DNA from: Paenibacillus harenae DSM 16969
Lineage (GTDB): Bacteria; Bacillota; Bacilli; Paenibacillales; Paenibacillaceae
Assembly (NCBI RefSeq): GCF_000422465.1
Contig: NZ_AULV01000018.1
Coordinates: 62,001-126,000, forward strand
Length of the DNA stretch: 64,000 bases
Direction of reading: 5' to 3'
Below, piece by piece: positions 1-64,000 of this stretch (position 1 is its first letter; each line of letters opens with the position of its first letter). A model generated the notes under the pieces. It was not told the DNA's origin. It did not search any database and was given only the letters and a program-made list of their open reading frames with translations. Position numbers and translations under genes: made by a program.

Positions 1-64
1 AGAGCAGCGATGGGCCTATTTACTAACCATCGAGCGCCAACCATAGCGCACAGGAGGAACTAGC
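1..64 (+). other. Upstream gene end and scaffold ribosome site
   Basis: All three rightward frames close within these bases, so the 3' end of an upstream phage gene (portal by position, an inference) lies here but its frame cannot be chosen. A strong AGGAGG site precedes the next start. Confidence 0.3.
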
Positions 65-847
65 ATGGAAGAAGAACAAGTCGCCTACCAGAGCGAACAA
101 ATCGAAACAACCGAGCAAGAAACACAAACGGAAGCTGTCGAGACTGTTACCACGCAGGAAACGGCCGCTGCTGAAGGTTTTACAGTGAAGTACAACAAGG
201 AGGATCGGTTCGTTGCTAAAGACGAAGCGCCTACTTGGATTCAAAAAGGTTTGAACTATGACAAGGTTCAGGAACGAGCGACACAGCTTGAGCAGCAGGC
301 GAAGAATCTCGACCGTGTAGCTAAATTTTACGGTTACGATTCGTCAGAAGCTTATCTGCAAGCGCTGGACCAAGCTGAGCAAGACAAGCGAGTGCAAGAG
401 GAAGCGGATTTATACGGCGTTCCTGAGGACTTCATACGCTCTGAGTTACAACCGCTTAAGGGCGAGATTGCACAGCTGCGACAAGAACGTGAACAACTTC
501 AGCTAAAGGAACAGCAGATTCAGATTGATGCTGAGTTGAAGGATCTGCGTTCTAGGTACAATGATTTCGACAGTTACAACGAACAAATTTTCGAATTGGT
601 CACGAAAAACGGTTACGGCATTGAGCATGCTTACATGGTCGCATCGTTTCAAGACAAGATCGCGAACACTCGTAAGCAAGCGGAAGCCGAAACCATTCGT
701 AACCTGCAGCAGAACGCTGAAACGTCCACAGGGGCGCTCAGTCAAGGTGATGTGGATCACAAGACAGGATTCGCAAACCTCAGTCGTGAAGAACAGCGGC
801 GAATGATCGCTGAAGTTAAGTCAGGAACAAGAAAAACATTTGACTAG
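65..847 (+). CDS. Phage scaffolding-like protein
   Basis: A 260-residue, highly charged protein. The first 40 residues are rich in Glu, Gln and Thr. A long predicted coiled coil covers roughly residues 60-180, and the C-terminus is short and basic. Position directly before the major capsid gene, small size and coiled-coil content are the usual signs of a capsid scaffolding or head-assembly protein, which shapes the procapsid and is then removed. No catalytic motif is visible, so there is no sign of a fused protease. The start follows an AGGAGG site at good spacing, and 13 bases separate it from the capsid gene. The assignment rests on context and composition. Confidence 0.65.
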   Translation: MEEEQVAYQSEQIETTEQETQTEAVETVTTQETAAAEGFTVKYNKEDRFVAKDEAPTWIQKGLNYDKVQERATQLEQQAKNLDRVAKFYGYDSSEAYLQALDQAEQDKRVQEEADLYGVPEDFIRSELQPLKGEIAQLRQEREQLQLKEQQIQIDAELKDLRSRYNDFDSYNEQIFELVTKNGYGIEHAYMVASFQDKIANTRKQAEAETIRNLQQNAETSTGALSQGDVDHKTGFANLSREEQRRMIAEVKSGTRKTFD

Positions 848-860
848 GAGATGATTATCA

Positions 861-1823
861 ATGCCAACATCAGTACAAGGATATAACGGAACGGCCGGCG
901 TCAATCAATTAACAGCGGAGAATGCAACGTTTTATCAAACGGCGATGCTTGAGCGCCTACTCCCCGAACTGCAGTACATGAAATTCGGTGAGAAGAAGAA
1001 TATCCCGAAACGCAAAGGCGCTACAGCACAATGGAGACGGTTGAATTCCCTTGCGGTATCGACAACGGCGCTTACAGAGGGCGTCACTCCTGATGGCGTA
1101 AACCTTGATATCACGCCTGTGACGGCAACGGTTCAAGAGTACGGATCGTGGACAAAGATTTCTGATTTCATCGACATGGTCGGCCTTGATCCGCTTATGA
1201 CTGAAGCATCTGAGCTGATGGGTGAAAATGCCGGCGAATCGATGGATACGATCGTTCGCGATATTATCTATGCTGGAACAAACGTTGTATATGCGGCAAG
1301 CAGAGCTTCCCGTGTAACGGTTGCTAATACTGACAAGATCACGGCGCTTGATATCCTGAAAGTACGTCGTACAATGCGCCGTAACAAGGTTAAGCAAGTG
1401 ACGCTTCCGGGCGGCGGTAAGGGCTACATTGCTTTCATTCACACAGATGTGGCGACAGACCTGATGCAAACAACGGAGTGGAAAGATCAGAACACTTACG
1501 TTGATACAAAGAACCGCGAAGAAGGTACAATCGGTAAAATGTACGGCATCTACTTTATCGAAGTGGATAACGGCATGAAATACGTTGGTGCCGGTGCTGC
1601 CGGAATTGACGTATTTGCTACTCTCTTCATTGGTCGCGGTGCTTATGGTATTCCGGACGTTGAAGGCTCCAGCAAGCCTGACATTATCGTTCACCAAGCC
1701 GGTTCCGCTGGTACGGCTGACCCACTCAACCAGTTCAATACGGTTGCCTGGAAATCGGCGTTCACTTCCGTTCGCTTGAATGAGCTTTGCATCGTGCGAT
1801 ATGAATCAGCCGCTACTGTATAA
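861..1823 (+). CDS. Major capsid protein, N4-gp56 type
   Basis: A 320-residue protein that resembles the N4-gp56 family of major capsid proteins, the shell subunits of phages with an HK97-like fold. Supporting features are the N-terminal stretch leading into YQTAMLERLLPELQY, the basic KRKGATAQWRR segment, the LTEGVTPDG loop and the following beta-rich TVQEYGSWTKISDF segment. Length is normal for the family. It follows the scaffold-like gene and precedes a small head protein, the standard order in a head module. Family assignment is from recognisable sequence features rather than an alignment. Confidence 0.85.
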   Translation: MPTSVQGYNGTAGVNQLTAENATFYQTAMLERLLPELQYMKFGEKKNIPKRKGATAQWRRLNSLAVSTTALTEGVTPDGVNLDITPVTATVQEYGSWTKISDFIDMVGLDPLMTEASELMGENAGESMDTIVRDIIYAGTNVVYAASRASRVTVANTDKITALDILKVRRTMRRNKVKQVTLPGGGKGYIAFIHTDVATDLMQTTEWKDQNTYVDTKNREEGTIGKMYGIYFIEVDNGMKYVGAGAAGIDVFATLFIGRGAYGIPDVEGSSKPDIIVHQAGSAGTADPLNQFNTVAWKSAFTSVRLNELCIVRYESAATV

Positions 1824-1884
1824 GAAATAAAAATTAACTAGGGAGGGCTGCCGGCTCTCCCTTTACTATTAGGAGGAAATTATA

Positions 1885-2178
1885 ATGGCAAAGGCAAATG
1901 AGGCAAGTTTGGAAGCACAGATCGCGGTCGAGGAAAAATCGTTGAAGCAACAGCTGCAGGAAATGAAAAAAGTTAAGTTAACGATCCCTGAGGATCCGAA
2001 CAACCCGGATGATGTTGTGCCAATCGGTTGGAATGGTATCATCTATGCTGTTCCGCGTGGTATGGAATTCGATGTGCCTGAGGTTATCCGCGATATTTGG
2101 CAGGAAAGCTACTCCAAGACAATGGCCGTACAGCGCCGCATCCGCGAGAGCGTGAATAAGGAGATCAAGATTATCTAA
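1885..2178 (+). CDS. Small head-region phage protein
   Basis: A 97-residue protein with an N-terminal coiled-coil segment (about residues 5-35) and a short beta-rich middle containing PIGWNGIIYAVPRG. The gene follows the major capsid gene after a 61-base gap and has its own AGGAGG ribosome site. A rho-independent terminator begins right after its stop, so it is probably the last gene of an abundant capsid transcript. It may be a minor capsid or capsid-decoration protein. I do not recognise the family. Confidence 0.6.
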   Translation: MAKANEASLEAQIAVEEKSLKQQLQEMKKVKLTIPEDPNNPDDVVPIGWNGIIYAVPRGMEFDVPEVIRDIWQESYSKTMAVQRRIRESVNKEIKII

Positions 2179-2179
2179 T

Positions 2180-2200
2180 AGCCCCTTATGGGGCTTTTTT
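2180..2200 (+). terminator. Terminator after capsid genes
   Basis: The stem AGCCCC/GGGGCT has a four-base loop and is followed by six T. It lies between the small head gene and the adaptor gene and may lower expression of the downstream tail genes relative to capsid. Confidence 0.75.
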
Positions 2201-2219
2201 GCATATAAGGGGTGATAAC

Positions 2220-2780
2220 GTGAAGCTGAGTGACATTATCGACGAAGTGAACAAAGATATCGACGACGAGTTAGATGACGGTTATATCATCGGCTGGATT
2301 AATCGGGCGATAGATGATATTTCCCCATTCGCTAATCATCAACAGACCTCCACAATCAGCCTTATTGCTGATCAAAAAGCATATCCGAAACCAACTGACC
2401 TCATAAAAGTGGTTATGTTGGTGGATGAAACGGGTTCAACACCGCAAGGTTTGTACGAGTTGCCGATAAGGGACTTCACATCATGCGGTTATAAGGTAAT
2501 CGGACAGGATATCGTCATCCAACCTACGCCAAAAGAGCCGAAAAGCCTGTCGCTCTACTATGAAGCGCGTCTGCCGCATTTATCATTACCGGACGATGTA
2601 CCGGTGATTCGTTCAGACTTCCATGACCTGCTTGTTCTTTATGCGGTTGCCCGGGCCCGTTACCAGGACGAGGAAGAGGGGCTGCAGGTTAATGCAATGA
2701 GTGAATATCTCAGCCGTCGGAGCCAATTTGTTTACGAATGCCGTAAGGCTCCTATGTACAATATCGAGATGATCTTTTAG
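2220..2780 (+). CDS. Phage head-tail adaptor-like protein
   Basis: A 186-residue protein if translation starts at the GTG behind AAGGGG; in-frame codons further upstream lie in the terminator. The N-terminus, KLSDIIDEVNKDIDDELDDGYIIGWINRAIDDIS, is a helical pair typical of phage adaptor or connector proteins, followed by a beta-rich middle and a C-terminal helix rich in Tyr and Arg. Length and position between capsid and tail genes match adaptors of short-tailed phages, which join the portal to the tail. No specific family is claimed. Confidence 0.6.
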   Translation: MKLSDIIDEVNKDIDDELDDGYIIGWINRAIDDISPFANHQQTSTISLIADQKAYPKPTDLIKVVMLVDETGSTPQGLYELPIRDFTSCGYKVIGQDIVIQPTPKEPKSLSLYYEARLPHLSLPDDVPVIRSDFHDLLVLYAVARARYQDEEEGLQVNAMSEYLSRRSQFVYECRKAPMYNIEMIF

Positions 2781-2792
2781 GAGGATGGAACT

Positions 2793-4343
2793 GTGACACA
2801 AAAACTTCTCTATCCACTACGCGACTTCTCACTTGGATTGAATGACAAGGACGATCCTGCATTAGTCTCTGACAAATCTCTTACAGACGTGCAGAATGCC
2901 ATCATAGGGCGCGGTTTCGTAGCAAAACGGCACGGATATACCAAATACAACACAGTAGCCTTACCGAGCGCTGTGAAGCGTCTATACACGTTCTATAAAA
3001 ACAACGGTACGAGTGAATTTCTGGCCGTTTCTAACCTGGCTCTACACAAGGATACTGCCGGCACCTTCTCGCCTATCCCATTCAGCGGAATCACGGCTCT
3101 CACATCGAACAATACAAGCATGCTGACGTACAAGAACCGTACCTTAGTGGACGTTACGCTCATTGCAGACGGTGGAAAGCTAAAGGTATACAACGGGACG
3201 GACGTGAGGGAAGTTGTTCCGCATACACCCTCTACCGCTGAAACTACTGACCCGGGATCGAATGATCTTGTTAATCTCACTAATTTCCGGGCAATCGCAA
3301 TCAAGCAGGACCGCATATTTGCGCTGGCCCATGCAACGGTCAAAAACCGGTTGAGCTTCTGCCATCATGACCCGATCTTAGGCTATGCTACATTCGATTA
3401 CTTCCCGGCTACATTCTTTTTCGACCTTGTAAGCGAACAAAACGACGAATCCATAACGCTCCGGACATTCCGGAACGCGATTATTATATTAAATCGGCGG
3501 TCAATGTGGGCTTTAACTGGCGACGGCCGGACCATAAACGACTATGAAATGCGCCGTATCAACGTTCCAAGCGGCTGTATTGCTCCTGAAAGTGTGGCCT
3601 ATGTCGGCAATAACCTGTTCTACCTATCAGACGATGGCGTATACAGCCTCTACAGCACCGATAGAGACTATATCAGCGCGGATCTAATATCTGTCGTGCA
3701 GGATGGTAAAACGGTCATATCGAGCGTTGAGACGACTTTAAACGGCATATCACAGTCCGACAAAGCGAAGGCAGTTGGGGAGTATTCCGACAACAAGTAT
3801 TATCTATCGTTTCCAAGCGGTCTGACGCTGGTTTATGACACGATCCTGCGTTGCTGGACCAAATGGACGAACGTGCCGGCCAATGACTTTTTAGATCGTA
3901 ATGGGGTGCTGTACTTCTCCGCTGAAAGTGGGTTCATATATAAGTTTGATACCGCGGTATTCAATGATAGCGGCGCGATCATCTCTTTCATGATGAAGAC
4001 GAAAAATAGCGATTTTGGATACGATGCGCAAGTTAAGAAGTTCCGAACGCTCAAGGTAATTGCCAGACAGTACGAGGCACAGAGTTCGGAATTCAATTTA
4101 AAAGTTATCATTGACAGTCTGGAAGTGGATGTCAACGCCATCTCGACCGACGAATCAGGTGTGTGGGATGAAGGGAATTGGGATGAAGTTTCTTGGGGTA
4201 TTCGAAATGTAATCATAAAGAATGCCAAGCTAAGGAAGAAAGGGAACAACATCCAATATGTCATTACAAATGATTTACTAGATCAGCCATTGACAATATA
4301 TCGATTCGCTCAAGTGTACAAAGTTAAAAAAATAAAGGGGTGA
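2793..4343 (+). CDS. Phage propeller-like tail tube/stabilisation protein
   Basis: A 516-residue protein made almost entirely of short beta strands. It contains repeated blades with motifs such as NNLFYLSDDGVYSLY, KYYLSFPSGLTLVYD and GVLYFSAESGFIYKFD. It opens with LRDFSLGLNDKDDPALVSDKSLTDVQNAI, the kind of start seen in T7 gp12 / P22 gp10-like proteins that assemble below the portal. I infer a beta-propeller tail-tube or head-closure protein. The GTG start has an AGGAGG site. The C-terminal 100 residues are more basic and may contact the fibre encoded next. Confidence 0.6.
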   Translation: MTQKLLYPLRDFSLGLNDKDDPALVSDKSLTDVQNAIIGRGFVAKRHGYTKYNTVALPSAVKRLYTFYKNNGTSEFLAVSNLALHKDTAGTFSPIPFSGITALTSNNTSMLTYKNRTLVDVTLIADGGKLKVYNGTDVREVVPHTPSTAETTDPGSNDLVNLTNFRAIAIKQDRIFALAHATVKNRLSFCHHDPILGYATFDYFPATFFFDLVSEQNDESITLRTFRNAIIILNRRSMWALTGDGRTINDYEMRRINVPSGCIAPESVAYVGNNLFYLSDDGVYSLYSTDRDYISADLISVVQDGKTVISSVETTLNGISQSDKAKAVGEYSDNKYYLSFPSGLTLVYDTILRCWTKWTNVPANDFLDRNGVLYFSAESGFIYKFDTAVFNDSGAIISFMMKTKNSDFGYDAQVKKFRTLKVIARQYEAQSSEFNLKVIIDSLEVDVNAISTDESGVWDEGNWDEVSWGIRNVIIKNAKLRKKGNNIQYVITNDLLDQPLTIYRFAQVYKVKKIKG

Positions 4344-4347
4344 GAAG

Positions 4348-5178
4348 GTGGGGCTACTTAATCGACTCTACACGTTTATTGCTGGGCAACGAATTGTTTC
4401 CACTCAAATGAACGATGAATTAAATCAACTTATCGCCGGCCATAACAACCACGATACACGCATTGTTGCGGCTGAAGGTGACATAACCGTTCTTGAGGGG
4501 CAAGTACAGGACCTTATCAATGAAGAGATACCGGCCGGCACAATCGACTACGCCAAACTAGCACCCGATGTTATAGCGGCGTTTGTAAATACTTCCGGCA
4601 GCGAAACAATGACAGGTTCTTTAACGCTTCCGCTTATGATTGGTGATATATCCGTCGTAGATACAAGAGAGGTAAACACGCTACCAGCCGATGTTCCTAG
4701 CAGAGTATCCATTGATTTTAAAACGGGATCCTCGATAGGGCTTGCGAGTAACTTTTATGTCGTTTACTCGTTTAGAGGCTGGCACGATGATTCTGGTGGA
4801 CCTGCGCACCAGACCGCTTACGGCGATGATGGGGTATGGTGGAGAAAAGGAACCACGGCAGGCGGCTGGGGTTCATGGAATCCTGTATACACCTCGATTT
4901 ACGCACCATACGACAAAGGCTCCTACACAGGAGACGGCGCTGCAACTCGCGACATTGCACTACCGTTCACTCCGAGTGCTGTATATCTAACACGTAGAGA
5001 CCCTGGCAACGCCGTAATTGATCCAACATTCATGGCATTGTCAGTAACTGGTTCAAACGCAAAGCGGAACGGGACAGATACGGTAACTATCGGGACAAAT
5101 AAAATTACGGTTTACAACAGCGCGAATGCTAAAACAAACGAAAGCACTCAAGTTTACAACTACATCGCATTGAGATAG
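4348..5178 (+). CDS. Tail fibre / receptor-binding protein, knob type
   Basis: A 276-residue protein. Residues 1-60 form a helical shaft with hydrophobic heptads. The middle holds a module resembling the pyocin-knob fold (TGSSIGLASNFYVVYSFRG through WWRKGTTAGGWGSWNPVY, about residues 115-190). The last 80 residues are Thr- and Asn-rich beta sequence suited to a trimeric tip. Such proteins bind the host cell surface. GTG start behind AAGGGGTGAG. The gene sits between the propeller-like tail gene and the XkdX-like cluster, as host-range genes often do. Confidence 0.7.
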   Translation: MGLLNRLYTFIAGQRIVSTQMNDELNQLIAGHNNHDTRIVAAEGDITVLEGQVQDLINEEIPAGTIDYAKLAPDVIAAFVNTSGSETMTGSLTLPLMIGDISVVDTREVNTLPADVPSRVSIDFKTGSSIGLASNFYVVYSFRGWHDDSGGPAHQTAYGDDGVWWRKGTTAGGWGSWNPVYTSIYAPYDKGSYTGDGAATRDIALPFTPSAVYLTRRDPGNAVIDPTFMALSVTGSNAKRNGTDTVTIGTNKITVYNSANAKTNESTQVYNYIALR

Positions 5179-5188
5179 GAGGTTAACC

Positions 5189-5554
5189 ATGATCCTACAT
5201 GCAAACGGAAGCTATGAGTCGGCAGATTGGCACACTCCTGAGACATATCCGGATTCATATTTCATTGATGATCAATCAGCGCTGGCCGCTAAGATTATGA
5301 CCCTTTTCCCATACTTCTCGATCATAACCGACGCTAACGGCGAACTGATCGACGTTGAGCCACGCGATAAAACACCAGAGGAAATCGAAGCTGAGAAGCC
5401 AAAGAAAACGCCGGATCAACTACGAATTGAGCAGCTCGAAAACGAATCAGCAATGATTGCTATGGAATTGATCGATACGCAAATAGCACTGGAACAAACG
5501 CAAAGTGAGCAAGCTGCATTGCTTCTAGCACTAATCGATGGAGGTGTTCTGTAA
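5189..5554 (+). CDS. Fibre-associated small phage protein
   Basis: A 121-residue acidic protein with two parts. The globular N-terminus contains ESADWHTPETYPDSYFIDDQ, and the C-terminal coiled coil (about residues 70-115) is rich in Gln, Leu and Glu. Proteins of this build directly after a fibre gene and before an XkdX-like peptide are common in Bacillales prophages, where they are thought to accompany the fibre. Its stop overlaps the next start (TAATG), so the two genes are translationally coupled. Confidence 0.55.
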   Translation: MILHANGSYESADWHTPETYPDSYFIDDQSALAAKIMTLFPYFSIITDANGELIDVEPRDKTPEEIEAEKPKKTPDQLRIEQLENESAMIAMELIDTQIALEQTQSEQAALLLALIDGGVL

Positions 5555-5685
5555 TGGACTGGTTTACCATTGTTAAACGGCACTATGACGCAGGTAGATA
5601 CCTCAATTCAGACGTAATGAAGTTTGTCACAGCCGGGAAAATAACAAACGAACAATACACAGAAATAACAGGTCAGGCGGTGTAA
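5554..5685 (+). CDS. XkdX-like small phage protein
   Basis: A 43-residue protein beginning MDWFTIVKRHYDAGRY and containing VMKFVTAGKITNEQYTEIT. This is the characteristic layout of XkdX-family peptides: a W-x-x-I-K-x-Y-x-x-G-x-Y start followed by a V-x-x-G-K-I-T-x-E-Q-Y-x-x-I-T segment. They occur near tail-fibre genes in Firmicute prophages and their exact role is unknown. The start overlaps the previous stop. Confidence 0.75.
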   Translation: MDWFTIVKRHYDAGRYLNSDVMKFVTAGKITNEQYTEITGQAV

Positions 5686-5689
5686 ACGG

Positions 5690-7006
5690 ATGGCAATGAC
5701 TGCCCAGCAAATTACAGCGGAATTGCAGCGCAAAAAGAATAACGGCATCGCTCCTACGAATGCGGCGAATGCAGCGCAATACAGTACGTTGAAGCCACAA
5801 ACGCCGGCTACGACCTCACAGGCGAACGCGAGTTTCACGCCTAACCCGACAGCGCCAAAACTGAATCAAGGTCAGCTTGACTATTTCGAAAAGAATTATG
5901 GCGGCATCGATAAATACGCTGCGGATCAAAATGCAAGATACGCATCAGGTGACAGTGGCTTGAGAGCCAAGATACTAGCTGATGCTATGCGCGTGGGTTA
6001 TGGCGTTCAAGGCACGTCAGGTACGCAAAAAACACAGAACGAACCGGCTATGAAACAATCAGCCGCGGGACAATTCGCGCCTAAGACTTACTCAGCCATG
6101 GATTACGCAACGGCTCTGGCGCAGTCGAACCAGCAGGTTGATCCGCTATATGCCCGGGCCGCTGAGAACGTCAAAGCAGAGCAGTATCAAAACTCCCTAA
6201 ACGCTGGGGAGCTCGCATCAGCGCGTGGGGGCGCTCAATCCGGATTAGCGGCTGACCTGCAAAATAAGGTGAGTATAGCTGGTCAAAACTCCATCAAAGA
6301 CTTGGATGCTCAAAGAGCTGCGCAAGTTGCTGAAATGGCGCAAGCGTTAGTCAATCGATCTGAGGACAATGCATTCCGTAATCGGGGGCAAGACTTCAAC
6401 GAATGGCTTGGTTCTGAGCAATTGGGGTTATCGAGGGATGAACTTTCTCGCCTTTCCTCAAGAGATCAAGTAGCCGACGAGCAATTCAATAGGAATTTTG
6501 AATATGGAGTAAGTAGGGATCAAGTCGCGGATAGTCGATATGATAAGGAGTTTGCATATGGTGCTAGTCGTGACAAAATCGCTGATGAACGCTATAAAGC
6601 GGAATTTGATAGAGATGTAGCGCAATGGGGTGAAGAGTTTGCGCTTGAAAAAGCTGTACAAAATCGTCAATTATCCCAATCTGATGCACGAATTGCATTA
6701 GATCGTGCGCAAGAAGCGAGGATAAGCTCAGGTGGCGGCGGCTCAGGTAGATCTGGTGGATCTGGCGGCTCTAGCGGTTCCAAACCGTCTACAGCTTCAG
6801 TGATACAGGACATTAACCTACCAAGAAGCGCTGCATCAATGGAAACATACATCATCAACAACTTGCCGGGGGGCAAAAACGTTGCTGGTCCTCCATCACC
6901 TAACCAGTTATCGCTTATAGAGAGTATGATCCTGGATAATCCGAATCTATCGGAATCGGACATGGTCAAGTTGTATAAAAAGTTTGGCATTCCTTTGCCA
7001 GAGTAG
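5690..7006 (+). CDS. Phage virion protein with 18-residue repeats
   Basis: A 438-residue low-complexity protein. The first 110 residues are Ala-, Gln- and Asn-rich. Residues about 135-260 are helical. Next come three near-perfect copies of an 18-residue unit (SRDQVADEQFNRNFEYGV, SRDQVADSRYDKEFAYGA, SRDKIADERYKAEFDRD), then a Gly/Ser linker (GGGGSGRSGGSGGSSGS) and a compact C-terminal domain ending in a short helix. The arrangement suggests a fibrous internal or tail protein. The gene directly precedes the giant virion gene and may encode its partner. I do not recognise a named family. Confidence 0.55.
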   Translation: MAMTAQQITAELQRKKNNGIAPTNAANAAQYSTLKPQTPATTSQANASFTPNPTAPKLNQGQLDYFEKNYGGIDKYAADQNARYASGDSGLRAKILADAMRVGYGVQGTSGTQKTQNEPAMKQSAAGQFAPKTYSAMDYATALAQSNQQVDPLYARAAENVKAEQYQNSLNAGELASARGGAQSGLAADLQNKVSIAGQNSIKDLDAQRAAQVAEMAQALVNRSEDNAFRNRGQDFNEWLGSEQLGLSRDELSRLSSRDQVADEQFNRNFEYGVSRDQVADSRYDKEFAYGASRDKIADERYKAEFDRDVAQWGEEFALEKAVQNRQLSQSDARIALDRAQEARISSGGGGSGRSGGSGGSSGSKPSTASVIQDINLPRSAASMETYIINNLPGGKNVAGPPSPNQLSLIESMILDNPNLSESDMVKLYKKFGIPLPE

Positions 7007-7017
7007 GAGCGTGAAGC

Positions 7018-10000
7018 ATGGGCATATTCGATAAACGCCGGGAGCAGTTGGGCATCAAGACTGCTGAACCAGCTAAAAAAACATCAAGTGGTGGAACTGG
7101 TGGCGGCTCGGCGTTTGATCGTAGACGCACTAGTATCCAAAAGGAAAAGGAAGAACGGCGGCAACAGTCGGCGCGTCAAACAGAGGAAAGGGTGGAGAGG
7201 TCCACACCTTCCCCTCTTCCAAGCGTAGAAAGCCAGCTACGCACAGCGACAACCGCATTCACGCCGCAAAGCGTTAACCGGGATCTACGTCCGGTGTTTG
7301 GTCCTACTGCACCATCCGGAAGGCAACTGAGGCTTGCAGAGAACGCACAGCAGCCGGGTCGTGACATACCTGTAATTGGCGATGTGTTAAAGGTATTTGA
7401 TGCCGTTGAAGCTACTACTAGACCAGGGGCAAAAGTGGCTGAGCAGCTTTATACACCAGGTGCAGGACTGACAGCCATTACCGGGGCTACAGCAGCAACA
7501 GGGAGCCTTATTTCCCGGGCAGCGCCTAAACTTGGTCTCGGCACAGGACTATTGCCTACGGTCGGACGTGAAGCAATCAAGGAAGGCGTTGTAAGCGCGC
7601 CGTTAGCAGCTGGTCAATCGTTAGCGTCGAATCCTCGTGGTGGTCTAGAAGAAGCCGGCAAACAAGCTCTAATTGGTGCAGGTCTGGGCGCTGCTGGTGG
7701 CGCCGCATTATCCGGTCTTGGAAGAGGTGCAGGAATGGTTGCTGAGAACGCGGCAGAACGCGTTATTGGCAATCAATTAGGCGCTGCACGATCCATCCAA
7801 CAAGCTGGCGATGCAGTTACAACCGGACGTCTCAAGGTAGGCGGTCCCGACACCTACGTAAACAGGGTTATGAGCGAGATAAGCCCGATCGTAACTGAAC
7901 GCATCACACCGCCGCTAGAAAACCCTAACGAGCTGGCTAAGTGGCTTAAACCGCATCTTGGCGATGTATCCCTGAACGAGATCCGCAAACTGCCATACGA
8001 GGATATGCGCCAGCTAGCGAATGACATTAAAGGCAATATGAACATGTACGATGTGGCCCGATCGGTAGCGAAGGAGCGAGGCTATAATCTTGATGACATC
8101 CTGGGAGGCAATACGCCGAACTTCAAGAACGAGGTTGAGAGGCTTCGTATGGGACGTGTAGCAGGGGCTATTGATGCACCTCAGAATACAAGGATGGCAT
8201 TGTCTACTAACGCACCTGAAGCGCCTGCAGCCGCATCACAACCGCAAAACAGTTGGTTTTCTCAGCTATTCGGTGACAAAGGTATTGGAATAACGCCGTT
8301 CGGCTCCAACAAAAGCAATCGAATCGTAACAACAGAGCAGCAAATCGTCAATAATCCGCTACGAAATAACGTCAGCGGAGCGATAGAAGGAACGAAACAA
8401 GCTGCACGATCAACGTATCACAATACAGTGGACTACCTTTCTCCGCTCAACAAGATCAGCCGGAAGACATACGATGCGGCAATGGACTCTGCTAGAGCAA
8501 ATAACGTAGCAAACACCATTATCCGTGACAAGTTTGTCGATCTTGAAGGCAATGTAATCGGCGGCAGCTTAGACGATATTATGAAAAAAACTCGTGGACT
8601 TGGCAAGAATGTCGATGATTACCTCGTACTTAGACATGCTATAACGCGCATGGAGAGAGGCGAACGGGTATATGATGATGCACTTAAGATGACTCCTGAT
8701 AAGGCTAGAGAAGCCGTTCAGAAGCTTGAGGCACGTTATCCTGCACTTAAGGAGATTGGGCAGGAGTGGGATACGTTCAATACGAATCTATTAGATTCCG
8801 GGGTACGTGAAGGATTGATAAGCGAGGCTGCTAGAAATGCAATGCGCCAGGCTAATCCAAACTACGCATCCATGCGCCGGCAGTTCACGGTTGGTGAGAA
8901 GTTAGCACAACCAAAGTTCGGTGGAGGTTCTGGGTTCTCAGGTCAGAGCGCACCAATCAAAGAGGTAAGCCCGACCGGTTCCACACGTCGCATTGTAACT
9001 CCGTTGCGCTCGGCAATCGAACAAACCTATGCTTGGAAAAGTGCAGAGCTTCGTAACCGCAGTATGCAGGAGATCGTTAAGGCAATTCAAGCGGATCCTG
9101 ATGGCATGAAAGGTATCGTAGAGATCGTTAAAAAGCCCACCACAAGCTATAAAAATTTGGATGATGCGCTGCGTGACGGTGGGTCAGAGGAATTCCTAGA
9201 GCTGCTGGACAATGATTTCAAGTCCCTGTTTAAGAAGAATTCCGCAGGGGATGAGAATATCGTTAGGGCCATGGTCAAGGGACAGCCGGTATTCGTAAAG
9301 GTGCATGATGCTGAAGCAGTAAAAGCGTTGCTCGGAATGGGAGCAGATCAAGCTAATATTGTTATGGCAGGTATGAGACTCTTTTCAGATGCTACAAAAC
9401 GAGGAGCAACGGGATTACTTGCACCAATGTTCGCGGTAAAGAGTTTGACGGCCGATTCAGTCCAAGCGGCGATTCAATCACCTAACGGTTTCAAACATCT
9501 AGCTGTAGACCTTCCGCATGCTATGATCAGTTCCTTAGCAGACGCATTGAAGATACCGGGACTGAGGAACCTGGCCGAGGATTTCAGAAGATCAGGGGGC
9601 GAATACTCCGCATTATTGCGAGGTGATAGGAAGCTAAATACAACGATTAGCGACCTGCGAAGAGATCCATTTCTATCACCACAAGGGATTGTTAAGGGTG
9701 CAGCTAAGACGATCAAAGCGCCATTCAAAGTCCTTGAGAAGGCGGCTGATTTGTCCGAGAATGCAAACCGGATGGCGGCATTCCGTAGGGCGATGAAGGG
9801 GAAAGAGCGGACACCTGAGAATGTGCGAAATGCAATTAATGCAGCTCGTGAATCTACGGTTAACTTCTCACGTAGGGGTGACTGGTCGAACAACATCGAG
9901 GCATTTATTCCCTACAGCAATGCGGCGGTTCAAGGTATTCGGAGGGTAGGGCAATCCTTCATAAAGCATCCTGTTAAAACGACAGGCGGCTTATTATCGC

Positions 10001-10944
10001 TCGTGATTGCTCCTAAACTATATGAATATGCGCGGTTCAACGACGATCCGGATTATCAAAAGCTGCCGGCCCGTGAACGCTACCGGAATATCATTATCAG
10101 TAAAAATGCGGATGGCACTTTCAACAAACAGTTCATGCCGCCAGAATACTTGGCATTCGGTTCATTTTTAACTGATGTTCTTAATGATGTAATCAATAAA
10201 GATCCGGAAGCATACAAAGGTACTTTGAGTAGTCTGGTTAACGCATTTACGCCTCCTGCAGTATCAGGGCTACTTCAAGGCCCGACGCAAGGAGGAGGAT
10301 TAAAACAAAGCATTACAGGAGGGTTCAACGCAACCGTTGCCGCTCCTTTCTTTGCAGTTGGTGCCAATCAAAGCTTTACCGGCGCTCCAATTGTACCGCA
10401 ACGCTTGACAGGACGTTCTCCAGGTCAGCAATTTGATGAGAGAACGAGCGATCCTGCTAAATGGCTAGGCGAAAAATTGAAGATATCACCTATACAGGTG
10501 GATTACCTCATCCGCGCTTATGGTGGAGACCCAGCACGTTTAATTCTCCCACTTATGTCCGATGTAGGTGGTGGGACGACGCGCAATACACTGCTTAAAA
10601 ACTTCATTGTTGATCCTGTATTTACGAACACTTTATCAGATGATTTTTATACAGCTAAAGAAAGTCTAATTAATGCGCGAACTGATAATGTAGACGTCGG
10701 CAAGAAGCTTCCTGACTGGTACAACGATGAGGTTTATAAATTAGCTACCTCGCGTGCCAAAGGATCTGCGTCAAAGCGGTTATCAGAACTTAACGATTCT
10801 AAGCGGAATATTACTGGTGATACTACAATATCTGCTGAGGAGAAGGCTCAAAAATTAAGGGATGTTCAAGCGCAAATAAACGAGATATACTTGGATGTAA
10901 ATTCCAAACTCCGAGAAGCCGGGGTTCCTATGCCAAGGAGGTAA
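7018..10944 (+). CDS. Giant virion protein, LPD38-like
   Basis: A 1308-residue protein with a basic low-complexity N-terminus (1-75), an Ala/Gly-rich segment with hydrophobic stretches (about 130-250) and a long helical centre. The region around residues 830-1050 includes RMAAFRRAMKGKERTPENVRNAINAARESTVNFSRRGDWSNN-type sequence, which matches what I know of the large polyvalent protein associated domain LPD38. Such proteins are packaged in the capsids of short-tailed phages and may be injected with the DNA or form an ejection conduit. No lysozyme, protease or polymerase motif was recognised. The gene has a GGAG ribosome site 11 bases after the preceding gene. Confidence 0.65.
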   Translation: MGIFDKRREQLGIKTAEPAKKTSSGGTGGGSAFDRRRTSIQKEKEERRQQSARQTEERVERSTPSPLPSVESQLRTATTAFTPQSVNRDLRPVFGPTAPSGRQLRLAENAQQPGRDIPVIGDVLKVFDAVEATTRPGAKVAEQLYTPGAGLTAITGATAATGSLISRAAPKLGLGTGLLPTVGREAIKEGVVSAPLAAGQSLASNPRGGLEEAGKQALIGAGLGAAGGAALSGLGRGAGMVAENAAERVIGNQLGAARSIQQAGDAVTTGRLKVGGPDTYVNRVMSEISPIVTERITPPLENPNELAKWLKPHLGDVSLNEIRKLPYEDMRQLANDIKGNMNMYDVARSVAKERGYNLDDILGGNTPNFKNEVERLRMGRVAGAIDAPQNTRMALSTNAPEAPAAASQPQNSWFSQLFGDKGIGITPFGSNKSNRIVTTEQQIVNNPLRNNVSGAIEGTKQAARSTYHNTVDYLSPLNKISRKTYDAAMDSARANNVANTIIRDKFVDLEGNVIGGSLDDIMKKTRGLGKNVDDYLVLRHAITRMERGERVYDDALKMTPDKAREAVQKLEARYPALKEIGQEWDTFNTNLLDSGVREGLISEAARNAMRQANPNYASMRRQFTVGEKLAQPKFGGGSGFSGQSAPIKEVSPTGSTRRIVTPLRSAIEQTYAWKSAELRNRSMQEIVKAIQADPDGMKGIVEIVKKPTTSYKNLDDALRDGGSEEFLELLDNDFKSLFKKNSAGDENIVRAMVKGQPVFVKVHDAEAVKALLGMGADQANIVMAGMRLFSDATKRGATGLLAPMFAVKSLTADSVQAAIQSPNGFKHLAVDLPHAMISSLADALKIPGLRNLAEDFRRSGGEYSALLRGDRKLNTTISDLRRDPFLSPQGIVKGAAKTIKAPFKVLEKAADLSENANRMAAFRRAMKGKERTPENVRNAINAARESTVNFSRRGDWSNNIEAFIPYSNAAVQGIRRVGQSFIKHPVKTTGGLLSLVIAPKLYEYARFNDDPDYQKLPARERYRNIIISKNADGTFNKQFMPPEYLAFGSFLTDVLNDVINKDPEAYKGTLSSLVNAFTPPAVSGLLQGPTQGGGLKQSITGGFNATVAAPFFAVGANQSFTGAPIVPQRLTGRSPGQQFDERTSDPAKWLGEKLKISPIQVDYLIRAYGGDPARLILPLMSDVGGGTTRNTLLKNFIVDPVFTNTLSDDFYTAKESLINARTDNVDVGKKLPDWYNDEVYKLATSRAKGSASKRLSELNDSKRNITGDTTISAEEKAQKLRDVQAQINEIYLDVNSKLREAGVPMPRR

Positions 10945-10948
10945 TATC

Positions 10949-11125
10949 TTGTACGACACCAAAAAGGATAAATGGATGGTTGCCGGTGGATGGGTACTGA
11001 TAATAGGATTTATTCTTGTTTGTCTATTCATCCTGCCGAAGATCGAGTCAGTCTATTATTATGTTGGTGATAAGGTACCCTTCTTGGGACGGGTATTCGC
11101 ATGGGCTGAAGAGGTTACAAGCTAA
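10949..11125 (+). CDS. Small single-span membrane phage protein
   Basis: A 58-residue protein starting at TTG behind a perfect AAGGAGGT, five bases after the giant virion gene. A basic N-terminus (MYDTKKDKWM) is followed by one membrane segment, VAGGWVLIIGFILVCLFIL (residues 11-29), and a short tail. It is the last gene of the structural operon and is followed by a terminator. It could be a minor holin-like or virion-associated membrane peptide; nothing in the sequence decides this. Confidence 0.55.
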   Translation: MYDTKKDKWMVAGGWVLIIGFILVCLFILPKIESVYYYVGDKVPFLGRVFAWAEEVTS

Positions 11126-11155
11126 TAATTATCATATTGCACGTCTAACCATAAG

Positions 11156-11186
11156 AAAAGACACCTTTAATTAGGTGTCTTTTTTC
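11156..11186. terminator. Bidirectional terminator, structural operon / moron pair
   Basis: The stem AAAAGACACCT/AGGTGTCTTTT has a six-base loop and T or A runs on both sides. It ends the rightward virion operon and the leftward gene pair that abuts it. Confidence 0.85.
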
Positions 11187-11750
11187 TTAACCAACTATTA
11201 TTTTGTATACGGCAACTGCTGCCGCAACTAAAGAGACACCAATTCCAATCCAAAACTTTTTGTTGGTTACAGCGTCGTTGCTTTTTATTTTCAAGAATTC
11301 TATATCCTTCTTCACTTCAACTAATTGAGTGTTAATAGTTGCGACGGGAGCTTGAATTTCCTTTTGGATATAATCCTTTGTAGGAACTTGATCAAACTTT
11401 TCCAGTATTTTATCCATCTTGGCTTCCATTTTAGCGAAGCCTTTTTCAACACGGTCATCAAGTCTGGCGAAATTTGATTTTAAATTACTGATATCAGTCT
11501 CTACGGTTCCAAGTCGGCCATGGATTTCCGTTAATTTTTGAGTAATATCGCTCATGGAATCATCCTCCCTACCGGCGGAAGTATACATCTCTACAGATAT
11601 CTGCTTAAGTGCTTCACGTATCTGTTCTTGTTCATTTGTGATCCCTTGTATCTGCATATTAGCATATTTAGCCCATCTAAGAATAGGGATCGTTTGCTGA
11701 GAAGCAACTTCTCGTAATGCTTCAATTGAATTTAGTGGTGACCTACTCAT
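11187..11750 (-). CDS. Tail-anchored coiled-coil protein, possible moron
   Basis: A 187-residue protein transcribed against the virion operon. A helical head is followed by a long coiled coil (about residues 65-155, regular heptads in LTEIHGRLGTVETDISNLKSNFARLDDRVEKGF) and one C-terminal membrane span, FWIGIGVSLVAAAVAVYKIIVG, at the extreme end. It is therefore tail-anchored, with its bulk in the cytoplasm. Four bases separate it from the upstream gene, so the pair is one operon. Opposite orientation and its own terminator mark it as a possible moron, expressed in the lysogen. Function unknown; surface exclusion or defence is conceivable. Confidence 0.55.
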   Translation of the reverse strand: MSRSPLNSIEALREVASQQTIPILRWAKYANMQIQGITNEQEQIREALKQISVEMYTSAGREDDSMSDITQKLTEIHGRLGTVETDISNLKSNFARLDDRVEKGFAKMEAKMDKILEKFDQVPTKDYIQKEIQAPVATINTQLVEVKKDIEFLKIKSNDAVTNKKFWIGIGVSLVAAAVAVYKIIVG

Positions 11751-11754
11751 TTAA

Positions 11755-12057
11755 TCACCTACCGTTATTTTCAGTCTTATAATCATTATACAACTTTTGA
11801 AGAGATTCTATGATAAATGGTAACTGATCGGGTTGAATGCTAATAGTAGCATGGACATGATTGATTAAGCTAGATTCTCCTTCCATTCTTGTAAAGGAAT
11901 TGTCATCATTGAATAAAAATTTCTTTGCGTTAGGGATGACTTCTTCAACAAGATCAACTACTGCCATTTCTCTATGTATTCTCGTCATAACGTGTGAAAC
12001 TAAAAAGCGTCTATATTCTTTATCTTCTTCAAATGTAATTACAAATTTACTTTCCAT
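11755..12057 (-). CDS. Small cytoplasmic protein, first gene of possible moron pair
   Basis: A 100-residue protein, taking the ATG behind GAGGAGAG. It has no signal peptide or membrane segment. An alternating beta/alpha pattern (KFVITFEEDKEYRRFLVSHV at the start, HATISIQPDQLPFIIESLQKLY near the end) suggests a compact two-layer fold. It is the promoter-proximal gene of the leftward pair and likely acts with the tail-anchored protein downstream. I do not recognise a family. Confidence 0.5.
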   Translation of the reverse strand: MESKFVITFEEDKEYRRFLVSHVMTRIHREMAVVDLVEEVIPNAKKFLFNDDNSFTRMEGESSLINHVHATISIQPDQLPFIIESLQKLYNDYKTENNGR

Positions 12058-12159
12058 GTATACTCTCCTCAATTGGAAGTTTTCGTCATAAGTTTACTAC
12101 AATTGCTACATTTTGCCTATAGAGGAGTGAAAATATGATTAGGGAGAGAGATCCAACTA

Positions 12160-12495
12160 ATGAAAATACGATTCACCGATCATGCCAAATTGAGATGTGC
12201 CCAACGCAATATATCCGAAAAGTGGCTAGAAGCTAGATTGCAAACTGTCCCTTTCACACCTTCACCAAGAAATCATGAAATGCTGCTCGATAAAACGAAT
12301 GTTTTCGTCGTGTTCCATGATGGATCTACAATTCGCAACGTAATAACAGTGTACTTATCGATAGAGTTGAAAATTGAACCTAAGCAAGACGTCAGCGGAC
12401 ACTTGAAAGACTCAAGAGTGCGGGACATGCTCCATAAAGCGGTGGGAAAGAGTAAGAGGCGCGGGCGAGGTAAGGGGGGAAGGAAGTGGAGGTAA
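12160..12495 (+). CDS. DUF4258-like small protein
   Basis: A 111-residue basic protein. The opening IRFTDHAKLRCAQRNIS is the F-T-x-H-A-x-x-R-x-x-x-R-x-I pattern of DUF4258/BrnT-like folds. It is followed by a strand-rich core (KTNVFVVFHDGSTIRNVITVYL) and a very basic C-terminal tail (KSKRRGRGKGGRKWR). Related small proteins occur as toxin-like or nucleic-acid-binding domains, but no antitoxin partner is adjacent, so I do not call a toxin. It is the first rightward gene ahead of the lysis cassette. Confidence 0.5.
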   Translation: MKIRFTDHAKLRCAQRNISEKWLEARLQTVPFTPSPRNHEMLLDKTNVFVVFHDGSTIRNVITVYLSIELKIEPKQDVSGHLKDSRVRDMLHKAVGKSKRRGRGKGGRKWR

Positions 12496-12497
12496 CT

Positions 12498-12809
12498 ATG
12501 GATCCACCTATTGAATTCCATGAAGATGAATACTTATATTCACCACTGAGCGACGAGTCATTGAGACTTATCGCTCTTTTTGTTGATCGTGAAACGTATG
12601 ACAAACTTTTATATAGAGGTAATGCCTATGCAAGATTGGATAACGTGGTCCATAACCATGATCGAAAACCTATGGAAACATGGAGCAACGACAACAGCCA
12701 TCGTAATGGGTATACTGGCGTTCCTGAAAATGAAGTCTGTTCAAAAGTCTTTGCTGCGGCTACTACCGTTCTATCACGAGAAGAAAAGCCGGCTGGAGCA
12801 GAAAGTTGA
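12498..12809 (+). CDS. Hypothetical protein overlapping the holin gene
   Basis: A 103-residue frame starting at ATG behind AGTGGAGGT. Its first 50 residues look like ordinary protein (acidic, with RLIALFVDRETYDKLLYRGNAYARLDN). From about residue 44 onward it shares DNA with the membrane gene in another frame for roughly 180 bases, and composition there becomes erratic. Either a true overlapping gene or a short gene whose original stop has been lost. Function unknown. Confidence 0.35.
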   Translation: MDPPIEFHEDEYLYSPLSDESLRLIALFVDRETYDKLLYRGNAYARLDNVVHNHDRKPMETWSNDNSHRNGYTGVPENEVCSKVFAAATTVLSREEKPAGAES

Positions 12810-13194
12810 CCTCTTATTAGAAAGGGAGGGCATTACATGGAATGGTCCCGAAGAAATCAGGAAGGTTACAGTGACGAACTCAAAGAAGCAATTAAAATCG
12901 TATTGGGGAGTGATGAAAATGAAAGAATATCTAAAAAAGTTAGGGTCGAGAAAATTCCAAGCTCTAATAGGCTCGTTGGCAGTAAATGGACTTAGCTTCT
13001 ATTTATTCGTAACAGGGGTTGTGGACATCGATCCCGAAGTTAACAAGTGGATGCCTGTTATAAATATCGCAGCCGGCTCGATTTCCAATCTGATTTATAT
13101 TTGGGTTGAGGGCGGTGTAGATAAATCGAAGGTTGAAACTGGAAAGGGGCCGGCAAATGACACAATGGATTTTACCCAAGATACTGCCCAATAA
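12628..13194 (+). CDS. Holin-like membrane protein with possible internal start
   Basis: A 188-residue protein in the lysis cassette. From the ATG behind AGAGGT it reads MQDWITWSITMIENLWKHG, then a membrane segment (ATTTAIVMGILAFLKM) and a basic amphipathic coil. A second hydrophobic half follows: FQALIGSLAVNGLSFYLFVTGVV and WMPVINIAAGSISNLIYIWV. Before that half, GGGGAGTGATGAAAATG offers a strong in-frame internal start near base 12919, which would yield a shorter two-span product. Holins with two starts giving effector and inhibitor are known; here it is inference. It overlaps the start of the amidase gene by 38 bases. Confidence 0.6.
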   Translation: MQDWITWSITMIENLWKHGATTTAIVMGILAFLKMKSVQKSLLRLLPFYHEKKSRLEQKVDLLLEREGITWNGPEEIRKVTVTNSKKQLKSYWGVMKMKEYLKKLGSRKFQALIGSLAVNGLSFYLFVTGVVDIDPEVNKWMPVINIAAGSISNLIYIWVEGGVDKSKVETGKGPANDTMDFTQDTAQ

Positions 13195-13897
13195 CCTTGC
13201 AGCCGTCCCAGTTATCGACTTACGCGGAAAGTTACCTGTTAACCCAAATGGCGGATGGACGGTCATAAACCCTCCTAGAAACGTCGAAGCGCTGACAGAC
13301 ATAGTTATGCACCATGATGCATTGTCTAAGTCCTCTACAGCTAAATACACGGACGAACAACTTATTCAGAATATCTCCACAACGCACATTAATTCGAAGA
13401 AAAACCGCTCCAAAGGAGACGGAGGCTTCCCCTATCATCTGTTCATAAGGAATGGCAAGTTGTACATTTGCAACGACCTAACGGACTTTACGTATGGCGT
13501 TGCTTCTAATAATGGCTACACCGTCCATATATCCGTATCAGGGAACTACGCCGGCAATGATGTGCTGAACGATGCTGATCGTGCCGCCCTGTACATGGCC
13601 TACTATATCGCTAAATCCAGTATGCCGGCTTTTAAGGAGCTGAGATCTCACGGAGAAATGACGCCAACCGCTTGCCCTGGTTACAGTATGGATAAGGTGC
13701 GATCGGATATTTCTGAGATTGAATTAAGCATGGAGCTGAATGATAACTTGCAAGGCCAGTTATTGAATGCCGCGGCACTCGAAACGAGGGTCAAGGATTT
13801 GTATAAAAAGGCATCGAATCCGGGTAAAAATCAATTCGAAGCAATTAGGAAGCTATCGAGGGTAGCGGATATCATGCGTGCAGAGGGATTGCTTTAA
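13157..13897 (+). CDS. Endolysin, N-acetylmuramoyl-L-alanine amidase
   Basis: A 246-residue lysis enzyme of the amidase_2/PGRP type, which cuts the bond between muramic acid and the stem peptide. Seen: the N-terminal zinc-ligand region IVMHHDALSK, the substrate-groove segment GDGGFPYHLFIRNGKLYICND, the ISVSGNYAGND loop and the second zinc site RSHGEMTPTACPG. A 70-residue C-terminal helical region lacks a recognised LysM or SH3 motif. The ATG behind AAGGGG was chosen over an upstream in-frame start inside the holin-like gene. There is no signal peptide, so export needs the holin. Confidence 0.88.
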   Translation: MTQWILPKILPNNLAAVPVIDLRGKLPVNPNGGWTVINPPRNVEALTDIVMHHDALSKSSTAKYTDEQLIQNISTTHINSKKNRSKGDGGFPYHLFIRNGKLYICNDLTDFTYGVASNNGYTVHISVSGNYAGNDVLNDADRAALYMAYYIAKSSMPAFKELRSHGEMTPTACPGYSMDKVRSDISEIELSMELNDNLQGQLLNAAALETRVKDLYKKASNPGKNQFEAIRKLSRVADIMRAEGLL

Positions 13898-13915
13898 GCA
13901 GTCCTTAAATAACTA

Positions 13916-13951
13916 ATCCCGCCGACCGTTGTGGTTAGCGGGATTTTTTTG
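13916..13951. terminator. Terminator between lysis cassette and repressor
   Basis: The arms ATCCCGC/GCGGGAT enclose a smaller CGACC/GGTTA-type pairing and are followed by seven T rightward. It ends the lysis transcript and sits next to the stop of the leftward repressor gene. Confidence 0.75.
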
Positions 13952-13952
13952 T

Positions 13953-14162
13953 TTAATAATTGCTCTTACCAGCTATCAAATAATCGAGCGTGACCTCAAA
14001 ATATTCAGCTATCTGCATCAACGTTTCAAAATTCGGTTCCCGTTTATCAGTCTCATACATTCCTAAAGCGCTCTTAGATATATTCAACAGTTTAGCTAAT
14101 TCTAATTGAGTTAATCCTTTTTTCTTCCGTAAACTCGCTATTCGGCTCCCGAATGTTGTCAT
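13953..14162 (-). CDS. Phage repressor, XRE family (CI-like)
   Basis: A 69-residue single-domain helix-turn-helix protein: FGSRIASLRKKKGLTQLELAKLLNISKSALGMYETDKREPNFETLMQIAEYF covers nearly the whole chain, with the recognition helix at SKSALGMYE. The fold is complete but there is no separate dimerisation or peptidase domain, so induction by RecA-type autocleavage is not expected. It is transcribed divergently from the Cro-like gene across a region carrying four 15-bp inverted repeats. By position it maintains lysogeny. Confidence 0.8.
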   Translation of the reverse strand: MTTFGSRIASLRKKKGLTQLELAKLLNISKSALGMYETDKREPNFETLMQIAEYFEVTLDYLIAGKSNY

Positions 14163-14188
14163 ATTTTATCACCTTATATATTAATTAC

Positions 14189-14297
14189 TTCACAAAACGT
14201 GATAATCCTATATTAACCACGATAAGTGGTTTTCATGCTTGACAGATCACGATACGTGATTTATAGTTCATCATTAAGGACGATCACAAAATGTGAT
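14189..14297. promoter_or_regulatory. Lysogeny switch region: four operator copies
   Basis: Four 15-bp inverted repeats with a five-base centre: TTCACAAAACGTGAT (14189-14203), ACCACGATAAGTGGT (14216-14230), ATCACGATACGTGAT (14246-14260) and ATCACAAAATGTGAT (14283-14297). The arms fit RTCAC-N5-GTGAT. They lie between the divergent repressor and Cro-like genes and are the probable binding sites of both proteins. Confidence 0.85.
14239..14267 (+). promoter_or_regulatory. Rightward early promoter with operator in spacer
   Basis: TTGACA and TATAGT are separated by exactly 17 bases, close to a perfect sigma-A promoter. The third operator fills the spacer, so repressor binding would block RNA polymerase directly. 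Confidence 0.85.
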
Positions 14298-14318
14298 CAG
14301 AGGGGAGGAAATGAAAGT

Positions 14319-14522
14319 ATGAAAAATCATTTAATAGTTAAATTGCGCGGTAATCGGTCACAAAGACAGATAGCTGAAGAATTAGGGGTTCCGGTTAGTA
14401 CGTATGCGATGGTCGAATTAGGATATAGATTCCCAAGAAGGGAGTTACAGGCAAAGTTGGCCGCTTTTTTCAAGGTTACTGTGGATGAACTTTTTTTTGA
14501 CCAAAAAGATCACGTTTCGTGA
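14319..14522 (+). CDS. Cro-like / XRE regulator
   Basis: A 67-residue helix-turn-helix protein: LRGNRSQRQIAEELGVPVSTYAMVELGYRFPRRELQAKLAAFFKVTVDELFF. The ATG behind AGGGGAGGA was chosen over an upstream in-frame start that would run through the promoter. It faces the repressor gene and is transcribed from the strong early promoter, as Cro proteins are. Its last codons carry a fifth operator copy, and its stop lies 36 bases before the glycosyltransferase start. Confidence 0.75.
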   Translation: MKNHLIVKLRGNRSQRQIAEELGVPVSTYAMVELGYRFPRRELQAKLAAFFKVTVDELFFDQKDHVS

Positions 14523-14523
14523 A
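14509..14523. promoter_or_regulatory. Fifth operator copy, before glycosyltransferase gene
   Basis: ATCACGTTTCGTGAA matches the four switch operators in arm sequence and centre length. It overlaps the end of the Cro-like gene and lies 35 bases before the glycosyltransferase start, so that gene may be under repressor control. Confidence 0.65.
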
Positions 14524-14557
14524 AAAAACAAAAACAAAAAATGGAGTGTGGGACTTA

Positions 14558-15778
14558 ATGCTATTATTCGATATCCTTCAATACGGTCTATTGTTTTGGT
14601 TTGCTTACTGGTTTATAATCTCTTTGTTTGGATTCGGTAAGGCGCGTAAGCTGCGTAATAAGCTGCCCGAAAAAAAGTTTGTGATCTTGATTCCTGCACA
14701 CAATGAAGAGGCGGTAATCGGAGACTTGGTAGCTAACTTGAATCAAATGGAGTACCCGAAGGAGTTATATGACGTTTGCGTGATCGCTGATAACAGCAAT
14801 GACAGGACGGCGGAGATTTGTAGGGCGCTAGGGGCTATTGTACTAGAACATACGAGTCTCCCGGGGGAAGAAAAAGGCAAGCCATACGCTATAAAATACG
14901 CACTTGAACAACTGGATATGGAACAGTATGATGCTGTCGTGGTGTTTGACGCTGACAATCTAGTGTCCCTGAACTACCTTCAATTAATGAACAATCATCT
15001 TTGTGCCGGCGAAAAGCTGATCCAGTGTTACCTTGACAGCAAGAATCCAAACGATAACGCCATTAGCTTGGGGTACGCCACTTCCTATTATTTTATGAAT
15101 AGATCGTGGCAATTGGCTAAATACCGGCTCGGGCTAGGCAATGCTGTCGGTGGTACGGGATTTTGCGTGGAACGTGGTTTGCTTGGAAGAGTAGGATGGA
15201 CGGCGCGGAGCCTTACAGAAGATTTAGAATTTACGATGCAATGCTTATTAATTGGTGAGAGAGCTACTTGGTGTCATCATGCTCGTGTCTACGATGAAAA
15301 GCCGACTGGCTTTAAAGCATCCTGCATTCAGCGCCTACGCTGGGCTAGAGGTCATTGGGACGTGTTTTTCAAATACTCGTTAGCACTATTAAAACGGTCA
15401 GTGTTACGCGGGGATATTAGAGCGTTTGACGGCTTCCTATACCTGCTGAATCCAGGCAAGATCGTGATCGGAACAGCGGCATCCATTACCTTCTACATAG
15501 CCTATTTTACGGATGCTTCATTCGTTCGGCCTGTTCTTCCATTGTGGGTATGGTTAATCTTCGTCTCGTTCAATTTGATCTACATCGCGACAACATTAAG
15601 AGATTCGGCACAAAAAATTAATGCAGTCAAAGCATTCATAAGCGTATTTTTTGTAAATTATACTTATGTCCCTTTATTCGTCTGGTCGCTGTTTACATCC
15701 GGTAAGCGTGTATGGGTTCGAACAGAACATACCAAGAGCGCCACTCTGGAGAGCATGACGCAGAAGGTGGGGGCGTAG
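14558..15778 (+). CDS. Membrane glycosyltransferase family 2, possible lysogenic conversion
   Basis: A 406-residue processive-type GT2 enzyme. Residues 1-25 form a membrane segment. The catalytic domain contains FVILIPAHNEEAVIGDL, VVFDADN (the DxD metal site), SLTEDLEFTMQ (catalytic Asp) and IQRLRWARGHW, the Q-x-x-R-W motif of chitin/cellulose/hyaluronan synthase-like enzymes. Three or more C-terminal spans follow (KIVIGTAASITFYIAYF, LPLWVWLIFVSFNLIYI, VFFVNYTYVPLFVWSLF). Such an enzyme would add sugar to a cell-surface polymer, which in a prophage often changes the receptor and excludes related phages. The start at ATG behind GGAGTG is preferred to a GTG overlapping the Cro-like stop. Confidence 0.8.
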   Translation: MLLFDILQYGLLFWFAYWFIISLFGFGKARKLRNKLPEKKFVILIPAHNEEAVIGDLVANLNQMEYPKELYDVCVIADNSNDRTAEICRALGAIVLEHTSLPGEEKGKPYAIKYALEQLDMEQYDAVVVFDADNLVSLNYLQLMNNHLCAGEKLIQCYLDSKNPNDNAISLGYATSYYFMNRSWQLAKYRLGLGNAVGGTGFCVERGLLGRVGWTARSLTEDLEFTMQCLLIGERATWCHHARVYDEKPTGFKASCIQRLRWARGHWDVFFKYSLALLKRSVLRGDIRAFDGFLYLLNPGKIVIGTAASITFYIAYFTDASFVRPVLPLWVWLIFVSFNLIYIATTLRDSAQKINAVKAFISVFFVNYTYVPLFVWSLFTSGKRVWVRTEHTKSATLESMTQKVGA

Positions 15779-15781
15779 GAC

Positions 15782-15958
15782 ATGTACGCGATCAGCTGGA
15801 CAGATAGTGAGCAGCAGCTCCAGGAGCGTCAGCCTTATGAATTGGCCCGTAGCCGCGCAGACCAACTATGGGAATCCGGCGTTCAGGATATTGAAGTCGT
15901 ATATATAGGGACCGGCGCTGTCGTTTATAAGTTCAAAGACGGTGAGTGGCTAAAGTGA
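15782..15958 (+). CDS. Small hypothetical phage protein
   Basis: A 58-residue protein starting three bases after the glycosyltransferase stop: MYAISWTDSEQQLQERQ with a C-terminal strand pair (IEVVYIGTGAVVYKFKDGEWLK). It probably forms a small helix-plus-sheet fold. First of three tiny genes closing the early operon. No family recognised. Confidence 0.5.
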   Translation: MYAISWTDSEQQLQERQPYELARSRADQLWESGVQDIEVVYIGTGAVVYKFKDGEWLK

Positions 15959-15980
15959 ATTCAGAAGAGGTGGAAGGTAA

Positions 15981-16142
15981 ATGAAGCTCATTAGTAGAGA
16001 AGACGGAACGTCATATGATTACAAAGTTTCAGCGAAGGTCGAATCGTTCATTGATAAAGGATATACAGATATTACGATTAAGAAACGCGAAGACGGATGG
16101 ACAATAACAGCCTTTAAAGAAGTTGAAGATGACGAGGACTAA
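15981..16142 (+). CDS. Small hypothetical phage protein
   Basis: A 53-residue protein with an AGGTGGAAGG ribosome site: MKLISREDGTSYDYKVSAK, then strands TDITIKKREDGWTITAFKE and an acidic tail (EVEDDED). The stop overlaps the next start (TAATG), indicating coupled translation. The strand-rich second half resembles that of the preceding small protein. Function unknown. Confidence 0.5.
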   Translation: MKLISREDGTSYDYKVSAKVESFIDKGYTDITIKKREDGWTITAFKEVEDDED

Positions 16143-16357
16143 TGCGTAAGAAGCCACTCCCACAATTCAAGTCACACGACGAAGCCATAGCCTACTACAG
16201 CAAGTACGGCACGTTCGACAAGCCACACGGACGGATCGGCCAAAACTACGAATGCGTACTCTACACTTATAAAGTAAAAGATGGCCGGGTGCTGAGATTG
16301 AAGATTTACGACGATGGACGTGTAGAGGAATTAGTCATACCTAAACGATATCCCTGA
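16142..16357 (+). CDS. Small hypothetical phage protein
   Basis: A 71-residue basic protein with three strands (YECVLYTYKVKDGRVLRLKIYDDGRVEELVI) after a helical start containing SHDEAIAYYSKYG. It is the last prophage gene, about 95 bases from the attachment core. Size, position and basic charge would suit a small accessory protein, but no HTH motif or known family is seen. Confidence 0.5.
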   Translation: MRKKPLPQFKSHDEAIAYYSKYGTFDKPHGRIGQNYECVLYTYKVKDGRVLRLKIYDDGRVEELVIPKRYP

Positions 16358-16451
16358 CCTTATGAACAGGTTGGGGATTATGTATATCATTTTAAGTATT
16401 GGGTATACTAAAACTATAACGCTAATTTTCTGTATTTCGAGAGAGACGAAG

Positions 16452-16467
16452 CCCCTCGCCTCCACCA
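16452..16467 (+). repeat. attR core: tmRNA (ssrA) 3' end remnant
   Basis: CCCCTCGCCTCCACCA is the end of a Gram-positive tmRNA acceptor arm, including the CCA end, with no tmRNA body upstream. Phages that integrate in ssrA leave this pattern: the gene is rebuilt at the far end of the prophage and the displaced 3' end stays here, still followed by its terminator. Confidence 0.7.
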
Positions 16468-16477
16468 ATATGTAGAA

Positions 16478-16504
16478 CCCCAACCGCAAGAGGTTGGGGT
16501 TTTT
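16478..16504 (+). terminator. Terminator of the original ssrA gene
   Basis: The stem CCCCAACC/GGTTGGGG has a six-base loop and five T. It lies ten bases after the tmRNA CCA end, where a tmRNA terminator is expected. Confidence 0.8.
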
Positions 16505-16664
16505 GCTTTTTATAGAAGAATTCCTTCTCTAATGACTGGTACTGAGGGTTTGCTTACAGAATCTAATCTAGCATGGTATATTAGACGTACATAACTATTA
16601 AAAGTTGGTCGATCATGGCGTCATCTTACGGGGGAAGATACCAACGTTGCTCTTGCGCCTTTCA

Positions 16665-17102
16665 TTATTGGAGTGAGTTCCAAATTTCCTTATAGTGCGG
16701 ACTATGGATTAAGCCGATGATGTTTCCGAAAGGATCCACTACAGATGCGGTAATCCAGTCAATTCCACGCTCTGTAATCGGTTCATACACGATGGCTCCT
16801 AATCCTGTCAGTTTGTCCAGCATGCCGGAGACATCATCCGTATGCCAGTACAGGATTGCTCCTCCATTCCCAATTGAACTGGCTGCTTTGGGCATGTATT
16901 TTTTATCGATAATGCCGATTTCGTGTTGGAAGTCTCCGATTCTATACTCGATGTAAGCAGGATTCTCGGGATCGGGGCGTTGGAAATAAGGCTCCATATC
17001 AAAAATCTTCGTATACCACTCTCTGGCGACCCTGACGTCCTCAGCCCAGAAACTCACATTTGCCATGCCGCGTAATTTTGGTGTGTGTAACATTCTTACC
17101 AT
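16665..17102 (-). CDS. VOC (glyoxalase/bleomycin-resistance) family protein
   Basis: A 145-residue vicinal-oxygen-chelate protein with two beta-alpha-beta-beta-beta halves: MANVSFWAEDVRVAREWYTKIFDMEPYF begins the first and GGAILYWHTDDVSGMLDKLTGLGAIVYEP the second. VVDPFGNIIGLIHSP closes the fold, as in most single-domain VOC proteins. These bind small molecules or catalyse metal-dependent reactions; the substrate cannot be told. It is divergent from an AraC-type regulator with a 48-base gap, so that regulator may control it. Confidence 0.75.
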   Translation of the reverse strand: MVRMLHTPKLRGMANVSFWAEDVRVAREWYTKIFDMEPYFQRPDPENPAYIEYRIGDFQHEIGIIDKKYMPKAASSIGNGGAILYWHTDDVSGMLDKLTGLGAIVYEPITERGIDWITASVVDPFGNIIGLIHSPHYKEIWNSLQ

Positions 17103-17150
17103 TCTCCTTTTATTGTTGGATTGTTATAATTTCTTGAATAATGGCAGGTG

Positions 17151-17987
17151 ATGATCGTGAGAAATGGATTAAAAAAATCCGCAACCATCTATAAACCTGA
17201 AGGGCACTTGGATCCTGCCGGCTTCCAGCGCAATATTCTCTTTGAAACTTACTTGCCGCCTGACAACCTGCAATCTTTCATTCATCATTTTTGGACCATC
17301 AGCTGGAATAGAGCGACTGGGCAACCCTATACTTCTGAGCAAGTCATGCACCGCCCCTATGTCGACGTATACATGTCCAAGCAAGAATCGGGCATCCAAT
17401 GTTCCTTCCGGGACAGACGTGATTACGAGGCGGTCGACAACGGCAGAATTATCGGTGCTCGATTTCTGCCTGGTGCGTTTCGCACTATATGGCGTGGAAC
17501 GATGGCAGGCTTGCACAATCAAACGATTTCTTTGCAACTCGTTTTTGCCGAGGCGGATCAGTCATTCATTGAAGACACGCTTTCCTTAGAAGACGATGAA
17601 GCGGTCGGCGTTCTTGCTGACCTCATTCAAGCCCACAATCCGCAATATGACCCGAACATAGGGATCATTAACAAAATCATAGATGCGATCGAGACTGACG
17701 ACCTGCAGACCGTTAGTGATATTGCAGAATGGTTCGGTAAAAGCGAACGGTGGCTACAGCAACTTTTTCAGGAATACGTCGGAATTGGCATCAAGTGGCA
17801 GCTCCAAAGGAATAAGTTGCTGAGAGCAGCGAAATGTATCCGTGACAACGACAATACGGATTGGGCCGATCTGGCCTACGATATGGGATACAGCAGCCAG
17901 CAACACTTCATTACGGACTTCAAACGCGTGCTAGGCAAAACGCCGTTGCAATATAAGAAAGAACTGAGCATCCATTCACAAAAATAG
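17151..17987 (+). CDS. AraC-family regulator with DUF6597 sensor
   Basis: A 278-residue transcription regulator. The N-terminal half (YLPPDNLQSFIHHFWTISW through GRIIGARFLPGAFRTIW) resembles the DUF6597 domain common in Paenibacillaceae regulators. The C-terminal half has the two AraC helix-turn-helix motifs, ending in DWADLAYDMGYSSQQHFITDFKRVLGKTPLQYKKE. The start is uncertain because GTG, ATG and a later GTG sit within ten bases of each other near a weak AGGTG. It faces the VOC gene and probably regulates it. Confidence 0.75.
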   Translation: MIVRNGLKKSATIYKPEGHLDPAGFQRNILFETYLPPDNLQSFIHHFWTISWNRATGQPYTSEQVMHRPYVDVYMSKQESGIQCSFRDRRDYEAVDNGRIIGARFLPGAFRTIWRGTMAGLHNQTISLQLVFAEADQSFIEDTLSLEDDEAVGVLADLIQAHNPQYDPNIGIINKIIDAIETDDLQTVSDIAEWFGKSERWLQQLFQEYVGIGIKWQLQRNKLLRAAKCIRDNDNTDWADLAYDMGYSSQQHFITDFKRVLGKTPLQYKKELSIHSQK

Positions 17988-17991
17988 AATG

Positions 17992-18342
17992 TTAGGTGTT
18001 CGCTAAACGAATTTGCGCATAACCGTGTTCCTTCATCCTTCCGGTTTCCATTAATTTCTCTGCTTTATTCAGGTTGGCCATGGACCAAGAGCTCTTCGAC
18101 CGTCTCGGAGAATACCGCTGCAAGTAGTAATGCTGGTCGAAGGTCTTGCGATGACTATCGATCCAGCCGTAACAAAGAGCGACATCAAGAGCTTCTGAAA
18201 TGGTAATTGATATCATGCCGGCCCCTTTTTTGGCGATTCGAAGCCAAATCTCTTCTTGTTGATTATAATTGCGCTCAAGCCATGACTCCCACGTGGCAGG
18301 ATTGGAAAAATCGATGAATCCTAATGGATTGGGCGTTCCCAT
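17992..18342 (-). pseudogene. YdeI/OmpD-associated family gene, C-terminally truncated
   Basis: A 116-residue frame matching the N-terminal half of YdeI-type proteins: VALCYGWIDSHRKTFDQHYYLQRYSPRRSKSSWSMANLNKAEKLMETGRM is the family's signature region. Family members are usually near 190 residues, so roughly the last 70 are missing. The frame ends five bases from the convergent AraC stop, which suggests that a rearrangement removed the 3' part. A functional short form cannot be excluded. Confidence 0.6.
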
Positions 18343-18703
18343 CTAATATCCCTCCCAAAAATTTGACTTCCATTTGTCTTTCTTGATCTTATTTTATCAA
18401 CAAGAATCAGAGCCGTATTACAAAAAAACGCAGAACCAATATTGAGATTGATGAAGAGACTCTATCCCTTATAAAGAGTTCTCGCATGAAAGTGGATGCG
18501 ATTCCTTGTGCGCTCATTCTCCTGGAGAGAAACTTTGAAACAGTACGCTGGCAGGTTGCATCGCTCACATGTGAATAAAAAAAGTCAGGATATATGATTA
18601 CACCTTGAGATGCTGCGATAAGGCAGGCGCTGAAAAAAACTTCTGTAGATTAGATTTCATGTAAATAGGGGAATTTATACTCGCCGCTTAATCATGTTTG
18701 TGC
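18343..18703. other. Non-coding stretch upstream of fructose control region
   Basis: No frame with coding character, no tRNA-like fold and no clear hairpin with a T tail was found here. The AT content rises toward the promoter. Confidence 0.4.
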
Positions 18704-18800
18704 TCATATATGAATGAAATTCTAAATGAAACCGCTTTACAATTCCTAAATGAGCATATATAATCATAAATAAGAACAAATAGTCATACATGAGCAAGAA
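18704..18800 (+). promoter_or_regulatory. Phased operator array of the fructose operon
   Basis: Four copies of a 17-base element, TCnTAnATnAGnAnnAA: 18704 (TCATATATGAATGAAAT), 18744 (TCCTAAATGAGCATATA), 18764 (TCATAAATAAGAACAAA) and 18784 (TCATACATGAGCAAGAA). The last three are spaced exactly 20 bases and the first lies 40 bases before them, so all share one helical face. They straddle the promoter and are the likely sites of the DeoR-type regulator encoded next. Confidence 0.65.
18736..18764 (+). promoter_or_regulatory. Fructose operon promoter
   Basis: TTTACA and TATAAT with 17-base spacing, the -10 covered by one operator copy and the start-site region by the next. Confidence 0.75.
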
Positions 18801-18850
18801 TAGGATAAATTTATTCGCAAATGGGCATCAAGGAAAGAGGTGTAACACAC

Positions 18851-19630
18851 ATGCTGTTTGAAGAAGAGCGAAAGCGGAAGATCGTTGAATATATACAGAG
18901 CCATGGCAGAGCGTTAGTGCCCGAGCTTGCGGACCGTTTTCAAGTTTCTGAATCAACGGTGCGCAGGGATTTAAGGGAATTGGAAGAAGCCAAGCTGCTT
19001 CGCAGAACCCATGGCGGCGCGGTCTTGCTCCAACAAGATAGCGCGGAGCCCTCATTTGTGGAAAAAGAAGACCGCTACCGCCTTCAGAAGGAAGGAGTCG
19101 CACAGAAAGCTTTGTCCTTTATTGAGGAAGGGGATACGATTTTTCTGGACTCGGGAACAACGACGTATTTTATGGCCAAACATTTGAGAAATTTTCAGAA
19201 ATTATCCGTGGTCACAAATTCGAACATGATCGCGCAGGAGCTCAATCAATTGAAGGATCTTGATTTGCTTCTTACCGGCGGAACCTTGCGTTATGAAACG
19301 CAGGCGATGGTTGGTCCGATTGCGGATCGCGCGATTGATTCCATTCGTGTCGATAAGCTGTTTCTGGCCATTAACGGTATTGACCCGGACGGCGGACTTA
19401 CAACGCCAAACCTGACAGAGGCGGAAACGAAACGGCGAATGATTCAATCTGCCAAACAAGTCATACTAGTAACGGATCACAGCAAATTCGGGAAGGTATC
19501 GTTTGCTAAGGTTGCCGAGTTATCGGACATTCATCATTGCATCGTCGATGACGAGTTACCGGCACAAGCGGTTAGAGCGATGGAAGCAGAAGGAATAAAA
19601 GTAACAGTGGTAAGGAGATTGGAACAATGA
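18851..19630 (+). CDS. fruR: DeoR-family fructose operon repressor
   Basis: A 259-residue DeoR-type regulator. The N-terminal HTH (IVEYIQSHGRALVPELADRFQVSESTVRRDLRELEEAKLLRRTHGGAVL) is the family signature, followed by a sugar-phosphate-sensing domain with DSGTTTYFMAKHL and LTGGTLRYETQAMVGP. In relatives the ligand is fructose-1-phosphate, which releases DNA; here that is inferred from the operon. The ATG behind GAGGTG was preferred to one ten codons upstream. It is the first gene of the operon and overlaps fruK by four bases. Confidence 0.88.
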   Translation: MLFEEERKRKIVEYIQSHGRALVPELADRFQVSESTVRRDLRELEEAKLLRRTHGGAVLLQQDSAEPSFVEKEDRYRLQKEGVAQKALSFIEEGDTIFLDSGTTTYFMAKHLRNFQKLSVVTNSNMIAQELNQLKDLDLLLTGGTLRYETQAMVGPIADRAIDSIRVDKLFLAINGIDPDGGLTTPNLTEAETKRRMIQSAKQVILVTDHSKFGKVSFAKVAELSDIHHCIVDDELPAQAVRAMEAEGIKVTVVRRLEQ

Positions 19631-20574
19631 ATACCATCCAAACGGTAACCTTAAATCCCGCTGTAGACAAAACCGTGACGGTGGAAAATTTTTCATTCGG
19701 CGAATTGAATCGCATAAAGACCATCAGAACGGATGCGGGCGGCAAAGGCATAAATGTCGCGAAGGTTTTGCAGCGGTTTTCGGTACCTGTCAAAGCGCTC
19801 GGTTTTCAAGCGGGACATGAAGGAAAAGTTATTTTGGAGAAGCTTCGCGAGCAAGGTATCTCTTCATATCTGATAGAGGCGGAAGGAGAAACCCGCACCA
19901 ACTTGAAGGTGGTGGATGAGCGGACCAAGCAAACGACGGAATTGAATGAAGCCGGCTTCTCGCCAAGCGAGGCGCTGCTGGAGGAATTCGTTGAACGCTT
20001 CGAGTCGAGCCTTAGCGAAGCATCGCTTGTTGTTCTAGGAGGAAGCTTGCCTCCGGGTACGCCGGTTGATTATTACCGGAGGCTGATTGAACTGGCAAAC
20101 CGCAAGGGAGTCCGAACCATTCTGGATGCTGACGGGGAAGCTCTAGCGCGGGGAATTGAGGCGGTGCCGTTTGCTTTGAAGCCGAACATTCATGAACTGG
20201 AAGCCTTGTTTGGTACAACGTTCACGACGGACGAGCAAATCGTATCTGCAGCGCAACAGCTGATCCGCAAAGGAATTTCCTATGTCATGGTGTCCATGGG
20301 AGGCGAGGGATCCATTCTCGTCAGCGAACGGGAAGCGATTCGCGCCAAGCCGTTTCCGATCACCCCTTTGAGTACGGTAGGTGCGGGGGATTCCATGGTA
20401 GCCGCAATGGCATATAGCTTCGTGCAAGGCAAGTCTCTCGAAGATATGGCAAGGTGGACTTCAGCGGCAGGGACCGTCACCGCTTCCAAGTCCGGAACAG
20501 AGGTTTGTACGCTTGACGAGGTGCAGGATAAGTTGAAACTTGTCGATATTTTCCGATTAATAATCGAAGTATAA
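19627..20574 (+). CDS. fruK: 1-phosphofructokinase
   Basis: A 315-residue PfkB/ribokinase-family enzyme that phosphorylates fructose-1-phosphate to fructose-1,6-bisphosphate. Visible: TVTLNPAVDKTVTV at the N-terminus, DAGGKGINVAKVL (substrate binding), LGGSLPPGTP and the C-terminal STVGAGDSMVAAM with the catalytic Asp. Length is normal. The start overlaps the fruR stop (ATGA), so translation is coupled. It converts the product of the EII genes downstream into a glycolytic intermediate. Confidence 0.93.
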   Translation: MNTIQTVTLNPAVDKTVTVENFSFGELNRIKTIRTDAGGKGINVAKVLQRFSVPVKALGFQAGHEGKVILEKLREQGISSYLIEAEGETRTNLKVVDERTKQTTELNEAGFSPSEALLEEFVERFESSLSEASLVVLGGSLPPGTPVDYYRRLIELANRKGVRTILDADGEALARGIEAVPFALKPNIHELEALFGTTFTTDEQIVSAAQQLIRKGISYVMVSMGGEGSILVSEREAIRAKPFPITPLSTVGAGDSMVAAMAYSFVQGKSLEDMARWTSAAGTVTASKSGTEVCTLDEVQDKLKLVDIFRLIIEV

Positions 20575-20594
20575 ACAATCAGGAGGGGAAAATA

Positions 20595-21977
20595 ATGAAG
20601 AAAATTATTGCGGTCACTGCTTGTCCGACCGGCGTCGCGCACACTTACATGGCTGCGGAATCACTTGTGAAAGCGGCAAAGGATAAACAAATCGAGCTGA
20701 AGGTCGAAACCCGCGGCGCGGTTGGCGTTGAAAATGAGATCACGGAACAGGAAATCGCTGAAGCTCATGCTGTCATCATTGCGGCAGATACGGATGTTCT
20801 GGAATCCCGCTTTCAAGGAAAGCCGGTCGTAAAGGTTCGTGTTGCCCAGGCGATCAAGGACCCTAAAGGATTGATTGATCAAGCGTTAAATATGCAGGCT
20901 TCTGACCCAACCGATTATCTGAAGCAAGTAAATAAATCCAAAGCGGAGCGCAGTTCAGCGCGGACCGGCCCATATAAGCACCTTATGACCGGCGTTTCGG
21001 CTATGCTGCCGCTAGTTATCGCGGGAGGATTGCTGATTGCGATTTCATTCATGTTCGGATACGATGCTTTTAAAGTAGAAGGATCGTTGCCTGACGCTTT
21101 GATGAGAATTGGCAATGGAGCCGCTTTCGCGCTTATGGTTCCTATCCTTGCCGGCTTCATCGCCTTCTCTATTGCTGAGAAGCCAGGGCTGGCGCCGGGA
21201 TTGGTCGGAGGCATGTTGGCTTCCCAAATAGGCGCGGGCTTTATCGGCGGTATCGCGGCCGGTTTTCTTGCAGGTTACTTGGCTAAATGGTTGAAAAATA
21301 CGATAAAACTGCCTAGAAACCTGGAAGGCCTGAAGCCAATTCTATTGATCCCGTTAATTGCGACAGCGATTACAGGCTTGCTCATGGTATTTGTGATCGG
21401 GGAACCCGTAAAATTTATTATGGACAGCTTGACGGAGTGGTTAAAATCGCTTGGTACTACAAATGCTATTCTGCTTGGATTGCTGCTTGGCGCGATGATG
21501 GCCTTCGATATGGGCGGTCCGGTCAACAAAGCGGCGTATACATTTGCGGTAGGGCTTCTGGCAAGCAATCAGTTTGGCCCAATGGCAGCGGTTATGGCAG
21601 CGGGAATGACGCCTCCGCTTGGTTTGTGGCTAGCAACTCTGCTAGCACCGAAGAAATTCACGCAGGAGGAAAGAGATGGCGGAAAATCAGCTGCCGTTCT
21701 AGGAATTTCCTTCATCACGGAGGGAGCGATTCCTTTTGCTGCAAGTGATCCATTCCGCGTCATCCCGTCTATTATGGTTGGTTCGGCCGTAACAGGAGCT
21801 TTATCTATGGTCTTTGGTGCGACGCTTAGGGCGCCGCACGGCGGAATCTTCGTAGTGTGGCTAGTCAATCCAATATGGTTGTACGCATTGGCTATCATAA
21901 TCGGAACCGTCGTGACCGCGTTGATGCTTACCATTTTGAAAAAACCAGTGAAACAAGAATTAGCAGGAGGGGTTTAA
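20595..21977 (+). CDS. fruA: Fructose PTS enzyme IIBC
   Basis: A 460-residue fructose permease. EIIB occupies residues 1-100 with the phosphorylated Cys in VTACPTGVAHTYMAAE. EIIC (about 125-450) has around ten membrane segments and the conserved GAMMAFDMGGPVNKAAY and FITEGAIPFAASDP motifs. The EIIA domain often fused in Bacillales fructose permeases is absent here and encoded by the next gene. It imports fructose with phosphorylation to fructose-1-phosphate. Start behind AGGAGGGG. Confidence 0.92.
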   Translation: MKKIIAVTACPTGVAHTYMAAESLVKAAKDKQIELKVETRGAVGVENEITEQEIAEAHAVIIAADTDVLESRFQGKPVVKVRVAQAIKDPKGLIDQALNMQASDPTDYLKQVNKSKAERSSARTGPYKHLMTGVSAMLPLVIAGGLLIAISFMFGYDAFKVEGSLPDALMRIGNGAAFALMVPILAGFIAFSIAEKPGLAPGLVGGMLASQIGAGFIGGIAAGFLAGYLAKWLKNTIKLPRNLEGLKPILLIPLIATAITGLLMVFVIGEPVKFIMDSLTEWLKSLGTTNAILLGLLLGAMMAFDMGGPVNKAAYTFAVGLLASNQFGPMAAVMAAGMTPPLGLWLATLLAPKKFTQEERDGGKSAAVLGISFITEGAIPFAASDPFRVIPSIMVGSAVTGALSMVFGATLRAPHGGIFVVWLVNPIWLYALAIIIGTVVTALMLTILKKPVKQELAGGV

Positions 21978-21978
21978 T

Positions 21979-22431
21979 ATGAACGTAAGCGAACTGCTTA
22001 ACAAACAATCGATCCTAATTCCTTTGGAAATTTCGGATAAAACGGAATGCATGCAGGCCATGGTGGACGCGTTAGCGCTATCCGGCTGCGTTACCGATAA
22101 GTCGGCCTACCTTGAAGCAGTCATGAACCGCGAGAAGACGGGCTCTACCGGCATCGGCTTTGGAGTCGCTATTCCGCATGGAAAATCCGCAGGCGTAAGC
22201 AAGCCAGGCTTAGCTTTCGCGAAGCTGGCGAAGCAGACTGACTGGGATTCGCTTGATGGAGAGCCCGTTTCCGTCGTCTTTATGATCGCGGTGCCGGAGG
22301 CGGCGGCCGGCAATGAGCATCTGCAAATATTAATTGCAATATCACGCAAATTAATTGACGAGGATTTCCGCAATAAATTGTTCGCTGTGCAGGATTCAGA
22401 GGAATTGATCGGCTTGCTGCAAACCATATAG
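21979..22431 (+). CDS. Fructose PTS enzyme IIA
   Basis: A 150-residue EIIA of the fructose/mannitol class, which passes phosphate from HPr to the EIIB Cys. The phosphorylated His lies in GFGVAIPHGKS, and LQILIAISRKLIDEDFRNKL matches the family C-terminus. One base separates it from the EIIBC stop, with AGGAGGGG inside that gene. A separate EIIA beside EIIBC differs from the fused B. subtilis arrangement. Confidence 0.9.
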   Translation: MNVSELLNKQSILIPLEISDKTECMQAMVDALALSGCVTDKSAYLEAVMNREKTGSTGIGFGVAIPHGKSAGVSKPGLAFAKLAKQTDWDSLDGEPVSVVFMIAVPEAAAGNEHLQILIAISRKLIDEDFRNKLFAVQDSEELIGLLQTI

Positions 22432-22456
22432 AAGAAGGAAATGGAGAGAAACTCAT

Positions 22457-22729
22457 ATGTTGAATAAAGAAGTGACCATTCGCAATGCAACGGGCTTTCA
22501 TATACGGCCGGCGCAATTGTTTACGGAGCAGGCGGCAAAGTTTCAATCGCAAGTAAACATTTTGGTTAAAGATCAAGGTGTGAAAGTGGACGGCAAAAGT
22601 ATTTTGGGACTCATGACGCTCGGACTTGCGCTAGGAAGTGTCATTGAGATTTCCGCCGATGGCCCTGATGAAGAGAAAGCGTTGGAATCGCTTGTACAGC
22701 TGGTTGAAGGCGGATTTGGAGAAGTATAA
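22457..22729 (+). CDS. HPr-like phosphocarrier, fructose operon
   Basis: A 90-residue HPr protein. The active His is in NATGFHIRPAQLF, and a Ser at the regulatory position is kept in VDGKSILGLMTLGLALG, so HPr-kinase control is possible. It relays phosphate from Enzyme I to the EIIA encoded upstream. A dedicated copy here, next to Enzyme I, is in addition to the general ptsHI expected elsewhere in the genome, which is an inference. Confidence 0.88.
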   Translation: MLNKEVTIRNATGFHIRPAQLFTEQAAKFQSQVNILVKDQGVKVDGKSILGLMTLGLALGSVIEISADGPDEEKALESLVQLVEGGFGEV

Positions 22730-22763
22730 CAACAGCGTGAAAACGGAGAGGAGGCCCGGGTCT

Positions 22764-24488
22764 ATGTCACAGGAGTTGAACATTCAAGGCTTAGGGGTTT
22801 CAGAAGGCATTAAATTAGGAAAAGCGTTTGTCTATTCGCCTGTGCGTCTGGAGGATGTCAAGGATCAAAAAACTGACGCTCCGGACATGGAAGCGGGCTT
22901 GCTTCATACCGCAAAAGCGCATTGTTTAGCCGATTTGGATGCTTTAGTCGCGCGGGCGAATGACATTTTAGGGGAAGAGAAGGCGGTCATTCTAAAGGGC
23001 CAGGTCAGCATGCTGAATGATCCTTCTTTTTTCCCGCCCATGGAGAAATTGATTCATAACGATAAGTGGACGGCGGAAACGGCAGTCCGAATGATTACGA
23101 CACAGACGGCCAGCATATTCGAAAGCATGCCGAGTGAATACATGCGGGAACGGGCTGCGGATGTTCGGGATGTGGGCAGCAGGCTGTTGATGTATGTACG
23201 AGGACGGCAAGGCAGCCAGTTATCCGATATTCAGGAAGAAGTCATTATCGTCGCAGATGACCTATCCCCGTCCGATACGGTTCAATTGGATAAGCAGTTC
23301 GTACTTGGTTTTGTTACCCGTATTGGCGGCAAAACCTCGCATACGGCTATCTTGGCCAATTCATTAGGTATCGCGGCCATTCTGGGAGCGGGAAGCGGCA
23401 TTGAACAAATTAAAGATGGCGATTTACTCGCGATTGATGGAGCTACCGGCGTTTGCATCGTGAATCCCGATGCCAAGACGATTGAGGATATGCGTGAGAA
23501 GATGCGGTTTCAAGAGGAATCCCGCCAACAATTGTTGGCTTATGCGGATAAAGCAGCGGTTACTGTAGACGGCTTTAAGGTCGAAATCGCAGCTAATATC
23601 GGAACGCCCGAAGAGGCTCTCGGCCTGCTGGGAACAGGAGCGGAGGCAGTCGGTTTATACCGTACGGAGTTTTTGTTCATGAGCCGCAGCAGCATGCCGG
23701 ATGAAGAAACACAATTTCAGGCATACAAATCGGCGGCAGAAGCCATGCAGGGACGTCCCGTCATTATCCGGACGCTCGACATCGGCGGCGATAAAGAGCT
23801 GCCTTATTTGGAGCTTCCTCATGAGTTGAACCCTTTTCTAGGTTATCGCGCTATTCGATTGTGTCTGGATCGTCCGAACTTGCTGGTAACTCAGCTGCGG
23901 GCTATTCTGCGGGCTAGTGCTTACGGCAATCTCAAAGTGATGTTTCCGATGATTTCAGGCCTTGAAGAGTGGAGAAAAGCGAAGGGCATTTTCGAGGAAG
24001 TCCGTGAACAGCTTCGCCTTGAGAACATCCCGATGGCGGAGAAGATTGAAGTCGGCGTCATGATTGAAATACCGTCCGCGGCGCTTCAAGCCGACCGTTT
24101 TGCCAAAGAAGTCGATTTCTTCAGCATAGGCACGAATGATTTGGTCCAATATACGCTTGCCGTGGATCGAATGAACGAGAAGGTGTCTTATCTGTATGAC
24201 TATTTCCACCCTGCGGTCATCCGGCTCATTAAACAAGTCATAGATGCTTCCGACCGTCACGGCAAATGGACAGGTATGTGCGGAAGCATGGCGGGAGATC
24301 CATTGGCAGCGCCATTATTAATGGGCTTAGGGCTGCATGAGTGGAGCATGTCTCCGTCCGCCATCCAAAAGATAAAGCGCCAAATTATTAATTTGAACCG
24401 CAGTGATTGCCAGGAGCTTGCCGAGAGAATCTTGGATATGGATACGCCGGCAGAGGTTCGGGCAGCTTTAGAGGCTTCTCAAGCTTAA
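22764..24488 (+). CDS. ptsI: PTS Enzyme I (PEP-protein phosphotransferase)
   Basis: A 574-residue Enzyme I that takes phosphate from PEP and passes it to HPr. Seen: the phosphorylated His in GGKTSHTAILANSLGIAAILG (about residue 195), the PEP-binding region with GLYRTEFLFM, DIGGDKELPYLELPHELNPFLGYRAIRLCL, VMIEIPSAALQADRF, FFSIGTNDLVQYTLAVDR and the C-terminal MCGSMAGDP with the catalytic Cys. Full length. The ATG behind GAGAGGAGG was chosen; a longer in-frame extension overlaps the HPr gene. Last gene of the operon. Confidence 0.92.
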   Translation: MSQELNIQGLGVSEGIKLGKAFVYSPVRLEDVKDQKTDAPDMEAGLLHTAKAHCLADLDALVARANDILGEEKAVILKGQVSMLNDPSFFPPMEKLIHNDKWTAETAVRMITTQTASIFESMPSEYMRERAADVRDVGSRLLMYVRGRQGSQLSDIQEEVIIVADDLSPSDTVQLDKQFVLGFVTRIGGKTSHTAILANSLGIAAILGAGSGIEQIKDGDLLAIDGATGVCIVNPDAKTIEDMREKMRFQEESRQQLLAYADKAAVTVDGFKVEIAANIGTPEEALGLLGTGAEAVGLYRTEFLFMSRSSMPDEETQFQAYKSAAEAMQGRPVIIRTLDIGGDKELPYLELPHELNPFLGYRAIRLCLDRPNLLVTQLRAILRASAYGNLKVMFPMISGLEEWRKAKGIFEEVREQLRLENIPMAEKIEVGVMIEIPSAALQADRFAKEVDFFSIGTNDLVQYTLAVDRMNEKVSYLYDYFHPAVIRLIKQVIDASDRHGKWTGMCGSMAGDPLAAPLLMGLGLHEWSMSPSAIQKIKRQIINLNRSDCQELAERILDMDTPAEVRAALEASQA

Positions 24489-24537
24489 CTGTAATGCGGA
24501 TTATTGCTTTGCTCAGCCATTGTTCGTCCTTAAGAGA

Positions 24538-24568
24538 AACCTGACCGGAAAGGGTCAGGTTTTTTTGT
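24538..24568 (+). terminator. Fructose operon terminator
   Basis: The stem CCTGACC/GGTCAGG with a short purine loop and eight T closes the operon. Confidence 0.85.
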
Positions 24569-24756
24569 TTGTGCGCCCAGCATGGGTAACCATCTCTAGG
24601 GTGACCCATCCTTGAGTTGGCGTTTAGCCCTTCCGTTTTATAACGGATACCATGTAGTCTCAGCCCCGAATGGTCTTATTTAGCTATTGCCTGACTCTAG
24701 TACGACTAGCTAGTATTGAGATAGATAATTTAAAGGTAAGAAAGAAGGGTGATTGA

Positions 24757-25279
24757 ATGAAGCTTAGCCAGATTGAGAATATCTTAGATCCGATTATTCT
24801 TGAGCGAGGGGAAGGATATCGAGAAAACGGTCATATCCTTTCCATTAATGAAATCAAGCCGCGGGTTTATCATGCTGAAGTTGAGGGCAGTGAGTTCTAC
24901 GATGTGGAGATTCAGCTTGGTTCACGCGGTGAAGTGATTTATACATTGTGCGACTGTCCTTACGATAAAGGTCCGATATGTAAGCATGCAGCAGCTGTTC
25001 TTTTGGAAATCAGGGACGATTTTTTCAGTAATAGCAAGGTCCAGTCTATACCTAAAAATCAGTCTGCTCCTAAAAAGACCGTAGCAGATCAATTGTCCAA
25101 GCTCAGTAAGGACGAGTTGATTACGCTGATTATCAATTTTTCCAATGAAATCGAGGAAGTAGAGCAAGCACTTTGTTTAAAAATTTATTGATGTCGACAA
25201 TAAAGAGGGTTTAAATCAATATAAAAAAATGATTCGTTCCTCTATCAAGCAAAATTCCGATCGTCATGGCTTTGTTACT
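24757..25279 (+). pseudogene. SWIM zinc-finger gene, frameshifted and truncated
   Basis: An open frame of 144 residues (to base 25191) has an N-terminal region and a SWIM motif, CDCPYDKGPICKH (C-x-C-x7-C-x-H), then a linker and a helix. It ends at LCLKIY. Removing one A from the run of five A before the stop restores FIDVDNKEGLNQYKKMIRSS and DRHGFVT, which look like the normal continuation of this family. The remaining several hundred residues are missing, replaced by the 3' end of the opposite hydrolase gene. So the gene has both a frameshift and a deletion. SWIM proteins bind DNA or partner proteins. Confidence 0.7.
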
Positions 25280-26375
25280 AGTCCGAGGAGGATGAAGGTT
25301 CATCATATTGATCTATAGCAGCACCTACATGTTTTATCAGTATATTTTCAATCTCTTTTGCATCGTCAGGATGAAACATATGAGAAGATTTTTCGACCCA
25401 GAACAAATGTTTTGAATTCGTCGCATTCAATTGATCAAAGTAAGTTTGCACGAGGCTGCCGTAGACATGAACATCTTTACGGCCATGAATAAAGTGGATG
25501 GGTATATCGATATTTTTGGCGGACTTTATAAAGTTAACAGTAGAAAAATCTTCGATCATTTGTTGTGTGAAAGAAAATATGAAGCCTTTATAAAATGAAT
25601 TGTAAATGTCCTTAAGCGTATAATCAGGCGAATGAAGCATAATCTTCACAGCGTCCAAAAGGCTGGGAGGTTGAATCTCTTTATCTTTATAGATCATGGA
25701 ATTATATTTCATTAACCACTTTCTTAACATCCCCCATTGTTTGAAGCCTTCGGTGTAGGGCGGTTCTCCTAAGCGAGTCAATTCATCAACAGCTTTTTTG
25801 TGTCCTCTCTTTTTTGCTTCGTTTATTGCCCATTCCCGACATAACCGATCGTTTTCAGGCCAATCTACGATCTGAGAAATTCCTATGTATGCATGCAATT
25901 TATCAGGGATTTTTGCTGCTAGAGATAAACCGATAATGCTTCCCCACGAATGGGCGGCAATGACTATTTTATCTTGGTTAAAACGTTTCCTGAGATAATC
26001 TACAAGCTCCTCCGCGTCAGAAATGAACTGAGAGAGTGTTATTGATTCTTTGGGGATGCTTGGGTGATATGACTTCCCAGTTCCTCTCTGGTCCCAAAAC
26101 ACAAGTACATAATGTTGTATGAGTTCCTTAGTGCTAGTTGCTACCGTATAATCCCGATCTCTACAGCTTACACCCGGCAGCGGCATGCTTGGACCTCCAT
26201 GTATGAATAAAAGCACAGGTTTGTCAATATGCTGGGCTTGTATTAAAATGGATTGTTCGATTCCGCCAATGTTCAATATCTCAACCGCGCTGATTCCAGT
26301 TCCTGATATTTCAAATTCTCTCTTTCTAGAGAGCAACTTCAAATCGAACACCTTCCTTGTGATATTTATAATCAA
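25278..26375 (-). CDS. Alpha/beta hydrolase, prolyl-iminopeptidase-like
   Basis: A 365-residue hydrolase. The oxyanion loop is FIHGGPSMPLPG, followed by VFWDQRGTGKSYHP. The nucleophile Ser lies in IVIAAHSWGSIIGLSLA, the likely Asp in IHFIHGRKDVHV and the His in VEKSSHMFHPDD, so the triad is complete. HGGP plus DQRGTGKS is typical of the prolyl iminopeptidase (S33) branch, but many such proteins have other substrates. There is no signal peptide. It stands alone and its 3' end abuts the broken SWIM gene. Confidence 0.8.
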   Translation of the reverse strand: MIINITRKVFDLKLLSRKREFEISGTGISAVEILNIGGIEQSILIQAQHIDKPVLLFIHGGPSMPLPGVSCRDRDYTVATSTKELIQHYVLVFWDQRGTGKSYHPSIPKESITLSQFISDAEELVDYLRKRFNQDKIVIAAHSWGSIIGLSLAAKIPDKLHAYIGISQIVDWPENDRLCREWAINEAKKRGHKKAVDELTRLGEPPYTEGFKQWGMLRKWLMKYNSMIYKDKEIQPPSLLDAVKIMLHSPDYTLKDIYNSFYKGFIFSFTQQMIEDFSTVNFIKSAKNIDIPIHFIHGRKDVHVYGSLVQTYFDQLNATNSKHLFWVEKSSHMFHPDDAKEIENILIKHVGAAIDQYDEPSSSSD

Positions 26376-26421
26376 AAATATCTTACCATACGTGGCGCAG
26401 CTCGGGTGACATCAAAACTGT

Positions 26422-26486
26422 GACTACACCCGCAGAAGAGCTTGTGTGGCGTGATCTTCGGACAGGGAGTTCAAATTCCCTCGCCT
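26422..26486 (+). repeat. Decayed tmRNA (ssrA) 3' end
   Basis: About 65 bases keep the order of a tmRNA 3' end: a pseudoknot-like GACTACACCCGCAGA segment, a CTTGTGTGGCGTGATC linker, CGGACAGGGA, a T-loop-like GTTCAAAT, then TCCCTCGCCT. The terminal CCACCA is lost. It lies between the hydrolase and the histidine kinase, in the same orientation as the prophage attR core 10 kb to the left. Probably the scar of an older integration; identification is from memory of tmRNA sequences, not an alignment. Confidence 0.5.
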
Positions 26487-26490
26487 AGAA

Positions 26491-27528
26491 TCAAAGTGGA
26501 AATTCCAATATAAACGTGCTCCCGTCTGGAGAGCTTTCTAACAGATATACTTCTGCTCCGTATAACGCCATAAGGTATTTTACGATGGACAGTCCAAGCC
26601 CCGAGCCCCCTTTGTGCCGGGAACGTGAAGCATCCACCCGGAAGAAGCGGTCGAATATACGCCATTTATCCTGTTCCTGAATACCTATTCCAGTATCATG
26701 TATCCGAATTATTACTTGTTTAGAGTTCTTTATCATTTCTATGGTAATTTCTCCACCTACTCGATTATACCTAATTCCATTTTCCAACATATTAATAAAT
26801 ACCCGAAGGATAGACCCTTCATCGACAACAACTTGTATATCGAGGTCGCCCTTTATGAACAAGGAAACTTGCCTAGTTTCGGCCAAATGTTTCACAACCT
26901 CCCAAGCTTCCTCTACAACCGGTAAAATAGAAATACGATCTGCGATCGGCTGTTTTTTTTCCATTGTCAAAATGAGCATATCTGCTACCAACTGTTCAAG
27001 ACGGTGCAAAGCTCTTTCCACGGATGAAAAAGTTTCTTGATATTGGGAAATAGTTGCTTCCTGGCTTAGTTGAATGACTTCTATTTGAGTTCGAATCGTG
27101 GCCAAAGGCGTGCGCAATTCATGCGCCGCATCTGCAACAAAATGATTTTGCTGAAGAAATGCTGACTCTATCCGCTCTAGCATAGTATTAAAGGAGCGCG
27201 CCAATTGAGTCAATTCGTCATAAGGCTGGTTTAAATCCATACGCGTATCTAATGTTTCAATATTGATCGAAGAAGTGGCCTCGACAACTGCCTTCAATGG
27301 GCGGAAGGCGATACGGATGAAGCTGAACATGCAAAAAACACCGATACCTATAGTCAGAACAAAACCAATCGTCGATACTAACAGTATTTTTTTTGTATCG
27401 AAAATAAACTCAACCACATTAATAAAAGTGACAAGGAATATACATAACAAAATAAACATCGCAATGATCCAAAATACCATTTTGAGGTAAAAGGTTCGAA
27501 AGGCGGACTCTTTAAAATCATTAAACAA
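26491..27528 (-). CDS. Sensor histidine kinase (OmpR-type system)
   Basis: About 345 residues from a TTG behind GGAGGAA, five bases after the response-regulator stop; longer frames would overlap that gene. Two membrane segments (MVFWIIAMFILLCIFLVTFI and LLVSTIGFVLTIGIGVFCMFSFI) enclose only a short loop. A HAMP linker, the HisKA motif HELRTPLATIRTQ and ATPase motifs NMLENGIRYN and GGSGLGLSIV follow. With so small an external loop it may sense the membrane or a partner protein. Paired with the response regulator upstream. Confidence 0.85.
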   Translation of the reverse strand: MFNDFKESAFRTFYLKMVFWIIAMFILLCIFLVTFINVVEFIFDTKKILLVSTIGFVLTIGIGVFCMFSFIRIAFRPLKAVVEATSSINIETLDTRMDLNQPYDELTQLARSFNTMLERIESAFLQQNHFVADAAHELRTPLATIRTQIEVIQLSQEATISQYQETFSSVERALHRLEQLVADMLILTMEKKQPIADRISILPVVEEAWEVVKHLAETRQVSLFIKGDLDIQVVVDEGSILRVFINMLENGIRYNRVGGEITIEMIKNSKQVIIRIHDTGIGIQEQDKWRIFDRFFRVDASRSRHKGGSGLGLSIVKYLMALYGAEVYLLESSPDGSTFILEFPL

Positions 27529-27532
27529 ACGA

Positions 27533-28252
27533 CTATTCCTCCATTGAATGGGGAGCCGTTGGTTTACCCAGTCTATAGCCCTCGCCAATCACCGTTTCAA
27601 TATAAACGTTGTTTTTCGCATTCCTTAGTTTTTTTCGCAATGAATTGATATGAACTCTCACTGTCGAGGAAAAAGGATCTGCGTTCATATCCCATACATG
27701 CTCCAAAAGCAGCTCTGCCGATATCGTTTCATTTGGCCGACGCAGCAAATATTCTAAAATTCCATATTCCTTCCTTGTAAGTTCAACTCTTCTCGTGCCG
27801 CACCACACGATCTTTGCAGTCGTATCCATTAATAATTCCCCATACCGTAAGTGGGGATCTCTCCCTCTCATATCCCGCCTGAATAAAGCTCTTATTCTAG
27901 CCAGCAGCTCTTCAAAATGAAAGGGTTTGACCATGTAATCGTCGGCTCCTTGATCCAAACCGAATATTTTATCATTGGGCTGACTTCGTGCAGTCAGCAT
28001 GACGATAAGGAGCTGCGGCAGAAGTGAACGCACCTTTCTGCAAACTTCAAGGCCATCCATAGCGGGTAAATTCAAGTCCAAGATTAGGAGATCATATTCG
28101 TTAACCGTGACGAGTTCTATTCCTGATTGTCCATCTTCAGCGGTATCTATCGCGTAACCATGCAGTCGCAAACCTTTTGCGAGAGCATTAAGAAGGTCCT
28201 GTTCGTCTTCAATAATTAAAATACGGATTATGATCACCTCTTCCATATCCAT
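27533..28252 (-). CDS. Response regulator, OmpR/PhoB family
   Basis: A 239-residue regulator. The receiver domain (1-125) has IIEDEQDLLNALAKGL with the acidic pocket, the phosphorylated Asp in YDLLILDLNLPAMDGLEV and a conserved Lys in DDYMVKPFHFEEL. The winged-helix domain (about 135-235) ends in SSTVRVHINSLRKKLRNAKNNVYIETVIGEGYRLGKP. Its kinase follows immediately. An alternative internal start near GGAAGAGG cannot be ruled out. Confidence 0.9.
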   Translation of the reverse strand: MDMEEVIIIRILIIEDEQDLLNALAKGLRLHGYAIDTAEDGQSGIELVTVNEYDLLILDLNLPAMDGLEVCRKVRSLLPQLLIVMLTARSQPNDKIFGLDQGADDYMVKPFHFEELLARIRALFRRDMRGRDPHLRYGELLMDTTAKIVWCGTRRVELTRKEYGILEYLLRRPNETISAELLLEHVWDMNADPFSSTVRVHINSLRKKLRNAKNNVYIETVIGEGYRLGKPTAPHSMEE

Positions 28253-28283
28253 TTTATTGCATATTGGATTAAATTAAAATAAA

Positions 28284-28308
28284 AACGCCGCTTAAACTGC
28301 GGCGCTTT
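28284..28308 (-). terminator. Terminator after DUF2892 gene
   Basis: The stem CGCCGC/GCGGCG with a seven-base loop reads into five T on the minus strand, separating the DUF2892 gene from the regulator gene. Confidence 0.7.
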
Positions 28309-28333
28309 TGTCCAGCATCACTAGGTGGGATTT

Positions 28334-28537
28334 TTACTTACTGTATTGAATCTTGCAGCTATTCCTACCAATCATTTTATTCAACAAACACCAGCTGATT
28401 GCAGATGTGCCCAGAGGCCATAACCCAATCATAGCCACCCATCTCAAGTTGCCCTCTAACACGAAAAATAAGCCGCATATCGCAATACCGAGTATAAACC
28501 GCAGAAATCGTTCCGAACCGCCTACATTTTTTCTCAT
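28334..28537 (-). CDS. DUF2892-like inner-membrane protein
   Basis: A 67-residue protein with MRKNVGGSERFLRFILGIAICGLFFVLEGNLRWVAMIGLWPLGTSAISWCLL: an N-terminal N-x-G-x-x-E/D-R-x-x-R signature and two short membrane segments. This layout matches DUF2892 (YgaP-like membrane) proteins, some of which accompany rhodanese domains; no such partner is adjacent. Leftward, with its own terminator. Function unknown. Confidence 0.7.
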   Translation of the reverse strand: MRKNVGGSERFLRFILGIAICGLFFVLEGNLRWVAMIGLWPLGTSAISWCLLNKMIGRNSCKIQYSK

Positions 28538-29149
28538 GTTGACTCTCCTTCTATACCTCGTTTTAATGTTATCGTTTAACCAATCTCTTTATTGCAAAAA
28601 CCGCTAAACTGAAAGCATAACAAACTATACACCCCATAAACCGCGGCCATTTTTCAAATTTGCATATATTGGCGTTGGCGCAGCTGCTCATTCTGCCCCT
28701 CCCATCTACACCCGGATTTTTGGTTATTTTCAACCCCTATCTTATCGAAACATGTGTTAAATCCTTGTTAAGATAAATAAATCCTTATAAAGAACAAGGT
28801 CGTAAAAAACATAAACGGAACATGAGAGGTTACTCTACTAACGGAAGGGGACGTTAGGACAGCCTGACTTACGTCACCTCACCAAACAGCCTCAGCATCA
28901 CGCGGTGAGGAATTGTAGATTTGCCAAGCCACGGCTCGCCTAAGTACGCCCGCGTGGCAATCTTTTGCTCCCAAAAATGCGAGACTACAGAAATTCCCCA
29001 GTCAATTGTGTAATATTGATGAAATGAAGGGGGAAAACGCTTCAGCATTTTTATCGTACCGCCTGTATCCCCAGCTTTTCCGCCAGAAAGCTCATGCGAA
29101 TTTGCTCCGCCTTTCCGACAAAAGTGAGGAGTTGAAGGCTTTCTCTTTT
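28538..29149. other. Non-coding stretch with tandem repeats and hairpins
   Basis: No convincing gene. At 28757-28800, TTAAATCCTTG, TTAAGATAAAT, AAATCCTTATA and AAGAACAAGGT form imperfect 11-base tandem units with AAATCCTT repeated exactly 20 bases apart, like OmpR/PhoB-type sites. Near 28882-28910 CCTCACC pairs with GGTGAGG, and near 28920-28965 TTGCCA pairs with TGGCAA. None ends in a good T run. Confidence 0.4.
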
Positions 29150-30595
29150 TTATTTTACAATTTCAAAAACAGTACCTTGGTTATAATCCGTCACATTCAT
29201 AGAGCCATAAACCCCTAAATATAGTCTGGTTTGATCAAGATTCGTTCCCAAACTAGCATAAAAAGCAGATTGGGACCCAAAATCATAATTGCTTTCAATA
29301 ACACTAAAGTCATTTCGTTTACAATCTGTTCTTACCCTGGTATAAGCTAAAGCCCCTCTAACCGGAGGCCCAGATCCTTGCCGGGCAAAATCGGTGAACA
29401 CAACGCTTCCCTTTAAATCGGGGATTCCATTCCCCATATAGGGTTGGACTCCTGTAAGTGCAGTTCCTTCAAACTTATCGGGTCGGGGATCTTTATGAAA
29501 ATAACTGGTTAGAGGCTGAAGACGCCGAACTGAAGTTTTTACTGCATCATTGTAATAAGCAATTGTTTTCTCATCCAGAGTTGGATTTGTAGAGCAGCCC
29601 CTTATAAACGAAGTAGGAAAAGCACCTTCCCACCCTCGCCAGCCAAAGTTTATAAATCCTTCTTGGTCAGGCTCAGAATTCATTAAAGAAGCTTGAATAA
29701 GCTGAGTAACCGGTATTGGTTTATAATGAACGAATGAAAAAATCGACTCTACAAGATCCTGTCCGACATTTCCCGCATATTTGATATACTGATGATTAAA
29801 CCTTTGAAATGAAATGCCAGGTATATTGCGTACCCCTTTTGCAATTACCGTAAGCATTTCCTGGATAGGTACGGGAAGTTCGTTGAAACGTGTGACTACG
29901 GGTGGATTATAGATAGATGTATCCTTAGCGACATCAATTTCAATTATTTTACCTGCGATTTCCATATCATCCTGGCTTAAATTAAATGGATCATAGCCTG
30001 ATCCGCCATCTCCGGTTGTTAAAACAAGTTTTCCTGTTTCAGGTGAAAAGTTTAAGCTATTGACACCATTATGATTAAAAAATGGTCTTCTTAAATGAAG
30101 TAATGTCCGCCGTTGTTGAGGTTGACCACTCGATGTTAAAATCCATTCTTCAACTGTATCAATATGGTCATATTGAATTTCTCTATTTATCCACTTGAGG
30201 TTTAAGGTTCCGGGGTCACACGGGTTAGGCTTAAAAAATTCAGGAAGAGCACCTTGACTTGCAGCTTCTGAATCAGGAAGAGCACCTGGACCTTGTGTTC
30301 CAGCTACTGAATAATGAAGATAAAACAGACCGTTATAATAAAATTGAGGATGAAACGCCAGCCCTAGCAATCCCCGTTCATCATATCCGCCACCAGAAAC
30401 ACCTTGTTTTATGATTCGCGAGCGAATATCTAAAAAAGTCCTTATTACTCCGTCACCTATGTAAAAGATCTCTCCTACCTGGGTCGCAATAAATAATCTT
30501 TCGATTGAGTCACCCGGAAGTATAGTTGTTTTCAAAACAGTGGGTAAATTTATCTTACTAACAATGGGCCGTAAACTAACTTTAACTTTTATCAA
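29150..30595 (-). CDS. PQQ-dependent sugar dehydrogenase-like protein
   Basis: A 481-residue beta-propeller protein of the soluble glucose dehydrogenase/HHIP-like family. Motifs include YDERGLLGLAFHPQFYYNGLFYLHYS, HNGVNSLNFSPETGKLVLTTGDGGSGYDPFNLSQD (calcium/PQQ region), INFGWRGWEGAFPT and GSVVFTDFARQGSG. Relatives oxidise sugars with PQQ; whether this one binds the cofactor is not shown. It lacks a recognisable signal peptide. The gene lies 69 bases after the transporter operon in the same direction and may be its last gene. Confidence 0.75.
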   Translation of the reverse strand: MIKVKVSLRPIVSKINLPTVLKTTILPGDSIERLFIATQVGEIFYIGDGVIRTFLDIRSRIIKQGVSGGGYDERGLLGLAFHPQFYYNGLFYLHYSVAGTQGPGALPDSEAASQGALPEFFKPNPCDPGTLNLKWINREIQYDHIDTVEEWILTSSGQPQQRRTLLHLRRPFFNHNGVNSLNFSPETGKLVLTTGDGGSGYDPFNLSQDDMEIAGKIIEIDVAKDTSIYNPPVVTRFNELPVPIQEMLTVIAKGVRNIPGISFQRFNHQYIKYAGNVGQDLVESIFSFVHYKPIPVTQLIQASLMNSEPDQEGFINFGWRGWEGAFPTSFIRGCSTNPTLDEKTIAYYNDAVKTSVRRLQPLTSYFHKDPRPDKFEGTALTGVQPYMGNGIPDLKGSVVFTDFARQGSGPPVRGALAYTRVRTDCKRNDFSVIESNYDFGSQSAFYASLGTNLDQTRLYLGVYGSMNVTDYNQGTVFEIVK

Positions 30596-30664
30596 CTAAC
30601 ATAACACTCCTTATTATTGCTTTTCTAATGAGAATATGATTAGAACTGTTCTATTATGTTAGCT

Positions 30665-31243
30665 CTAATCCAGCATGATTCTTAATTTCTTAAAACAAAT
30701 AAGACTGATCTCAACCCATAACCAGCAATAGAAAAAGGAAAAGAAATAGATATACACGATATTTATGATGGTAATAGCCGACCCGATCGACGGCCCAAAT
30801 AGAGGGAATCGAAACCCATATAACAGAATAGCTATACCTGCAAACAAAAGGAAAGAAGCTAAAGCAAGGATGGTTATCCGTTTTTTTAGGTAAACGAATC
30901 CGGCCCCGATGCCGAGTCCTAATAACCCTGTTGTAAAGGGAAATACAATAATTTCACTTGGTTGAATAATCATCAACAATACTATGCTTAACAAATATGC
31001 CAGCAACCCTGAACGGATGGAGTAGATTGTACCTAATACAATAGGCGCCGTGGCAATAGGGCTAAAAAGGTAGCCAACTCCGGGCATAAACCCGCCTGCC
31101 GATTGAAAAATGGCCGCCAGTGCACCTAAGAAAGCGGTAAAGGTCATTTCTTTTGTTTTAGAGGATGTACGATGAAAATATTGGCGGAGGTCAAAGGCGT
31201 CCTTATTCGCAGAATGAAACCAAAACATGAACCATTTTTTCAT
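30665..31243 (-). CDS. Putative ECF transporter substrate-binding (S) component
   Basis: A 192-residue membrane protein with about six spans after an N-terminal cytoplasmic segment. TKEMTFTAFLGALAAIFQSAGGFMPGVGYLFSPIATAPIVLG is the layout of S-components, in which small integral proteins bind a vitamin or metal and dock on the EcfT/EcfA module. It follows the EcfT gene by 11 bases, completing an A-A-T-S set. The substrate is not obvious: I see no thiamine, biotin, cobalt or riboflavin signature. Confidence 0.65.
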   Translation of the reverse strand: MKKWFMFWFHSANKDAFDLRQYFHRTSSKTKEMTFTAFLGALAAIFQSAGGFMPGVGYLFSPIATAPIVLGTIYSIRSGLLAYLLSIVLLMIIQPSEIIVFPFTTGLLGLGIGAGFVYLKKRITILALASFLLFAGIAILLYGFRFPLFGPSIGSAITIINIVYIYFFSFFYCWLWVEISLICFKKLRIMLD

Positions 31244-31254
31244 CTCATCACTTC

Positions 31255-32064
31255 CTAAATGACTTTTTGCAATTCATAAATGATCGTGATCATGATAAGG
31301 AACAAGATTACGATGGCTGTGATTCCATCACGCCAACCCATTTGATGCGTCGTACGCCAGTTCCTTTCTACTCCTCCTCGATAGCAACGTGATTCTAAGG
31401 CAAGGGCCAATTGTTCCGCACGGCGTATTGTAAATAACATGGATAGAACGATCAAGGAAACGAATGATTTCATCCGATTTGCCATATTCCCTTGATTAAA
31501 ACCGGATCCTCTAGCTGTTTGCGCTTTGACGATGATATCGAGTTCTTCCAAAAATGTAGGGATAAAACGAATGGAGACGGTAAGCATAAAAGAGAATTGT
31601 TCACTTGGAAAGCCTAGACATTGCAGCGGGCGAAGAATCCTTGCAAAACCAAACGCCAATTCCATAGAGGAAGTGGTGAGTGTCAGTAGGGAAGTGGAAA
31701 AAATCAGTAAACTGAATCTGGCTGGAAGCAAAATAGCTGACTGAATACCTTCACTGTAAATCTCAATGGGTCCTACGGACCCAATCAGATAGCCTTCTTG
31801 ATAGCTCACCAATGATATCAATCCAATAAAAGTGATGAGCGGCAACACCACTTTTAGCCCCTGCCATAAAAAATAAAAGGAAAGGCGCGCAATACCGAAC
31901 AGCACTAGTAATACAGCCGATTGCACAATCACGATGGAAATCGAATTTGTCACAAAAATCAAAAGAATATATAAACATACCCCGACGAGCTTTGTGCGGG
32001 GATCTAATCGGTGAACAAAACTTTGTTTATGAATATATCGCCCAATAAGTAAGTGTTCAAACAA
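31255..32064 (-). CDS. ECF transporter transmembrane protein EcfT
   Basis: A 269-residue membrane protein with five to six spans (LVGVCLYILLIFVTNSISIVIVQSAVLLVLFG, LKVVLPLITFIGLISLV and others). The cytoplasmic coupling region includes IIVKAQTARGSGF, one of the A-R-G/A motifs that engage the ATPases, and LALALESRCYRGG. It begins HKQSFVHRLDPRTKLV, the standard EcfT/CbiQ opening. It links the two ATPases to the S-component. Confidence 0.88.
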   Translation of the reverse strand: MFEHLLIGRYIHKQSFVHRLDPRTKLVGVCLYILLIFVTNSISIVIVQSAVLLVLFGIARLSFYFLWQGLKVVLPLITFIGLISLVSYQEGYLIGSVGPIEIYSEGIQSAILLPARFSLLIFSTSLLTLTTSSMELAFGFARILRPLQCLGFPSEQFSFMLTVSIRFIPTFLEELDIIVKAQTARGSGFNQGNMANRMKSFVSLIVLSMLFTIRRAEQLALALESRCYRGGVERNWRTTHQMGWRDGITAIVILFLIMITIIYELQKVI

Positions 32065-32069
32065 TCTGT

Positions 32070-32936
32070 TTATTCCCCCCGGGATTTTCTGAACAAATGA
32101 ATGATGTGGTCTATCAATTGCTGTTCTTTCATGACTTGACCAGGAATTCTAATTGGCAATATTTTATTTGCTTCCCGTATAAAGCGAAGCTGCGGCGTCA
32201 TGACAATACCGGCACGGCATAAATCCTGTAACCTTGCTAGCACTTCGCAAGGCTTCATATCTGCGGACACCTTTCCTTGTTCAAACACTACAATGCGCTC
32301 CGCGTATTCAAGCGCTTCCTCCAAGCGGTGAGTAATGTAAATAATAGTTATGTGTTCTTGTTCATGAAGCCGTTTTATCAATGAAAGCAAATCGACTCGC
32401 CCTTTCGGGTCAAGAGCGACTGTGGGTTCATCCAATATTAAGATTTTAGGATTTGTAATTAATGCTCCCGCCAGTGCAACGCGCCGCATTTGACCCCGGC
32501 TTAACCGAAAAGGCGAACGATTCTTTATCTCTTCATAAGATAACCCAACGAATTCCATCATCTGTCTAACGAGGGAAGACAGATGTTTTTCTTCATGATG
32601 AAAACGTTGCAGTCCGTAACTGATATCGTCAAATACGTTCTCTCCAACCACCTGATGTTCCGGATATTGAAATACATACCCGACTTCAGACCGTAAAAAA
32701 TACAGGTCTTTATGCTTGTGAATGATACGGTATGAGCCCACTTTTACTTCTCCTTGGTGAGGAAAGACCAAACCATTAACCATTTGTGCAAAGGTTGTTT
32801 TTCCGGAACCGGCTAAGCCCATTACTGCAACAAACTGGCCCGGAGGAATGTCCAATGATATTCTGTTTAGAGCACGGTGTTCGAATGGATTTCCACGGGC
32901 GTGCCAATAACTTACGTTTTCAAAGCTGATATGCAT
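32070..32936 (-). CDS. ECF transporter ATPase, second subunit (EcfA2-like)
   Basis: A 288-residue ABC ATPase. Walker A is GLAGSGKTTFAQMVNG, Q-loop VGYVFQYPEHQVV, signature LSRGQMRRVALAGAL, Walker B ILILDEPT and switch His YITHRL. The signature LSRGQ replaces the usual LSGGQ, as in some ECF ATPases. It overlaps the end of the upstream ATPase gene by 25 bases and lies six bases before ecfT, so the operon is tightly packed. Confidence 0.88.
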   Translation of the reverse strand: MHISFENVSYWHARGNPFEHRALNRISLDIPPGQFVAVMGLAGSGKTTFAQMVNGLVFPHQGEVKVGSYRIIHKHKDLYFLRSEVGYVFQYPEHQVVGENVFDDISYGLQRFHHEEKHLSSLVRQMMEFVGLSYEEIKNRSPFRLSRGQMRRVALAGALITNPKILILDEPTVALDPKGRVDLLSLIKRLHEQEHITIIYITHRLEEALEYAERIVVFEQGKVSADMKPCEVLARLQDLCRAGIVMTPQLRFIREANKILPIRIPGQVMKEQQLIDHIIHLFRKSRGE

Positions 32937-33739
32937 ATCTGCTTCACCAACTGATCGGGTGTAATTGCATTCCGGATCTCATCATATCCGCTTTCCATAA
33001 GCGAATCCCGAATACGTACCGCAAAAGGCGGAATTAGACCAGCCTCTTTCATCATGATCGTATTAGCAAGGATCTCGCCAGGCTTGCCTTCCAACTTCAC
33101 CATGCCATCCTGTAATACAATGATGCGCTCACAGCCATAAAGGTCTTCCATTTCATGCGTAATTTGCACGATGGTCGTTCCTTGTTGATGTAAGTCAGAC
33201 ATCATTCGGTATAACTCCTGAGCGTCTTTCGGACTTTGCATCGATGAAGCTTCGTCAAAAATGACAGCCTTTGGTTTCATGGCTAAGACCCCCGCAATGG
33301 CGAGCTTTTGTTTTTGACCGGGTGACAGCGTATGAGGGGATTGATTTTTCAGAGGGTACAGTTGAAATTGGTCCATAACTTCGGTTAGTCGTTTATCGAT
33401 CTCCACCGGGGGAACCCCTATATTCTCAAGACTGAATGCAATATCATCCTCTATCGTGTTTCCGACAATTTGTGAATCGGGGTTTTGAAACACAATACCC
33501 ACCATCCGGCGAATTTCCCACAGATCATTTTCATTACAAGGATTTCGACCAAAGAAATGGATCTCTCCTCGCGTAGGAATGAGAAGACCGTTCATTAACT
33601 TCGCAAGGGTTGATTTGCCGGAGCCGTTGCTTCCCACGATGGCTACCCATTCACCCGGGAAGATAGAAAGGTTAATTTCCTGTAACGCCCAGTTATCGTT
33701 TTTGCTATATTGATAGAAGATATTTTTAAGGTTTATCAT
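32912..33739 (-). CDS. ECF transporter ATPase, first subunit (EcfA1-like)
   Basis: A 275-residue ABC ATPase: Walker A VGSNGSGKSTLAKLMNGLL, Q-loop VGIVFQNPDSQIVG, signature LSPGQKQKLAIAGVL, Walker B AVIFDEASSMQS and switch His QITHEM. Walker B is followed by ASS rather than the usual PTS. It is the first gene of the leftward operon and pairs with the next ATPase as a heterodimer, as in group-II ECF transporters. Confidence 0.88.
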   Translation of the reverse strand: MINLKNIFYQYSKNDNWALQEINLSIFPGEWVAIVGSNGSGKSTLAKLMNGLLIPTRGEIHFFGRNPCNENDLWEIRRMVGIVFQNPDSQIVGNTIEDDIAFSLENIGVPPVEIDKRLTEVMDQFQLYPLKNQSPHTLSPGQKQKLAIAGVLAMKPKAVIFDEASSMQSPKDAQELYRMMSDLHQQGTTIVQITHEMEDLYGCERIIVLQDGMVKLEGKPGEILANTIMMKEAGLIPPFAVRIRDSLMESGYDEIRNAITPDQLVKQICISALKT

Positions 33740-34139
33740 TGTTTTTTCGTAGCCTCCCCCTGAAAAAGAAAAACTTCTTAAATATTCAATTGTTTTATTA
33801 TATTTATGGGTTCGGTTGATTAACCCTTTTTATTATAGAATTCAATCAGTAGGGCATGGATAAATGCCTGCAGAGAGCGGAAAGAAGCTGAGCGGTGCTC
33901 GCAGGCAACAACGGTCATGAAACGGGAATGAGGGGCGCATAGGCCCTAACCCCTAACCCTATCTGTCGATTTTTACACCCTAAAACACACGAAAGCCCTC
34001 ATCCTTATTCAAGGTGGGGGCTTAGTTTTATATATGCGGATGCGGGGGGAGGCGTTTTGCCGCCCCGTTTACGCAGCATTCTCTACAGTTGCATTTGCTG
34101 CATCACCCATCCGATTGACTTGGTTATCCTTCATCCCGA
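33740..34139. other. Non-coding stretch between transporter operon and CuAO gene
   Basis: It holds the leader region of the leftward transporter operon and, on the plus strand, a T-box-like structured segment with a hairpin. No gene was found. Confidence 0.4.
33851..34034 (+). ncRNA. Orphan T-box-like leader, possibly decayed
   Basis: A plus-strand segment resembling T-box stem I: AGGGC (33851) pairs with GCCCT (33943-33947), enclosing GCCTGC/GCAGGC (33866-33871 with 33901-33906). AGAGAG immediately follows the GCCTGC strand, as in the AG bulge of T-boxes, and GCTGAG and CGGTGC lie in the apical part. A hairpin with AAGCCC/GGGCTT arms follows at 33993-34023 with a poor T run. The conserved antiterminator box is not seen and no plus-strand gene follows. 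Probably a remnant. Confidence 0.35.
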
Positions 34140-35345
34140 TTAAAATTTCCCGTTCGTATTATTCCATTGATCCTGCGGCGGAATTGTCTCGATGACATCC
34201 CAGTGCTCGACGAGCTTGCCATTCTTCAACCGAAACAGATCATAGATGGAATTAGGGCTGCCGTTAAAAGTTCCTGCGCTTACGACCAGTACGAAATCGC
34301 CTTCGCCGATGACCATATGGATCTTATCGATGCTCGCCGAAACGCCTTGTTCGGCCATTCCCTCAAACGCCTTCATCACTGTCGACAAGCCATCCCCGAA
34401 CATCGGGTTATGCTGGGTGTAGTTTTCTCCGTCGATATAAGCGGGCATCGCCGCAATATTGCCGCCTATAAATACATCTTCCGCAAACTTCCGGACAAAC
34501 GCCTTGTTTCCATCCGTTTTGTCCAAATCCGTTATTTCCGTCGTTCCGTCTACCATCGTATGACCGCTCGGATTCGGCTCGGCAAACGGCTGCAAGTTAT
34601 CCCAGTGCTCCACGATTTTCCCGTTCTCGAAACGGAAGATATCGAATACGGCGGATTTCGAGCCGAACAGGTTCACAAGCGAATGAACGGCTACGTAATC
34701 GCCGTCTTCAATAACCCGTGCGATATCATAGGTTACGCCCGCTCCTTTCAATTGACCGATTGCCCCGACCAAAGCCTCTCTTCCGCTCGGAAAAGCAAGA
34801 TTGTGCTGAATGTATTTGTCGGCGCTGATCCATTTCAGGGCTGCGGCAGAGTCTCCTGTTTCAAAGCTTTTTAACACCTCTACCGCTTTATCTTTATTCC
34901 TTGTTTCAATCGATACAGATTTGACGGATGCATTCCATGTTACCCGTTTGCCTAACGCTTGCCCGATAAAATCCGCAGGCACATAGGTTTTTCCGCTTCC
35001 GGAAACGAACGGCGCAACGGACAACTGCACTGCCTTTCCGCCGATATTTGCCTCTGTGCTGCCTATGCGAATATATATGTTCGTATCGCCTTTTTGCAGC
35101 GTGACGCTTTTTTCCGGCGTGCTCCAGACGATATCTGCTGCTCCGAGCTCTTCCGCAACGACTCTGAGGGGCAGGAACACTTGTTTGTTCTTGACGATCG
35201 GGGCATCCGCGTAAGCCTCCTCCGACCCGTCAATGACGATTTTAATCCCGTTATCCGTCTTTGCATCCGCTGCTGCAGTCATGGGCAGCGAAGCGGACAC
35301 CGATAATAAACCGATCAGCAGCATAGAAGCGACTTGTTTCTTCAT
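34140..35345 (-). CDS. Secreted CuAO-domain protein with two SnoaL-like domains
   Basis: A 401-residue secreted protein. The signal peptide is MKKQVASMLLIGLLSVSASLPMTAAADA. A copper-amine-oxidase N-terminal-like domain (about 33-150) shows the family's paired pattern: NKQVFLPLRVVAEELGA, then GKTYVPADFIGQALGKRVTWNASVKSVSI. Two SnoaL/NTF2-like domains follow (about 153-260 and 275-395), each with IYDLF or VFDIFRFENGKIVEHWD-type ends. Despite its name the first domain is a cell-wall-associated fold, not an oxidase. The combination is unusual. It is divergent from an HxlR regulator. Confidence 0.75.
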   Translation of the reverse strand: MKKQVASMLLIGLLSVSASLPMTAAADAKTDNGIKIVIDGSEEAYADAPIVKNKQVFLPLRVVAEELGAADIVWSTPEKSVTLQKGDTNIYIRIGSTEANIGGKAVQLSVAPFVSGSGKTYVPADFIGQALGKRVTWNASVKSVSIETRNKDKAVEVLKSFETGDSAAALKWISADKYIQHNLAFPSGREALVGAIGQLKGAGVTYDIARVIEDGDYVAVHSLVNLFGSKSAVFDIFRFENGKIVEHWDNLQPFAEPNPSGHTMVDGTTEITDLDKTDGNKAFVRKFAEDVFIGGNIAAMPAYIDGENYTQHNPMFGDGLSTVMKAFEGMAEQGVSASIDKIHMVIGEGDFVLVVSAGTFNGSPNSIYDLFRLKNGKLVEHWDVIETIPPQDQWNNTNGKF

Positions 35346-35570
35346 CGTGTAACCTCCAAAAATGTTATTATGAGTATTTTTGTAACCGAATCAGTTACAT
35401 CTAAGCGAAAAAAACGACCGGCGTATCCAAAAAATCCGGACTGCCGTTTTTCGGGTTCACTCCTTCCAGTTGTTTTGTTACAATAGTAGAATAATAGATA
35501 CCCGGAATTTGAACAAGTACTATTATAATTAATAGATAGTATCAAAAACCATAGTATTGGAGCGATACAA
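35346..35570. promoter_or_regulatory. Divergent control region, CuAO gene / hxlR
   Basis: Two inverted repeats: TGTAAC-N7-GTTACA near the leftward gene, and GTACTAT with ATAGTAT around 35517-35542, 30 bases before the HxlR-type gene, enclosing a TATAAT. The second has the spacing expected for an HxlR-family operator. Confidence 0.45.
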
Positions 35571-35960
35571 ATGGCCAAGTACGGCGAGGAATTTTTGAAG
35601 TGTCCGGTATTTACGGCGCAAAGCCTGATCGGCGGAAAGTGGAAGGTTTATATTTTGTGGACGCTGCATGACGGAGCAAAACGGTTCAGCGAAATTAATC
35701 GGTCGCTCCCTCACGTCACCCAATCGATGCTTACGAACACGCTTCGCGACCTGGAGAAAGACGGCTTGATCCACCGCGAGGTGTTCCGGGAAGTACCGCC
35801 GAGGGTGGAGTATTCCCTCACCCCGATCGCCTGGAAGTTGATTCCCCACCTGGAGCAGCTCGTCGAATGGGGCGTCGAATATATAAGCCACATGGGCACG
35901 ATGGACGAGGAAGCGGCGAAACCGGACCTCCCTCAGAGCAAAAGCACGGAAAAAGAATAA
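35571..35960 (+). CDS. HxlR-family transcription regulator
   Basis: A 129-residue winged-helix regulator: CPVFTAQSLIGGKWKVYILWTLHDGAKRFSEINRSLPHVTQSMLTNTLRDLEKDGLIHREVF...PPRVEYSLTP contains the whole HxlR signature. The Cys near residue 11 is in the position used for redox or aldehyde sensing in several relatives. It has a charged C-terminal tail. Divergent from the secreted CuAO/SnoaL gene, which it may control. Confidence 0.85.
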   Translation: MAKYGEEFLKCPVFTAQSLIGGKWKVYILWTLHDGAKRFSEINRSLPHVTQSMLTNTLRDLEKDGLIHREVFREVPPRVEYSLTPIAWKLIPHLEQLVEWGVEYISHMGTMDEEAAKPDLPQSKSTEKE

Positions 35961-35975
35961 GAGCATGAAATCAGC

Positions 35976-36003
35976 CTGTCGGCATGGCCGTCAGGTTTTT
36001 TTG
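35976..36003 (+). terminator. Terminator after hxlR-type gene
   Basis: The stem CCTGTCGGC/GCCGTCAGG with a three-base loop and seven T. Confidence 0.75.
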
Positions 36004-36041
36004 TCTATCAAGATGATATGATGATATACGTAAATAATATA

Positions 36042-36089
36042 TTGACTTTTAAATGATATGCCATTAAATTGGTAATGAAAGCGCTTATA
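36042..36089 (+). promoter_or_regulatory. GH76 promoter with CcpA (cre) site
   Basis: TTGACT and TAAATT with 17-base spacing are followed at 36076-36089 by TGAAAGCGCTTATA, one mismatch from a catabolite-responsive element. The cre lies just downstream of the -10, where CcpA blocks transcription. Confidence 0.6.
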
Positions 36090-36175
36090 ATTAAGGTTTA
36101 TGGAGGCGGTCATACGGCATGACCGGACCGTCTTCGGCTTGCCCGTGGAATTTATTTTGAACGGAGGTTAATGAT

Positions 36176-39100
36176 GTGATGAGATTGAAGAAGAAAATCC
36201 TGTCTCCTATGATCGTGCTTACCGCGGCGGTTTCCCTCATTTGGTCATCCCTATTGCCCATTGGGGCAGAACGGACGCAGGCATTCGCCGCATCCGATGC
36301 GGATACGGCGATCAAGGCATTTAACGAGATGTTTTGGGATCCGGCCGCAAAGACCTTCTGGAGTAATTCGAATCGCAACGGCCATCAAGGCTTCTGGGTG
36401 GAAGCGGAGCTTTGGGAAATGGTCATGGACGCCTACGTTCATACGTCGGATCCTGAATTGAAAGCCAGTCTGAGGACCCAAATCGACGATATATTCGACG
36501 GCGCGGTAGCCATGCATGGCGAGGACTGGACGAACAACCCGTTCAACGACGATATCATGTGGTGGGCCATGGGTTCCGCCAGAGCTTATCAATTAACCGG
36601 AGAACAGAGATACTTGGACAAGGCCAGCTATTATTTTGACTTCGTATTCGATACCCAATGGGACGACGGGTTTGCGGGCGGCGGCATCTGGTGGCTGAAT
36701 TCCGAGCATCATACGAAAAATTCCTGCATTAACTTCCCGGCGGCGCAAGCGGCAATCTATATGTATAACATTACGCAGGATGAACATTATTTAGATGCGG
36801 CCGTCCGTATTTTCAGCTGGGGCAAAACGATGCTATCGGACGGGAATGGAAAAATATACGACCGGATCGAGGTCGATAACGGCGTGCAGGGCGGCGCGAC
36901 CCATTACAATCAGGGCACTTACATAGGGGCGGCCGTCGGGCTCTATCAAGCAACCGGAAACGCGCTGTATTTGGACGATGCCGTGAAAGCGGCGAGCCAT
37001 ACCATGAATCATATGGTCGACGCCAACCGGATCCTGAACTATGAAGGGCCGAATGGAGATTTAAAAGGCGGAAAAACGATTTTAATGCGGAATATGGCTT
37101 ATCTGCAGAAGGCTCTGGATGAACAAAGCGAAAGCAAGTATACGGCGTTTAGCAGCGAGTTCGACTACTGGCTTGCCTTCAATACCGAGATGGCGTGGAG
37201 TCACCGGAATGCAAGCAATATCGTCGATGGCAACTGGGCGGGGCAGCTGCTGGCCGGAACCTACGAATCATGGTCATCGTCCGGCGCCGTCGAAGCTTTG
37301 TCGGTGATCAAACCGGTCGATGTCGAGCTGCAATATGCGGCAAAGAATGCTTACAATAAGATCGAGGCGGAAAAATACAATGTCGGAACCGGTTTTGTAA
37401 TGGAGGGCTCCGTTGAAGGAACGTCCCAGCTCGGAGGCATTCAGCCCGGCTTCTATGCCGCGTATAAAAATGTGGATTTCGGCGCTGAAGGCGCAATAGG
37501 GTTCATTGCCAGAGCAGCCAGCGGAACAAGCGGCGGCCAAATCGAAATCCGGCTTGATTCCTTGCAGGGCCCCAAGGCCGGCACCTTGAACGTTGAAGGA
37601 ACGGGCGGGTGGAACAACTACTTGGATGCGGTCACTCTTCTGAAGGATGATGAAGGAAATACCGTTACCGTAACGGGAATCCATGATGTCTATTTATTGT
37701 TCAAGAAAACAAACGACGACTATCTATTTAATCTAAACTGGTTCAGATTTACCGCAACGGATCCGACCGAAACGGACCCGTACGCGAAGCTGAAAGCCGG
37801 AAATTACGACGGCAGTTCGGGTCTTAGCAAAAATGAAAACGGGGGCTATCTGGACAGCATTCACGACGGCGCTTATGCCTCTTATACGGGAATAGACTTC
37901 GGAGCGGGCGCCGCAGGCATTACGCTCCATGTGTCGAGCGGCAATCAAGGCGGCACGGTTGAAGTGAAGCTGGACAGTCTGAACGGTCCGACGGTAGGCG
38001 TCATAGAGATTCCGGCACTCGGAGATTGGAATAAGTGGGTGGACGTCATGTCTCCGATCGATCAAACGGCGGCGGCGGGTATCCATGATGTCTATCTCAT
38101 CTTCCACGGCAAGGACGGGAGCGACTTTCCGTGTAATTTGGACTGGTTTACTTTTACGACCGTAAAGGGGAAAGCAAGGGATGCCTTAGGTAAGCTGGAG
38201 GCGGAAGACCATACAAGCGGTTCGGGCTTCGGCAGGGAAAGCGGCGGCGGGCAAATGTATCTGGCGGGCATATACGGTCCCAATAACCCGTATGCCATGT
38301 ACAACTACATTGACTTTGGCAGCACGAGTCCTTCCAAATTCAACGTGCAAGCAGCAAGCGCCACAAGCGGGGGGACGATTGAAGTCAGAATCGGCGGCAT
38401 GAACGGTCCGGTTATAGCGACCGCCGCCGTATCAGGTACCAGCGGATGGCAAAATTTCAAGGTCTTCTCGGCGGACGTAACCGCCCCCGTAACGGGCAAG
38501 CACATCGTCTTCCTGTTGTTTAAGGGCAGCGACTGGTTGTATAACTTCGACAAATTCACGTTCGGTGATCCGGCTGTGTTTACGGCTCCGACCCCAACGC
38601 CGGATCCGGAGGTCGACAACATTCCTCCCGGCGAGGTGGAGAATATCCGGGTGATTCGCGGAGACGATCATTTCAAGCTGAATTGGGATGGGCCTTATGA
38701 TACGGATGCCGTTAAAACGCAAATTACGCTTTTCAGCGATGGGCAGCAGGTCGGGAACGTCCTTGAAGTGAAAAGAGGCATTCAAACCGCGATGATCTCA
38801 GGCATCGAACCAGACAAGGCGTACTCCATTTTCATAAGAAATGTGGATGCATCGGGAAATGCGTCGAACGGAATCACGGTCAATGAAGAGGCGGCACTTC
38901 CTTCTTACACGATTTCCGCAAACGGGAATGAATTGAAGGATGGAGATACGTTCGAGGATTACGCGCCTTTAATCTTTAAAATAGGGAGCAGCCTATCGGC
39001 GATCGTTACGGCTATGATCACCATTGACGGCAAGGAATATCCAACGAAAGAAGAGAGCATTAACATCGACTTGGCTGGAAATCTTGGAGCTAAGACGGCA

Positions 39101-39427
39101 ACCGTTACGATCGAGGATCAATCGGGCAACAAACTTACGAAGACGATCGGTTTTCAAGTTGTAACGAGTGTAAATTCCATTCAGCAATTAATGAAGCGCT
39201 ACGAGGCTTCGGGAGATGTAAGCGGACCCCTCGTGAACCAGCTCGCGAATTCGCTTAAGCAGGTTCAGCATCATCTGGATAAAGAGAGTCCTGAAGAAGC
39301 AGTTAAGCATATGGGCGACTTTGTCAAACATTTAAATAATGCAGCCATGAGCCCTAACGTGACAGAAGGCGCCAAATCCGTTCTGAACACGGATGCGGAA
39401 GCGCTCATCCGGCTGTGGAATGATTGA
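36176..39427 (+). CDS. Secreted GH76 enzyme (alpha-1,6-mannanase type) with CBMs and FIMAH
   Basis: A 1083-residue exported enzyme. Signal peptide about 1-39. The GH76 catalytic domain (about 42-385) has the twin Asp in NPFNDDIMWWAM (125-126), the catalytic pair of bacterial endo-alpha-1,6-mannanases. Three CBM6-like modules start near 385, 525 and 665, each with (A/S)G-x-x-GG-x-(I/V)E-(V/I)-(R/K)-L-(D)S and ending near NLDWF. A fibronectin-III-like domain, an Ig-like domain and a C-terminal FIMAH domain (NSIQQLMKRYEASGDVSGPLVNQLANSLKQVQHHL) follow. Likely action is on yeast or actinobacterial mannan. GTG or the next ATG may be the start, both served by ACGGAGG. Confidence 0.85.
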   Translation: MMRLKKKILSPMIVLTAAVSLIWSSLLPIGAERTQAFAASDADTAIKAFNEMFWDPAAKTFWSNSNRNGHQGFWVEAELWEMVMDAYVHTSDPELKASLRTQIDDIFDGAVAMHGEDWTNNPFNDDIMWWAMGSARAYQLTGEQRYLDKASYYFDFVFDTQWDDGFAGGGIWWLNSEHHTKNSCINFPAAQAAIYMYNITQDEHYLDAAVRIFSWGKTMLSDGNGKIYDRIEVDNGVQGGATHYNQGTYIGAAVGLYQATGNALYLDDAVKAASHTMNHMVDANRILNYEGPNGDLKGGKTILMRNMAYLQKALDEQSESKYTAFSSEFDYWLAFNTEMAWSHRNASNIVDGNWAGQLLAGTYESWSSSGAVEALSVIKPVDVELQYAAKNAYNKIEAEKYNVGTGFVMEGSVEGTSQLGGIQPGFYAAYKNVDFGAEGAIGFIARAASGTSGGQIEIRLDSLQGPKAGTLNVEGTGGWNNYLDAVTLLKDDEGNTVTVTGIHDVYLLFKKTNDDYLFNLNWFRFTATDPTETDPYAKLKAGNYDGSSGLSKNENGGYLDSIHDGAYASYTGIDFGAGAAGITLHVSSGNQGGTVEVKLDSLNGPTVGVIEIPALGDWNKWVDVMSPIDQTAAAGIHDVYLIFHGKDGSDFPCNLDWFTFTTVKGKARDALGKLEAEDHTSGSGFGRESGGGQMYLAGIYGPNNPYAMYNYIDFGSTSPSKFNVQAASATSGGTIEVRIGGMNGPVIATAAVSGTSGWQNFKVFSADVTAPVTGKHIVFLLFKGSDWLYNFDKFTFGDPAVFTAPTPTPDPEVDNIPPGEVENIRVIRGDDHFKLNWDGPYDTDAVKTQITLFSDGQQVGNVLEVKRGIQTAMISGIEPDKAYSIFIRNVDASGNASNGITVNEEAALPSYTISANGNELKDGDTFEDYAPLIFKIGSSLSAIVTAMITIDGKEYPTKEESINIDLAGNLGAKTATVTIEDQSGNKLTKTIGFQVVTSVNSIQQLMKRYEASGDVSGPLVNQLANSLKQVQHHLDKESPEEAVKHMGDFVKHLNNAAMSPNVTEGAKSVLNTDAEALIRLWND

Positions 39428-39490
39428 TAGAGCGCAATAGCACACTTCGGCGAATTGTGGTTTTCACAACCGCGATTCACCTCCAACAAG

Positions 39491-39520
39491 CAAAACCCGA
39501 CCGTATGAGGTCGGGTTTTT
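39491..39520. terminator. Bidirectional terminator, GH76 / CHRD genes
   Basis: AACCCGACC pairs with GGTCGGGTT around a six-base loop, with T and A tracts on the two sides, between convergent genes. Confidence 0.85.
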
Positions 39521-39522
39521 GC

Positions 39523-39930
39523 TTAAGAGATTTGGCCGCGAATTTCGCCATCCGGGTTTTGTTTGGTGTGGACATTGACGTAGGCGTTGTTTCTATTAAT
39601 CTCGCGGACGAGCTCGGCGATTGTTCTTCCGCTGAGAGGACCGACTAAGCTGCTTGCGGTTAATCGTCCGAGGACAACTCCTTTCCTTACGGTAATGCCG
39701 AATGCCGAGGGGCCGAACAGGGAGGCGACTACGGGGCCGTTCACTCCTTTTGGCCCAAGATGGATATGAGCCTCGGTTACACGTCTAATATCCCGGACGA
39801 CCAGCTTAAATAACAAGGTGTCTCCTGCGCGATTAAGCTGAAATAAAGCATTTCCTGAAGCAATCGTCCTTACGGGTGGCACCTCGTTTCTTCCACTCAA
39901 GATAGCTCTAAACTTTTTGATGCTCCTCAC
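39523..39930 (-). CDS. CHRD-domain protein
   Basis: A 135-residue protein consisting almost wholly of one CHRD domain: AILSGRNEVPPVRTIASGNALFQLNRAGDTLLFKLVVRDIRRVTEAHIHLGPKGVNGPVVASLF and the end NNAYVNVHTKQNPDGEIRGQIS. The H-I-H and N-V-H-T-x-x-N-P-x-G-E-I-R-G motifs are the family hallmarks. In Bacillales such proteins are spore-coat or surface components of unknown role. No signal peptide is seen. Confidence 0.88.
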   Translation of the reverse strand: MRSIKKFRAILSGRNEVPPVRTIASGNALFQLNRAGDTLLFKLVVRDIRRVTEAHIHLGPKGVNGPVVASLFGPSAFGITVRKGVVLGRLTASSLVGPLSGRTIAELVREINRNNAYVNVHTKQNPDGEIRGQIS

Positions 39931-40120
39931 CTCGCTTTTATTGAACTCTAAGAGTTTATAAGTTTTACGCTTATAAGCGCCTAGAATTCTCCGCGAAACG
40001 GTCGGCTGACTCTCTTAAGAAAGCCGACAGGCGTTTCTGCTTGATAGAGCATCGTATGCTAGATTGATAGATTCGGTCCGTTCATTTGTCCCGCGTTTAT
40101 GATTTTTTTTGCCCTTTCCT

Positions 40121-40897
40121 TTAATCGCTTAACGTCGATCCGGTCTCGAGGAATGTCTTCATGCCCGAAAGGACGATCGGCAGTCCGTTCTCGAGGATCT
40201 CGGCAGTGCGGGCAGACTGCTCGAACTCGTCGTGCACGACGGTTACGAGGGTCACGCCGGGAAGCTCGGCATGCGGATCGATCTCCCACGTCATGCGGGA
40301 AGGGGCATCGCCGGCCGCATCCGGGAACGAGAGAAAGCGCCAGCTCAACACCAGCCTGCGCGGCGGTTCGATGGCAAGAATGACGCCCTCCGCTTTCTTC
40401 TCATCCGCGTTCCAGAGCTCGAACGGAGACTCATTTTCCCAGGTAGAGCGGATCGCGCAATTGAACCAGAACTTCGACGTCTTTACAGGGTCGGTGAGCG
40501 CTTGCCATACCTGCTCGGGTTTCGCTTTAATGGCGATCCGGTTTACATGCCGGGGTTTGTTTTCCATATTCGGTTCACGCTCCAAGTCGTTTTGTAGTGC
40601 CGTTAATCCGAATGCCCACGGCTCGGCGTACTTGCTTACCCAACGGTCATAAATTTGGCGGATGGGCACGGCGTTCAAATAATGCAGCTTTTCCCGGCCT
40701 ACTTTCCTCGTCGTAATGAGCCCGGCTTCCTCCAGGATGTTCAAATGCTTCATGACGCCGAATCTGGACATGTCGAGCGGCGCGCACAGCTCGTTGAGCG
40801 AACGTCCGTCCGAAGCGTGAAGCTGATCCAGGAGCGTGCGGCGGCTAGGATCCGAGAGCGCCTTAAATATGTCGTTATTCAATCGGAACACCTCCAT
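40121..40897 (-). CDS. ArsR-type HTH fused to SRPBCC (AHSA1-like) domain
   Basis: A 258-residue two-domain protein. Residues 1-100 form an ArsR-like winged helix (IFKALSDPSRRTLLDQLHASDGRSLNELCAPLDMSRFGVMKHLNILEEAGLITTRKVGREKLHYLN) without the Cys metal sites. Residues 115-255 form an SRPBCC/START-like ligand pocket (INRIAIKAKPEQVWQALTDPVKTSKFW-type opening, RMTWEIDPHAELPGVTLVTVVHDEF). The fusion suggests a repressor that senses a hydrophobic small molecule. Divergent from the FMN reductase gene. Confidence 0.85.
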   Translation of the reverse strand: MEVFRLNNDIFKALSDPSRRTLLDQLHASDGRSLNELCAPLDMSRFGVMKHLNILEEAGLITTRKVGREKLHYLNAVPIRQIYDRWVSKYAEPWAFGLTALQNDLEREPNMENKPRHVNRIAIKAKPEQVWQALTDPVKTSKFWFNCAIRSTWENESPFELWNADEKKAEGVILAIEPPRRLVLSWRFLSFPDAAGDAPSRMTWEIDPHAELPGVTLVTVVHDEFEQSARTAEILENGLPIVLSGMKTFLETGSTLSD

Positions 40898-40928
40898 CTA
40901 CAGCCTGAATAAAGTTTCTTTGAAACAC

Positions 40929-40987
40929 TTGACATGTGACCATAAGGTAACGTATCATAAATACGATAAGAGTGACTATATAGTCAC
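40929..40987 (+). promoter_or_regulatory. FMN-reductase promoter with two ArsR-type operators
   Basis: TTGACA and TATCAT at 18-base spacing. The 16-base perfect palindrome GTGACTATATAGTCAC (40972-40987) lies just past the start point and a weaker copy, GTGACCATAAGGTAAC (40936-40951), fills the spacer. Likely sites for the divergent ArsR-SRPBCC regulator. Confidence 0.7.
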
Positions 40988-41077
40988 ATGTTATCACAAA
41001 CCGGACTGTTTGTCAGCCGGCGGCATGCGGTCTCGGCCATCCCATTTTAAAAAAGAGAGCGAAAGGTGATGTTGAAT

Positions 41078-41629
41078 ATGAACATGATGATGATCGCGGG
41101 CAGTAACCGTACAAATGCATCAAGCACGTGTCTTCTACGGTATATCGAAGGCTTATTGAAAAATCGTAAAATATCGGTCACGTTAGTTGATTTACGGGAA
41201 CAGCCGCTGCCGTTTTTTTCGCCAGATGAACAGGAGCTTCATCCAAATGTCCAGCGTGTGCTGGAAGCCGCCTCGAACGCGGACGGATTGATCCTTGCGA
41301 CTCCGGAATATCACGGCTCCGTATCGGGGCTTCTAAAAAACGCTTTGGACTATATGAACGCAGGACATGTAGCAGGTAAGGCGGTGCTCTCCGTAAGCTC
41401 CGCAGGCGGCCCGGTGGGCGTAAGCTCGCTTACGCATCTGCAGACGATCGTGCGTAATTTGCACGGCGTGAATTGTCCGGAGTGGATCTCGATCGGGTAT
41501 GGATCGAATGCTTTTGACCCGGATGGCGCCCCGTTGGATGAAGGTATGAGAAGCAGAATCCAAAACGCAGTCGAGCAATTCGTGGAACTGACTGGCATGC
41601 TTGCGGCCAAGGCTGCGGCAGCGAACTGA
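41078..41629 (+). CDS. NADPH-dependent FMN reductase-like protein
   Basis: About 183 residues with a flavodoxin-like fold. IAGSNRTNASSTCLL binds the FMN phosphate, and ILATPEYHGSVSGLLKNALDYM is the family's second signature. Members reduce quinones, azo dyes or chromate. The ATG preceded by AAAGGTGA at good spacing was chosen over earlier in-frame starts. First of three rightward genes facing the ArsR-SRPBCC regulator, hence likely part of its response. Confidence 0.82.
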   Translation: MNMMMIAGSNRTNASSTCLLRYIEGLLKNRKISVTLVDLREQPLPFFSPDEQELHPNVQRVLEAASNADGLILATPEYHGSVSGLLKNALDYMNAGHVAGKAVLSVSSAGGPVGVSSLTHLQTIVRNLHGVNCPEWISIGYGSNAFDPDGAPLDEGMRSRIQNAVEQFVELTGMLAAKAAAAN

Positions 41630-41715
41630 CGGCACGGCGGCATTGGCCGCAGCAGGCTTACAGGTAATTAAGGCAAGTCAGGCGGCAAACAACAAAGGAG
41701 AGGTTGGGTTTGGCC

Positions 41716-42069
41716 ATGAACGCATTGGAACGGAAAAATGTTGAAGCGGTAACCGCGTTTATTGAAAATGAAGCGAATCACGGCGAGCTGTACCGCACCG
41801 ATCAGTTTTTTGCCCCGCAAATCACGGAGGCCTTTACGGATCGGAGCTGCGCCGTGGACGAAATTCTAATCCAGGGAGATAAGGTAACGGCAAGAATTCT
41901 GATTACAGGCACGCATACAGGTTCGTTTGCAGGCAATTTGCCTACGGGCAAGGCCGTGAAGGTCACACAGTTCCGTGAATTCCGCGTTGTGGATGGCGAA
42001 ATTATCGAGCATCGGGGATGGTTCGATACGGGAACGCTTTTGCATCAAATTCAGGCGGTTAAGCAATAA
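41716..42069 (+). CDS. SnoaL-like (ester cyclase family) protein
   Basis: About 117 residues of an NTF2-like cone fold: EAVTAFIENEANHGE, then VTARILITGTHTGSFAGNLPTGKAVKVTQFREFRVVDGEIIEHRGWFDTG, the common C-terminal half of SnoaL-like polyketide cyclases. The N-terminal half is short compared with the next protein. A TTG or the ATG may be the start, behind AAAGGAGAGG. It is a tandem paralogue of the next gene and probably binds a hydrophobic ligand. Confidence 0.7.
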   Translation: MNALERKNVEAVTAFIENEANHGELYRTDQFFAPQITEAFTDRSCAVDEILIQGDKVTARILITGTHTGSFAGNLPTGKAVKVTQFREFRVVDGEIIEHRGWFDTGTLLHQIQAVKQ

Positions 42070-42087
42070 CGACAAAGGAGATGGATC

Positions 42088-42492
42088 ATGATGAAGACAA
42101 TAGAGCAGATGAATACGGAGACGGTAACCGCATTTATCGAGGACTTCTGGAACCGGAACGACTTGAATAGCGCCGATCAATATTTATCCGACGATTACCA
42201 AGAGCTCAGTTATCATTCCAAGGAAGGCTTGAAGCAGTTCGCGGCGAATATTCTGGCGGCTTTTCCCGATAAACGCTACACGGTGGAAGACATCATCGCC
42301 CAAGAGGAGAAGGTCCTTGTCAGAATGAAGGTGAAGGGCACGCATAAAGGGATGTTTTTCGGAAACCAGCCCACGGGGCATACCATCGATGTCACGCTGT
42401 ACCGTCAATATCGGGTCTTCGACGGTAAGATTGCCGAGCATCGCGGCTGGATCGATATGGTGACGATGTGGAGCCAGATACGGGGGGAATAG
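42088..42492 (+). CDS. SnoaL-like (ester cyclase family) protein
   Basis: A 134-residue NTF2-like protein: TVTAFIEDFWNRNDLNSADQYLSDDYQE, then VRMKVKGTHKGMFFGNQPTGHTIDVTLYRQYRVFDGKIAEHRGWIDM. It aligns by eye with the previous gene product over the C-terminal half, so the two arose by duplication. Start behind AAAGGAGATGG. Last gene of the group facing the ArsR-SRPBCC regulator. Confidence 0.75.
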   Translation: MMKTIEQMNTETVTAFIEDFWNRNDLNSADQYLSDDYQELSYHSKEGLKQFAANILAAFPDKRYTVEDIIAQEEKVLVRMKVKGTHKGMFFGNQPTGHTIDVTLYRQYRVFDGKIAEHRGWIDMVTMWSQIRGE

Positions 42493-42505
42493 GGGCTTGT
42501 ATACG

Positions 42506-42535
42506 AACCCGACCGCACAAGGTCGGGTTTTTTAA
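42506..42535 (+). terminator. Terminator after SnoaL-like genes
   Basis: AACCCGACC/GGTCGGGTT with a six-base loop and a T run, nearly the same stem as the one after the GH76 gene. Confidence 0.85.
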
Positions 42536-42561
42536 GTTAGGATGTAAAATAAACCAAGTCA

Positions 42562-42609
42562 TTGACGTTTGTCTCAAAAAAACATATCATCAATTGAGAA
42601 TGATTATTA
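42562..42609 (+). promoter_or_regulatory. Fur-controlled promoter of the glycan operon
   Basis: TTGACG and TATCAT at 17-base spacing, followed by TGAGAAT-G-ATTATTA (42595-42609), a Fur box with two mismatches from the 7-1-7 consensus, covering the transcription start. Confidence 0.7.
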
Positions 42610-42641
42610 ATTACTGTTAAAGAAAAGGGATTATCTTAAGT

Positions 42642-43574
42642 ATGTCTATAAAATGGATCATGCGTCTGTCGGCTATTGCATTGCTTGCTGTTTTTATATG
42701 GATGACATGGCGGTGGTTCGATAAGGATCAATGGCTGGGCGATCTACTTTTGCTTGTAAAGCAGCCGCAGTGGCTTATGTTCATGTTTACGGCCTATTTG
42801 CTGTCGTTCGCTCTGAAGGCGGAGGCTTGGCGAAGGTATACGGGAGCAAACGAACGCTTTAGCATCTTTTTTCATGGCATCATCTACAGTTTGCTGATAA
42901 ACCATTTGCTGCCGCTAAAAGTCGGAGACATTGTCCGTACCGGTTTTTTGAAGAAAATGGCCAATAAAACATGGGACGAAGCGCTGTATTCGGTAACCGT
43001 CATGCGTTTGCTCGATATGCTCGTTTTATGCCTCTATGCCGGCGCGGGCATCGTTTGGCTGGGTCTACCATCCTCTTGGCTATGGGTCGCCGTATTGCTG
43101 GCAGCAGCAGTCCTTCTGGCTGTTTGTTTCAAGCTACCGGTCATAAAAAAAATACCGCTGATACAAAAACACTTGGCGCATTTCAAAGCAACGATGCTCT
43201 CGGGCAAAGGGCTGTTCATCATGGCTGCGTTAGCAGTAAGCTGGATTTTAGAAGCGGGCGTTATTTTCGGCATTTCCAGCATACTCGGGCTGAATCTGGG
43301 TGCCGTCCCCCTCGTTTGGGCCAACAGCATGACGATTGCCGGACAAGTCTTTCATATTACGCCTGGAGGAATTGGTACGTACGAGAGCACATTAAGCGGT
43401 TCGCTCGCAGTGCTCGGAATAAACGGGAGGGAAGCATACGGGGCGGCGATTTTGTCGCATGCGTTCAAATTTGTGTTCGCCTTCGGAATGGGAGCTTATT
43501 CCCTGCTTCGCATGCCGCTCGGCTGGAGGGAAGCGAGAATATGGATCAAGGAAAGAAGAACAGCAAAGGAATGA
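42642..43574 (+). CDS. UPF0104/lysylphosphatidylglycerol-synthase-TM-like protein
   Basis: A 310-residue integral membrane protein with about eight spans. Conserved family elements are LLINHLLPLKVGDIVRTGFLKK in the N-terminal half and HITPGGIGTYESTLSGSLAVLG near the C-terminus. The family (AglD/MprF membrane-domain type) is associated with moving lipid-linked molecules across the membrane. Here it heads a Fur-controlled operon with glycosyltransferases, so a flippase-type role for a lipid-linked sugar is a reasonable inference. Confidence 0.8.
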   Translation: MSIKWIMRLSAIALLAVFIWMTWRWFDKDQWLGDLLLLVKQPQWLMFMFTAYLLSFALKAEAWRRYTGANERFSIFFHGIIYSLLINHLLPLKVGDIVRTGFLKKMANKTWDEALYSVTVMRLLDMLVLCLYAGAGIVWLGLPSSWLWVAVLLAAAVLLAVCFKLPVIKKIPLIQKHLAHFKATMLSGKGLFIMAALAVSWILEAGVIFGISSILGLNLGAVPLVWANSMTIAGQVFHITPGGIGTYESTLSGSLAVLGINGREAYGAAILSHAFKFVFAFGMGAYSLLRMPLGWREARIWIKERRTAKE

Positions 43575-43581
43575 TTTTATT

Positions 43582-45066
43582 ATGAAAAAGGCATCCCCGT
43601 TTGAAATTGTGGCTGCGAGATGTTGGAATCTGTTGAATGAAGGTAAACCGTTCACCCCGATTTTTGTGCTCGGCGTTTTTCTGCTTTATCGCATAGGAGA
43701 GTGGTCCGATCCTTCGTTCTGGAGCGCGGCAGGACTCGGGCTGTTGGTAACGTTACCTTTTTTCGTTATTTATTACTGTTTTGATTTTCCTCTATTGCTT
43801 CGCAACTATTTGTGGCTGCCCCTCATAGCCGCGCTGCTCGTCTGGGATCATGGGAGCCTTTCCCTTTATTTGCTTGCGCTTGGCCTATTCTTTTTTTTCA
43901 CCGTCTATTTTTGGGGCACGTTCTATTACCATTTACGGATCGGCACGTCATGGTGGAATTTTACCCGTTTCTGGAAGCTGGTGCTGAAGAACAGCGATTC
44001 GACCAGCGGTAACGCGCAGGAGCAGATGCCGAAGTTTTTGCTGCTGCTGTTGATTTGGAATCATTTTTATTCTGTTTTTTATCCTACCGGTTCCGTTGCA
44101 GTTGCCCCGCATCTGCTTGCGCCGGCTATATTTGCCGTATGCTTATGGCTATACAGCTACGTGCTTCATGCGAATCTGTTCGATTGGAAGCCGGCGGAGG
44201 ATTCTCCGCTAACGGATAAGTCGGGCTGGCCGGAGACGGCTGTAAACGAGAAAGTAATCGTCATTGTTATTGACGGCATGCGCAAGGAACGGTTCGAAGA
44301 AGCGAATGCGCCTTTTCTGAAGAAACTAAGGGCCGAAGGAACCGAGTATGCCCAAATGGAAACGGTCTATCCGGCGCGTACGGTCGTTTGCTTCTCATCG
44401 ATGTTCACGGGCACGTACCCTCGCGAACACGGCATTCGGTCGAACATGGTGTGGAAGCTCGGCATCAAGGTAGAAAGTATTTTCGATTCGCTCCGCAAGG
44501 TCGGCAAAACCGGCAGGCTGCTGGGCATCGCCCATTTGATCGATTCAATGGGAAGCGACGTGGAAAGCGTTACGGCCGTGATGCATAACGACGCTGCGGA
44601 CCGGAATATCATCGAGCGCGCGAAACGAATCATGGACGAGCAAAATCCGGATTTGCTGGTGGCTCAGTTGATTGGCGTCGACCAAACCGGACACAGCAGG
44701 GGCGTGCTTTATGATGAATATTTGCAGAAGATCGAGGAAGCCGACCGTTTAATCGAAGAGTTCGTAGACTGGTTGGATAACCGCGGTATGATGAAGAATA
44801 CGACGCTGCTTATTTGCGCGGACCACGGACAGGCTGACGGTATCGGCGGGCACGGCCACCTTGATGAAGGGGAGCGATTTGTGCCGTTCTTTCTGCACGG
44901 TCCTTCAATCAAGAAAGGTCTACGCATCGAAGAGAAGCATTCCCTCATATCGATTGCTCCGACTTTAGCTTATTTGCTTGGAGCTCCGGTTCCAAGCAGC
45001 AGCAGAGGTACAGTGCTCTCGGAGTCCATGAAGACAAACGCGGATCGGGAAAGGAAAACATCATGA
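43582..45066 (+). CDS. Membrane alkaline-phosphatase-superfamily phosphodiesterase
   Basis: A 494-residue enzyme. Residues 1-210 form about five membrane spans and the rest is an outward-facing catalytic domain of the nucleotide pyrophosphatase/phosphodiesterase type: VIVIDGMRKERF (metal Asp), YPARTVVCFSSMFTG (Thr nucleophile), LIGVDQTGHSRG, CADHGQADGIGGHGH (metal Asp/His set). All metal ligands are present. Relatives act on nucleotides, phosphodiesters or add phosphoethanolamine. The internal ATG behind AAAGGAATGA was chosen; a longer frame overlaps the previous gene. ATGA overlap with the next gene. Confidence 0.8.
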   Translation: MKKASPFEIVAARCWNLLNEGKPFTPIFVLGVFLLYRIGEWSDPSFWSAAGLGLLVTLPFFVIYYCFDFPLLLRNYLWLPLIAALLVWDHGSLSLYLLALGLFFFFTVYFWGTFYYHLRIGTSWWNFTRFWKLVLKNSDSTSGNAQEQMPKFLLLLLIWNHFYSVFYPTGSVAVAPHLLAPAIFAVCLWLYSYVLHANLFDWKPAEDSPLTDKSGWPETAVNEKVIVIVIDGMRKERFEEANAPFLKKLRAEGTEYAQMETVYPARTVVCFSSMFTGTYPREHGIRSNMVWKLGIKVESIFDSLRKVGKTGRLLGIAHLIDSMGSDVESVTAVMHNDAADRNIIERAKRIMDEQNPDLLVAQLIGVDQTGHSRGVLYDEYLQKIEEADRLIEEFVDWLDNRGMMKNTTLLICADHGQADGIGGHGHLDEGERFVPFFLHGPSIKKGLRIEEKHSLISIAPTLAYLLGAPVPSSSRGTVLSESMKTNADRERKTS

Positions 45067-45812
45067 GCAAACAGAAGATTGTCGTCTTCATGCCGGCGCA
45101 CAACGAAGAAAGCAATATCGCGAGCGTAATTGCCAGAGTCCCGAGAAATTTTCATTCGCATTACACGATAGAAGTGCTTGTCATTGACGATGGCTCCACG
45201 GACGACACGGCGGCTGTTGCGAAACAGGCGGGAGCCGACCGTGTTGTTTCCTTTCCCCGCAACCGCGGTCTTGGTGCTGCCGTTCGCGAAGGCTTGGCGG
45301 AATGCTGCAGAATGGATGGCGCTATCGGGCTGATGATCGACGCCGACAATGAATACCCGCCCGAGCAAATTCCCGACGTTCTCGCGCCGATTATTGCAGG
45401 CAGCGCCGATTATACCTTTGGCTCGCGATTCAAAGGCCAGATTCGCGGGATGAAGCTGCACCGAAGGCTCGGGAACTACGTATTCACGCTGCTGCAGGCT
45501 TTGCTGCTTCGCAAATGGATTTATGACGGACAATCCGGGATGAGAGGATTTTCCCGCGAAGCTATGGAGAAGGCGGAAATTATTCACGATTATAATTATG
45601 CCCAGGTACTAACGATCAACCTGTTAAGGCAGGGATTTCGTCTTGAGGAGGTACCGATCTCCTATCAGGTGCGCACAATGGGGCAATCTTTTATTAAGTT
45701 CCGGCAATACGTGACATCCGTCATTCCTGCGATCTATATGGAAATGAGGCGTCCATTGTCCGCAAAGAGAGCAGGGGAGGCTTTGCCCCGCGAGGAGAGA
45801 GCTCATCCATGA
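45063..45812 (+). CDS. Glycosyltransferase family 2, DPM1-like
   Basis: A 249-residue soluble GT2: VVFMPAHNEESNIASVIARVP, IEVLVIDDGSTDDTAAVAKQAGA, GAIGLMIDADNEYPPEQIP (DxD) and DGQSGMRGFSREAM. Compact size without membrane spans resembles dolichol/polyprenyl-phosphate mannose synthases, which make the lipid-linked sugar donor used by GT-C enzymes. Just such an enzyme is encoded next, with overlapping starts and stops on both sides. Confidence 0.85.
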   Translation: MSKQKIVVFMPAHNEESNIASVIARVPRNFHSHYTIEVLVIDDGSTDDTAAVAKQAGADRVVSFPRNRGLGAAVREGLAECCRMDGAIGLMIDADNEYPPEQIPDVLAPIIAGSADYTFGSRFKGQIRGMKLHRRLGNYVFTLLQALLLRKWIYDGQSGMRGFSREAMEKAEIIHDYNYAQVLTINLLRQGFRLEEVPISYQVRTMGQSFIKFRQYVTSVIPAIYMEMRRPLSAKRAGEALPREERAHP

Positions 45813-47407
45813 CACGTGCCGCGCTCAAAGCGGGTACGGTGTTTTTCAGCGTCATTGTTATTCTCCTATCCGTCTATTTGTCTATTCGCAATGCCAATCC
45901 AATTGCGCGTAGTTGGGACGAGGTGGATTTTGCGCTTGCTCTGTACCGGTTCGATTTGCTCGCCATGCAGCCGCATTTTCCGGGCTACCCTTATTTTATT
46001 CTCGGAGCCACCGTCATTCATCGTTGGATCCAGGACCCCGTTCAGGCATTGTCCGTATTCAACACGCTGGCGGCGTTCAGCTCGGCCATTCCGATGGCGC
46101 TGCTGGCACACCGTTTCACCGGCGGCGGGGGCAAGAGCCTGCTGTTCGCCGCGTTTGTCTTGACGAGTCCCTATTTATGGCTGATGTCGGCGCGGCCGAT
46201 GTCCGAATGCGCGGGCATTGCCGTTCTGTGGTGGTTTTTATGGAGCGTACGGACAGCGATGGGACGTCCGGGCTCCATGCTGCTGCATATCGTTCCATTG
46301 CTGCTGTTTGGGCTTCTGATGGGAACACGCTTATCGTTCTTTCCGTTCGGAATTGCTCTTCTGCCGCTGTGGGCGGTCCAGTACAAGCGAAAGGGGAAGA
46401 GGGGCAGGCGGCTTTGGCTGTCCTTTGCGGCGGCTTTGTCTGCTCAGCTTGTATGGGTCGTCGGGCTGGCGCTCTCGGAGGGGACCCTGAGCGGTTTTTG
46501 GAAGCTTTCCGTTGCTTTTATTGAAGGCCATTTCTCAGAGTGGGGCGGAGGAGTCGCTTCCTCCAATATGGAGTTCGGCCGGCGTCTGACGCAGCTAATG
46601 GGTCATAATCTGATCGGACATGCGCTGCTTGGAGGATCTGCCATCGTTGGCATTCTGCTGGCACTGCTTCTGGCAGTTACCGGCATGGGACTGTGGCAGC
46701 GCCGGTTATGGCGGCACCATTTATTTTCTATGAACGGGGTTAATCGCGCCGCAGCGCAGGGAAGTCAGCCGGCTCCGGCTAAGGAACAGGCAAACCGGCA
46801 ATTTTACATTTGGCTTGCTGTCTCCAGCGGCGTGTATGTGCTGTGGGCGTTATTCGGTCAAAATATCGAGAAGCCCCGACATATCGCCCCGGTGGTCGGT
46901 CCGATTCTGTTTTTCATATACTGTGCGGCTTACGTTACGGCATCGTCACTTTGGGCTGCGCGTCTGCCGGAACGACTTATCCGTTCGTCTGCCATCCCCA
47001 TAGCCATTCATGTGTTGCTATTCGCACTCGTTTCCGCCCAGATAACGAGCGGGGCTAATCTGCTTCAGCGACAGGCTGCCGAGGTTCCGGCGGTTTATCA
47101 GCTTCACCGCTATGCAAGCGAGCTGAAGGAGCCCTTCTTGCTGTATACCTGGGAGGAAACGCGCGTGCTGCAATATTTGGGAGCCGATTACGAGCATCGG
47201 CGGATCTTTACCTATAAGTATTTCGAAGCGACCGCGGCCGCCAATCCAGAACGCCGTGTACTGCTCACGGATCATGTTTTGCAAGGATTCGAACAGCAAG
47301 GCGGGCAGGTGCGGGAACAGGTGAAACCGGTCGCCGTGTTCAAATCGGACCCCTTATTCGATCCGGTGTATGCTGATATTACCTTATACGAGTGGATCAA
47401 AAAATGA
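45809..47407 (+). CDS. GT-C-like membrane glycosyltransferase
   Basis: A 532-residue polytopic protein with ten or more spans. The first outer loop has SWDEVDFALALYRFDLLAMQPHFPGYPYFILGA: an acidic D-E-x-D pair and the P-H-F-P-G-Y motif seen in GT39/GT83-like enzymes that use polyprenyl-phosphate sugars. The last 110 residues form an extracellular domain ending in DITLYEWIKK. I infer transfer of a sugar from the lipid donor made by the DPM1-like enzyme to a surface acceptor. It ends the operon at a hairpin terminator. Confidence 0.75.
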   Translation: MTRAALKAGTVFFSVIVILLSVYLSIRNANPIARSWDEVDFALALYRFDLLAMQPHFPGYPYFILGATVIHRWIQDPVQALSVFNTLAAFSSAIPMALLAHRFTGGGGKSLLFAAFVLTSPYLWLMSARPMSECAGIAVLWWFLWSVRTAMGRPGSMLLHIVPLLLFGLLMGTRLSFFPFGIALLPLWAVQYKRKGKRGRRLWLSFAAALSAQLVWVVGLALSEGTLSGFWKLSVAFIEGHFSEWGGGVASSNMEFGRRLTQLMGHNLIGHALLGGSAIVGILLALLLAVTGMGLWQRRLWRHHLFSMNGVNRAAAQGSQPAPAKEQANRQFYIWLAVSSGVYVLWALFGQNIEKPRHIAPVVGPILFFIYCAAYVTASSLWAARLPERLIRSSAIPIAIHVLLFALVSAQITSGANLLQRQAAEVPAVYQLHRYASELKEPFLLYTWEETRVLQYLGADYEHRRIFTYKYFEATAAANPERRVLLTDHVLQGFEQQGGQVREQVKPVAVFKSDPLFDPVYADITLYEWIKK

Positions 47408-47430
47408 TGACATTGTCATCATTTTTTTTG
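47401..47430 (+). terminator. Glycan operon terminator
   Basis: AAAATGATGA/TCATCATTTT with a five-base loop and T run; the gene's stop codon lies inside the left arm. Confidence 0.8.
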
Positions 47431-47521
47431 CGGTGACCTCAGAAACTATTGGATTCTTAGAGGGTAAAAGCTAAAAAATGAGATAACTGAAAGTTTGCCG
47501 AAAAAATAGCTGACACAAGTA

Positions 47522-47552
47522 TTGACGTTTTGACCGATAATGATTATCATTT
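47522..47552 (+). promoter_or_regulatory. Fur-controlled promoter of the FTR1 operon
   Basis: TTGACG and TATCAT at 17-base spacing with GATAATGATTATC (47536-47548), a perfect Fur palindrome, lying across the spacer and -10. Same -35 and -10 hexamers as the promoter 5 kb upstream. Confidence 0.85.
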
Positions 47553-47593
47553 TAAATTGTGAGTGAGAAATATTATCATTGAGAGGTGTTGAG

Positions 47594-48706
47594 ATGAAAC
47601 GTTGGCTGCTATGCGTTCTTCTCTTGGTTACTGCAGCGTTACATATCGCGCCGTCCCAAGCGCTGGCCTATTCTTACGGAGATGCCAATACGGAAGATAT
47701 TGCTGAAACATTCAAATTGGTAGAAGCTAATTTGGCCGGTGCATCGCCTGATTGGAAAGCTGCGGAAGAAGCTTATAAAGTCCGGAGACCGGAAATTGTG
47801 TCGCACTTCGGCGAAGCGGTGGGTGCAACGCTTGATAACAATTTCAAGGACAAGGACGCCAAACTGACCGTAGCCAATTTCAAAGCTGTGCTTGTGATGA
47901 ATCTGGATAGACGCTTCGCTTATGCGATCAAGGGCTTCGACGATTATGCCCAAACGAAGCTGCTGCTCGCAAAAGCAAAAGCTACCTTTGATACATTGAA
48001 GCCTTATGTCAGCTCAAAGACTGACGAAATAAACGCGGCGTTCGATGCGGCACTGGAAGCGCTTGGAAATCCTGGTCTGTTCGGCGTCGGCCAGAAAGCA
48101 GCGGAACCGGACGTATTTAAGGAAAAGGTGAATTTCATTTACGGTATCGTGAAGCCCTTGTTCCCTTATAAGGCTTATGTCAAGCCTGCTGCAACTCCAA
48201 AGCCAACTGTAACTCCAAGTTCAACTGTAACTCCAAAGCCGACTGCATCCCCGAAGCCTGCTGCAACCCAGAAGCCGTCTGAAGAGCCGGCGGATATCAC
48301 GGGAAGTGAAAAGCCTGCCGCAATTGCGGGGACCGATGCGGCAGCGGCTGATCAAGCATCTGAAGCGGATAACCAATCTGTTGAAGCTAATGCAGGGCAG
48401 GACGGCAACGAGTCGGACAAGGACGTCGCTGATGCTGTTACTGAAACGGATGCCGATGCTTCAGCAACACCCGTTCCTGCGGTGAGTGAGACGGTGGAAA
48501 CTGCAGAGCTGAATGCCGCTGCAGGGGAGGAAGCTGCGTCAACCGACAGCAGCAGTGAAGGGGAATCCGGCGAGGAGCTTTCGGCGCATGCCCCTATGGA
48601 GCAATCCGATAAAACGAATCCTCTGGTAAGCGTATCGGTTATCAGCGGTGTTGTATTGCTGGCAGGCGGAGCCGTGTGGCTTGCCCGCAAAAAAAAATGG
48701 TTATAA
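47594..48706 (+). CDS. Fur-regulated membrane-anchored surface protein
   Basis: A 370-residue exported protein. Signal peptide MKRWLLCVLLLVTAALHIAPSQALA. A helical domain (about 26-195) contains LDNNFKDKDAKLTVANFKAVLVMNLDRRFAYAIKG. A Pro/Thr linker of KPTVTP-type repeats and a long acidic Ala/Glu/Asp region (about 235-340) lead to a C-terminal span, LVSVSVISGVVLLAGGAVWL, and a basic stop-transfer (ARKKKWL). There is no sortase LPxTG motif. The helical domain resembles one in the next protein. By position, a candidate outer-face partner of the FTR1 permease, possibly holding iron near the membrane. Confidence 0.6.
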   Translation: MKRWLLCVLLLVTAALHIAPSQALAYSYGDANTEDIAETFKLVEANLAGASPDWKAAEEAYKVRRPEIVSHFGEAVGATLDNNFKDKDAKLTVANFKAVLVMNLDRRFAYAIKGFDDYAQTKLLLAKAKATFDTLKPYVSSKTDEINAAFDAALEALGNPGLFGVGQKAAEPDVFKEKVNFIYGIVKPLFPYKAYVKPAATPKPTVTPSSTVTPKPTASPKPAATQKPSEEPADITGSEKPAAIAGTDAAAADQASEADNQSVEANAGQDGNESDKDVADAVTETDADASATPVPAVSETVETAELNAAAGEEAASTDSSSEGESGEELSAHAPMEQSDKTNPLVSVSVISGVVLLAGGAVWLARKKKWL

Positions 48707-48731
48707 AAATGATAATATGGGAGAGATTAAA

Positions 48732-50213
48732 ATGCGCAAATGGTTAGCAATGATTTTAAGCGTTTCGCTCGTGGTATCATCCTTCTTTACGCTGGCTTCC
48801 GCTGTAAGTGCCGAAAGCAAATTCAAGATTACCGAAGATTCGGTTTTAGCGGACCGGATCAAAGCGTTTGCCGACATTAAAGCTTTGTTCACAGATAATA
48901 CGGTACTCAGTGACGTAAAAGCTTTCTATGTGGATAAATTCCAAACGGAAGTGAAACGGATCGACGCGACCATCAAACCGGATGACCCGAAGATCGACGA
49001 TAACATTGTACTTGTTTTGGACAATGCGATTGCTGGCTCCCTGAATGTGGGTCAAGCCAAACAGGCTGTCGATAAGGGCTTGCAGTGGTACTTCTACTTC
49101 GCTATCCGCGATCTCATTAACAACCAGGTTAGACCGGCGCTCAAAGACGGCGACATGGCGACGGCTCAAACGGCATTCTATAAAGTTGCTCAGATTTATG
49201 AAGGTGTACTTGAGTCTACCGTAGTAAAACGCGACAATTCGTACAGCCTGCACATGGCGGACATTCTGAAAGGCACGATCGAACAGCTGCTTAGCGACCT
49301 TGAAAGCGGAAATGCGGATGACTTCAACGTCCATCGTCAGGTGCTGGATAAGACGCTGATTAAAACGTTTGCGCTCGCTGTTCATACGTATGCGAAAAGC
49401 ATACCGACGAAGCCGGCTGCCGATCAACCGGCTGCGCTTACCGAAGCTTACTTCTTCTTTATGCCTATATACACTTATTTGAAAGGCGGCAGCGCGGCAG
49501 ACGCCGATTACATCCGCAGCGTTTTCGCATCGGGGGATGCAAGCCAAGTCAATCTCGAAAAAATTCAGGATGCAATGCAGCTGACAATGATCGGCAAAGT
49601 ATCCGAGTACGTTAACCAGGCTTTTGTCAAATTGAAAGCTGACGATTTACAAGGCGCACGCGGATACGCGATGGAAGGGAACATGTTTCTTGCGTCTCAA
49701 GAAGTGTTCCTGGGTGCGGAGAAATATGCGGCAGCATCAGCTTTCGCGCAGAAATTCTCTGATGCGGTAGACAAATCCGATCTTGCGTCCGCCGAGACGA
49801 ATGCTTTCCAAGTGCTAAAGTTTCTGGTGGCGAAAGACGGCGTTCAGCTGAAGATTGACGATAAAAAATACCAGATTAACGGCATGGATTATGAAGCGGA
49901 TGTCGCACCTTACATCAACCCGCAAACGAGCCGCACCTTGGTACCGGTTCGCGTAATCGCAGAGGCGCTGAAGGCGGAGGTCAGCTATGACGACGCTCTC
50001 AAGAAGGTAATCATCGTGAAAGACGGCAAAACGACCGAGCTTAAGCTCGGTTCGGATGAAATTGTGCAAAACGGTCAAGTCAACGCGGATGTGAAACTGG
50101 ACCAGCCTGTTGTCGTGAAGAACGCCAGATCGTTTGTTCCGCTGAGGGCAGTGGCTGAGCTGTTTGGCAATAATGTGTTTTATAGTAAAGGCGAAATCAT
50201 TATCCTTCGCTAA
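48732..50213 (+). CDS. Secreted helical protein with C-terminal CuAO-like domain
   Basis: A 493-residue exported protein (signal MRKWLAMILSVSLVVSSFFTLASAVSAES). Residues 30-390 are helical and contain two similar halves: AVDKGLQWYFYFAIRDLINNQVRPALKDGDMATAQTAFYKVAQIYEGVLE and MQLTMIGKVSEYVNQAFVKLKADDLQGARGYAMEGNMFLASQEVFLG. The end (about 385-493) is a copper-amine-oxidase-like cell-wall domain (TLVPVRVIAEALKAEVSYDD, SFVPLRAVAELFGNNVFYS). Between a surface protein and the FTR1 permease, it may take the place of EfeO/EfeB or FTR1 periplasmic domains. Start ATG behind GGGAGAG. Confidence 0.65.
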   Translation: MRKWLAMILSVSLVVSSFFTLASAVSAESKFKITEDSVLADRIKAFADIKALFTDNTVLSDVKAFYVDKFQTEVKRIDATIKPDDPKIDDNIVLVLDNAIAGSLNVGQAKQAVDKGLQWYFYFAIRDLINNQVRPALKDGDMATAQTAFYKVAQIYEGVLESTVVKRDNSYSLHMADILKGTIEQLLSDLESGNADDFNVHRQVLDKTLIKTFALAVHTYAKSIPTKPAADQPAALTEAYFFFMPIYTYLKGGSAADADYIRSVFASGDASQVNLEKIQDAMQLTMIGKVSEYVNQAFVKLKADDLQGARGYAMEGNMFLASQEVFLGAEKYAAASAFAQKFSDAVDKSDLASAETNAFQVLKFLVAKDGVQLKIDDKKYQINGMDYEADVAPYINPQTSRTLVPVRVIAEALKAEVSYDDALKKVIIVKDGKTTELKLGSDEIVQNGQVNADVKLDQPVVVKNARSFVPLRAVAELFGNNVFYSKGEIIILR

Positions 50214-50226
50214 GCGAATTGGAAGA

Positions 50227-50262
50227 GGAAGACACTTGCGTCTATTGGCGCAGGTGTCTTCC
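50227..50262 (+). promoter_or_regulatory. Stable intergenic hairpin before FTR1 gene
   Basis: GGAAGACACTTGCG pairs with CGCAGGTGTCTTCC with one mismatch and an eight-base loop. No T run follows, so it is more likely an mRNA-processing or partial attenuation element than a full terminator. Confidence 0.55.
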
Positions 50263-50298
50263 TTATAAATGTGACTGTAGAAGGCAGGAGATGGAAGC

Positions 50299-51213
50299 AT
50301 GGATTTACAGGCGTTTTTGATCACCTTTCGCGAAGCGCTGGAAGCCATATTGATCGTAGGGGTAATACTAACCTATCTGACCCGGATTGAACAAACGCGT
50401 TGGCATAAATGGGTTTGGGTCGGAGTGGTGCTTGCTTTGGCCGCAAGCTACGGCGTTGCGCTGGCCTTCCAGATTATATTTACCGGATTCGCGAGCATGG
50501 GCAGCCAAAATTATTTGAAAATCGGAATCATGCTTGTGTCCTGCGGTTTGCTGACCCATATGGTTATGTTTATGAGCCGTCAGGGCGACATGCAGGGAAA
50601 AGTGCAAAATAAAATCGCATCTATATTAACCGTAGGCGGCGTCGTTAATATGGTGCTTCACTCTTTTCTCGTGGTCGTGCGAGAGGGTGTGGAAACGGTC
50701 TTTTTCTTTGCCGCGATTACGGGAGGGGATATCCAGAAAGCGCTTGAAAGCTGGGGCGCGCTGGGAGGACTTGTTTTAGCCTTGGTCGTCGGGTATCTTT
50801 TTTTCAAAGGAACCAAAAAAATCAGCCTGCGCACGTTTTTCAGAATTACGTCCGTGTTTCTCATGATGATTTCGGCAGGGCTTCTGGTGCAGGCAGTCGG
50901 TATTATGCAGGATATTGGCATGATGGGCAGCATTTTTCGGACAGCTGGAGGGGAGATCGGAGAGGTTTATAATATTACGGCATTCATGCCGGAGCATCCG
51001 ATCGACGAAACGCAATATATCCGCGATACCGGCAGCCGGCCGTTAATCAACGGACAAGTCGGAATTTTCATGAAAGCTTTTTTGGGTTATACCCAGAATC
51101 CTTCCGTGGAGGAATTTTTGTTGTATTGGGGTTATTATTTCTTTCTGTTTGTTCTGTTGGCCGTTCAGCGAAAACGGATTGTGATAGAAGCAGTCGAAAA
51201 ATCAGCAGCCTAA
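50299..51213 (+). CDS. FTR1-family iron permease
   Basis: A 304-residue membrane protein with about seven spans. The two R-E-x-x-E iron-binding motifs are present: FREALEAILIVGV in span 1 and VVVREGVETVFFFAA in span 4. Length and topology match the EfeU/Ftr1 permease core without the large N-terminal extracytoplasmic domain found in many Firmicute versions. It takes up iron across the membrane. No EfeO or EfeB gene is nearby; the two upstream secreted proteins are candidate replacements. Confidence 0.9.
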   Translation: MDLQAFLITFREALEAILIVGVILTYLTRIEQTRWHKWVWVGVVLALAASYGVALAFQIIFTGFASMGSQNYLKIGIMLVSCGLLTHMVMFMSRQGDMQGKVQNKIASILTVGGVVNMVLHSFLVVVREGVETVFFFAAITGGDIQKALESWGALGGLVLALVVGYLFFKGTKKISLRTFFRITSVFLMMISAGLLVQAVGIMQDIGMMGSIFRTAGGEIGEVYNITAFMPEHPIDETQYIRDTGSRPLINGQVGIFMKAFLGYTQNPSVEEFLLYWGYYFFLFVLLAVQRKRIVIEAVEKSAA

Positions 51214-51232
51214 TATGGAGCGTGAACTGAAA

Positions 51233-51988
51233 ATGAAGGTCGGCATTGTCGGATATGGTCATGTCGGAAAAGCGATGCACGTATTGTTCCCGGACGCAGC
51301 GGTTTATGATGAACCTTTACACTTGGGAAGCCGAGAAGATGTGAATCACTGCGATGTCGCGTTCGTTTGCGTTCCGACGCCGCAGCATCCAAGCGGGAAA
51401 TGCGACTCTTCTATCGTAGAGGAGGTTTTGGCATGGCTGCAGGCGGAGGTTATTGTCGTCAGATCGACCATTCCGGTAGGATTTACGGATGATCAGAAAC
51501 AAAAGACGGGGAAGCGGATTGTTTTCCAGCCGGAATACTACGGAGAAACCGCGGACCATCCCTTCGCAAGCCTTAGTCACCGAAAATGGTTGGCGTTCGG
51601 CGGGGCATCCGAAGATATAAGCATGGCGGTCCGGGCATATCAGAAGGTATACAATGCCGAGGTGAAGCTGGTGCTCACGGATGCCAAAACGGCGGAACTG
51701 GCGAAATATATGGAGAATTGCTTCCTGGCGCTGAAGGTCGCGTTTTGCAATGAATTCTATGATTTGGCCAAAGCTTATGAAATCAACTATGATGAGCTGA
51801 GGGAAGTTTGGCTTGAAGATCCGCGGATCGGCAGAAGCCATACGTTCGTTTATGAGGAGAGCCGGGGCTTCTCCGGGAAATGCCTGCCCAAAGATTTGAA
51901 TGCGTTAATTGATATGGCCGATGAAAAAAACGTAAATGTCGATTTGATGAAGTCCGTCCGCGCAAAAAATGAGGATTGGCGGCGGTAA
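51233..51988 (+). CDS. Compact nucleotide-sugar dehydrogenase
   Basis: A 251-residue protein of the UDP-glucose/GDP-mannose dehydrogenase family. The Rossmann motif VGIVGYGHVGKAM starts it, VCVPTP and STIPVG follow, the middle domain holds AELAKYMENCFLALKVAFCNEFYDLA, and the catalytic Cys lies in GFSGKCLPKDLNAL. The C-terminal nucleotide-sugar-binding domain of standard 430-residue enzymes is absent, yet the frame ends cleanly. The start is ATG with GGAG upstream; a frame six codons longer is possible. It lies close behind the FTR1 gene, likely on the same Fur-controlled message. Confidence 0.75.
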   Translation: MKVGIVGYGHVGKAMHVLFPDAAVYDEPLHLGSREDVNHCDVAFVCVPTPQHPSGKCDSSIVEEVLAWLQAEVIVVRSTIPVGFTDDQKQKTGKRIVFQPEYYGETADHPFASLSHRKWLAFGGASEDISMAVRAYQKVYNAEVKLVLTDAKTAELAKYMENCFLALKVAFCNEFYDLAKAYEINYDELREVWLEDPRIGRSHTFVYEESRGFSGKCLPKDLNALIDMADEKNVNVDLMKSVRAKNEDWRR

Positions 51989-52012
51989 ACAAGAACGAAA
52001 GGCTGATCGCAT

Positions 52013-52678
52013 ATGGAGACGAAGAGGATCGCGGCGGAGCGCGCGGTGGAATATATCGAGGACGGGATGGTCGTCGGTTTAGGCACGGGCTCGACTGCCT
52101 ACTGGGCTATCCAAAAAATAGGCGCGCGCGTGAAGGAAGGCCTTCGGATCAAGGCGCTTGCCACTTCTATCGAATCGGAAGCGATGGCGGAGGCATTAGG
52201 GATTCCGATCATACCGTTTGCCGAGCTTTCGGGACCTATCGATCTTACCATTGACGGCGCCGATGAAGTCGATTCCATCAGCAATTTAATTAAAGGCGGC
52301 GGCGGGGCGCTGCTGCGGGAGAAAATCGTGGCGAAGGCGAGCGACCGGATGATCGTGATTGTGGATCAAAGCAAGCTGGTTACCCATCTGGGAGATTTCC
52401 CGCTGCCCGTCGAAGTTGTTCCTTTCGGCAACGAGCTGACGGTCAGACACTTGATCGGCCTTGGCTGCGAGCCGGTGATTCGAATGAAAGGCGAGGAACG
52501 ATTTCTGACGGACAACGGAAATTACATTGCGGATTGCGCATTCGGCAGGATCATGGAGCCGGGGCGGTTGGAGATGCAGCTGAACGGCATTCCGGGAGTC
52601 GTCGACAACGGACTATTCGTGCAGATGGCGAGCAAAGTGATTGTCGGCTACGATAACGGCGAGGTCGGCGAACTATAA
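52013..52678 (+). CDS. rpiA: Ribose-5-phosphate isomerase A
   Basis: A 221-residue enzyme that interconverts ribose-5-phosphate and ribulose-5-phosphate. VVGLGTGSTAYWAIQKIG, LTIDGADEVD, KGGGGALLREKIVAKAS and IVDQSKLV are the complete set of active-site motifs. It lies 24 bases after the dehydrogenase gene and probably shares its transcript, ending at a strong terminator. Its place in an iron-regulated unit may be incidental. Confidence 0.93.
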   Translation: METKRIAAERAVEYIEDGMVVGLGTGSTAYWAIQKIGARVKEGLRIKALATSIESEAMAEALGIPIIPFAELSGPIDLTIDGADEVDSISNLIKGGGGALLREKIVAKASDRMIVIVDQSKLVTHLGDFPLPVEVVPFGNELTVRHLIGLGCEPVIRMKGEERFLTDNGNYIADCAFGRIMEPGRLEMQLNGIPGVVDNGLFVQMASKVIVGYDNGEVGEL

Positions 52679-52726
52679 TCGAATTGAATTCCGGATGGCT
52701 TGCATGGCAAGCGATTCGAGGTTAAT

Positions 52727-52765
52727 GAAGCCCTTTGGCCACCCGCGGCCAAGGGGCTTCTGTTT
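52727..52765 (+). terminator. Terminator after rpiA
   Basis: GAAGCCCTTTGGCC pairs with GGCCAAGGGGCTTC around a six-base loop, then a T-rich tail. Confidence 0.85.
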
Positions 52766-52921
52766 GTTTTAAATCGCAACGGGCTGTTTCCTGATTTGGG
52801 AGTCGGACATACTGATAGGAGCCCCGTGTGCAAGCTTATTAAAACGATTGCCCCCTATTTTTTTACCGAGTGAAAAATAATGGGCTGCTCAATTGTATTA
52901 CTAGTGAAAGGGGGACATCAG

Positions 52922-53401
52922 GTGCACGATTCATATGAGCTCAATGAATCCGTTCGCAAAGCCGTGGTCAATTATTCCGACAGTCTGGTTAAGATCGCGT
53001 TCGCTTATCTCAAAAACGTTGCCGACGCGGAGGAAGCGGCGCAGGACGTGTTCCTCGCTTATCTCCAGAAATCCCCCGTCTTCGAGAGCGGCGAACACGA
53101 GAAAGCGTGGTTGATCCGAACGACGATCAATAAATGCAAGAACATGCTGAAGACGGGCTGGTTTAAAAGCCGGAACCCGATACCGGATAATCTGTCTTAC
53201 CTTCCGAAGGATGATTACATGGTCCTGCAGGCTGTATTGTCCTTGGACAAGAAATATCGTATCCCCATCCATCTGCATTATTACGAGGGCTATTCCTTGG
53301 AAGAAATAGCGGACATTCTCCATGCCAAACCTGCAACCGTAGGGACTTGGCTTGCGCGCGGACGTAATCAGCTTAAAGCGGTTATAGGAGGTGATTTGTG
53401 A
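52922..53401 (+). CDS. ECF-type RNA polymerase sigma factor
   Basis: A 159-residue sigma-70-family factor. Region 2 covers FAYLKNVADAEEAAQDVFLAYLQ and region 4 is YRIPIHLHYYEGYSLEEIADILHAKPATVGTWLARGRNQLK. The GTG behind GAAAGGGGG was chosen over an upstream ATG. It overlaps the next gene, a membrane protein, by four bases; such pairs usually encode the sigma factor and its anti-sigma partner. Confidence 0.88.
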   Translation: MHDSYELNESVRKAVVNYSDSLVKIAFAYLKNVADAEEAAQDVFLAYLQKSPVFESGEHEKAWLIRTTINKCKNMLKTGWFKSRNPIPDNLSYLPKDDYMVLQAVLSLDKKYRIPIHLHYYEGYSLEEIADILHAKPATVGTWLARGRNQLKAVIGGDL

Positions 53402-53982
53402 AGATGAAAAAATCGGGTTACAAATCGGCCGTTTCCAAATTGAAAACGAGCGAGGACTTTCAGGAACGCACGCTTGAGCGGTTAAATCTTGAAGGGAACA
53501 AACGAATCGATATCGATAAACGAAGAGGAGAGATTTATATGAAAACAACGAATCCAACCGCTAAGAAAAGTAAGGCAGTGATCTGGACGGCGGGGATTGC
53601 GGCAAGCGCGGTACTGGCCTTGGGGATCTATGCGGTTAATCAAACCGGCAGCGGCACTGCCAATGATCCGGCTGTAAACAACCCGGGCAGCGGCATCGTA
53701 GAAAACAATGGCCCTGGAGCGGGCACGACGGCGAAGCGCCAGGTCAATATCGAAGGCGTAATTGAAGAAGTAGGCGCTGACGGCCAAAGCTTCCGGATCG
53801 GCGAGCTGTGGGTGGAGGTAAATGAAAATACGACTTACGGCATTACGGGCGACACGGCTCCGGATCAATCTGAGCAGCTGGTCAGCAAAGAGTTCAAAGT
53901 AGGTAACACGGTGTCCGGCTTCACCACGGGAGACGTTGCGAGCGGGAAAGTAACGGCCGACGTGATCTATAATAATTTTTAA
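53398..53982 (+). CDS. Membrane partner of the ECF sigma factor, likely anti-sigma
   Basis: A 194-residue single-span protein. The cytoplasmic part (1-58) is short and basic with no zinc-binding H-x3-C-x2-C motif. The membrane span is AVIWTAGIAASAVLALGIYAV (about 60-80). After an Asn/Gly/Pro-rich linker the extracytoplasmic domain (about 118-194) is strand-rich and ends AVTADVIYNNF-like, as in small OB/DUF5666-like folds. Translation is coupled to the sigma gene through a GTG. It probably holds the sigma factor until an outside signal is sensed. Confidence 0.65.
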   Translation: MKMKKSGYKSAVSKLKTSEDFQERTLERLNLEGNKRIDIDKRRGEIYMKTTNPTAKKSKAVIWTAGIAASAVLALGIYAVNQTGSGTANDPAVNNPGSGIVENNGPGAGTTAKRQVNIEGVIEEVGADGQSFRIGELWVEVNENTTYGITGDTAPDQSEQLVSKEFKVGNTVSGFTTGDVASGKVTADVIYNNF

Positions 53983-54000
53983 GGTCCGCTGACAGAATAA

Positions 54001-54028
54001 ACGCATCCTTATACGGATGCGTTTTTTT
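54001..54028 (+). terminator. Terminator after sigma operon
   Basis: ACGCATCC/GGATGCGT with a six-base loop and seven T. Confidence 0.85.
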
Positions 54029-54140
54029 GTTGATCGAGGCCCAATTTTCGTTACATTTGAGAACGTTACCGTACAGTTATTTTACATCGATTCGAATCTC
54101 TTGTAGTATGACTATGATTTGATAATAACGGATTTCGAAC

Positions 54141-54343
54141 TATATAAGTTGAACAAAAGAAATAATAGCGCGGAGCGGAGAGAGCAAATCGTTCTGGAGA
54201 AACGAAGTGGTCGCTTTTTGCAGTCCAAATGGGTACCCTAACAGGGTACCTATTCAAACCATTTGGCTGCAACAGCGATCGTAAGAATGATTTACTCTCG
54301 CAGCGATAGCAGCTTATGCAAATCATTTTGTTCAACTTATATA
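54141..54343. repeat. MITE-like palindromic repeat element
   Basis: The ends are perfect 18-bp inverted repeats, TATATAAGTTGAACAAAA and its complement. The interior is an imperfect long palindrome: GAGAGCAAATC pairs loosely with GATTTACTCTC, CCAAATGG with CCATTTGG, and the centre is a tight GGGTACCC...GGGTACC hairpin. No coding capacity. Non-autonomous elements of this build are spread in Paenibacillus genomes; the family name is not known to me. Confidence 0.75.
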
Positions 54344-54400
54344 GCAATCGATGGCGGGGAAATAATCCGCCAAGCGGGAAGACGTTACGGATGAACCTCT

Positions 54401-54700
54401 ATGAACTATGAAGAACGACGGCCGGTCGAGTTGGCTTCGCACATCAAATGCATCTGGCAATTAAACCGGACATACCGCGCGAATGAGGTGGGAGAAGTAT
54501 TGTGGCCCGACGGCTGCCAGGAGCTTATTTTCCATTACGGGTCCGCATATTCGTTGCAGGGCCGGCCGCTTCCCCGCTTTTTTTATCGGCATGCTGGTGC
54601 CTTTTTATTCACAGAGGATTATTAACTATTCGATATGCGTACATACCTTCCTTTTTCTGGAGCTTTACTGCCGCAATAGAGGAAGGAGATAATACAGAGA
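54401..54700 (+). pseudogene. AraC/DUF6597-type regulator, broken
   Basis: A 74-residue frame, RRPVELASHIKCIWQLNRTYRANEVGEVLWPDGCQELIFHYG, matches the opening of a DUF6597-type AraC regulator. After PLPR the frame ends, but the neighbouring frame continues as FFIGMLVPFYS, the expected next motif. The break falls in a run of seven T. The DNA-binding half is absent. The MITE-like repeat lies 58 bases upstream. Confidence 0.6.
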
Positions 54701-54844
54701 GAAAGCGAAGCGGGTGAAGGATTCGGATTGGTAAAGAACGAGCGGTCACCTGAGAAGTTGTATCCGTTTTCGAACATAGCTGGATTAGAGGTTACGATTG
54801 TTTAGATTAGGGCATATACGCGAATTTGTCTCTTTTGCTACGAT

Positions 54845-54850
54845 TATAAT
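54845..54850 (+). promoter_or_regulatory. -10 of the solute-binding protein promoter
   Basis: TATAAT with no acceptable -35, as expected for an activator-dependent promoter. The arrangement CTCT-N10-TTATAAT recurs before the permease genes (60076-60097), suggesting a shared activator such as the YesN-type regulator. Confidence 0.4.
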
Positions 54851-54884
54851 GTACACAGCAACGACATGAGAGAGGGGAATCGCT

Positions 54885-56570
54885 TTGAAAAGAAATAAAT
54901 GGATCGCATTAGCGCTCGCAGTTATGTTGACTACGGTAGTCGGATGCTCTTCCGGAAATGGCAGCTCTAACGACGGAAACGTTTCCAATGTTCCCGGCGA
55001 GGGTGCGAAATCCGTACAAAACGCCGACGGAAAATTCGAACCGCCGATTACGATCACGACCGCCCGTCCGGTTGGCGGGGATTATACTTTCATCAATGGT
55101 GAAGATATCAACAATAATGTTCACAATAAATGGGCGAAGGACAAGCTGGGCATCGAAATCAAGGATCTGTGGAACACGACCGATAATGCCGCTTATCATA
55201 CGAAGCTGAGACTTTCGCTGACGACGCAGGATCAGCTGCCGGACGTGTTCATCGTACAGGATCCGAACTTGATTGCCGACCTCATTCAGTCGGGCAAGGT
55301 GAAGGATATCTCGAAAGATTTCGAGGAATATGCCAGCGGCCGGATCAAGAAGATTTATGACGATAACAGCGCTTCCTTAAATCAAGTGAAGGATGGCGAA
55401 CAGCTTCTCGGTCTTCCGATCTTCGCGGCCGGCGACGGAACGAATCCGGTCTTATGGGTTCGTCAGGACTGGCTCGATAAGCTGAATTTGCAAGCCCCCG
55501 CGACGATTGATGAATTTGAGAAGGTCATGGACGCGTTCACGAATCAAGATCCGGACGGCAACGGAGAAAAAGATACGTTCGGCTTCAGCTTGTCCGGCCG
55601 TAACGGATACGCCAACTGGATGTCCGACGCGAGCTTCGTCTTCGGCGCCTATACCGGCAAATTCATACCGGGCACCTGGCAGCAAGGCGACGACGGCAGC
55701 TTGAAATACGGCTCCGTGCAGCCCGAGATCAAGAACGGCCTCGGCAAGCTGCAAGAATGGTACAAGAAGGGCTACCTGGATCCGGAACTGGCAGCCATCG
55801 ACGAAGTGAAAGCGACGGAAAGCTTCATTCAAGGGAAGTCGGGCATGATCGCCGCTCCGTTCTGGGCGTATGGCTGGCCGCTCGGAGACGTAAAGGGAAC
55901 GAATCCGGATGCGAAGCTTGAAGCATATACGCTTCCGACCGGAACGGACGGCAAGTCGGCCCGTTATACGGGTTACGTCAATGAAGGCAAAGTCATGATG
56001 TTCAATAAAGATTTCAAGCATATGGATGCTTTCTTCTACTATATGGACAAAATATACGACAATCCATTCGAAACCGGCGAATTCAAGGACGGATTTTTTG
56101 AAGGCTACGATTACGCGATCGTGGACGGCAAGCCGGAGTACGATTCGAAGAAGTTCCCTACCCCGCTCGAAGCGGCGGCCTCGTCGAGCAAATACAACTT
56201 GTTCTGGAACGTGCCTGCGATTCCTTTCGCAGGATCCGCCAACTACGACTACATGTTCAACGGCGGCGAGCCGACAACAAGAGCGCATAGAGAAATAATG
56301 ACTCAAGATCCGGAGATGGTGCGCGCCGGCGCGCTCAACTACCAGATGACGGGCATTAACGCGCCGACCGAGTTTTTGGGAGCGCCAACCGAAACGATGA
56401 GAAGCAATGGCGATAATCTCAAGACGATGGAGCTGGAGACGTTCGCCAAAATCATTTACGGAAACGAGCCGCTTGATCAATTCGATACCTTCGTAGCGGA
56501 TTGGAAGAGCAAGGGCGGCGACAAAATCGAGCAAGAAGTCAATGAATGGTATAAGAGCGTTAATCCGTAA
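54885..56570 (+). CDS. Carbohydrate ABC solute-binding lipoprotein
   Basis: A 561-residue lipoprotein. The signal ends in the lipobox TTVVGC with Cys21. The remainder is a family-1 (LplA/YtcQ-type) solute-binding protein: VWNTTDN-like N-terminal lobe, LPDVFIVQDPNLIADLIQSGKVKDISKDFEEYAS, ILWVRQDWLDKLNLQAPATIDEFEKVMDAF-type hinge and DPDGNGEKDTFGF. Oligosaccharide is the usual ligand. TTG start behind AGAGGGG. The matching permeases lie beyond a convergent two-component pair. Confidence 0.88.
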   Translation: MKRNKWIALALAVMLTTVVGCSSGNGSSNDGNVSNVPGEGAKSVQNADGKFEPPITITTARPVGGDYTFINGEDINNNVHNKWAKDKLGIEIKDLWNTTDNAAYHTKLRLSLTTQDQLPDVFIVQDPNLIADLIQSGKVKDISKDFEEYASGRIKKIYDDNSASLNQVKDGEQLLGLPIFAAGDGTNPVLWVRQDWLDKLNLQAPATIDEFEKVMDAFTNQDPDGNGEKDTFGFSLSGRNGYANWMSDASFVFGAYTGKFIPGTWQQGDDGSLKYGSVQPEIKNGLGKLQEWYKKGYLDPELAAIDEVKATESFIQGKSGMIAAPFWAYGWPLGDVKGTNPDAKLEAYTLPTGTDGKSARYTGYVNEGKVMMFNKDFKHMDAFFYYMDKIYDNPFETGEFKDGFFEGYDYAIVDGKPEYDSKKFPTPLEAAASSSKYNLFWNVPAIPFAGSANYDYMFNGGEPTTRAHREIMTQDPEMVRAGALNYQMTGINAPTEFLGAPTETMRSNGDNLKTMELETFAKIIYGNEPLDQFDTFVADWKSKGGDKIEQEVNEWYKSVNP

Positions 56571-56581
56571 AGACGATAAAG

Positions 56582-56625
56582 GGGCTGCGCCGGGCATGTT
56601 GATTGCCCGGGCGCAGCCCTTTTTG
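56582..56625. terminator. Bidirectional terminator, binding protein / YesN-type regulator
   Basis: GGGCTGCGCC-GGGCA pairs with TGCCC-GGGCGCAGCCC around a short loop, with T5 rightward, between convergent genes. Confidence 0.88.
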
Positions 56626-56659
56626 CTTACCGTGCCGGAAGTTAGAAGTTTTCTCATCG

Positions 56660-58261
56660 TTATCGATTGCGAAAGCTCTGGGGCGTAAGCTGGTAGCACT
56701 CTTTGAAGATATGGATAAAGTACTGCGTCTTTCTATAGCCGACTTCCTTGGCGATATCGGAGACCTTCTTGTTCGTCGTCATCAGCAGCTCGGCCGCCTT
56801 TTCCATCCGTATCCGCGATATATAGGCGGACAGGCTTTCGCCGGTTTCTTTCTTATATAAGCGGGACAGATAGACAGGGTGCAGGTATACATGCTCGCTA
56901 ACGCGGGTAAGAGAGACATCCTCATGAAGATGACGCCCGATATACTCGTGTATTTGCCGGATGATGTGGCTCCTGTTCGGCGTCGCTTCCTGCAGTGAGC
57001 GCTTGAACTGCTCAATGAGCGACAGCGCCCATTCCCTGATCGTATCGATCGATTTGAAATAATACGATTCGGGCTGCAAGGCAGGATGGCCGACCAGATC
57101 GGCAAACGAATCGCCTTGCTTGTGCGCGATGTAAGAGAAGCTGCTGAACAAATAATAAACGGCTTCCATGAGATGCTGCTGCGAGCGATATAGGGGGCTG
57201 TTCAATTCATCCAGAATAAGCTCCAGCTTGTCGGTTACTTCCTCCCAGCGTCCGGTCTCCATCAGCTGCTGAAAGGTAGGCGATTGATGGAGCTGCGTAA
57301 GCGGCTTCAGCTCCGGATCGGCAGCGTCTTCGTCAAGCGAGTGAATGACGCCGCTCCGCGTTCCGATTAATCGGCCGAAGGCGTTAAGCGCCTGCAAGTA
57401 TTGACGATGAAGCTCGTGCCGATAGGTAAAGGAGCCTGTGATCAGGATAGAGACCGGCCGCTTCAAATAATGTTGAACGAGCTGCTGCAGTTCGGACATG
57501 CGGAGATGAAGCTGCTTCGGCTCGCCGAACAACCGGACCGGCAGAAGAATATTGACAAACCGATAAGAATCCTTGCATGACCAGAGGGAAGGAATTTCGT
57601 TTATTTGATTGAAAAAGATCTCCTCCGCCATATTCAGCAGCCCGTAGCTGAACAGCTCGAAATCCTCGCGCCGCGCTTCTTCCGTTCCCGTCTCAATGCG
57701 AATCAAGGCAAGCACGCATTTCTCATCCGGCCCAAGCGGCAGCTTGAGCGCATGAAGATGCCGCTGCAGCTCAGCCGGGCTGTATTTTTTGCCGAGCAGC
57801 AGATCCAGCATCAAATGCTCCCGCATTCGGGTAATGCCGAGCTTCAGCATATCGCTGGCAGCAGATAAGTTATCGCTTTGTCTCTTCTCCTCGTCGATAA
57901 CGGCGATTACCTTCCGCAGGCAAGCGACGACTTCCGCCTCGGTAACAGGCTTGAGCAAATAATCGGCCGCGCCTTGCTGGAGCGCCTTCCGGGCGTACTC
58001 GAATTCGGAATAGCCGGATAGCAGCACCACCTTCGTTCCTTGATATTCATGCCGAAGCGCTGCGAGCAGCTCGAGTCCGCTTGTCTCCGGCATTTGGATA
58101 TCGGTTACGACGATTTGCGGCAGGGTCCGTTCGGCGATTTCAAGCGCCTCCTCGGCGGAATTAGCCCGGTAAACCGTCATAACGCCAATGCTTGCCCAAG
58201 GGATTTGTTCTTCTAAAAAATCGAGCACATAATCCTCGTCATCCACTAATAAGACGTTCAT
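56660..58261 (-). CDS. Response regulator, YesN/AraC type
   Basis: A 533-residue regulator. Receiver domain 1-120: VLLVDDEDYVLDFLEEQ, phosphorylated Asp in QIVVTDIQMPETSGLELL, Lys in ADYLLKPVTEAEV. A long linker is followed by a C-terminal AraC DNA-binding domain: HLHEDVSLTRVSEHVYLHPVYLSRLYKKETGESLSAYISRIRMEKAAELLMTTNKKVSDIAKEVGYRKTQYFIHIFKECYQLTPQSFR. The start (ATG of MNVLLVDD) overlaps the kinase stop as ATGA. It likely activates the flanking ABC genes. Confidence 0.9.
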   Translation of the reverse strand: MNVLLVDDEDYVLDFLEEQIPWASIGVMTVYRANSAEEALEIAERTLPQIVVTDIQMPETSGLELLAALRHEYQGTKVVLLSGYSEFEYARKALQQGAADYLLKPVTEAEVVACLRKVIAVIDEEKRQSDNLSAASDMLKLGITRMREHLMLDLLLGKKYSPAELQRHLHALKLPLGPDEKCVLALIRIETGTEEARREDFELFSYGLLNMAEEIFFNQINEIPSLWSCKDSYRFVNILLPVRLFGEPKQLHLRMSELQQLVQHYLKRPVSILITGSFTYRHELHRQYLQALNAFGRLIGTRSGVIHSLDEDAADPELKPLTQLHQSPTFQQLMETGRWEEVTDKLELILDELNSPLYRSQQHLMEAVYYLFSSFSYIAHKQGDSFADLVGHPALQPESYYFKSIDTIREWALSLIEQFKRSLQEATPNRSHIIRQIHEYIGRHLHEDVSLTRVSEHVYLHPVYLSRLYKKETGESLSAYISRIRMEKAAELLMTTNKKVSDIAKEVGYRKTQYFIHIFKECYQLTPQSFRNR

Positions 58262-60006
58262 CAGTCTTCCCCCTGCTCTCTTCGCGATAGTTGAAGATGA
58301 AGCGTTACCCGCAAGCCTCCCCATTCATTGGAAGAGAAGGACAAGCCGGAATGGCTGCCATACCGGTTGATTAACCGCTTGTGAACATTGCTTAGTCCGC
58401 AGCCCATTTCGCCGTCGGCTTGGCTGCTGCCGTGAATGCTGTCGATCAGCGACTGAAGCTTCTGTCCGGATAATCCGTTGCCGTCGTCATCGACGTGAAT
58501 CAGATACTGATCGCCGCGCGCGATGCCTTGAATATGAACCTTGCCTGCCGTCCTTTTTTGCTCGATGCCATGCACGATCGCATTCTCCACGATCGGCTGC
58601 AGCAGCAGCGTGGGTACCGTAAGGCCGAGCAAAGCGGACGGCATATCGATTTCGTAAGCCAATCGCTTGTTTCGCAGCGACTGTACCTCCAAATAGCTTT
58701 CGATGAGTCGGAGTTCATCCTCGAGCGTCGTATTCGCTCCGGCCTTGCGTGTGATATAACGATAGAATTCGGCTAAATTTTTGGCCATGGAAACGACGGC
58801 CGCAGGTGATTTATTGGCCATGCTTACGATATAGAATAAGCAGTTATACAAAAAATGCGGATTGATCTGAGACTGCAAATGCTTATATTCCGCTTCCCGC
58901 GTCCTCACTTTTTCCTCATACACGTTCTCGATCAGCGACTGGATGCGAGAAGCCATTTCATTGAACCGCCCGAACAAATAGTCGAATTCATTGTTCGTCC
59001 TTACGGTCGCCCTGCTGGCGTAGTCTCCCGAGCCGAGCGCTTCGAGCTTTCGCACCAAGTAGCCGAACGGTTTGCGGAAATGGCTGTAAAACAAATAAGA
59101 GATCATAATACCGGCTATGGCGAGAAAGACTAGGCTTCCATTGACAAGCCAATTCACCTTTTGCAGCGGACCGAGAAACTCGTCCAATTGAATGTAGCTG
59201 ACCAGCGTCCCGCCGAGCGAAGGACTGAAAATCGATTGAATCAGGTATTGCTCGCCGTCCGCCCGCATAACGGAAAGCTTCGGATGGGCGATTGCCGTAC
59301 CGTCGAATTCACCCTCTGATGCCAAGTTCCTCGCGAGCTCCAAGTCTGCGGCATTGCTCCGAATGATGTCAGCCCCCGGAAAATAAAAAAACGACGTACC
59401 GTTGCCGGATGCGTCAAGTCCTGCGAGCACGGAGATCAAATAATCGTCGGATATCGCCGTCTCTACGACCGACACGATGTTGGTTAGATCGGGCGCCGCT
59501 ATCGCCGGAAAGGAAAACAACAGGCGGAAGGAGAGCTTGCCCTCGTCATTGTCTACAATCCACCGGTTCATCGGCTTGTTGACAAGCTCCTCGTACCGGT
59601 AAGGAACGGTTCCCTCCGCCGTTATCGATTCCCCGATGGACGGCCAGTGCACCGTCAATTCCGAAATAAGGGGCTCGGCTTGACTTTGCAGCATCAGTTT
59701 CTCTTCGATCGTTTTGCGCATAAATAAATGGTTTAGATATTCGGAAAAATTCGCCGAGCTGGCATAACTTTTAATCGTGGAATCGTTGACCAGCATGAGC
59801 GTTTGCGTTTCGAGCTGCCGGAGCGACTGCTCCAGCTGCCGCATCGTGAATTCGAGCTGCTTGGACGCCGATTCTTCGAGCGTATGCTTGACAACGCCTT
59901 TGCTCGCTTCGTTGGCATAGGCGAACAATAGGGTTGCGGGAATGAGCAGCAGCGCCAGCATGGTGAGCAGCTTCTGAAATATTATATATTTTATCACGAA
60001 GGACAC
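58261..60006 (-). CDS. Sensor histidine kinase, YesM type
   Basis: A 581-residue kinase. Span 1 near residues 8-30, an extracytoplasmic dCache-like domain to about 275, span 2 (WLVNGSLVFLAIAGIMISYLFY), HAMP, then the His_kinase domain with INPHFLYNCLFYIVSMANK (phospho-His) and ATPase motifs PIVENAIVHGIEQ, DDDGNGL and GCGLSNVHKRL. A GTG three codons in, behind AGGCGGTG, is an alternative start. Encoded with its YesN partner; the pair senses a sugar or the binding protein. Confidence 0.88.
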   Translation of the reverse strand: MSFVIKYIIFQKLLTMLALLLIPATLLFAYANEASKGVVKHTLEESASKQLEFTMRQLEQSLRQLETQTLMLVNDSTIKSYASSANFSEYLNHLFMRKTIEEKLMLQSQAEPLISELTVHWPSIGESITAEGTVPYRYEELVNKPMNRWIVDNDEGKLSFRLLFSFPAIAAPDLTNIVSVVETAISDDYLISVLAGLDASGNGTSFFYFPGADIIRSNAADLELARNLASEGEFDGTAIAHPKLSVMRADGEQYLIQSIFSPSLGGTLVSYIQLDEFLGPLQKVNWLVNGSLVFLAIAGIMISYLFYSHFRKPFGYLVRKLEALGSGDYASRATVRTNNEFDYLFGRFNEMASRIQSLIENVYEEKVRTREAEYKHLQSQINPHFLYNCLFYIVSMANKSPAAVVSMAKNLAEFYRYITRKAGANTTLEDELRLIESYLEVQSLRNKRLAYEIDMPSALLGLTVPTLLLQPIVENAIVHGIEQKRTAGKVHIQGIARGDQYLIHVDDDGNGLSGQKLQSLIDSIHGSSQADGEMGCGLSNVHKRLINRYGSHSGLSFSSNEWGGLRVTLHLQLSRREQGED

Positions 60007-60153
60007 CGCCTAATTCGGATTTAACCAAAGAGGTTATGAGAGGGGTTATAGATGTTAAGACCTTATCATAGGTGGGCTCTCAGCCCATTGTTATAATAGT
60101 AGCAGAAGTAGATGGATGCGTAATAATGGGAAATTCAGAGAGGGGAAATACGA

Positions 60154-61113
60154 ATGAAAAGCGGACTACAGGCGCAGGCGGCAACGCCTTCCGCGATCAA
60201 CAGGAAGTCGAAGTGGATAAGGGGACTTACGAAGACATGGCCGCTGCACCTGCTTATTCTGCCGGCTGCGGTTATCGCGATCGTCTTTCATTATTTGCCT
60301 ATCATGGGGCTCGTTATGGCCTTTCAAGATTATAAGCCGTGGCTCGGCTTCTTTAAGTCGGATTGGGTCGGATTCAAGCATTTCGAGTCCTTATTTCTGT
60401 TCGACGAGTCCGTGCAGGTTATCTGGAATACGCTCATTATTTCGGTGCTTAAGATCGTATTCGGGTTGTTCGTACCGATCTGCATCGCTTTGCTGCTTAA
60501 CGAGATTCGCAAGACCGGAATCAAGCGCAGCGTTCAGACGCTTGTCTACCTGCCTCACTTCCTGTCTTGGGTTATACTCGGCGGCATCTTGATCGATCTG
60601 TTATCGGTGAAGGGCGGTCTGGTCAACCGGATGCTTACCGACTGGTTCGGCATTGCGCCGATCTTCTTCCTCGGAGACGGGGATTGGTTCCGGTTCGTCA
60701 TCGTGGTCAGCGACATTTGGAAGGAATTCGGCTTCGCCATGATCATTTATTTGGCGGCGATCGCAGGCGTCAACCCGGCTTTGTACGAAGCGGCCGAGGT
60801 GGACGGCGCAACGCGCTTCCAGCAAACGATGAACGTGACGCTGCCGGTCATGCTGCCGATCATCGTCGTCGTGGCGACGCTCCAGCTCGGGAATGTGCTT
60901 AATGCGGGCTTTGACCAGATTTTCAACCTGTACAATCCGCTTGTGTACGACAAAGGCGACATCATCGACACGTTCGTCTACAGGTCGGCGATGCTCAAGG
61001 GCGACTTCAGCTTCGCGACGGCAGTCGGCTTGTTCAAATCGATCATCAGCTTCGTTCTGATCATCGTGTCGTACCGGCTCGCGTACCGCTTCGGAAACTA
61101 TCGGATTTTCTAA
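60154..61113 (+). CDS. Carbohydrate ABC permease, LplB type
   Basis: A 319-residue membrane permease with six spans after a 30-residue cytoplasmic tail. PAAVIAIVFHYLPIMGLVMAFQDYKP is the family opening. The ATPase-coupling EAA loop is EAAEVDGATRFQQTMNVTLPVMLPI. Pairs with the next gene and the upstream binding lipoprotein. No ATPase gene is present; such systems use a shared MsmX-type ATPase encoded elsewhere. Confidence 0.9.
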   Translation: MKSGLQAQAATPSAINRKSKWIRGLTKTWPLHLLILPAAVIAIVFHYLPIMGLVMAFQDYKPWLGFFKSDWVGFKHFESLFLFDESVQVIWNTLIISVLKIVFGLFVPICIALLLNEIRKTGIKRSVQTLVYLPHFLSWVILGGILIDLLSVKGGLVNRMLTDWFGIAPIFFLGDGDWFRFVIVVSDIWKEFGFAMIIYLAAIAGVNPALYEAAEVDGATRFQQTMNVTLPVMLPIIVVVATLQLGNVLNAGFDQIFNLYNPLVYDKGDIIDTFVYRSAMLKGDFSFATAVGLFKSIISFVLIIVSYRLAYRFGNYRIF

Positions 61114-61129
61114 AGAAAGGGGAGAGAGA

Positions 61130-62008
61130 ATGTATCACAAATCAACCGGATATCGAGTGTTTAGCGCCTTCAATCATCTCTTCCTGATCACGTTGTCCTT
61201 GCTGTGCATCTTGCCGCTTATGCATGTGCTTGCGGTATCGTTCAGCGGCAAATCGGCGGCAACGGCGAATATCGTCAATCTGTGGCCGGTCGATTTCACG
61301 CTGGAGTCGTACGAGAAGACGATCAACAATCCGGCTTTCATCCGGGCGTTGTTCTATTCCGTGTACCGGACCGTACTTGGGACGGCACTCGGCATGGCGG
61401 TTATCGTATTTGCCGGATATGCGCTGTCGAAGCGCAACGCCGCGTTCAAGAGCCGCAACGTATACATGTGGTTTTTCGTCTTCACGATGCTGTTCTCGGG
61501 CGGACTCGTGCCCGGTTATATTCTCATTACGGAGCTGCATCTCATCAACACGATCTGGGCGCTTATATTGCCGTCGGCGCTAAGCGTGTACAATATGATT
61601 CTATTGATGAATTTCTTTCGGACGATTCCCGCGGAGCTGGAAGAAGCCGCGCTGATCGACGGCGCGGGCTTGTTCCGGATATTGTTCAGCATTCATTTGC
61701 CCGTGTCCATGCCCGCTTTGGCGACGATTACGCTTTTCACATTGGTAGGTCACTGGAACTCCTGGTTCGACGGGCTTATTTACATGATGGACACGAAGAA
61801 GTATCCGCTTGCGACCTTCCTGCAAACGGTCGTCGTGCAGCAGGATTTCAGCAAGATGAGCCTTAACCCGCAGGATATGGAGAACTTGTCGCAGCGAACG
61901 GTGAAAGCGGCGCAAATCTTCATCGGGGCGCTCCCGATCCTGCTGGTATACCCGTTCCTGCAAAAATATTTCGTCAAAGGCATCGTGCTAGGCGCGGTTA
62001 AAGAATAG
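61130..62008 (+). CDS. Carbohydrate ABC permease, YtcP type
   Basis: A 292-residue permease with six spans: FNHLFLITLSLLCILPLMHVLAVSFS opens it, the EAA loop is EEAALIDGAGLFRILFSIHLPVSMPALA, and it ends YPFLQKYFVKGIVLGAVKE, the normal C-terminus for this subfamily. It follows the LplB-type gene by 16 bases with a GAAAGGGGAGAG ribosome site. Confidence 0.9.
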   Translation: MYHKSTGYRVFSAFNHLFLITLSLLCILPLMHVLAVSFSGKSAATANIVNLWPVDFTLESYEKTINNPAFIRALFYSVYRTVLGTALGMAVIVFAGYALSKRNAAFKSRNVYMWFFVFTMLFSGGLVPGYILITELHLINTIWALILPSALSVYNMILLMNFFRTIPAELEEAALIDGAGLFRILFSIHLPVSMPALATITLFTLVGHWNSWFDGLIYMMDTKKYPLATFLQTVVVQQDFSKMSLNPQDMENLSQRTVKAAQIFIGALPILLVYPFLQKYFVKGIVLGAVKE

Positions 62009-62026
62009 ACAAGGAGCTGGTAGCGC

Positions 62027-64000
62027 ATGGTCTTTCAAATTCCGGCAGAGGCGTTTCAAACGGAATCGGGCACGGTCATGGAGACGCTGGGAGAAGGCGG
62101 ATTCCGAATGATAACGACGCCTGGGGGCGGAGGCTTGCATTTGGATGCATCCGCATGTCCGGACGGCGTCTGGACGGACTACGATTACATGGGTGCCGAC
62201 GTTTACCATGAATCCCATGATGTCCTCGTCCTGCTGTTCAAGTTCACGGATGTTTCAGGCAGATGGATTACCGTTCATTACGGAATCCTTCCCCGGATAA
62301 AAACAAGAATATGGCTGCCATTGTCGGCGCTTAACGGGGAGAAGCTGTTTCTTGAGCGATCGCCGGGGGTCATGCAATCTGTGCTGCGGGGAGATGCATT
62401 CGTCGACAGATACCGGATCGCCCTATTCGAACTGTCGACTATTCCCTCCGTTAAGCCTAGGAGCGTGCACATATCCGGCTTAATCTTAAGCGAGTCCGTC
62501 ATTCCGCTCCAATATGAAGCCTCGCCCTATATCGATGAGTTAGGCCAATTGGTCGGCAAGGAATGGGATGGCAAAATGCAAGGCGCGGAAGAGCTCGTTC
62601 GTACCTTGAGAGAAGAGTGGCAGCTATCGCGGGAAGGCGATGTCGTTCTGCCGAATCTCGGACGTTACGGGGGCTGGAAACAGCTTCGCTTCGAAGCGTC
62701 CGGGTTTTTCCGAACGGAGCATGACGGAGAGCGGTGGTGGTTCGTCGATCCGGACGGTTATGCGCTGTTCAGCACGGGCATGGATTGCATCCATCCGGCC
62801 GAAACGATGCGCGTATCCGGCATGGAGCATCTGCTCCCGGAGCTGCCTGCCCGCGACGGGGAATTCCGCGACGCATGGAACAGTCACGGATATAGCTTCG
62901 GGATTGCGAATCTGATCCGGGCGTTCGGCGACAAGTGGCGGGACAAATGGGCCGATCTTACGGAATACCGCATGAAGTCATGGGGGATGAACACGATCGG
63001 CAACTGGTCGAATCCCGAGTATATCGACCGCTCGGAGCTGCCTTACGTCTATCCGATGGATGGATTTCCTTCCACGTCGAAGACGATATTTCGGGATTTC
63101 CCGGATGTATACGATCCGGAGTACGACGCGAATGCGGCAATGTTCGCGGGGCAGCTGACCGGCGTGCGGGACGATCCCCGGCTAATCGGATATTTCATGC
63201 GCAACGAGCCGCATTGGGCTTTCGTCGATAACTTGAATCTGACCGAGCAAATGCTCAGATCGCCCGTCCGTTTCACTAGTAAGGAACGCTTCGTGGACTG
63301 GCTGAAAGAGAAGTATGCTTCGTCTGTCGAGGCGTTGAACGATGCGTGGGGAAGCTCCTTTGACCGATTCGAGCAGTTGTGCGAGGGGGCAAGCTTCGAG
63401 TTGTGGCAGGGCAGCTCGGCGCGAAGCGAGGATTTCTCGGCATTCAACCGCCTTATGATCCGGCGTTACGTGGAAGTGCCGGCCAAATACTGCAAGGAAG
63501 CGGACCCCAATCATTTGAACCTCGGCATGCGCTATGCTTGGGTCGGAAGCGACGATATATTGGAAGGCTGCGAGGCATTCGATGTATTCTCCATTAATTG
63601 CTATCAATTCGAACCGGACCGGGCGTTCATTGACCATATCGGCAGCAAGTTGAATAAACCGCTCATGATCGGTGAATTCCACTTCGGAGCGGCGGATGCG
63701 GGCATGCTGGCGTACGGTATTCGGGCCGTGCCGACACAGGCCGACCGCGGGCTGGCGTACCAGTATTTCGTCGAGCATGCCGCTTCGATCCCGGATTTGA
63801 TCGGGGTTCACTATTTCCAACTGAACGATCAGGCTGTGCTGGGCAGATTCGACGGCGAGAACTATCAGATCGGAGCCGTGGACGGCTGCCAGCAGCCTTA
63901 TCGTCCATTCGTAGAAGCCATGAGGCGGACGCATAAGAGAATGTACGATATTCGATTAGGACATTTATCTCCCAGCGCTACTTGTCCGACTGAAATACCG
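62027..64000 (+). CDS. Clan GH-A glycoside hydrolase, GH50/GH42-like (runs off window)
   Basis: At least 658 residues, still open at the window edge. An N-terminal beta-sandwich-like region (about 1-190) precedes a TIM-barrel: GYALFSTGMDC near the start, the likely acid/base in LIGYFMRNEPHWAF, and the likely nucleophile in KPLMIGEFHFGAADAGM. GVHYFQLNDQAVLGRFDGENYQIGAVD follows. The E-F-H-F-G-A and N-Y-Q-I-G motifs resemble GH50 beta-agarase-like and related unclassified enzymes. No signal peptide, so it acts on sugars imported by the adjacent ABC system. Start ATG behind AAGGAG. Confidence 0.75.
   Translation, partial: MVFQIPAEAFQTESGTVMETLGEGGFRMITTPGGGGLHLDASACPDGVWTDYDYMGADVYHESHDVLVLLFKFTDVSGRWITVHYGILPRIKTRIWLPLSALNGEKLFLERSPGVMQSVLRGDAFVDRYRIALFELSTIPSVKPRSVHISGLILSESVIPLQYEASPYIDELGQLVGKEWDGKMQGAEELVRTLREEWQLSREGDVVLPNLGRYGGWKQLRFEASGFFRTEHDGERWWFVDPDGYALFSTGMDCIHPAETMRVSGMEHLLPELPARDGEFRDAWNSHGYSFGIANLIRAFGDKWRDKWADLTEYRMKSWGMNTIGNWSNPEYIDRSELPYVYPMDGFPSTSKTIFRDFPDVYDPEYDANAAMFAGQLTGVRDDPRLIGYFMRNEPHWAFVDNLNLTEQMLRSPVRFTSKERFVDWLKEKYASSVEALNDAWGSSFDRFEQLCEGASFELWQGSSARSEDFSAFNRLMIRRYVEVPAKYCKEADPNHLNLGMRYAWVGSDDILEGCEAFDVFSINCYQFEPDRAFIDHIGSKLNKPLMIGEFHFGAADAGMLAYGIRAVPTQADRGLAYQYFVEHAASIPDLIGVHYFQLNDQAVLGRFDGENYQIGAVDGCQQPYRPFVEAMRRTHKRMYDIRLGHLSPSATCPTEIP

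Follow-up and report, generated by a model that had tools for sequence, protein, structure and literature searches.

A candidate Fur-repressed FTR1 iron importer with helical surface proteins and an adjoining glycosylation module in Paenibacillus harenae

The cluster described here is best read, with a probability of about 0.6, as a Fur-repressed FTR1 importer that would receive iron from capture proteins at the surface and be linked to an extracytoplasmic glycosylation route of its own. It lies in a window of 64 kb (the whole stretch of DNA that was analysed) and shows a putative iron-uptake build that is unusual: a yeast-type permease is joined to helical surface proteins, which are accompanied by sugar-attaching enzymes of their own. 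The initial annotation had proposed that the two exported proteins (P1 and P2) form a relay delivering iron to the FTR1 permease; the glycan module directly upstream of P1 (LPG, PDE, GT2 and U, 42642-47407) had been missed. The features are as follows, all on the + strand.

42562-42590, +, promoter-like site TTGACG-17-TATCAT ahead of the glycan genes (region 42562..42609)
42595-42609, +, Fur-like box TGAGAATGATTATTA, 2 mismatches in 14, ahead of the glycan genes
42642..43574, +, LPG, flippase-like membrane protein of the LPG_synthase_TM / TIGR00374 type (TIGR00374 E 1.2e-7, below cut-off)
43582..45066, +, PDE, membrane protein with an alkaline-phosphatase-superfamily / type I phosphodiesterase domain (PF01663 E 8.9e-33)
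45063..45812, +, GT2, Dpm1/AglJ-like family 2 glycosyltransferase (PF00535 E 4.6e-27; TIGR04182 E 1.4e-30, below cut-off)
45809..47407, +, U, PMT-like GT-C membrane glycosyltransferase (class from homologues)
47522-47550, +, promoter-like site TTGACG-17-TATCAT ahead of P1, its -10 overlapped by the Fur box at 47535-47549
47564-47578, +, second Fur-like site TGAGAAATATTATCA, 2 mismatches, within the promoter region 47522..47578
47594..48706, +, P1, exported helical protein with stalk and C-terminal membrane anchor (mature start YSYGDANTE)
48732..50213, +, P2, exported helical-repeat protein ending in a CuAO-N1 domain; its family borders on FEA1-related lipoproteins
50299-51213, +, FTR1 permease, short form (PF03239 E 2e-38; both R-E-x-x-E motifs)
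51215..51988, +, short UDP-sugar-dehydrogenase-like protein (PF00984 E 5.7e-24; TIGR03026 E 1.7e-42, below cut-off)

The permease and its helical partners

The permease had been recognised as an FTR1 core with both R-E-x-x-E motifs, and so it proved: it scores 132.8 bits against PF03239 (gathering score 25.3), the motifs read REALE and REGVE in translation, and both are present in 79/79 cluster FTR1s from the best 80 of 190 loci. Pfam models find a single FTR1 copy in the window's genome, and in a tree the sampled cluster FTR1s make up one side of a 100/100 branch, with the family's other FTR1s on the other. The FTR1 genome search kept the 20 best rows (20th E 1.8e-31, next E 5.9e-28); two short FTR1 frames among the rows left out (G142 and G015) group with the long FTR1s in the tree. 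The usual partners of FTR1 are oxidases or EfeO/EfeB, and the stated lack of the latter pair held, as neither EfeB (PF04261) nor EfeO/M75 (PF09375) has a match in the window's genome.

P1 reads, in order, as a signal peptide, a helical domain, a Pro/Thr/Ala/acidic stalk and a C-terminal hydrophobic helix, which agrees with the acidic stalk and membrane anchor reported for it; the helix is found in 79/79 homologues scored from the best 80 of 190 loci, one of the 80 having been omitted because the script's landmark motif is absent from it. Its AF2 model has seven helices (pLDDT 94), and neither P1 nor P2 gave a PDB fold match at E 0.001. A weak resemblance of P1 to EfeO/imelysin raises the rather unlikely alternative of a stripped-down EfeUO system, in which P1 would be a divergent EfeO/EfeM (M75) protein, FTR1 would be EfeU, EfeB would simply have been lost, and the remaining genes, P2 and the glycan module, would be accessory surface genes. 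This alternative shares with the importer reading the matches of P1 members to PF09375 (14/62, best E 0.0015) and to EfeO models (4/62, best E 0.0049) and E. coli EfeO as the first Foldseek row (a weak match, E 0.46, probability 0.77). It can also point to Algp7, an alginate-binding, EfeO-like protein that ranks first among natural proteins when PDB is searched with P1 profiles (E 0.078 with a small profile, 0.22 with a large one), and to the Bifidobacterium breve bfeUO cluster (bfeUOB in an earlier study), which is reported in PMC5449479 to import ferrous and ferric iron. However, all the matches are weak, none of the EfeO/M75 type is obtained with the window's own P1, and an unrelated model, UreE, is matched by 5/62 P1s with a better best E-value (1.8e-4) than those for M75 and EfeO. 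The HxxE motif, a mark of M75, is not kept in the P1 family (H in 57/62, E in only 32/62). Moreover, where EfeUOB is present (3/20 P1-positive genomes), EfeO and EfeB lie at a separate locus beside a different FTR1, and the strict co-occurrence of P1 with U (below) receives no explanation.

P2 ends, as had been claimed, in a CuAO-like domain (CuAO-N1, PF07833, residues 381-487, E 2.3e-26), and the helical part of its AF2 model has a pLDDT of 97. That P2 carries the helical domain twice was borne out when the P2-family profile was compared with itself (off-diagonal probability 96%, E 4.8e-9, an offset of about 86 columns); when the smaller profile was used, its two halves gave no match. The helical domain said to be common to P1 and P2 is borderline, as profiles of the wider families match with a probability of 72% (pairwise E 3.4e-5, 150 columns) but small-family profiles find nothing, and the motif proposed for it is exact in the first P2 copy but has L at the V position in P1. 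Motif scripts gave a lipobox in 39/70 P2 homologues, a CuAO tail in 31/70 and both in 0/70 (from the best 80 of 190 loci), the accompanying Pfam check covering five proteins and one CuAO tail being added after it. Because the homologues have one or the other and never both, the view of CuAO as a wall or surface domain gains support, and the P2 tail, presumably without catalysis, resembles an anchoring module rather than an oxidase.

Profile searches with the helical domains brought up possible relatives, the weak ones of P1 given above and, for the P2 family, the NCBIfam FEA1-related lipoprotein NF038033, matched by 30/56 members at E ≤0.01 (best 4e-11) below the curated cut-off. Two P2-type proteins reach 29 and 40 bits, the cut-off (250 bits) is passed in 0/198 genomes, and the P2 of the window itself has no match to any FEA1 profile. 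The position of the match outside the signal peptide was checked on two proteins only; matches of 9/56 P2 members to a cytochrome c551 model probably arise via the lipoprotein signal. The idea that the exported proteins stand in place of EfeO is perhaps half right, because the P2 family is FEA1-related and P1 weakly EfeO/imelysin-like: EfeO/EfeB models find nothing in the genome, but P1 itself leans towards EfeO.

Fur-like boxes and the glycan module

Both gene groups of the window, the glycan genes and P1-P2-FTR1, have Fur-like boxes 5' of them. At 47535-47549 the core CGATAATGATTATCA differs at 1 of 14 positions from the 7-1-7 Fur consensus that we assumed for scoring; the description 'perfect Fur palindrome' is therefore restricted to the inner part, GATAAT-G-ATTATC. 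A 19-mer Fur search of the 64 kb returned this box as its single site (shuffle mean 0.04). Among the best 80 of 190 loci a Fur box (≤2 mismatches) lies upstream of P1 in 69/80 (2.9 expected), a Fur-like box (≤3 mismatches) lies ahead of LPG in 23/30 LPG-first loci (0.9 expected), and 29/32 P2-first loci have Fur-like boxes before both P2 and P1; the expectations come from random windows drawn from the same loci, real boxes included.

Within the module, the start of PDE was placed at an internal ATG (open frame from 43459) because this ATG agrees with homologues, and PDE is found near full length in the same 20/148 genomes as P1. LPG is supported by a homologue in one locus (L175) matching PF03706 at E 5.1e-28, GT2 is a candidate polyprenyl-phosphate hexose synthase judged by its family, and U, for which the window's protein has no direct Pfam or NCBIfam match, takes its class from the 10/26 homologues that match PMT_2 (best E 2.7e-7). 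LPG, PDE and GT2 occur in 61/80, 70/80 and 71/80 loci, respectively (best 80 of 190). A three-component extracytoplasmic glycosylation system consisting of a polyprenyl-phosphate-sugar synthase, a flippase and a GT-C enzyme is described in PMC11127046. The present genes resemble it in encoding GT2, a flippase-like protein and GT-C together, with an epimerase in some loci, the likeness being by fold class only (flippase below cut-off, U via its homologues); they differ in the LPG_synthase_TM type of the flippase-like protein, the extra membrane phosphodiesterase, the Fur-type boxes and the iron permease alongside.

The module could instead be the heart of an envelope remodelling response to iron limitation, its main product a glycan or glycolipid, with FTR1, P1 and P2 aiding assembly or sensing the envelope rather than importing iron. 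The high conservation of PDE (63-93% identity across 19 other genomes), the strict co-inheritance of U with P1 and the position of the glycan genes between two Fur boxes in P2-first loci would all suit this explanation, but the retention of both iron-transport motifs in every cluster FTR1 scored, and the Fur box directly 5' of P1 in most loci, argue against it and make it improbable.

Co-occurrence and gene order

P1 was found in 20/148 Paenibacillaceae genomes and lies in one cluster with FTR1 in all 20, the permease being adjacent or separated by P2 or U, and in 79/80 named loci (best 80 of 190); the helical proteins thus do not occur mostly away from FTR1 genes. These FTR1 figures cover the 148-genome search and the 80 loci. 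P2 is present in 15/20 P1-positive Paenibacillaceae genomes, in 70/80 loci (best 80 of 190) and, in the 299-genome sample, in 47/49 P1-positive genomes vs 2/250 others; as it was not found in 5/20 genomes and 10/80 loci, it may not be essential. The set of genomes with U is identical to that with P1 (20/148 and 49/299), and at E 1e-10, the limit beyond which weaker U matches are unlisted, none of the 128 and none of the 250 genomes lacking P1 has a U match. The system reaches beyond Paenibacillaceae, to named Bacillaceae loci and to 18 families in the class-level sample. The host of the window is a soil bacterium.

That the glycan genes are bystanders, inherited as a neighbourhood and functionally unlinked to FTR1, is very hard to credit. 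Gene order is constant among close Paenibacillus relatives, where descent alone can conserve it, and 2/80 loci (best 80 of 190) show no U close to P1. However, the gene set stays together although its order varies between lineages, the glycan genes have Fur-like boxes of their own, and the match between the U and P1 genome sets includes two genomes (G412 and G441) with P1 and U on different contigs. Among the exceptions, one locus (L189) has P2-P1 with no FTR1 or U within 6 kb, in another (L153) U is missing from the 6 kb on either side but is present in a second locus of the same species (L135), and one genome (G077) has an additional P1 with no FTR1 nearby. Contig ends leave one U (G361) and a pair of U pieces (G137) as fragments, and three PDE and five U matches have one stop within the aligned stretch.

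Two P1 peptide patterns found 190 loci, of which the best 80 are the named loci used here; since [IL]GNPGLFGV is one of these patterns, its near-invariance is partly built in. Counts over the 80 are not independent events because near relatives are included, the ends of contigs or of the 6 kb flanks account for some of the missing genes, and the gene and Fur-box counts used queries or profiles taken from the same loci or the window. The P1 search of 148 genomes left out 9/29 matched genomes (E 7e-6 to 1e-3; P1 residues 122-367, mostly stalk) and the PDE search 14/34, whose matches covered the phosphodiesterase domain in part; in the 299 genomes one P1 match (G341, E 9e-4) and 20/69 genomes matched by P2 (E 4.5e-5 or worse) were left out. 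The P1 genome set was compared with those of FTR1, U and PDE by eye (148 genomes), and the P1, U and P2 sets by typed lists (299 genomes).

Proposed route and relation to known systems

In the importer reading that we favour, P2, fixed to the surface through a lipid anchor or, here, its CuAO-N1 domain, would capture iron when iron is low. The smaller P1, as an EfeO/FEA1-like helical bundle on a stalk and membrane helix, would hand the iron to FTR1 for movement inward via the R-E-x-x-E pathway. GT2 would put a sugar onto polyprenyl phosphate, LPG would flip the linked sugar, U would transfer it and PDE may add or remove a phosphate-linked group, the target being P1, P2 or some envelope component in close association with them; without U the importer would not be retained.

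Among known systems, EfeUOB (with EfeUO and EfeUOB-M; YwbLMN in Bacillus subtilis) likewise combines an FTR1-family permease with exported helical proteins under iron-type control, and P1 weakly resembles its M75 component. Unlike EfeUOB, the present system has neither a Dyp peroxidase nor a detectable M75/EfeO in the genome, adds P2 and the glycan module, and has an FTR1 set apart from the family's others, the two systems coexisting in some genomes. Yeast Fet3-Ftr1 shares the permease with two R-E-x-x-E motifs, but no multicopper oxidase was seen in the cluster.

FEA1/phytotransferrins are algal surface iron-capture proteins, and Allen et al. 2007 reportedly found Chlamydomonas FEA1 co-expressed with FTR1. 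This co-expression is also given in PMC4855317, where Ot-Fea1 is described as iron-loaded, with a duplicated domain, a signal peptide and a C-terminal TM. Like algal FEA1, Ot-Fea1 and ISIP2a phytotransferrins, which are surface or secreted, internally repeated and made under iron limitation, P2 is internally repeated and has a signal peptide with a lipobox or CuAO tail, all generic features; by sequence, the link runs only via the name of NCBI family NF038033, below cut-off. It is a tentative and somewhat doubtful further step that the cluster is a Bacillales counterpart of FEA1/phytotransferrin, with FEA1-type proteins hard-wired to FTR1 and functional via iron-regulated GT-C glycosylation. 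If true, the pairing of FEA1 with FTR1 in algae would represent one offshoot of an old design leading from surface capture to FTR1, and a bacterial iron importer would have glycosylation as one of its requirements. We found no study of a bacterial FEA1 or of an FTR1-glycan cluster in the open-access literature, most subscription papers lying outside this scope.

FEA1-type partners for FTR1 would make the debated role of algal FEA1 testable in easily handled Bacillus relatives, because the cluster itself ties capture protein to permease. With the partner of a permease strictly tied to a GT-C enzyme, the cluster would be an unusual example of a nutrient importer that has a glycosylation route dedicated to it, and P1 and U, two families without a name, gain a concrete, testable role. 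It is uncertain whether the UDP-sugar-dehydrogenase-like protein downstream of FTR1 belongs to the system; it has no PF03720 match, and so no C-terminal UDP-binding domain, and with it as query related dehydrogenases, possibly including full-length ones, were found in 26/80 loci (best 80 of 190).

Layout of the cluster

The cluster comprises eight genes running in one direction (42642-51988) in a 28-contig draft genome of 7.0 Mb: LPG (a flippase-like membrane protein), PDE (a membrane protein with a phosphodiesterase domain), GT2 (glycosyltransferase family 2), U (a PMT-like GT-C protein), P1 (a TM-anchored exported helical protein), P2 (a helical-repeat surface protein), the FTR1 permease and a short UDP-sugar-dehydrogenase-like gene. 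The initial annotation had described a Fur-controlled FTR1 permease with two exported proteins, and all of these parts were present where they had been placed, including both R-E-x-x-E motifs of FTR1 (PF03239, E 2e-38) and the CuAO-N1 domain at the C-terminus of P2 (E 2.3e-26). The finding is real, and the system is wider and more structured than had been reported. The proposed mechanism, in which the surface proteins would relay iron to FTR1, is inferred from what the genes encode, how they are predicted to be regulated and which of them occur together. The closest named locus among the matches listed is that of Paenibacillus prosopidis (96% in the P1 domain, 93% in FTR1).

The product of the gene directly 3' of FTR1 (51215-51988) has 257 aa and is without the C-terminal UDP-binding domain. 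Further on, at 52880-53982 and just past a ribose-5-phosphate isomerase gene, an ECF-type sigma factor gene is followed by one whose product weakly resembles DUF5666 (E 0.067). Two promoter-like sites, identical in their hexamers, were found:

42562, promoter-like site TTGACG-17-TATCAT, followed by a Fur-like box (42595-42609)
47522, promoter-like site TTGACG-17-TATCAT, overlapped by a Fur-like box (47535-47549)

Conservation of the gene set

P1 was found in 20/148 Paenibacillaceae genomes, nine weaker matches being left out, and high-scoring FTR1, U and near full-length PDE were each found in these same 20. The positives are spread over four genera and form a minority (3/14) in the window's own genus, so the distribution is patchy. 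P1 and FTR1 lie in one cluster in all 20, with P2 between them in 15. In the class-level sample P1 occurred in 49/299 genomes from 18 families and U in the identical 49, while P2 was present in 47 of these and in two others; two genomes (G412 and G441) keep both P1 and U, though on different contigs. This strict link between U and P1 is the strongest new fact of the analysis. Stand-alone P2-like lipoproteins are encoded in G145 (L111:5694-6950, matching FEA1_rel_lipo at 1.9e-10) and G088 (L112:4969-6204), two of the five P1-positive genomes whose cluster is without P2, and the role of P2 may be supplied from elsewhere in such cases. A second P1 copy in G077 (L110:5322-6119) lies away from the cluster with no FTR1 within the 11.5 kb fetched; ferritin-like and ferric-reductase-like genes, recognised by reading translations by eye, are 3-4 kb from it.

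For gene order, 80 named loci (P1 homologue loci from named organisms) were compared, the best of 190 found, with flanks of 6 kb at most; they contained FTR1 (79), U (78), GT2 (71), PDE (70), P2 (70) and LPG (61). The order is mostly LPG-PDE-GT2-U-P1-P2-FTR1 in Paenibacillus and mostly P2-SDR-LPG-PDE-GT2-P1-FTR1-U in Bacillus and its kin, and two loci have P2-P1-U-FTR1-PDE-GT2. Because the gene set outlives this shuffling between lineages, it is best explained by a joint function of the genes. No U was found within 6 kb in L153, and L135 from the same species has one; in L189 (Ammoniphilus), where P2 and P1 are adjacent (4584-6672), none of FTR1, U, PDE and GT2 was found within 6 kb. Another of the loci, L201, comes from Bacillus methanolicus. 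A cluster copy of the Bacillus type is carried by L202, titled Chryseobacterium sp. ISL-80, a label that may be wrong.

For predicted regulation, the counts are of consensus matches among related genomes rather than footprints: in 69/80 named loci P1 is preceded by a Fur box (≤2 of 14 positions mismatched), with 2.9 expected from random windows of the same loci. Where P2 precedes P1 by far, Fur-like boxes stand ahead of both in 29/32 loci, and among loci that begin with LPG, 23/30 have one before it (≤3 mismatches; 0.9 expected).

The glycan module and the difference from EfeUOB

GT2 is nearest to polyprenyl- or dolichyl-phosphate hexose synthases and LPG to flippase-like proteins. For U the nearest are PMT-type GT-C enzymes (by 10/26 homologues), and for PDE they are alkaline-phosphatase-superfamily phosphodiesterases. 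LPG, GT2 and U are alike in composition to the three-component extracytoplasmic glycosylation route as outlined in PMC11127046, PDE being an addition in the cluster. Part of the named loci also carry dehydrogenase and epimerase genes, which a uronic or epimerised sugar would fit; speculatively, such a sugar could help to hold iron.

Unlike EfeUOB, the window's genome gave no match to the Dyp peroxidase or M75 models; both occur in 3/20 P1-positive genomes, next to another FTR1. Most FTR1s sampled from other Paenibacillaceae are long (L115-L127, L129, L130), with an N-terminal extension for which profile comparison of 15 sequences found no kinship to P1 or P2. In a tree of 50 FTR1s without E. 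coli-type EfeU, 33 cluster FTR1s (27 of 79 named and 6 others) are split from 17 others of Paenibacillaceae by a 100/100 branch, a long one of the kind about which the tool warns.

P1, P2 and a possible link to the FEA1 family

P1 is membrane-anchored and its domain is essentially all-helical in AlphaFold2 (pLDDT 94). A library search gave nothing below E 0.05. PF09375 (M75) was weakly matched by 14/62 P1 domains, EfeO models by four and Algp7 by P1 in two PDB profile searches, and EfeO was the first Foldseek row (E 0.46). These recurrent signals suggest a weak resemblance to EfeO/imelysin and lie near the noise level, because the unrelated UreE model was matched by 5/62 with a better best E. 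HxxE is not conserved across the 62 aligned domains; Y1, Y3, G4, N78, R81, R82 and K102 are invariant, and GNPGLFGV, itself a search pattern used to collect loci, is nearly so. The claim that P1 and P2 share a domain proved borderline, with support from wider families (72%, pairwise E 3.4e-5) but nothing with smaller profiles.

The claimed repeat within P2 was supported by self-comparison of the wider-family profile (probability 96%, E 4.8e-9), although smaller profiles did not detect it, and the helical part is again essentially all-helical (pLDDT 97). NF038033, an FEA1-related lipoprotein model, was matched by 30/56 P2-family helical regions (best 4e-11); the window's P2 alone gave no match and the curated cut-off was reached in 0/198 genomes. 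Algal FEA1-domain proteins are described as phytotransferrins (PMC7883536); PMC4855317 describes Ot-Fea1 as iron-loaded with a duplicated domain and the role of Chlamydomonas FEA1 as a matter of debate. Of the possible readings, the one with the largest consequences is that a bacterial capture system of the FEA1 type would feed FTR1. Among 70 P2 homologues a lipobox occurs in 39 and a CuAO-N1 tail in 31 (one added via Pfam, having been missed by the motif script), and in none do they occur together. K89, D142, Q177, D180, K181, E289 and F293 are invariant in all 56 P2-family members, and Y40 and E212 of the aligned domain also count among the conserved positions.
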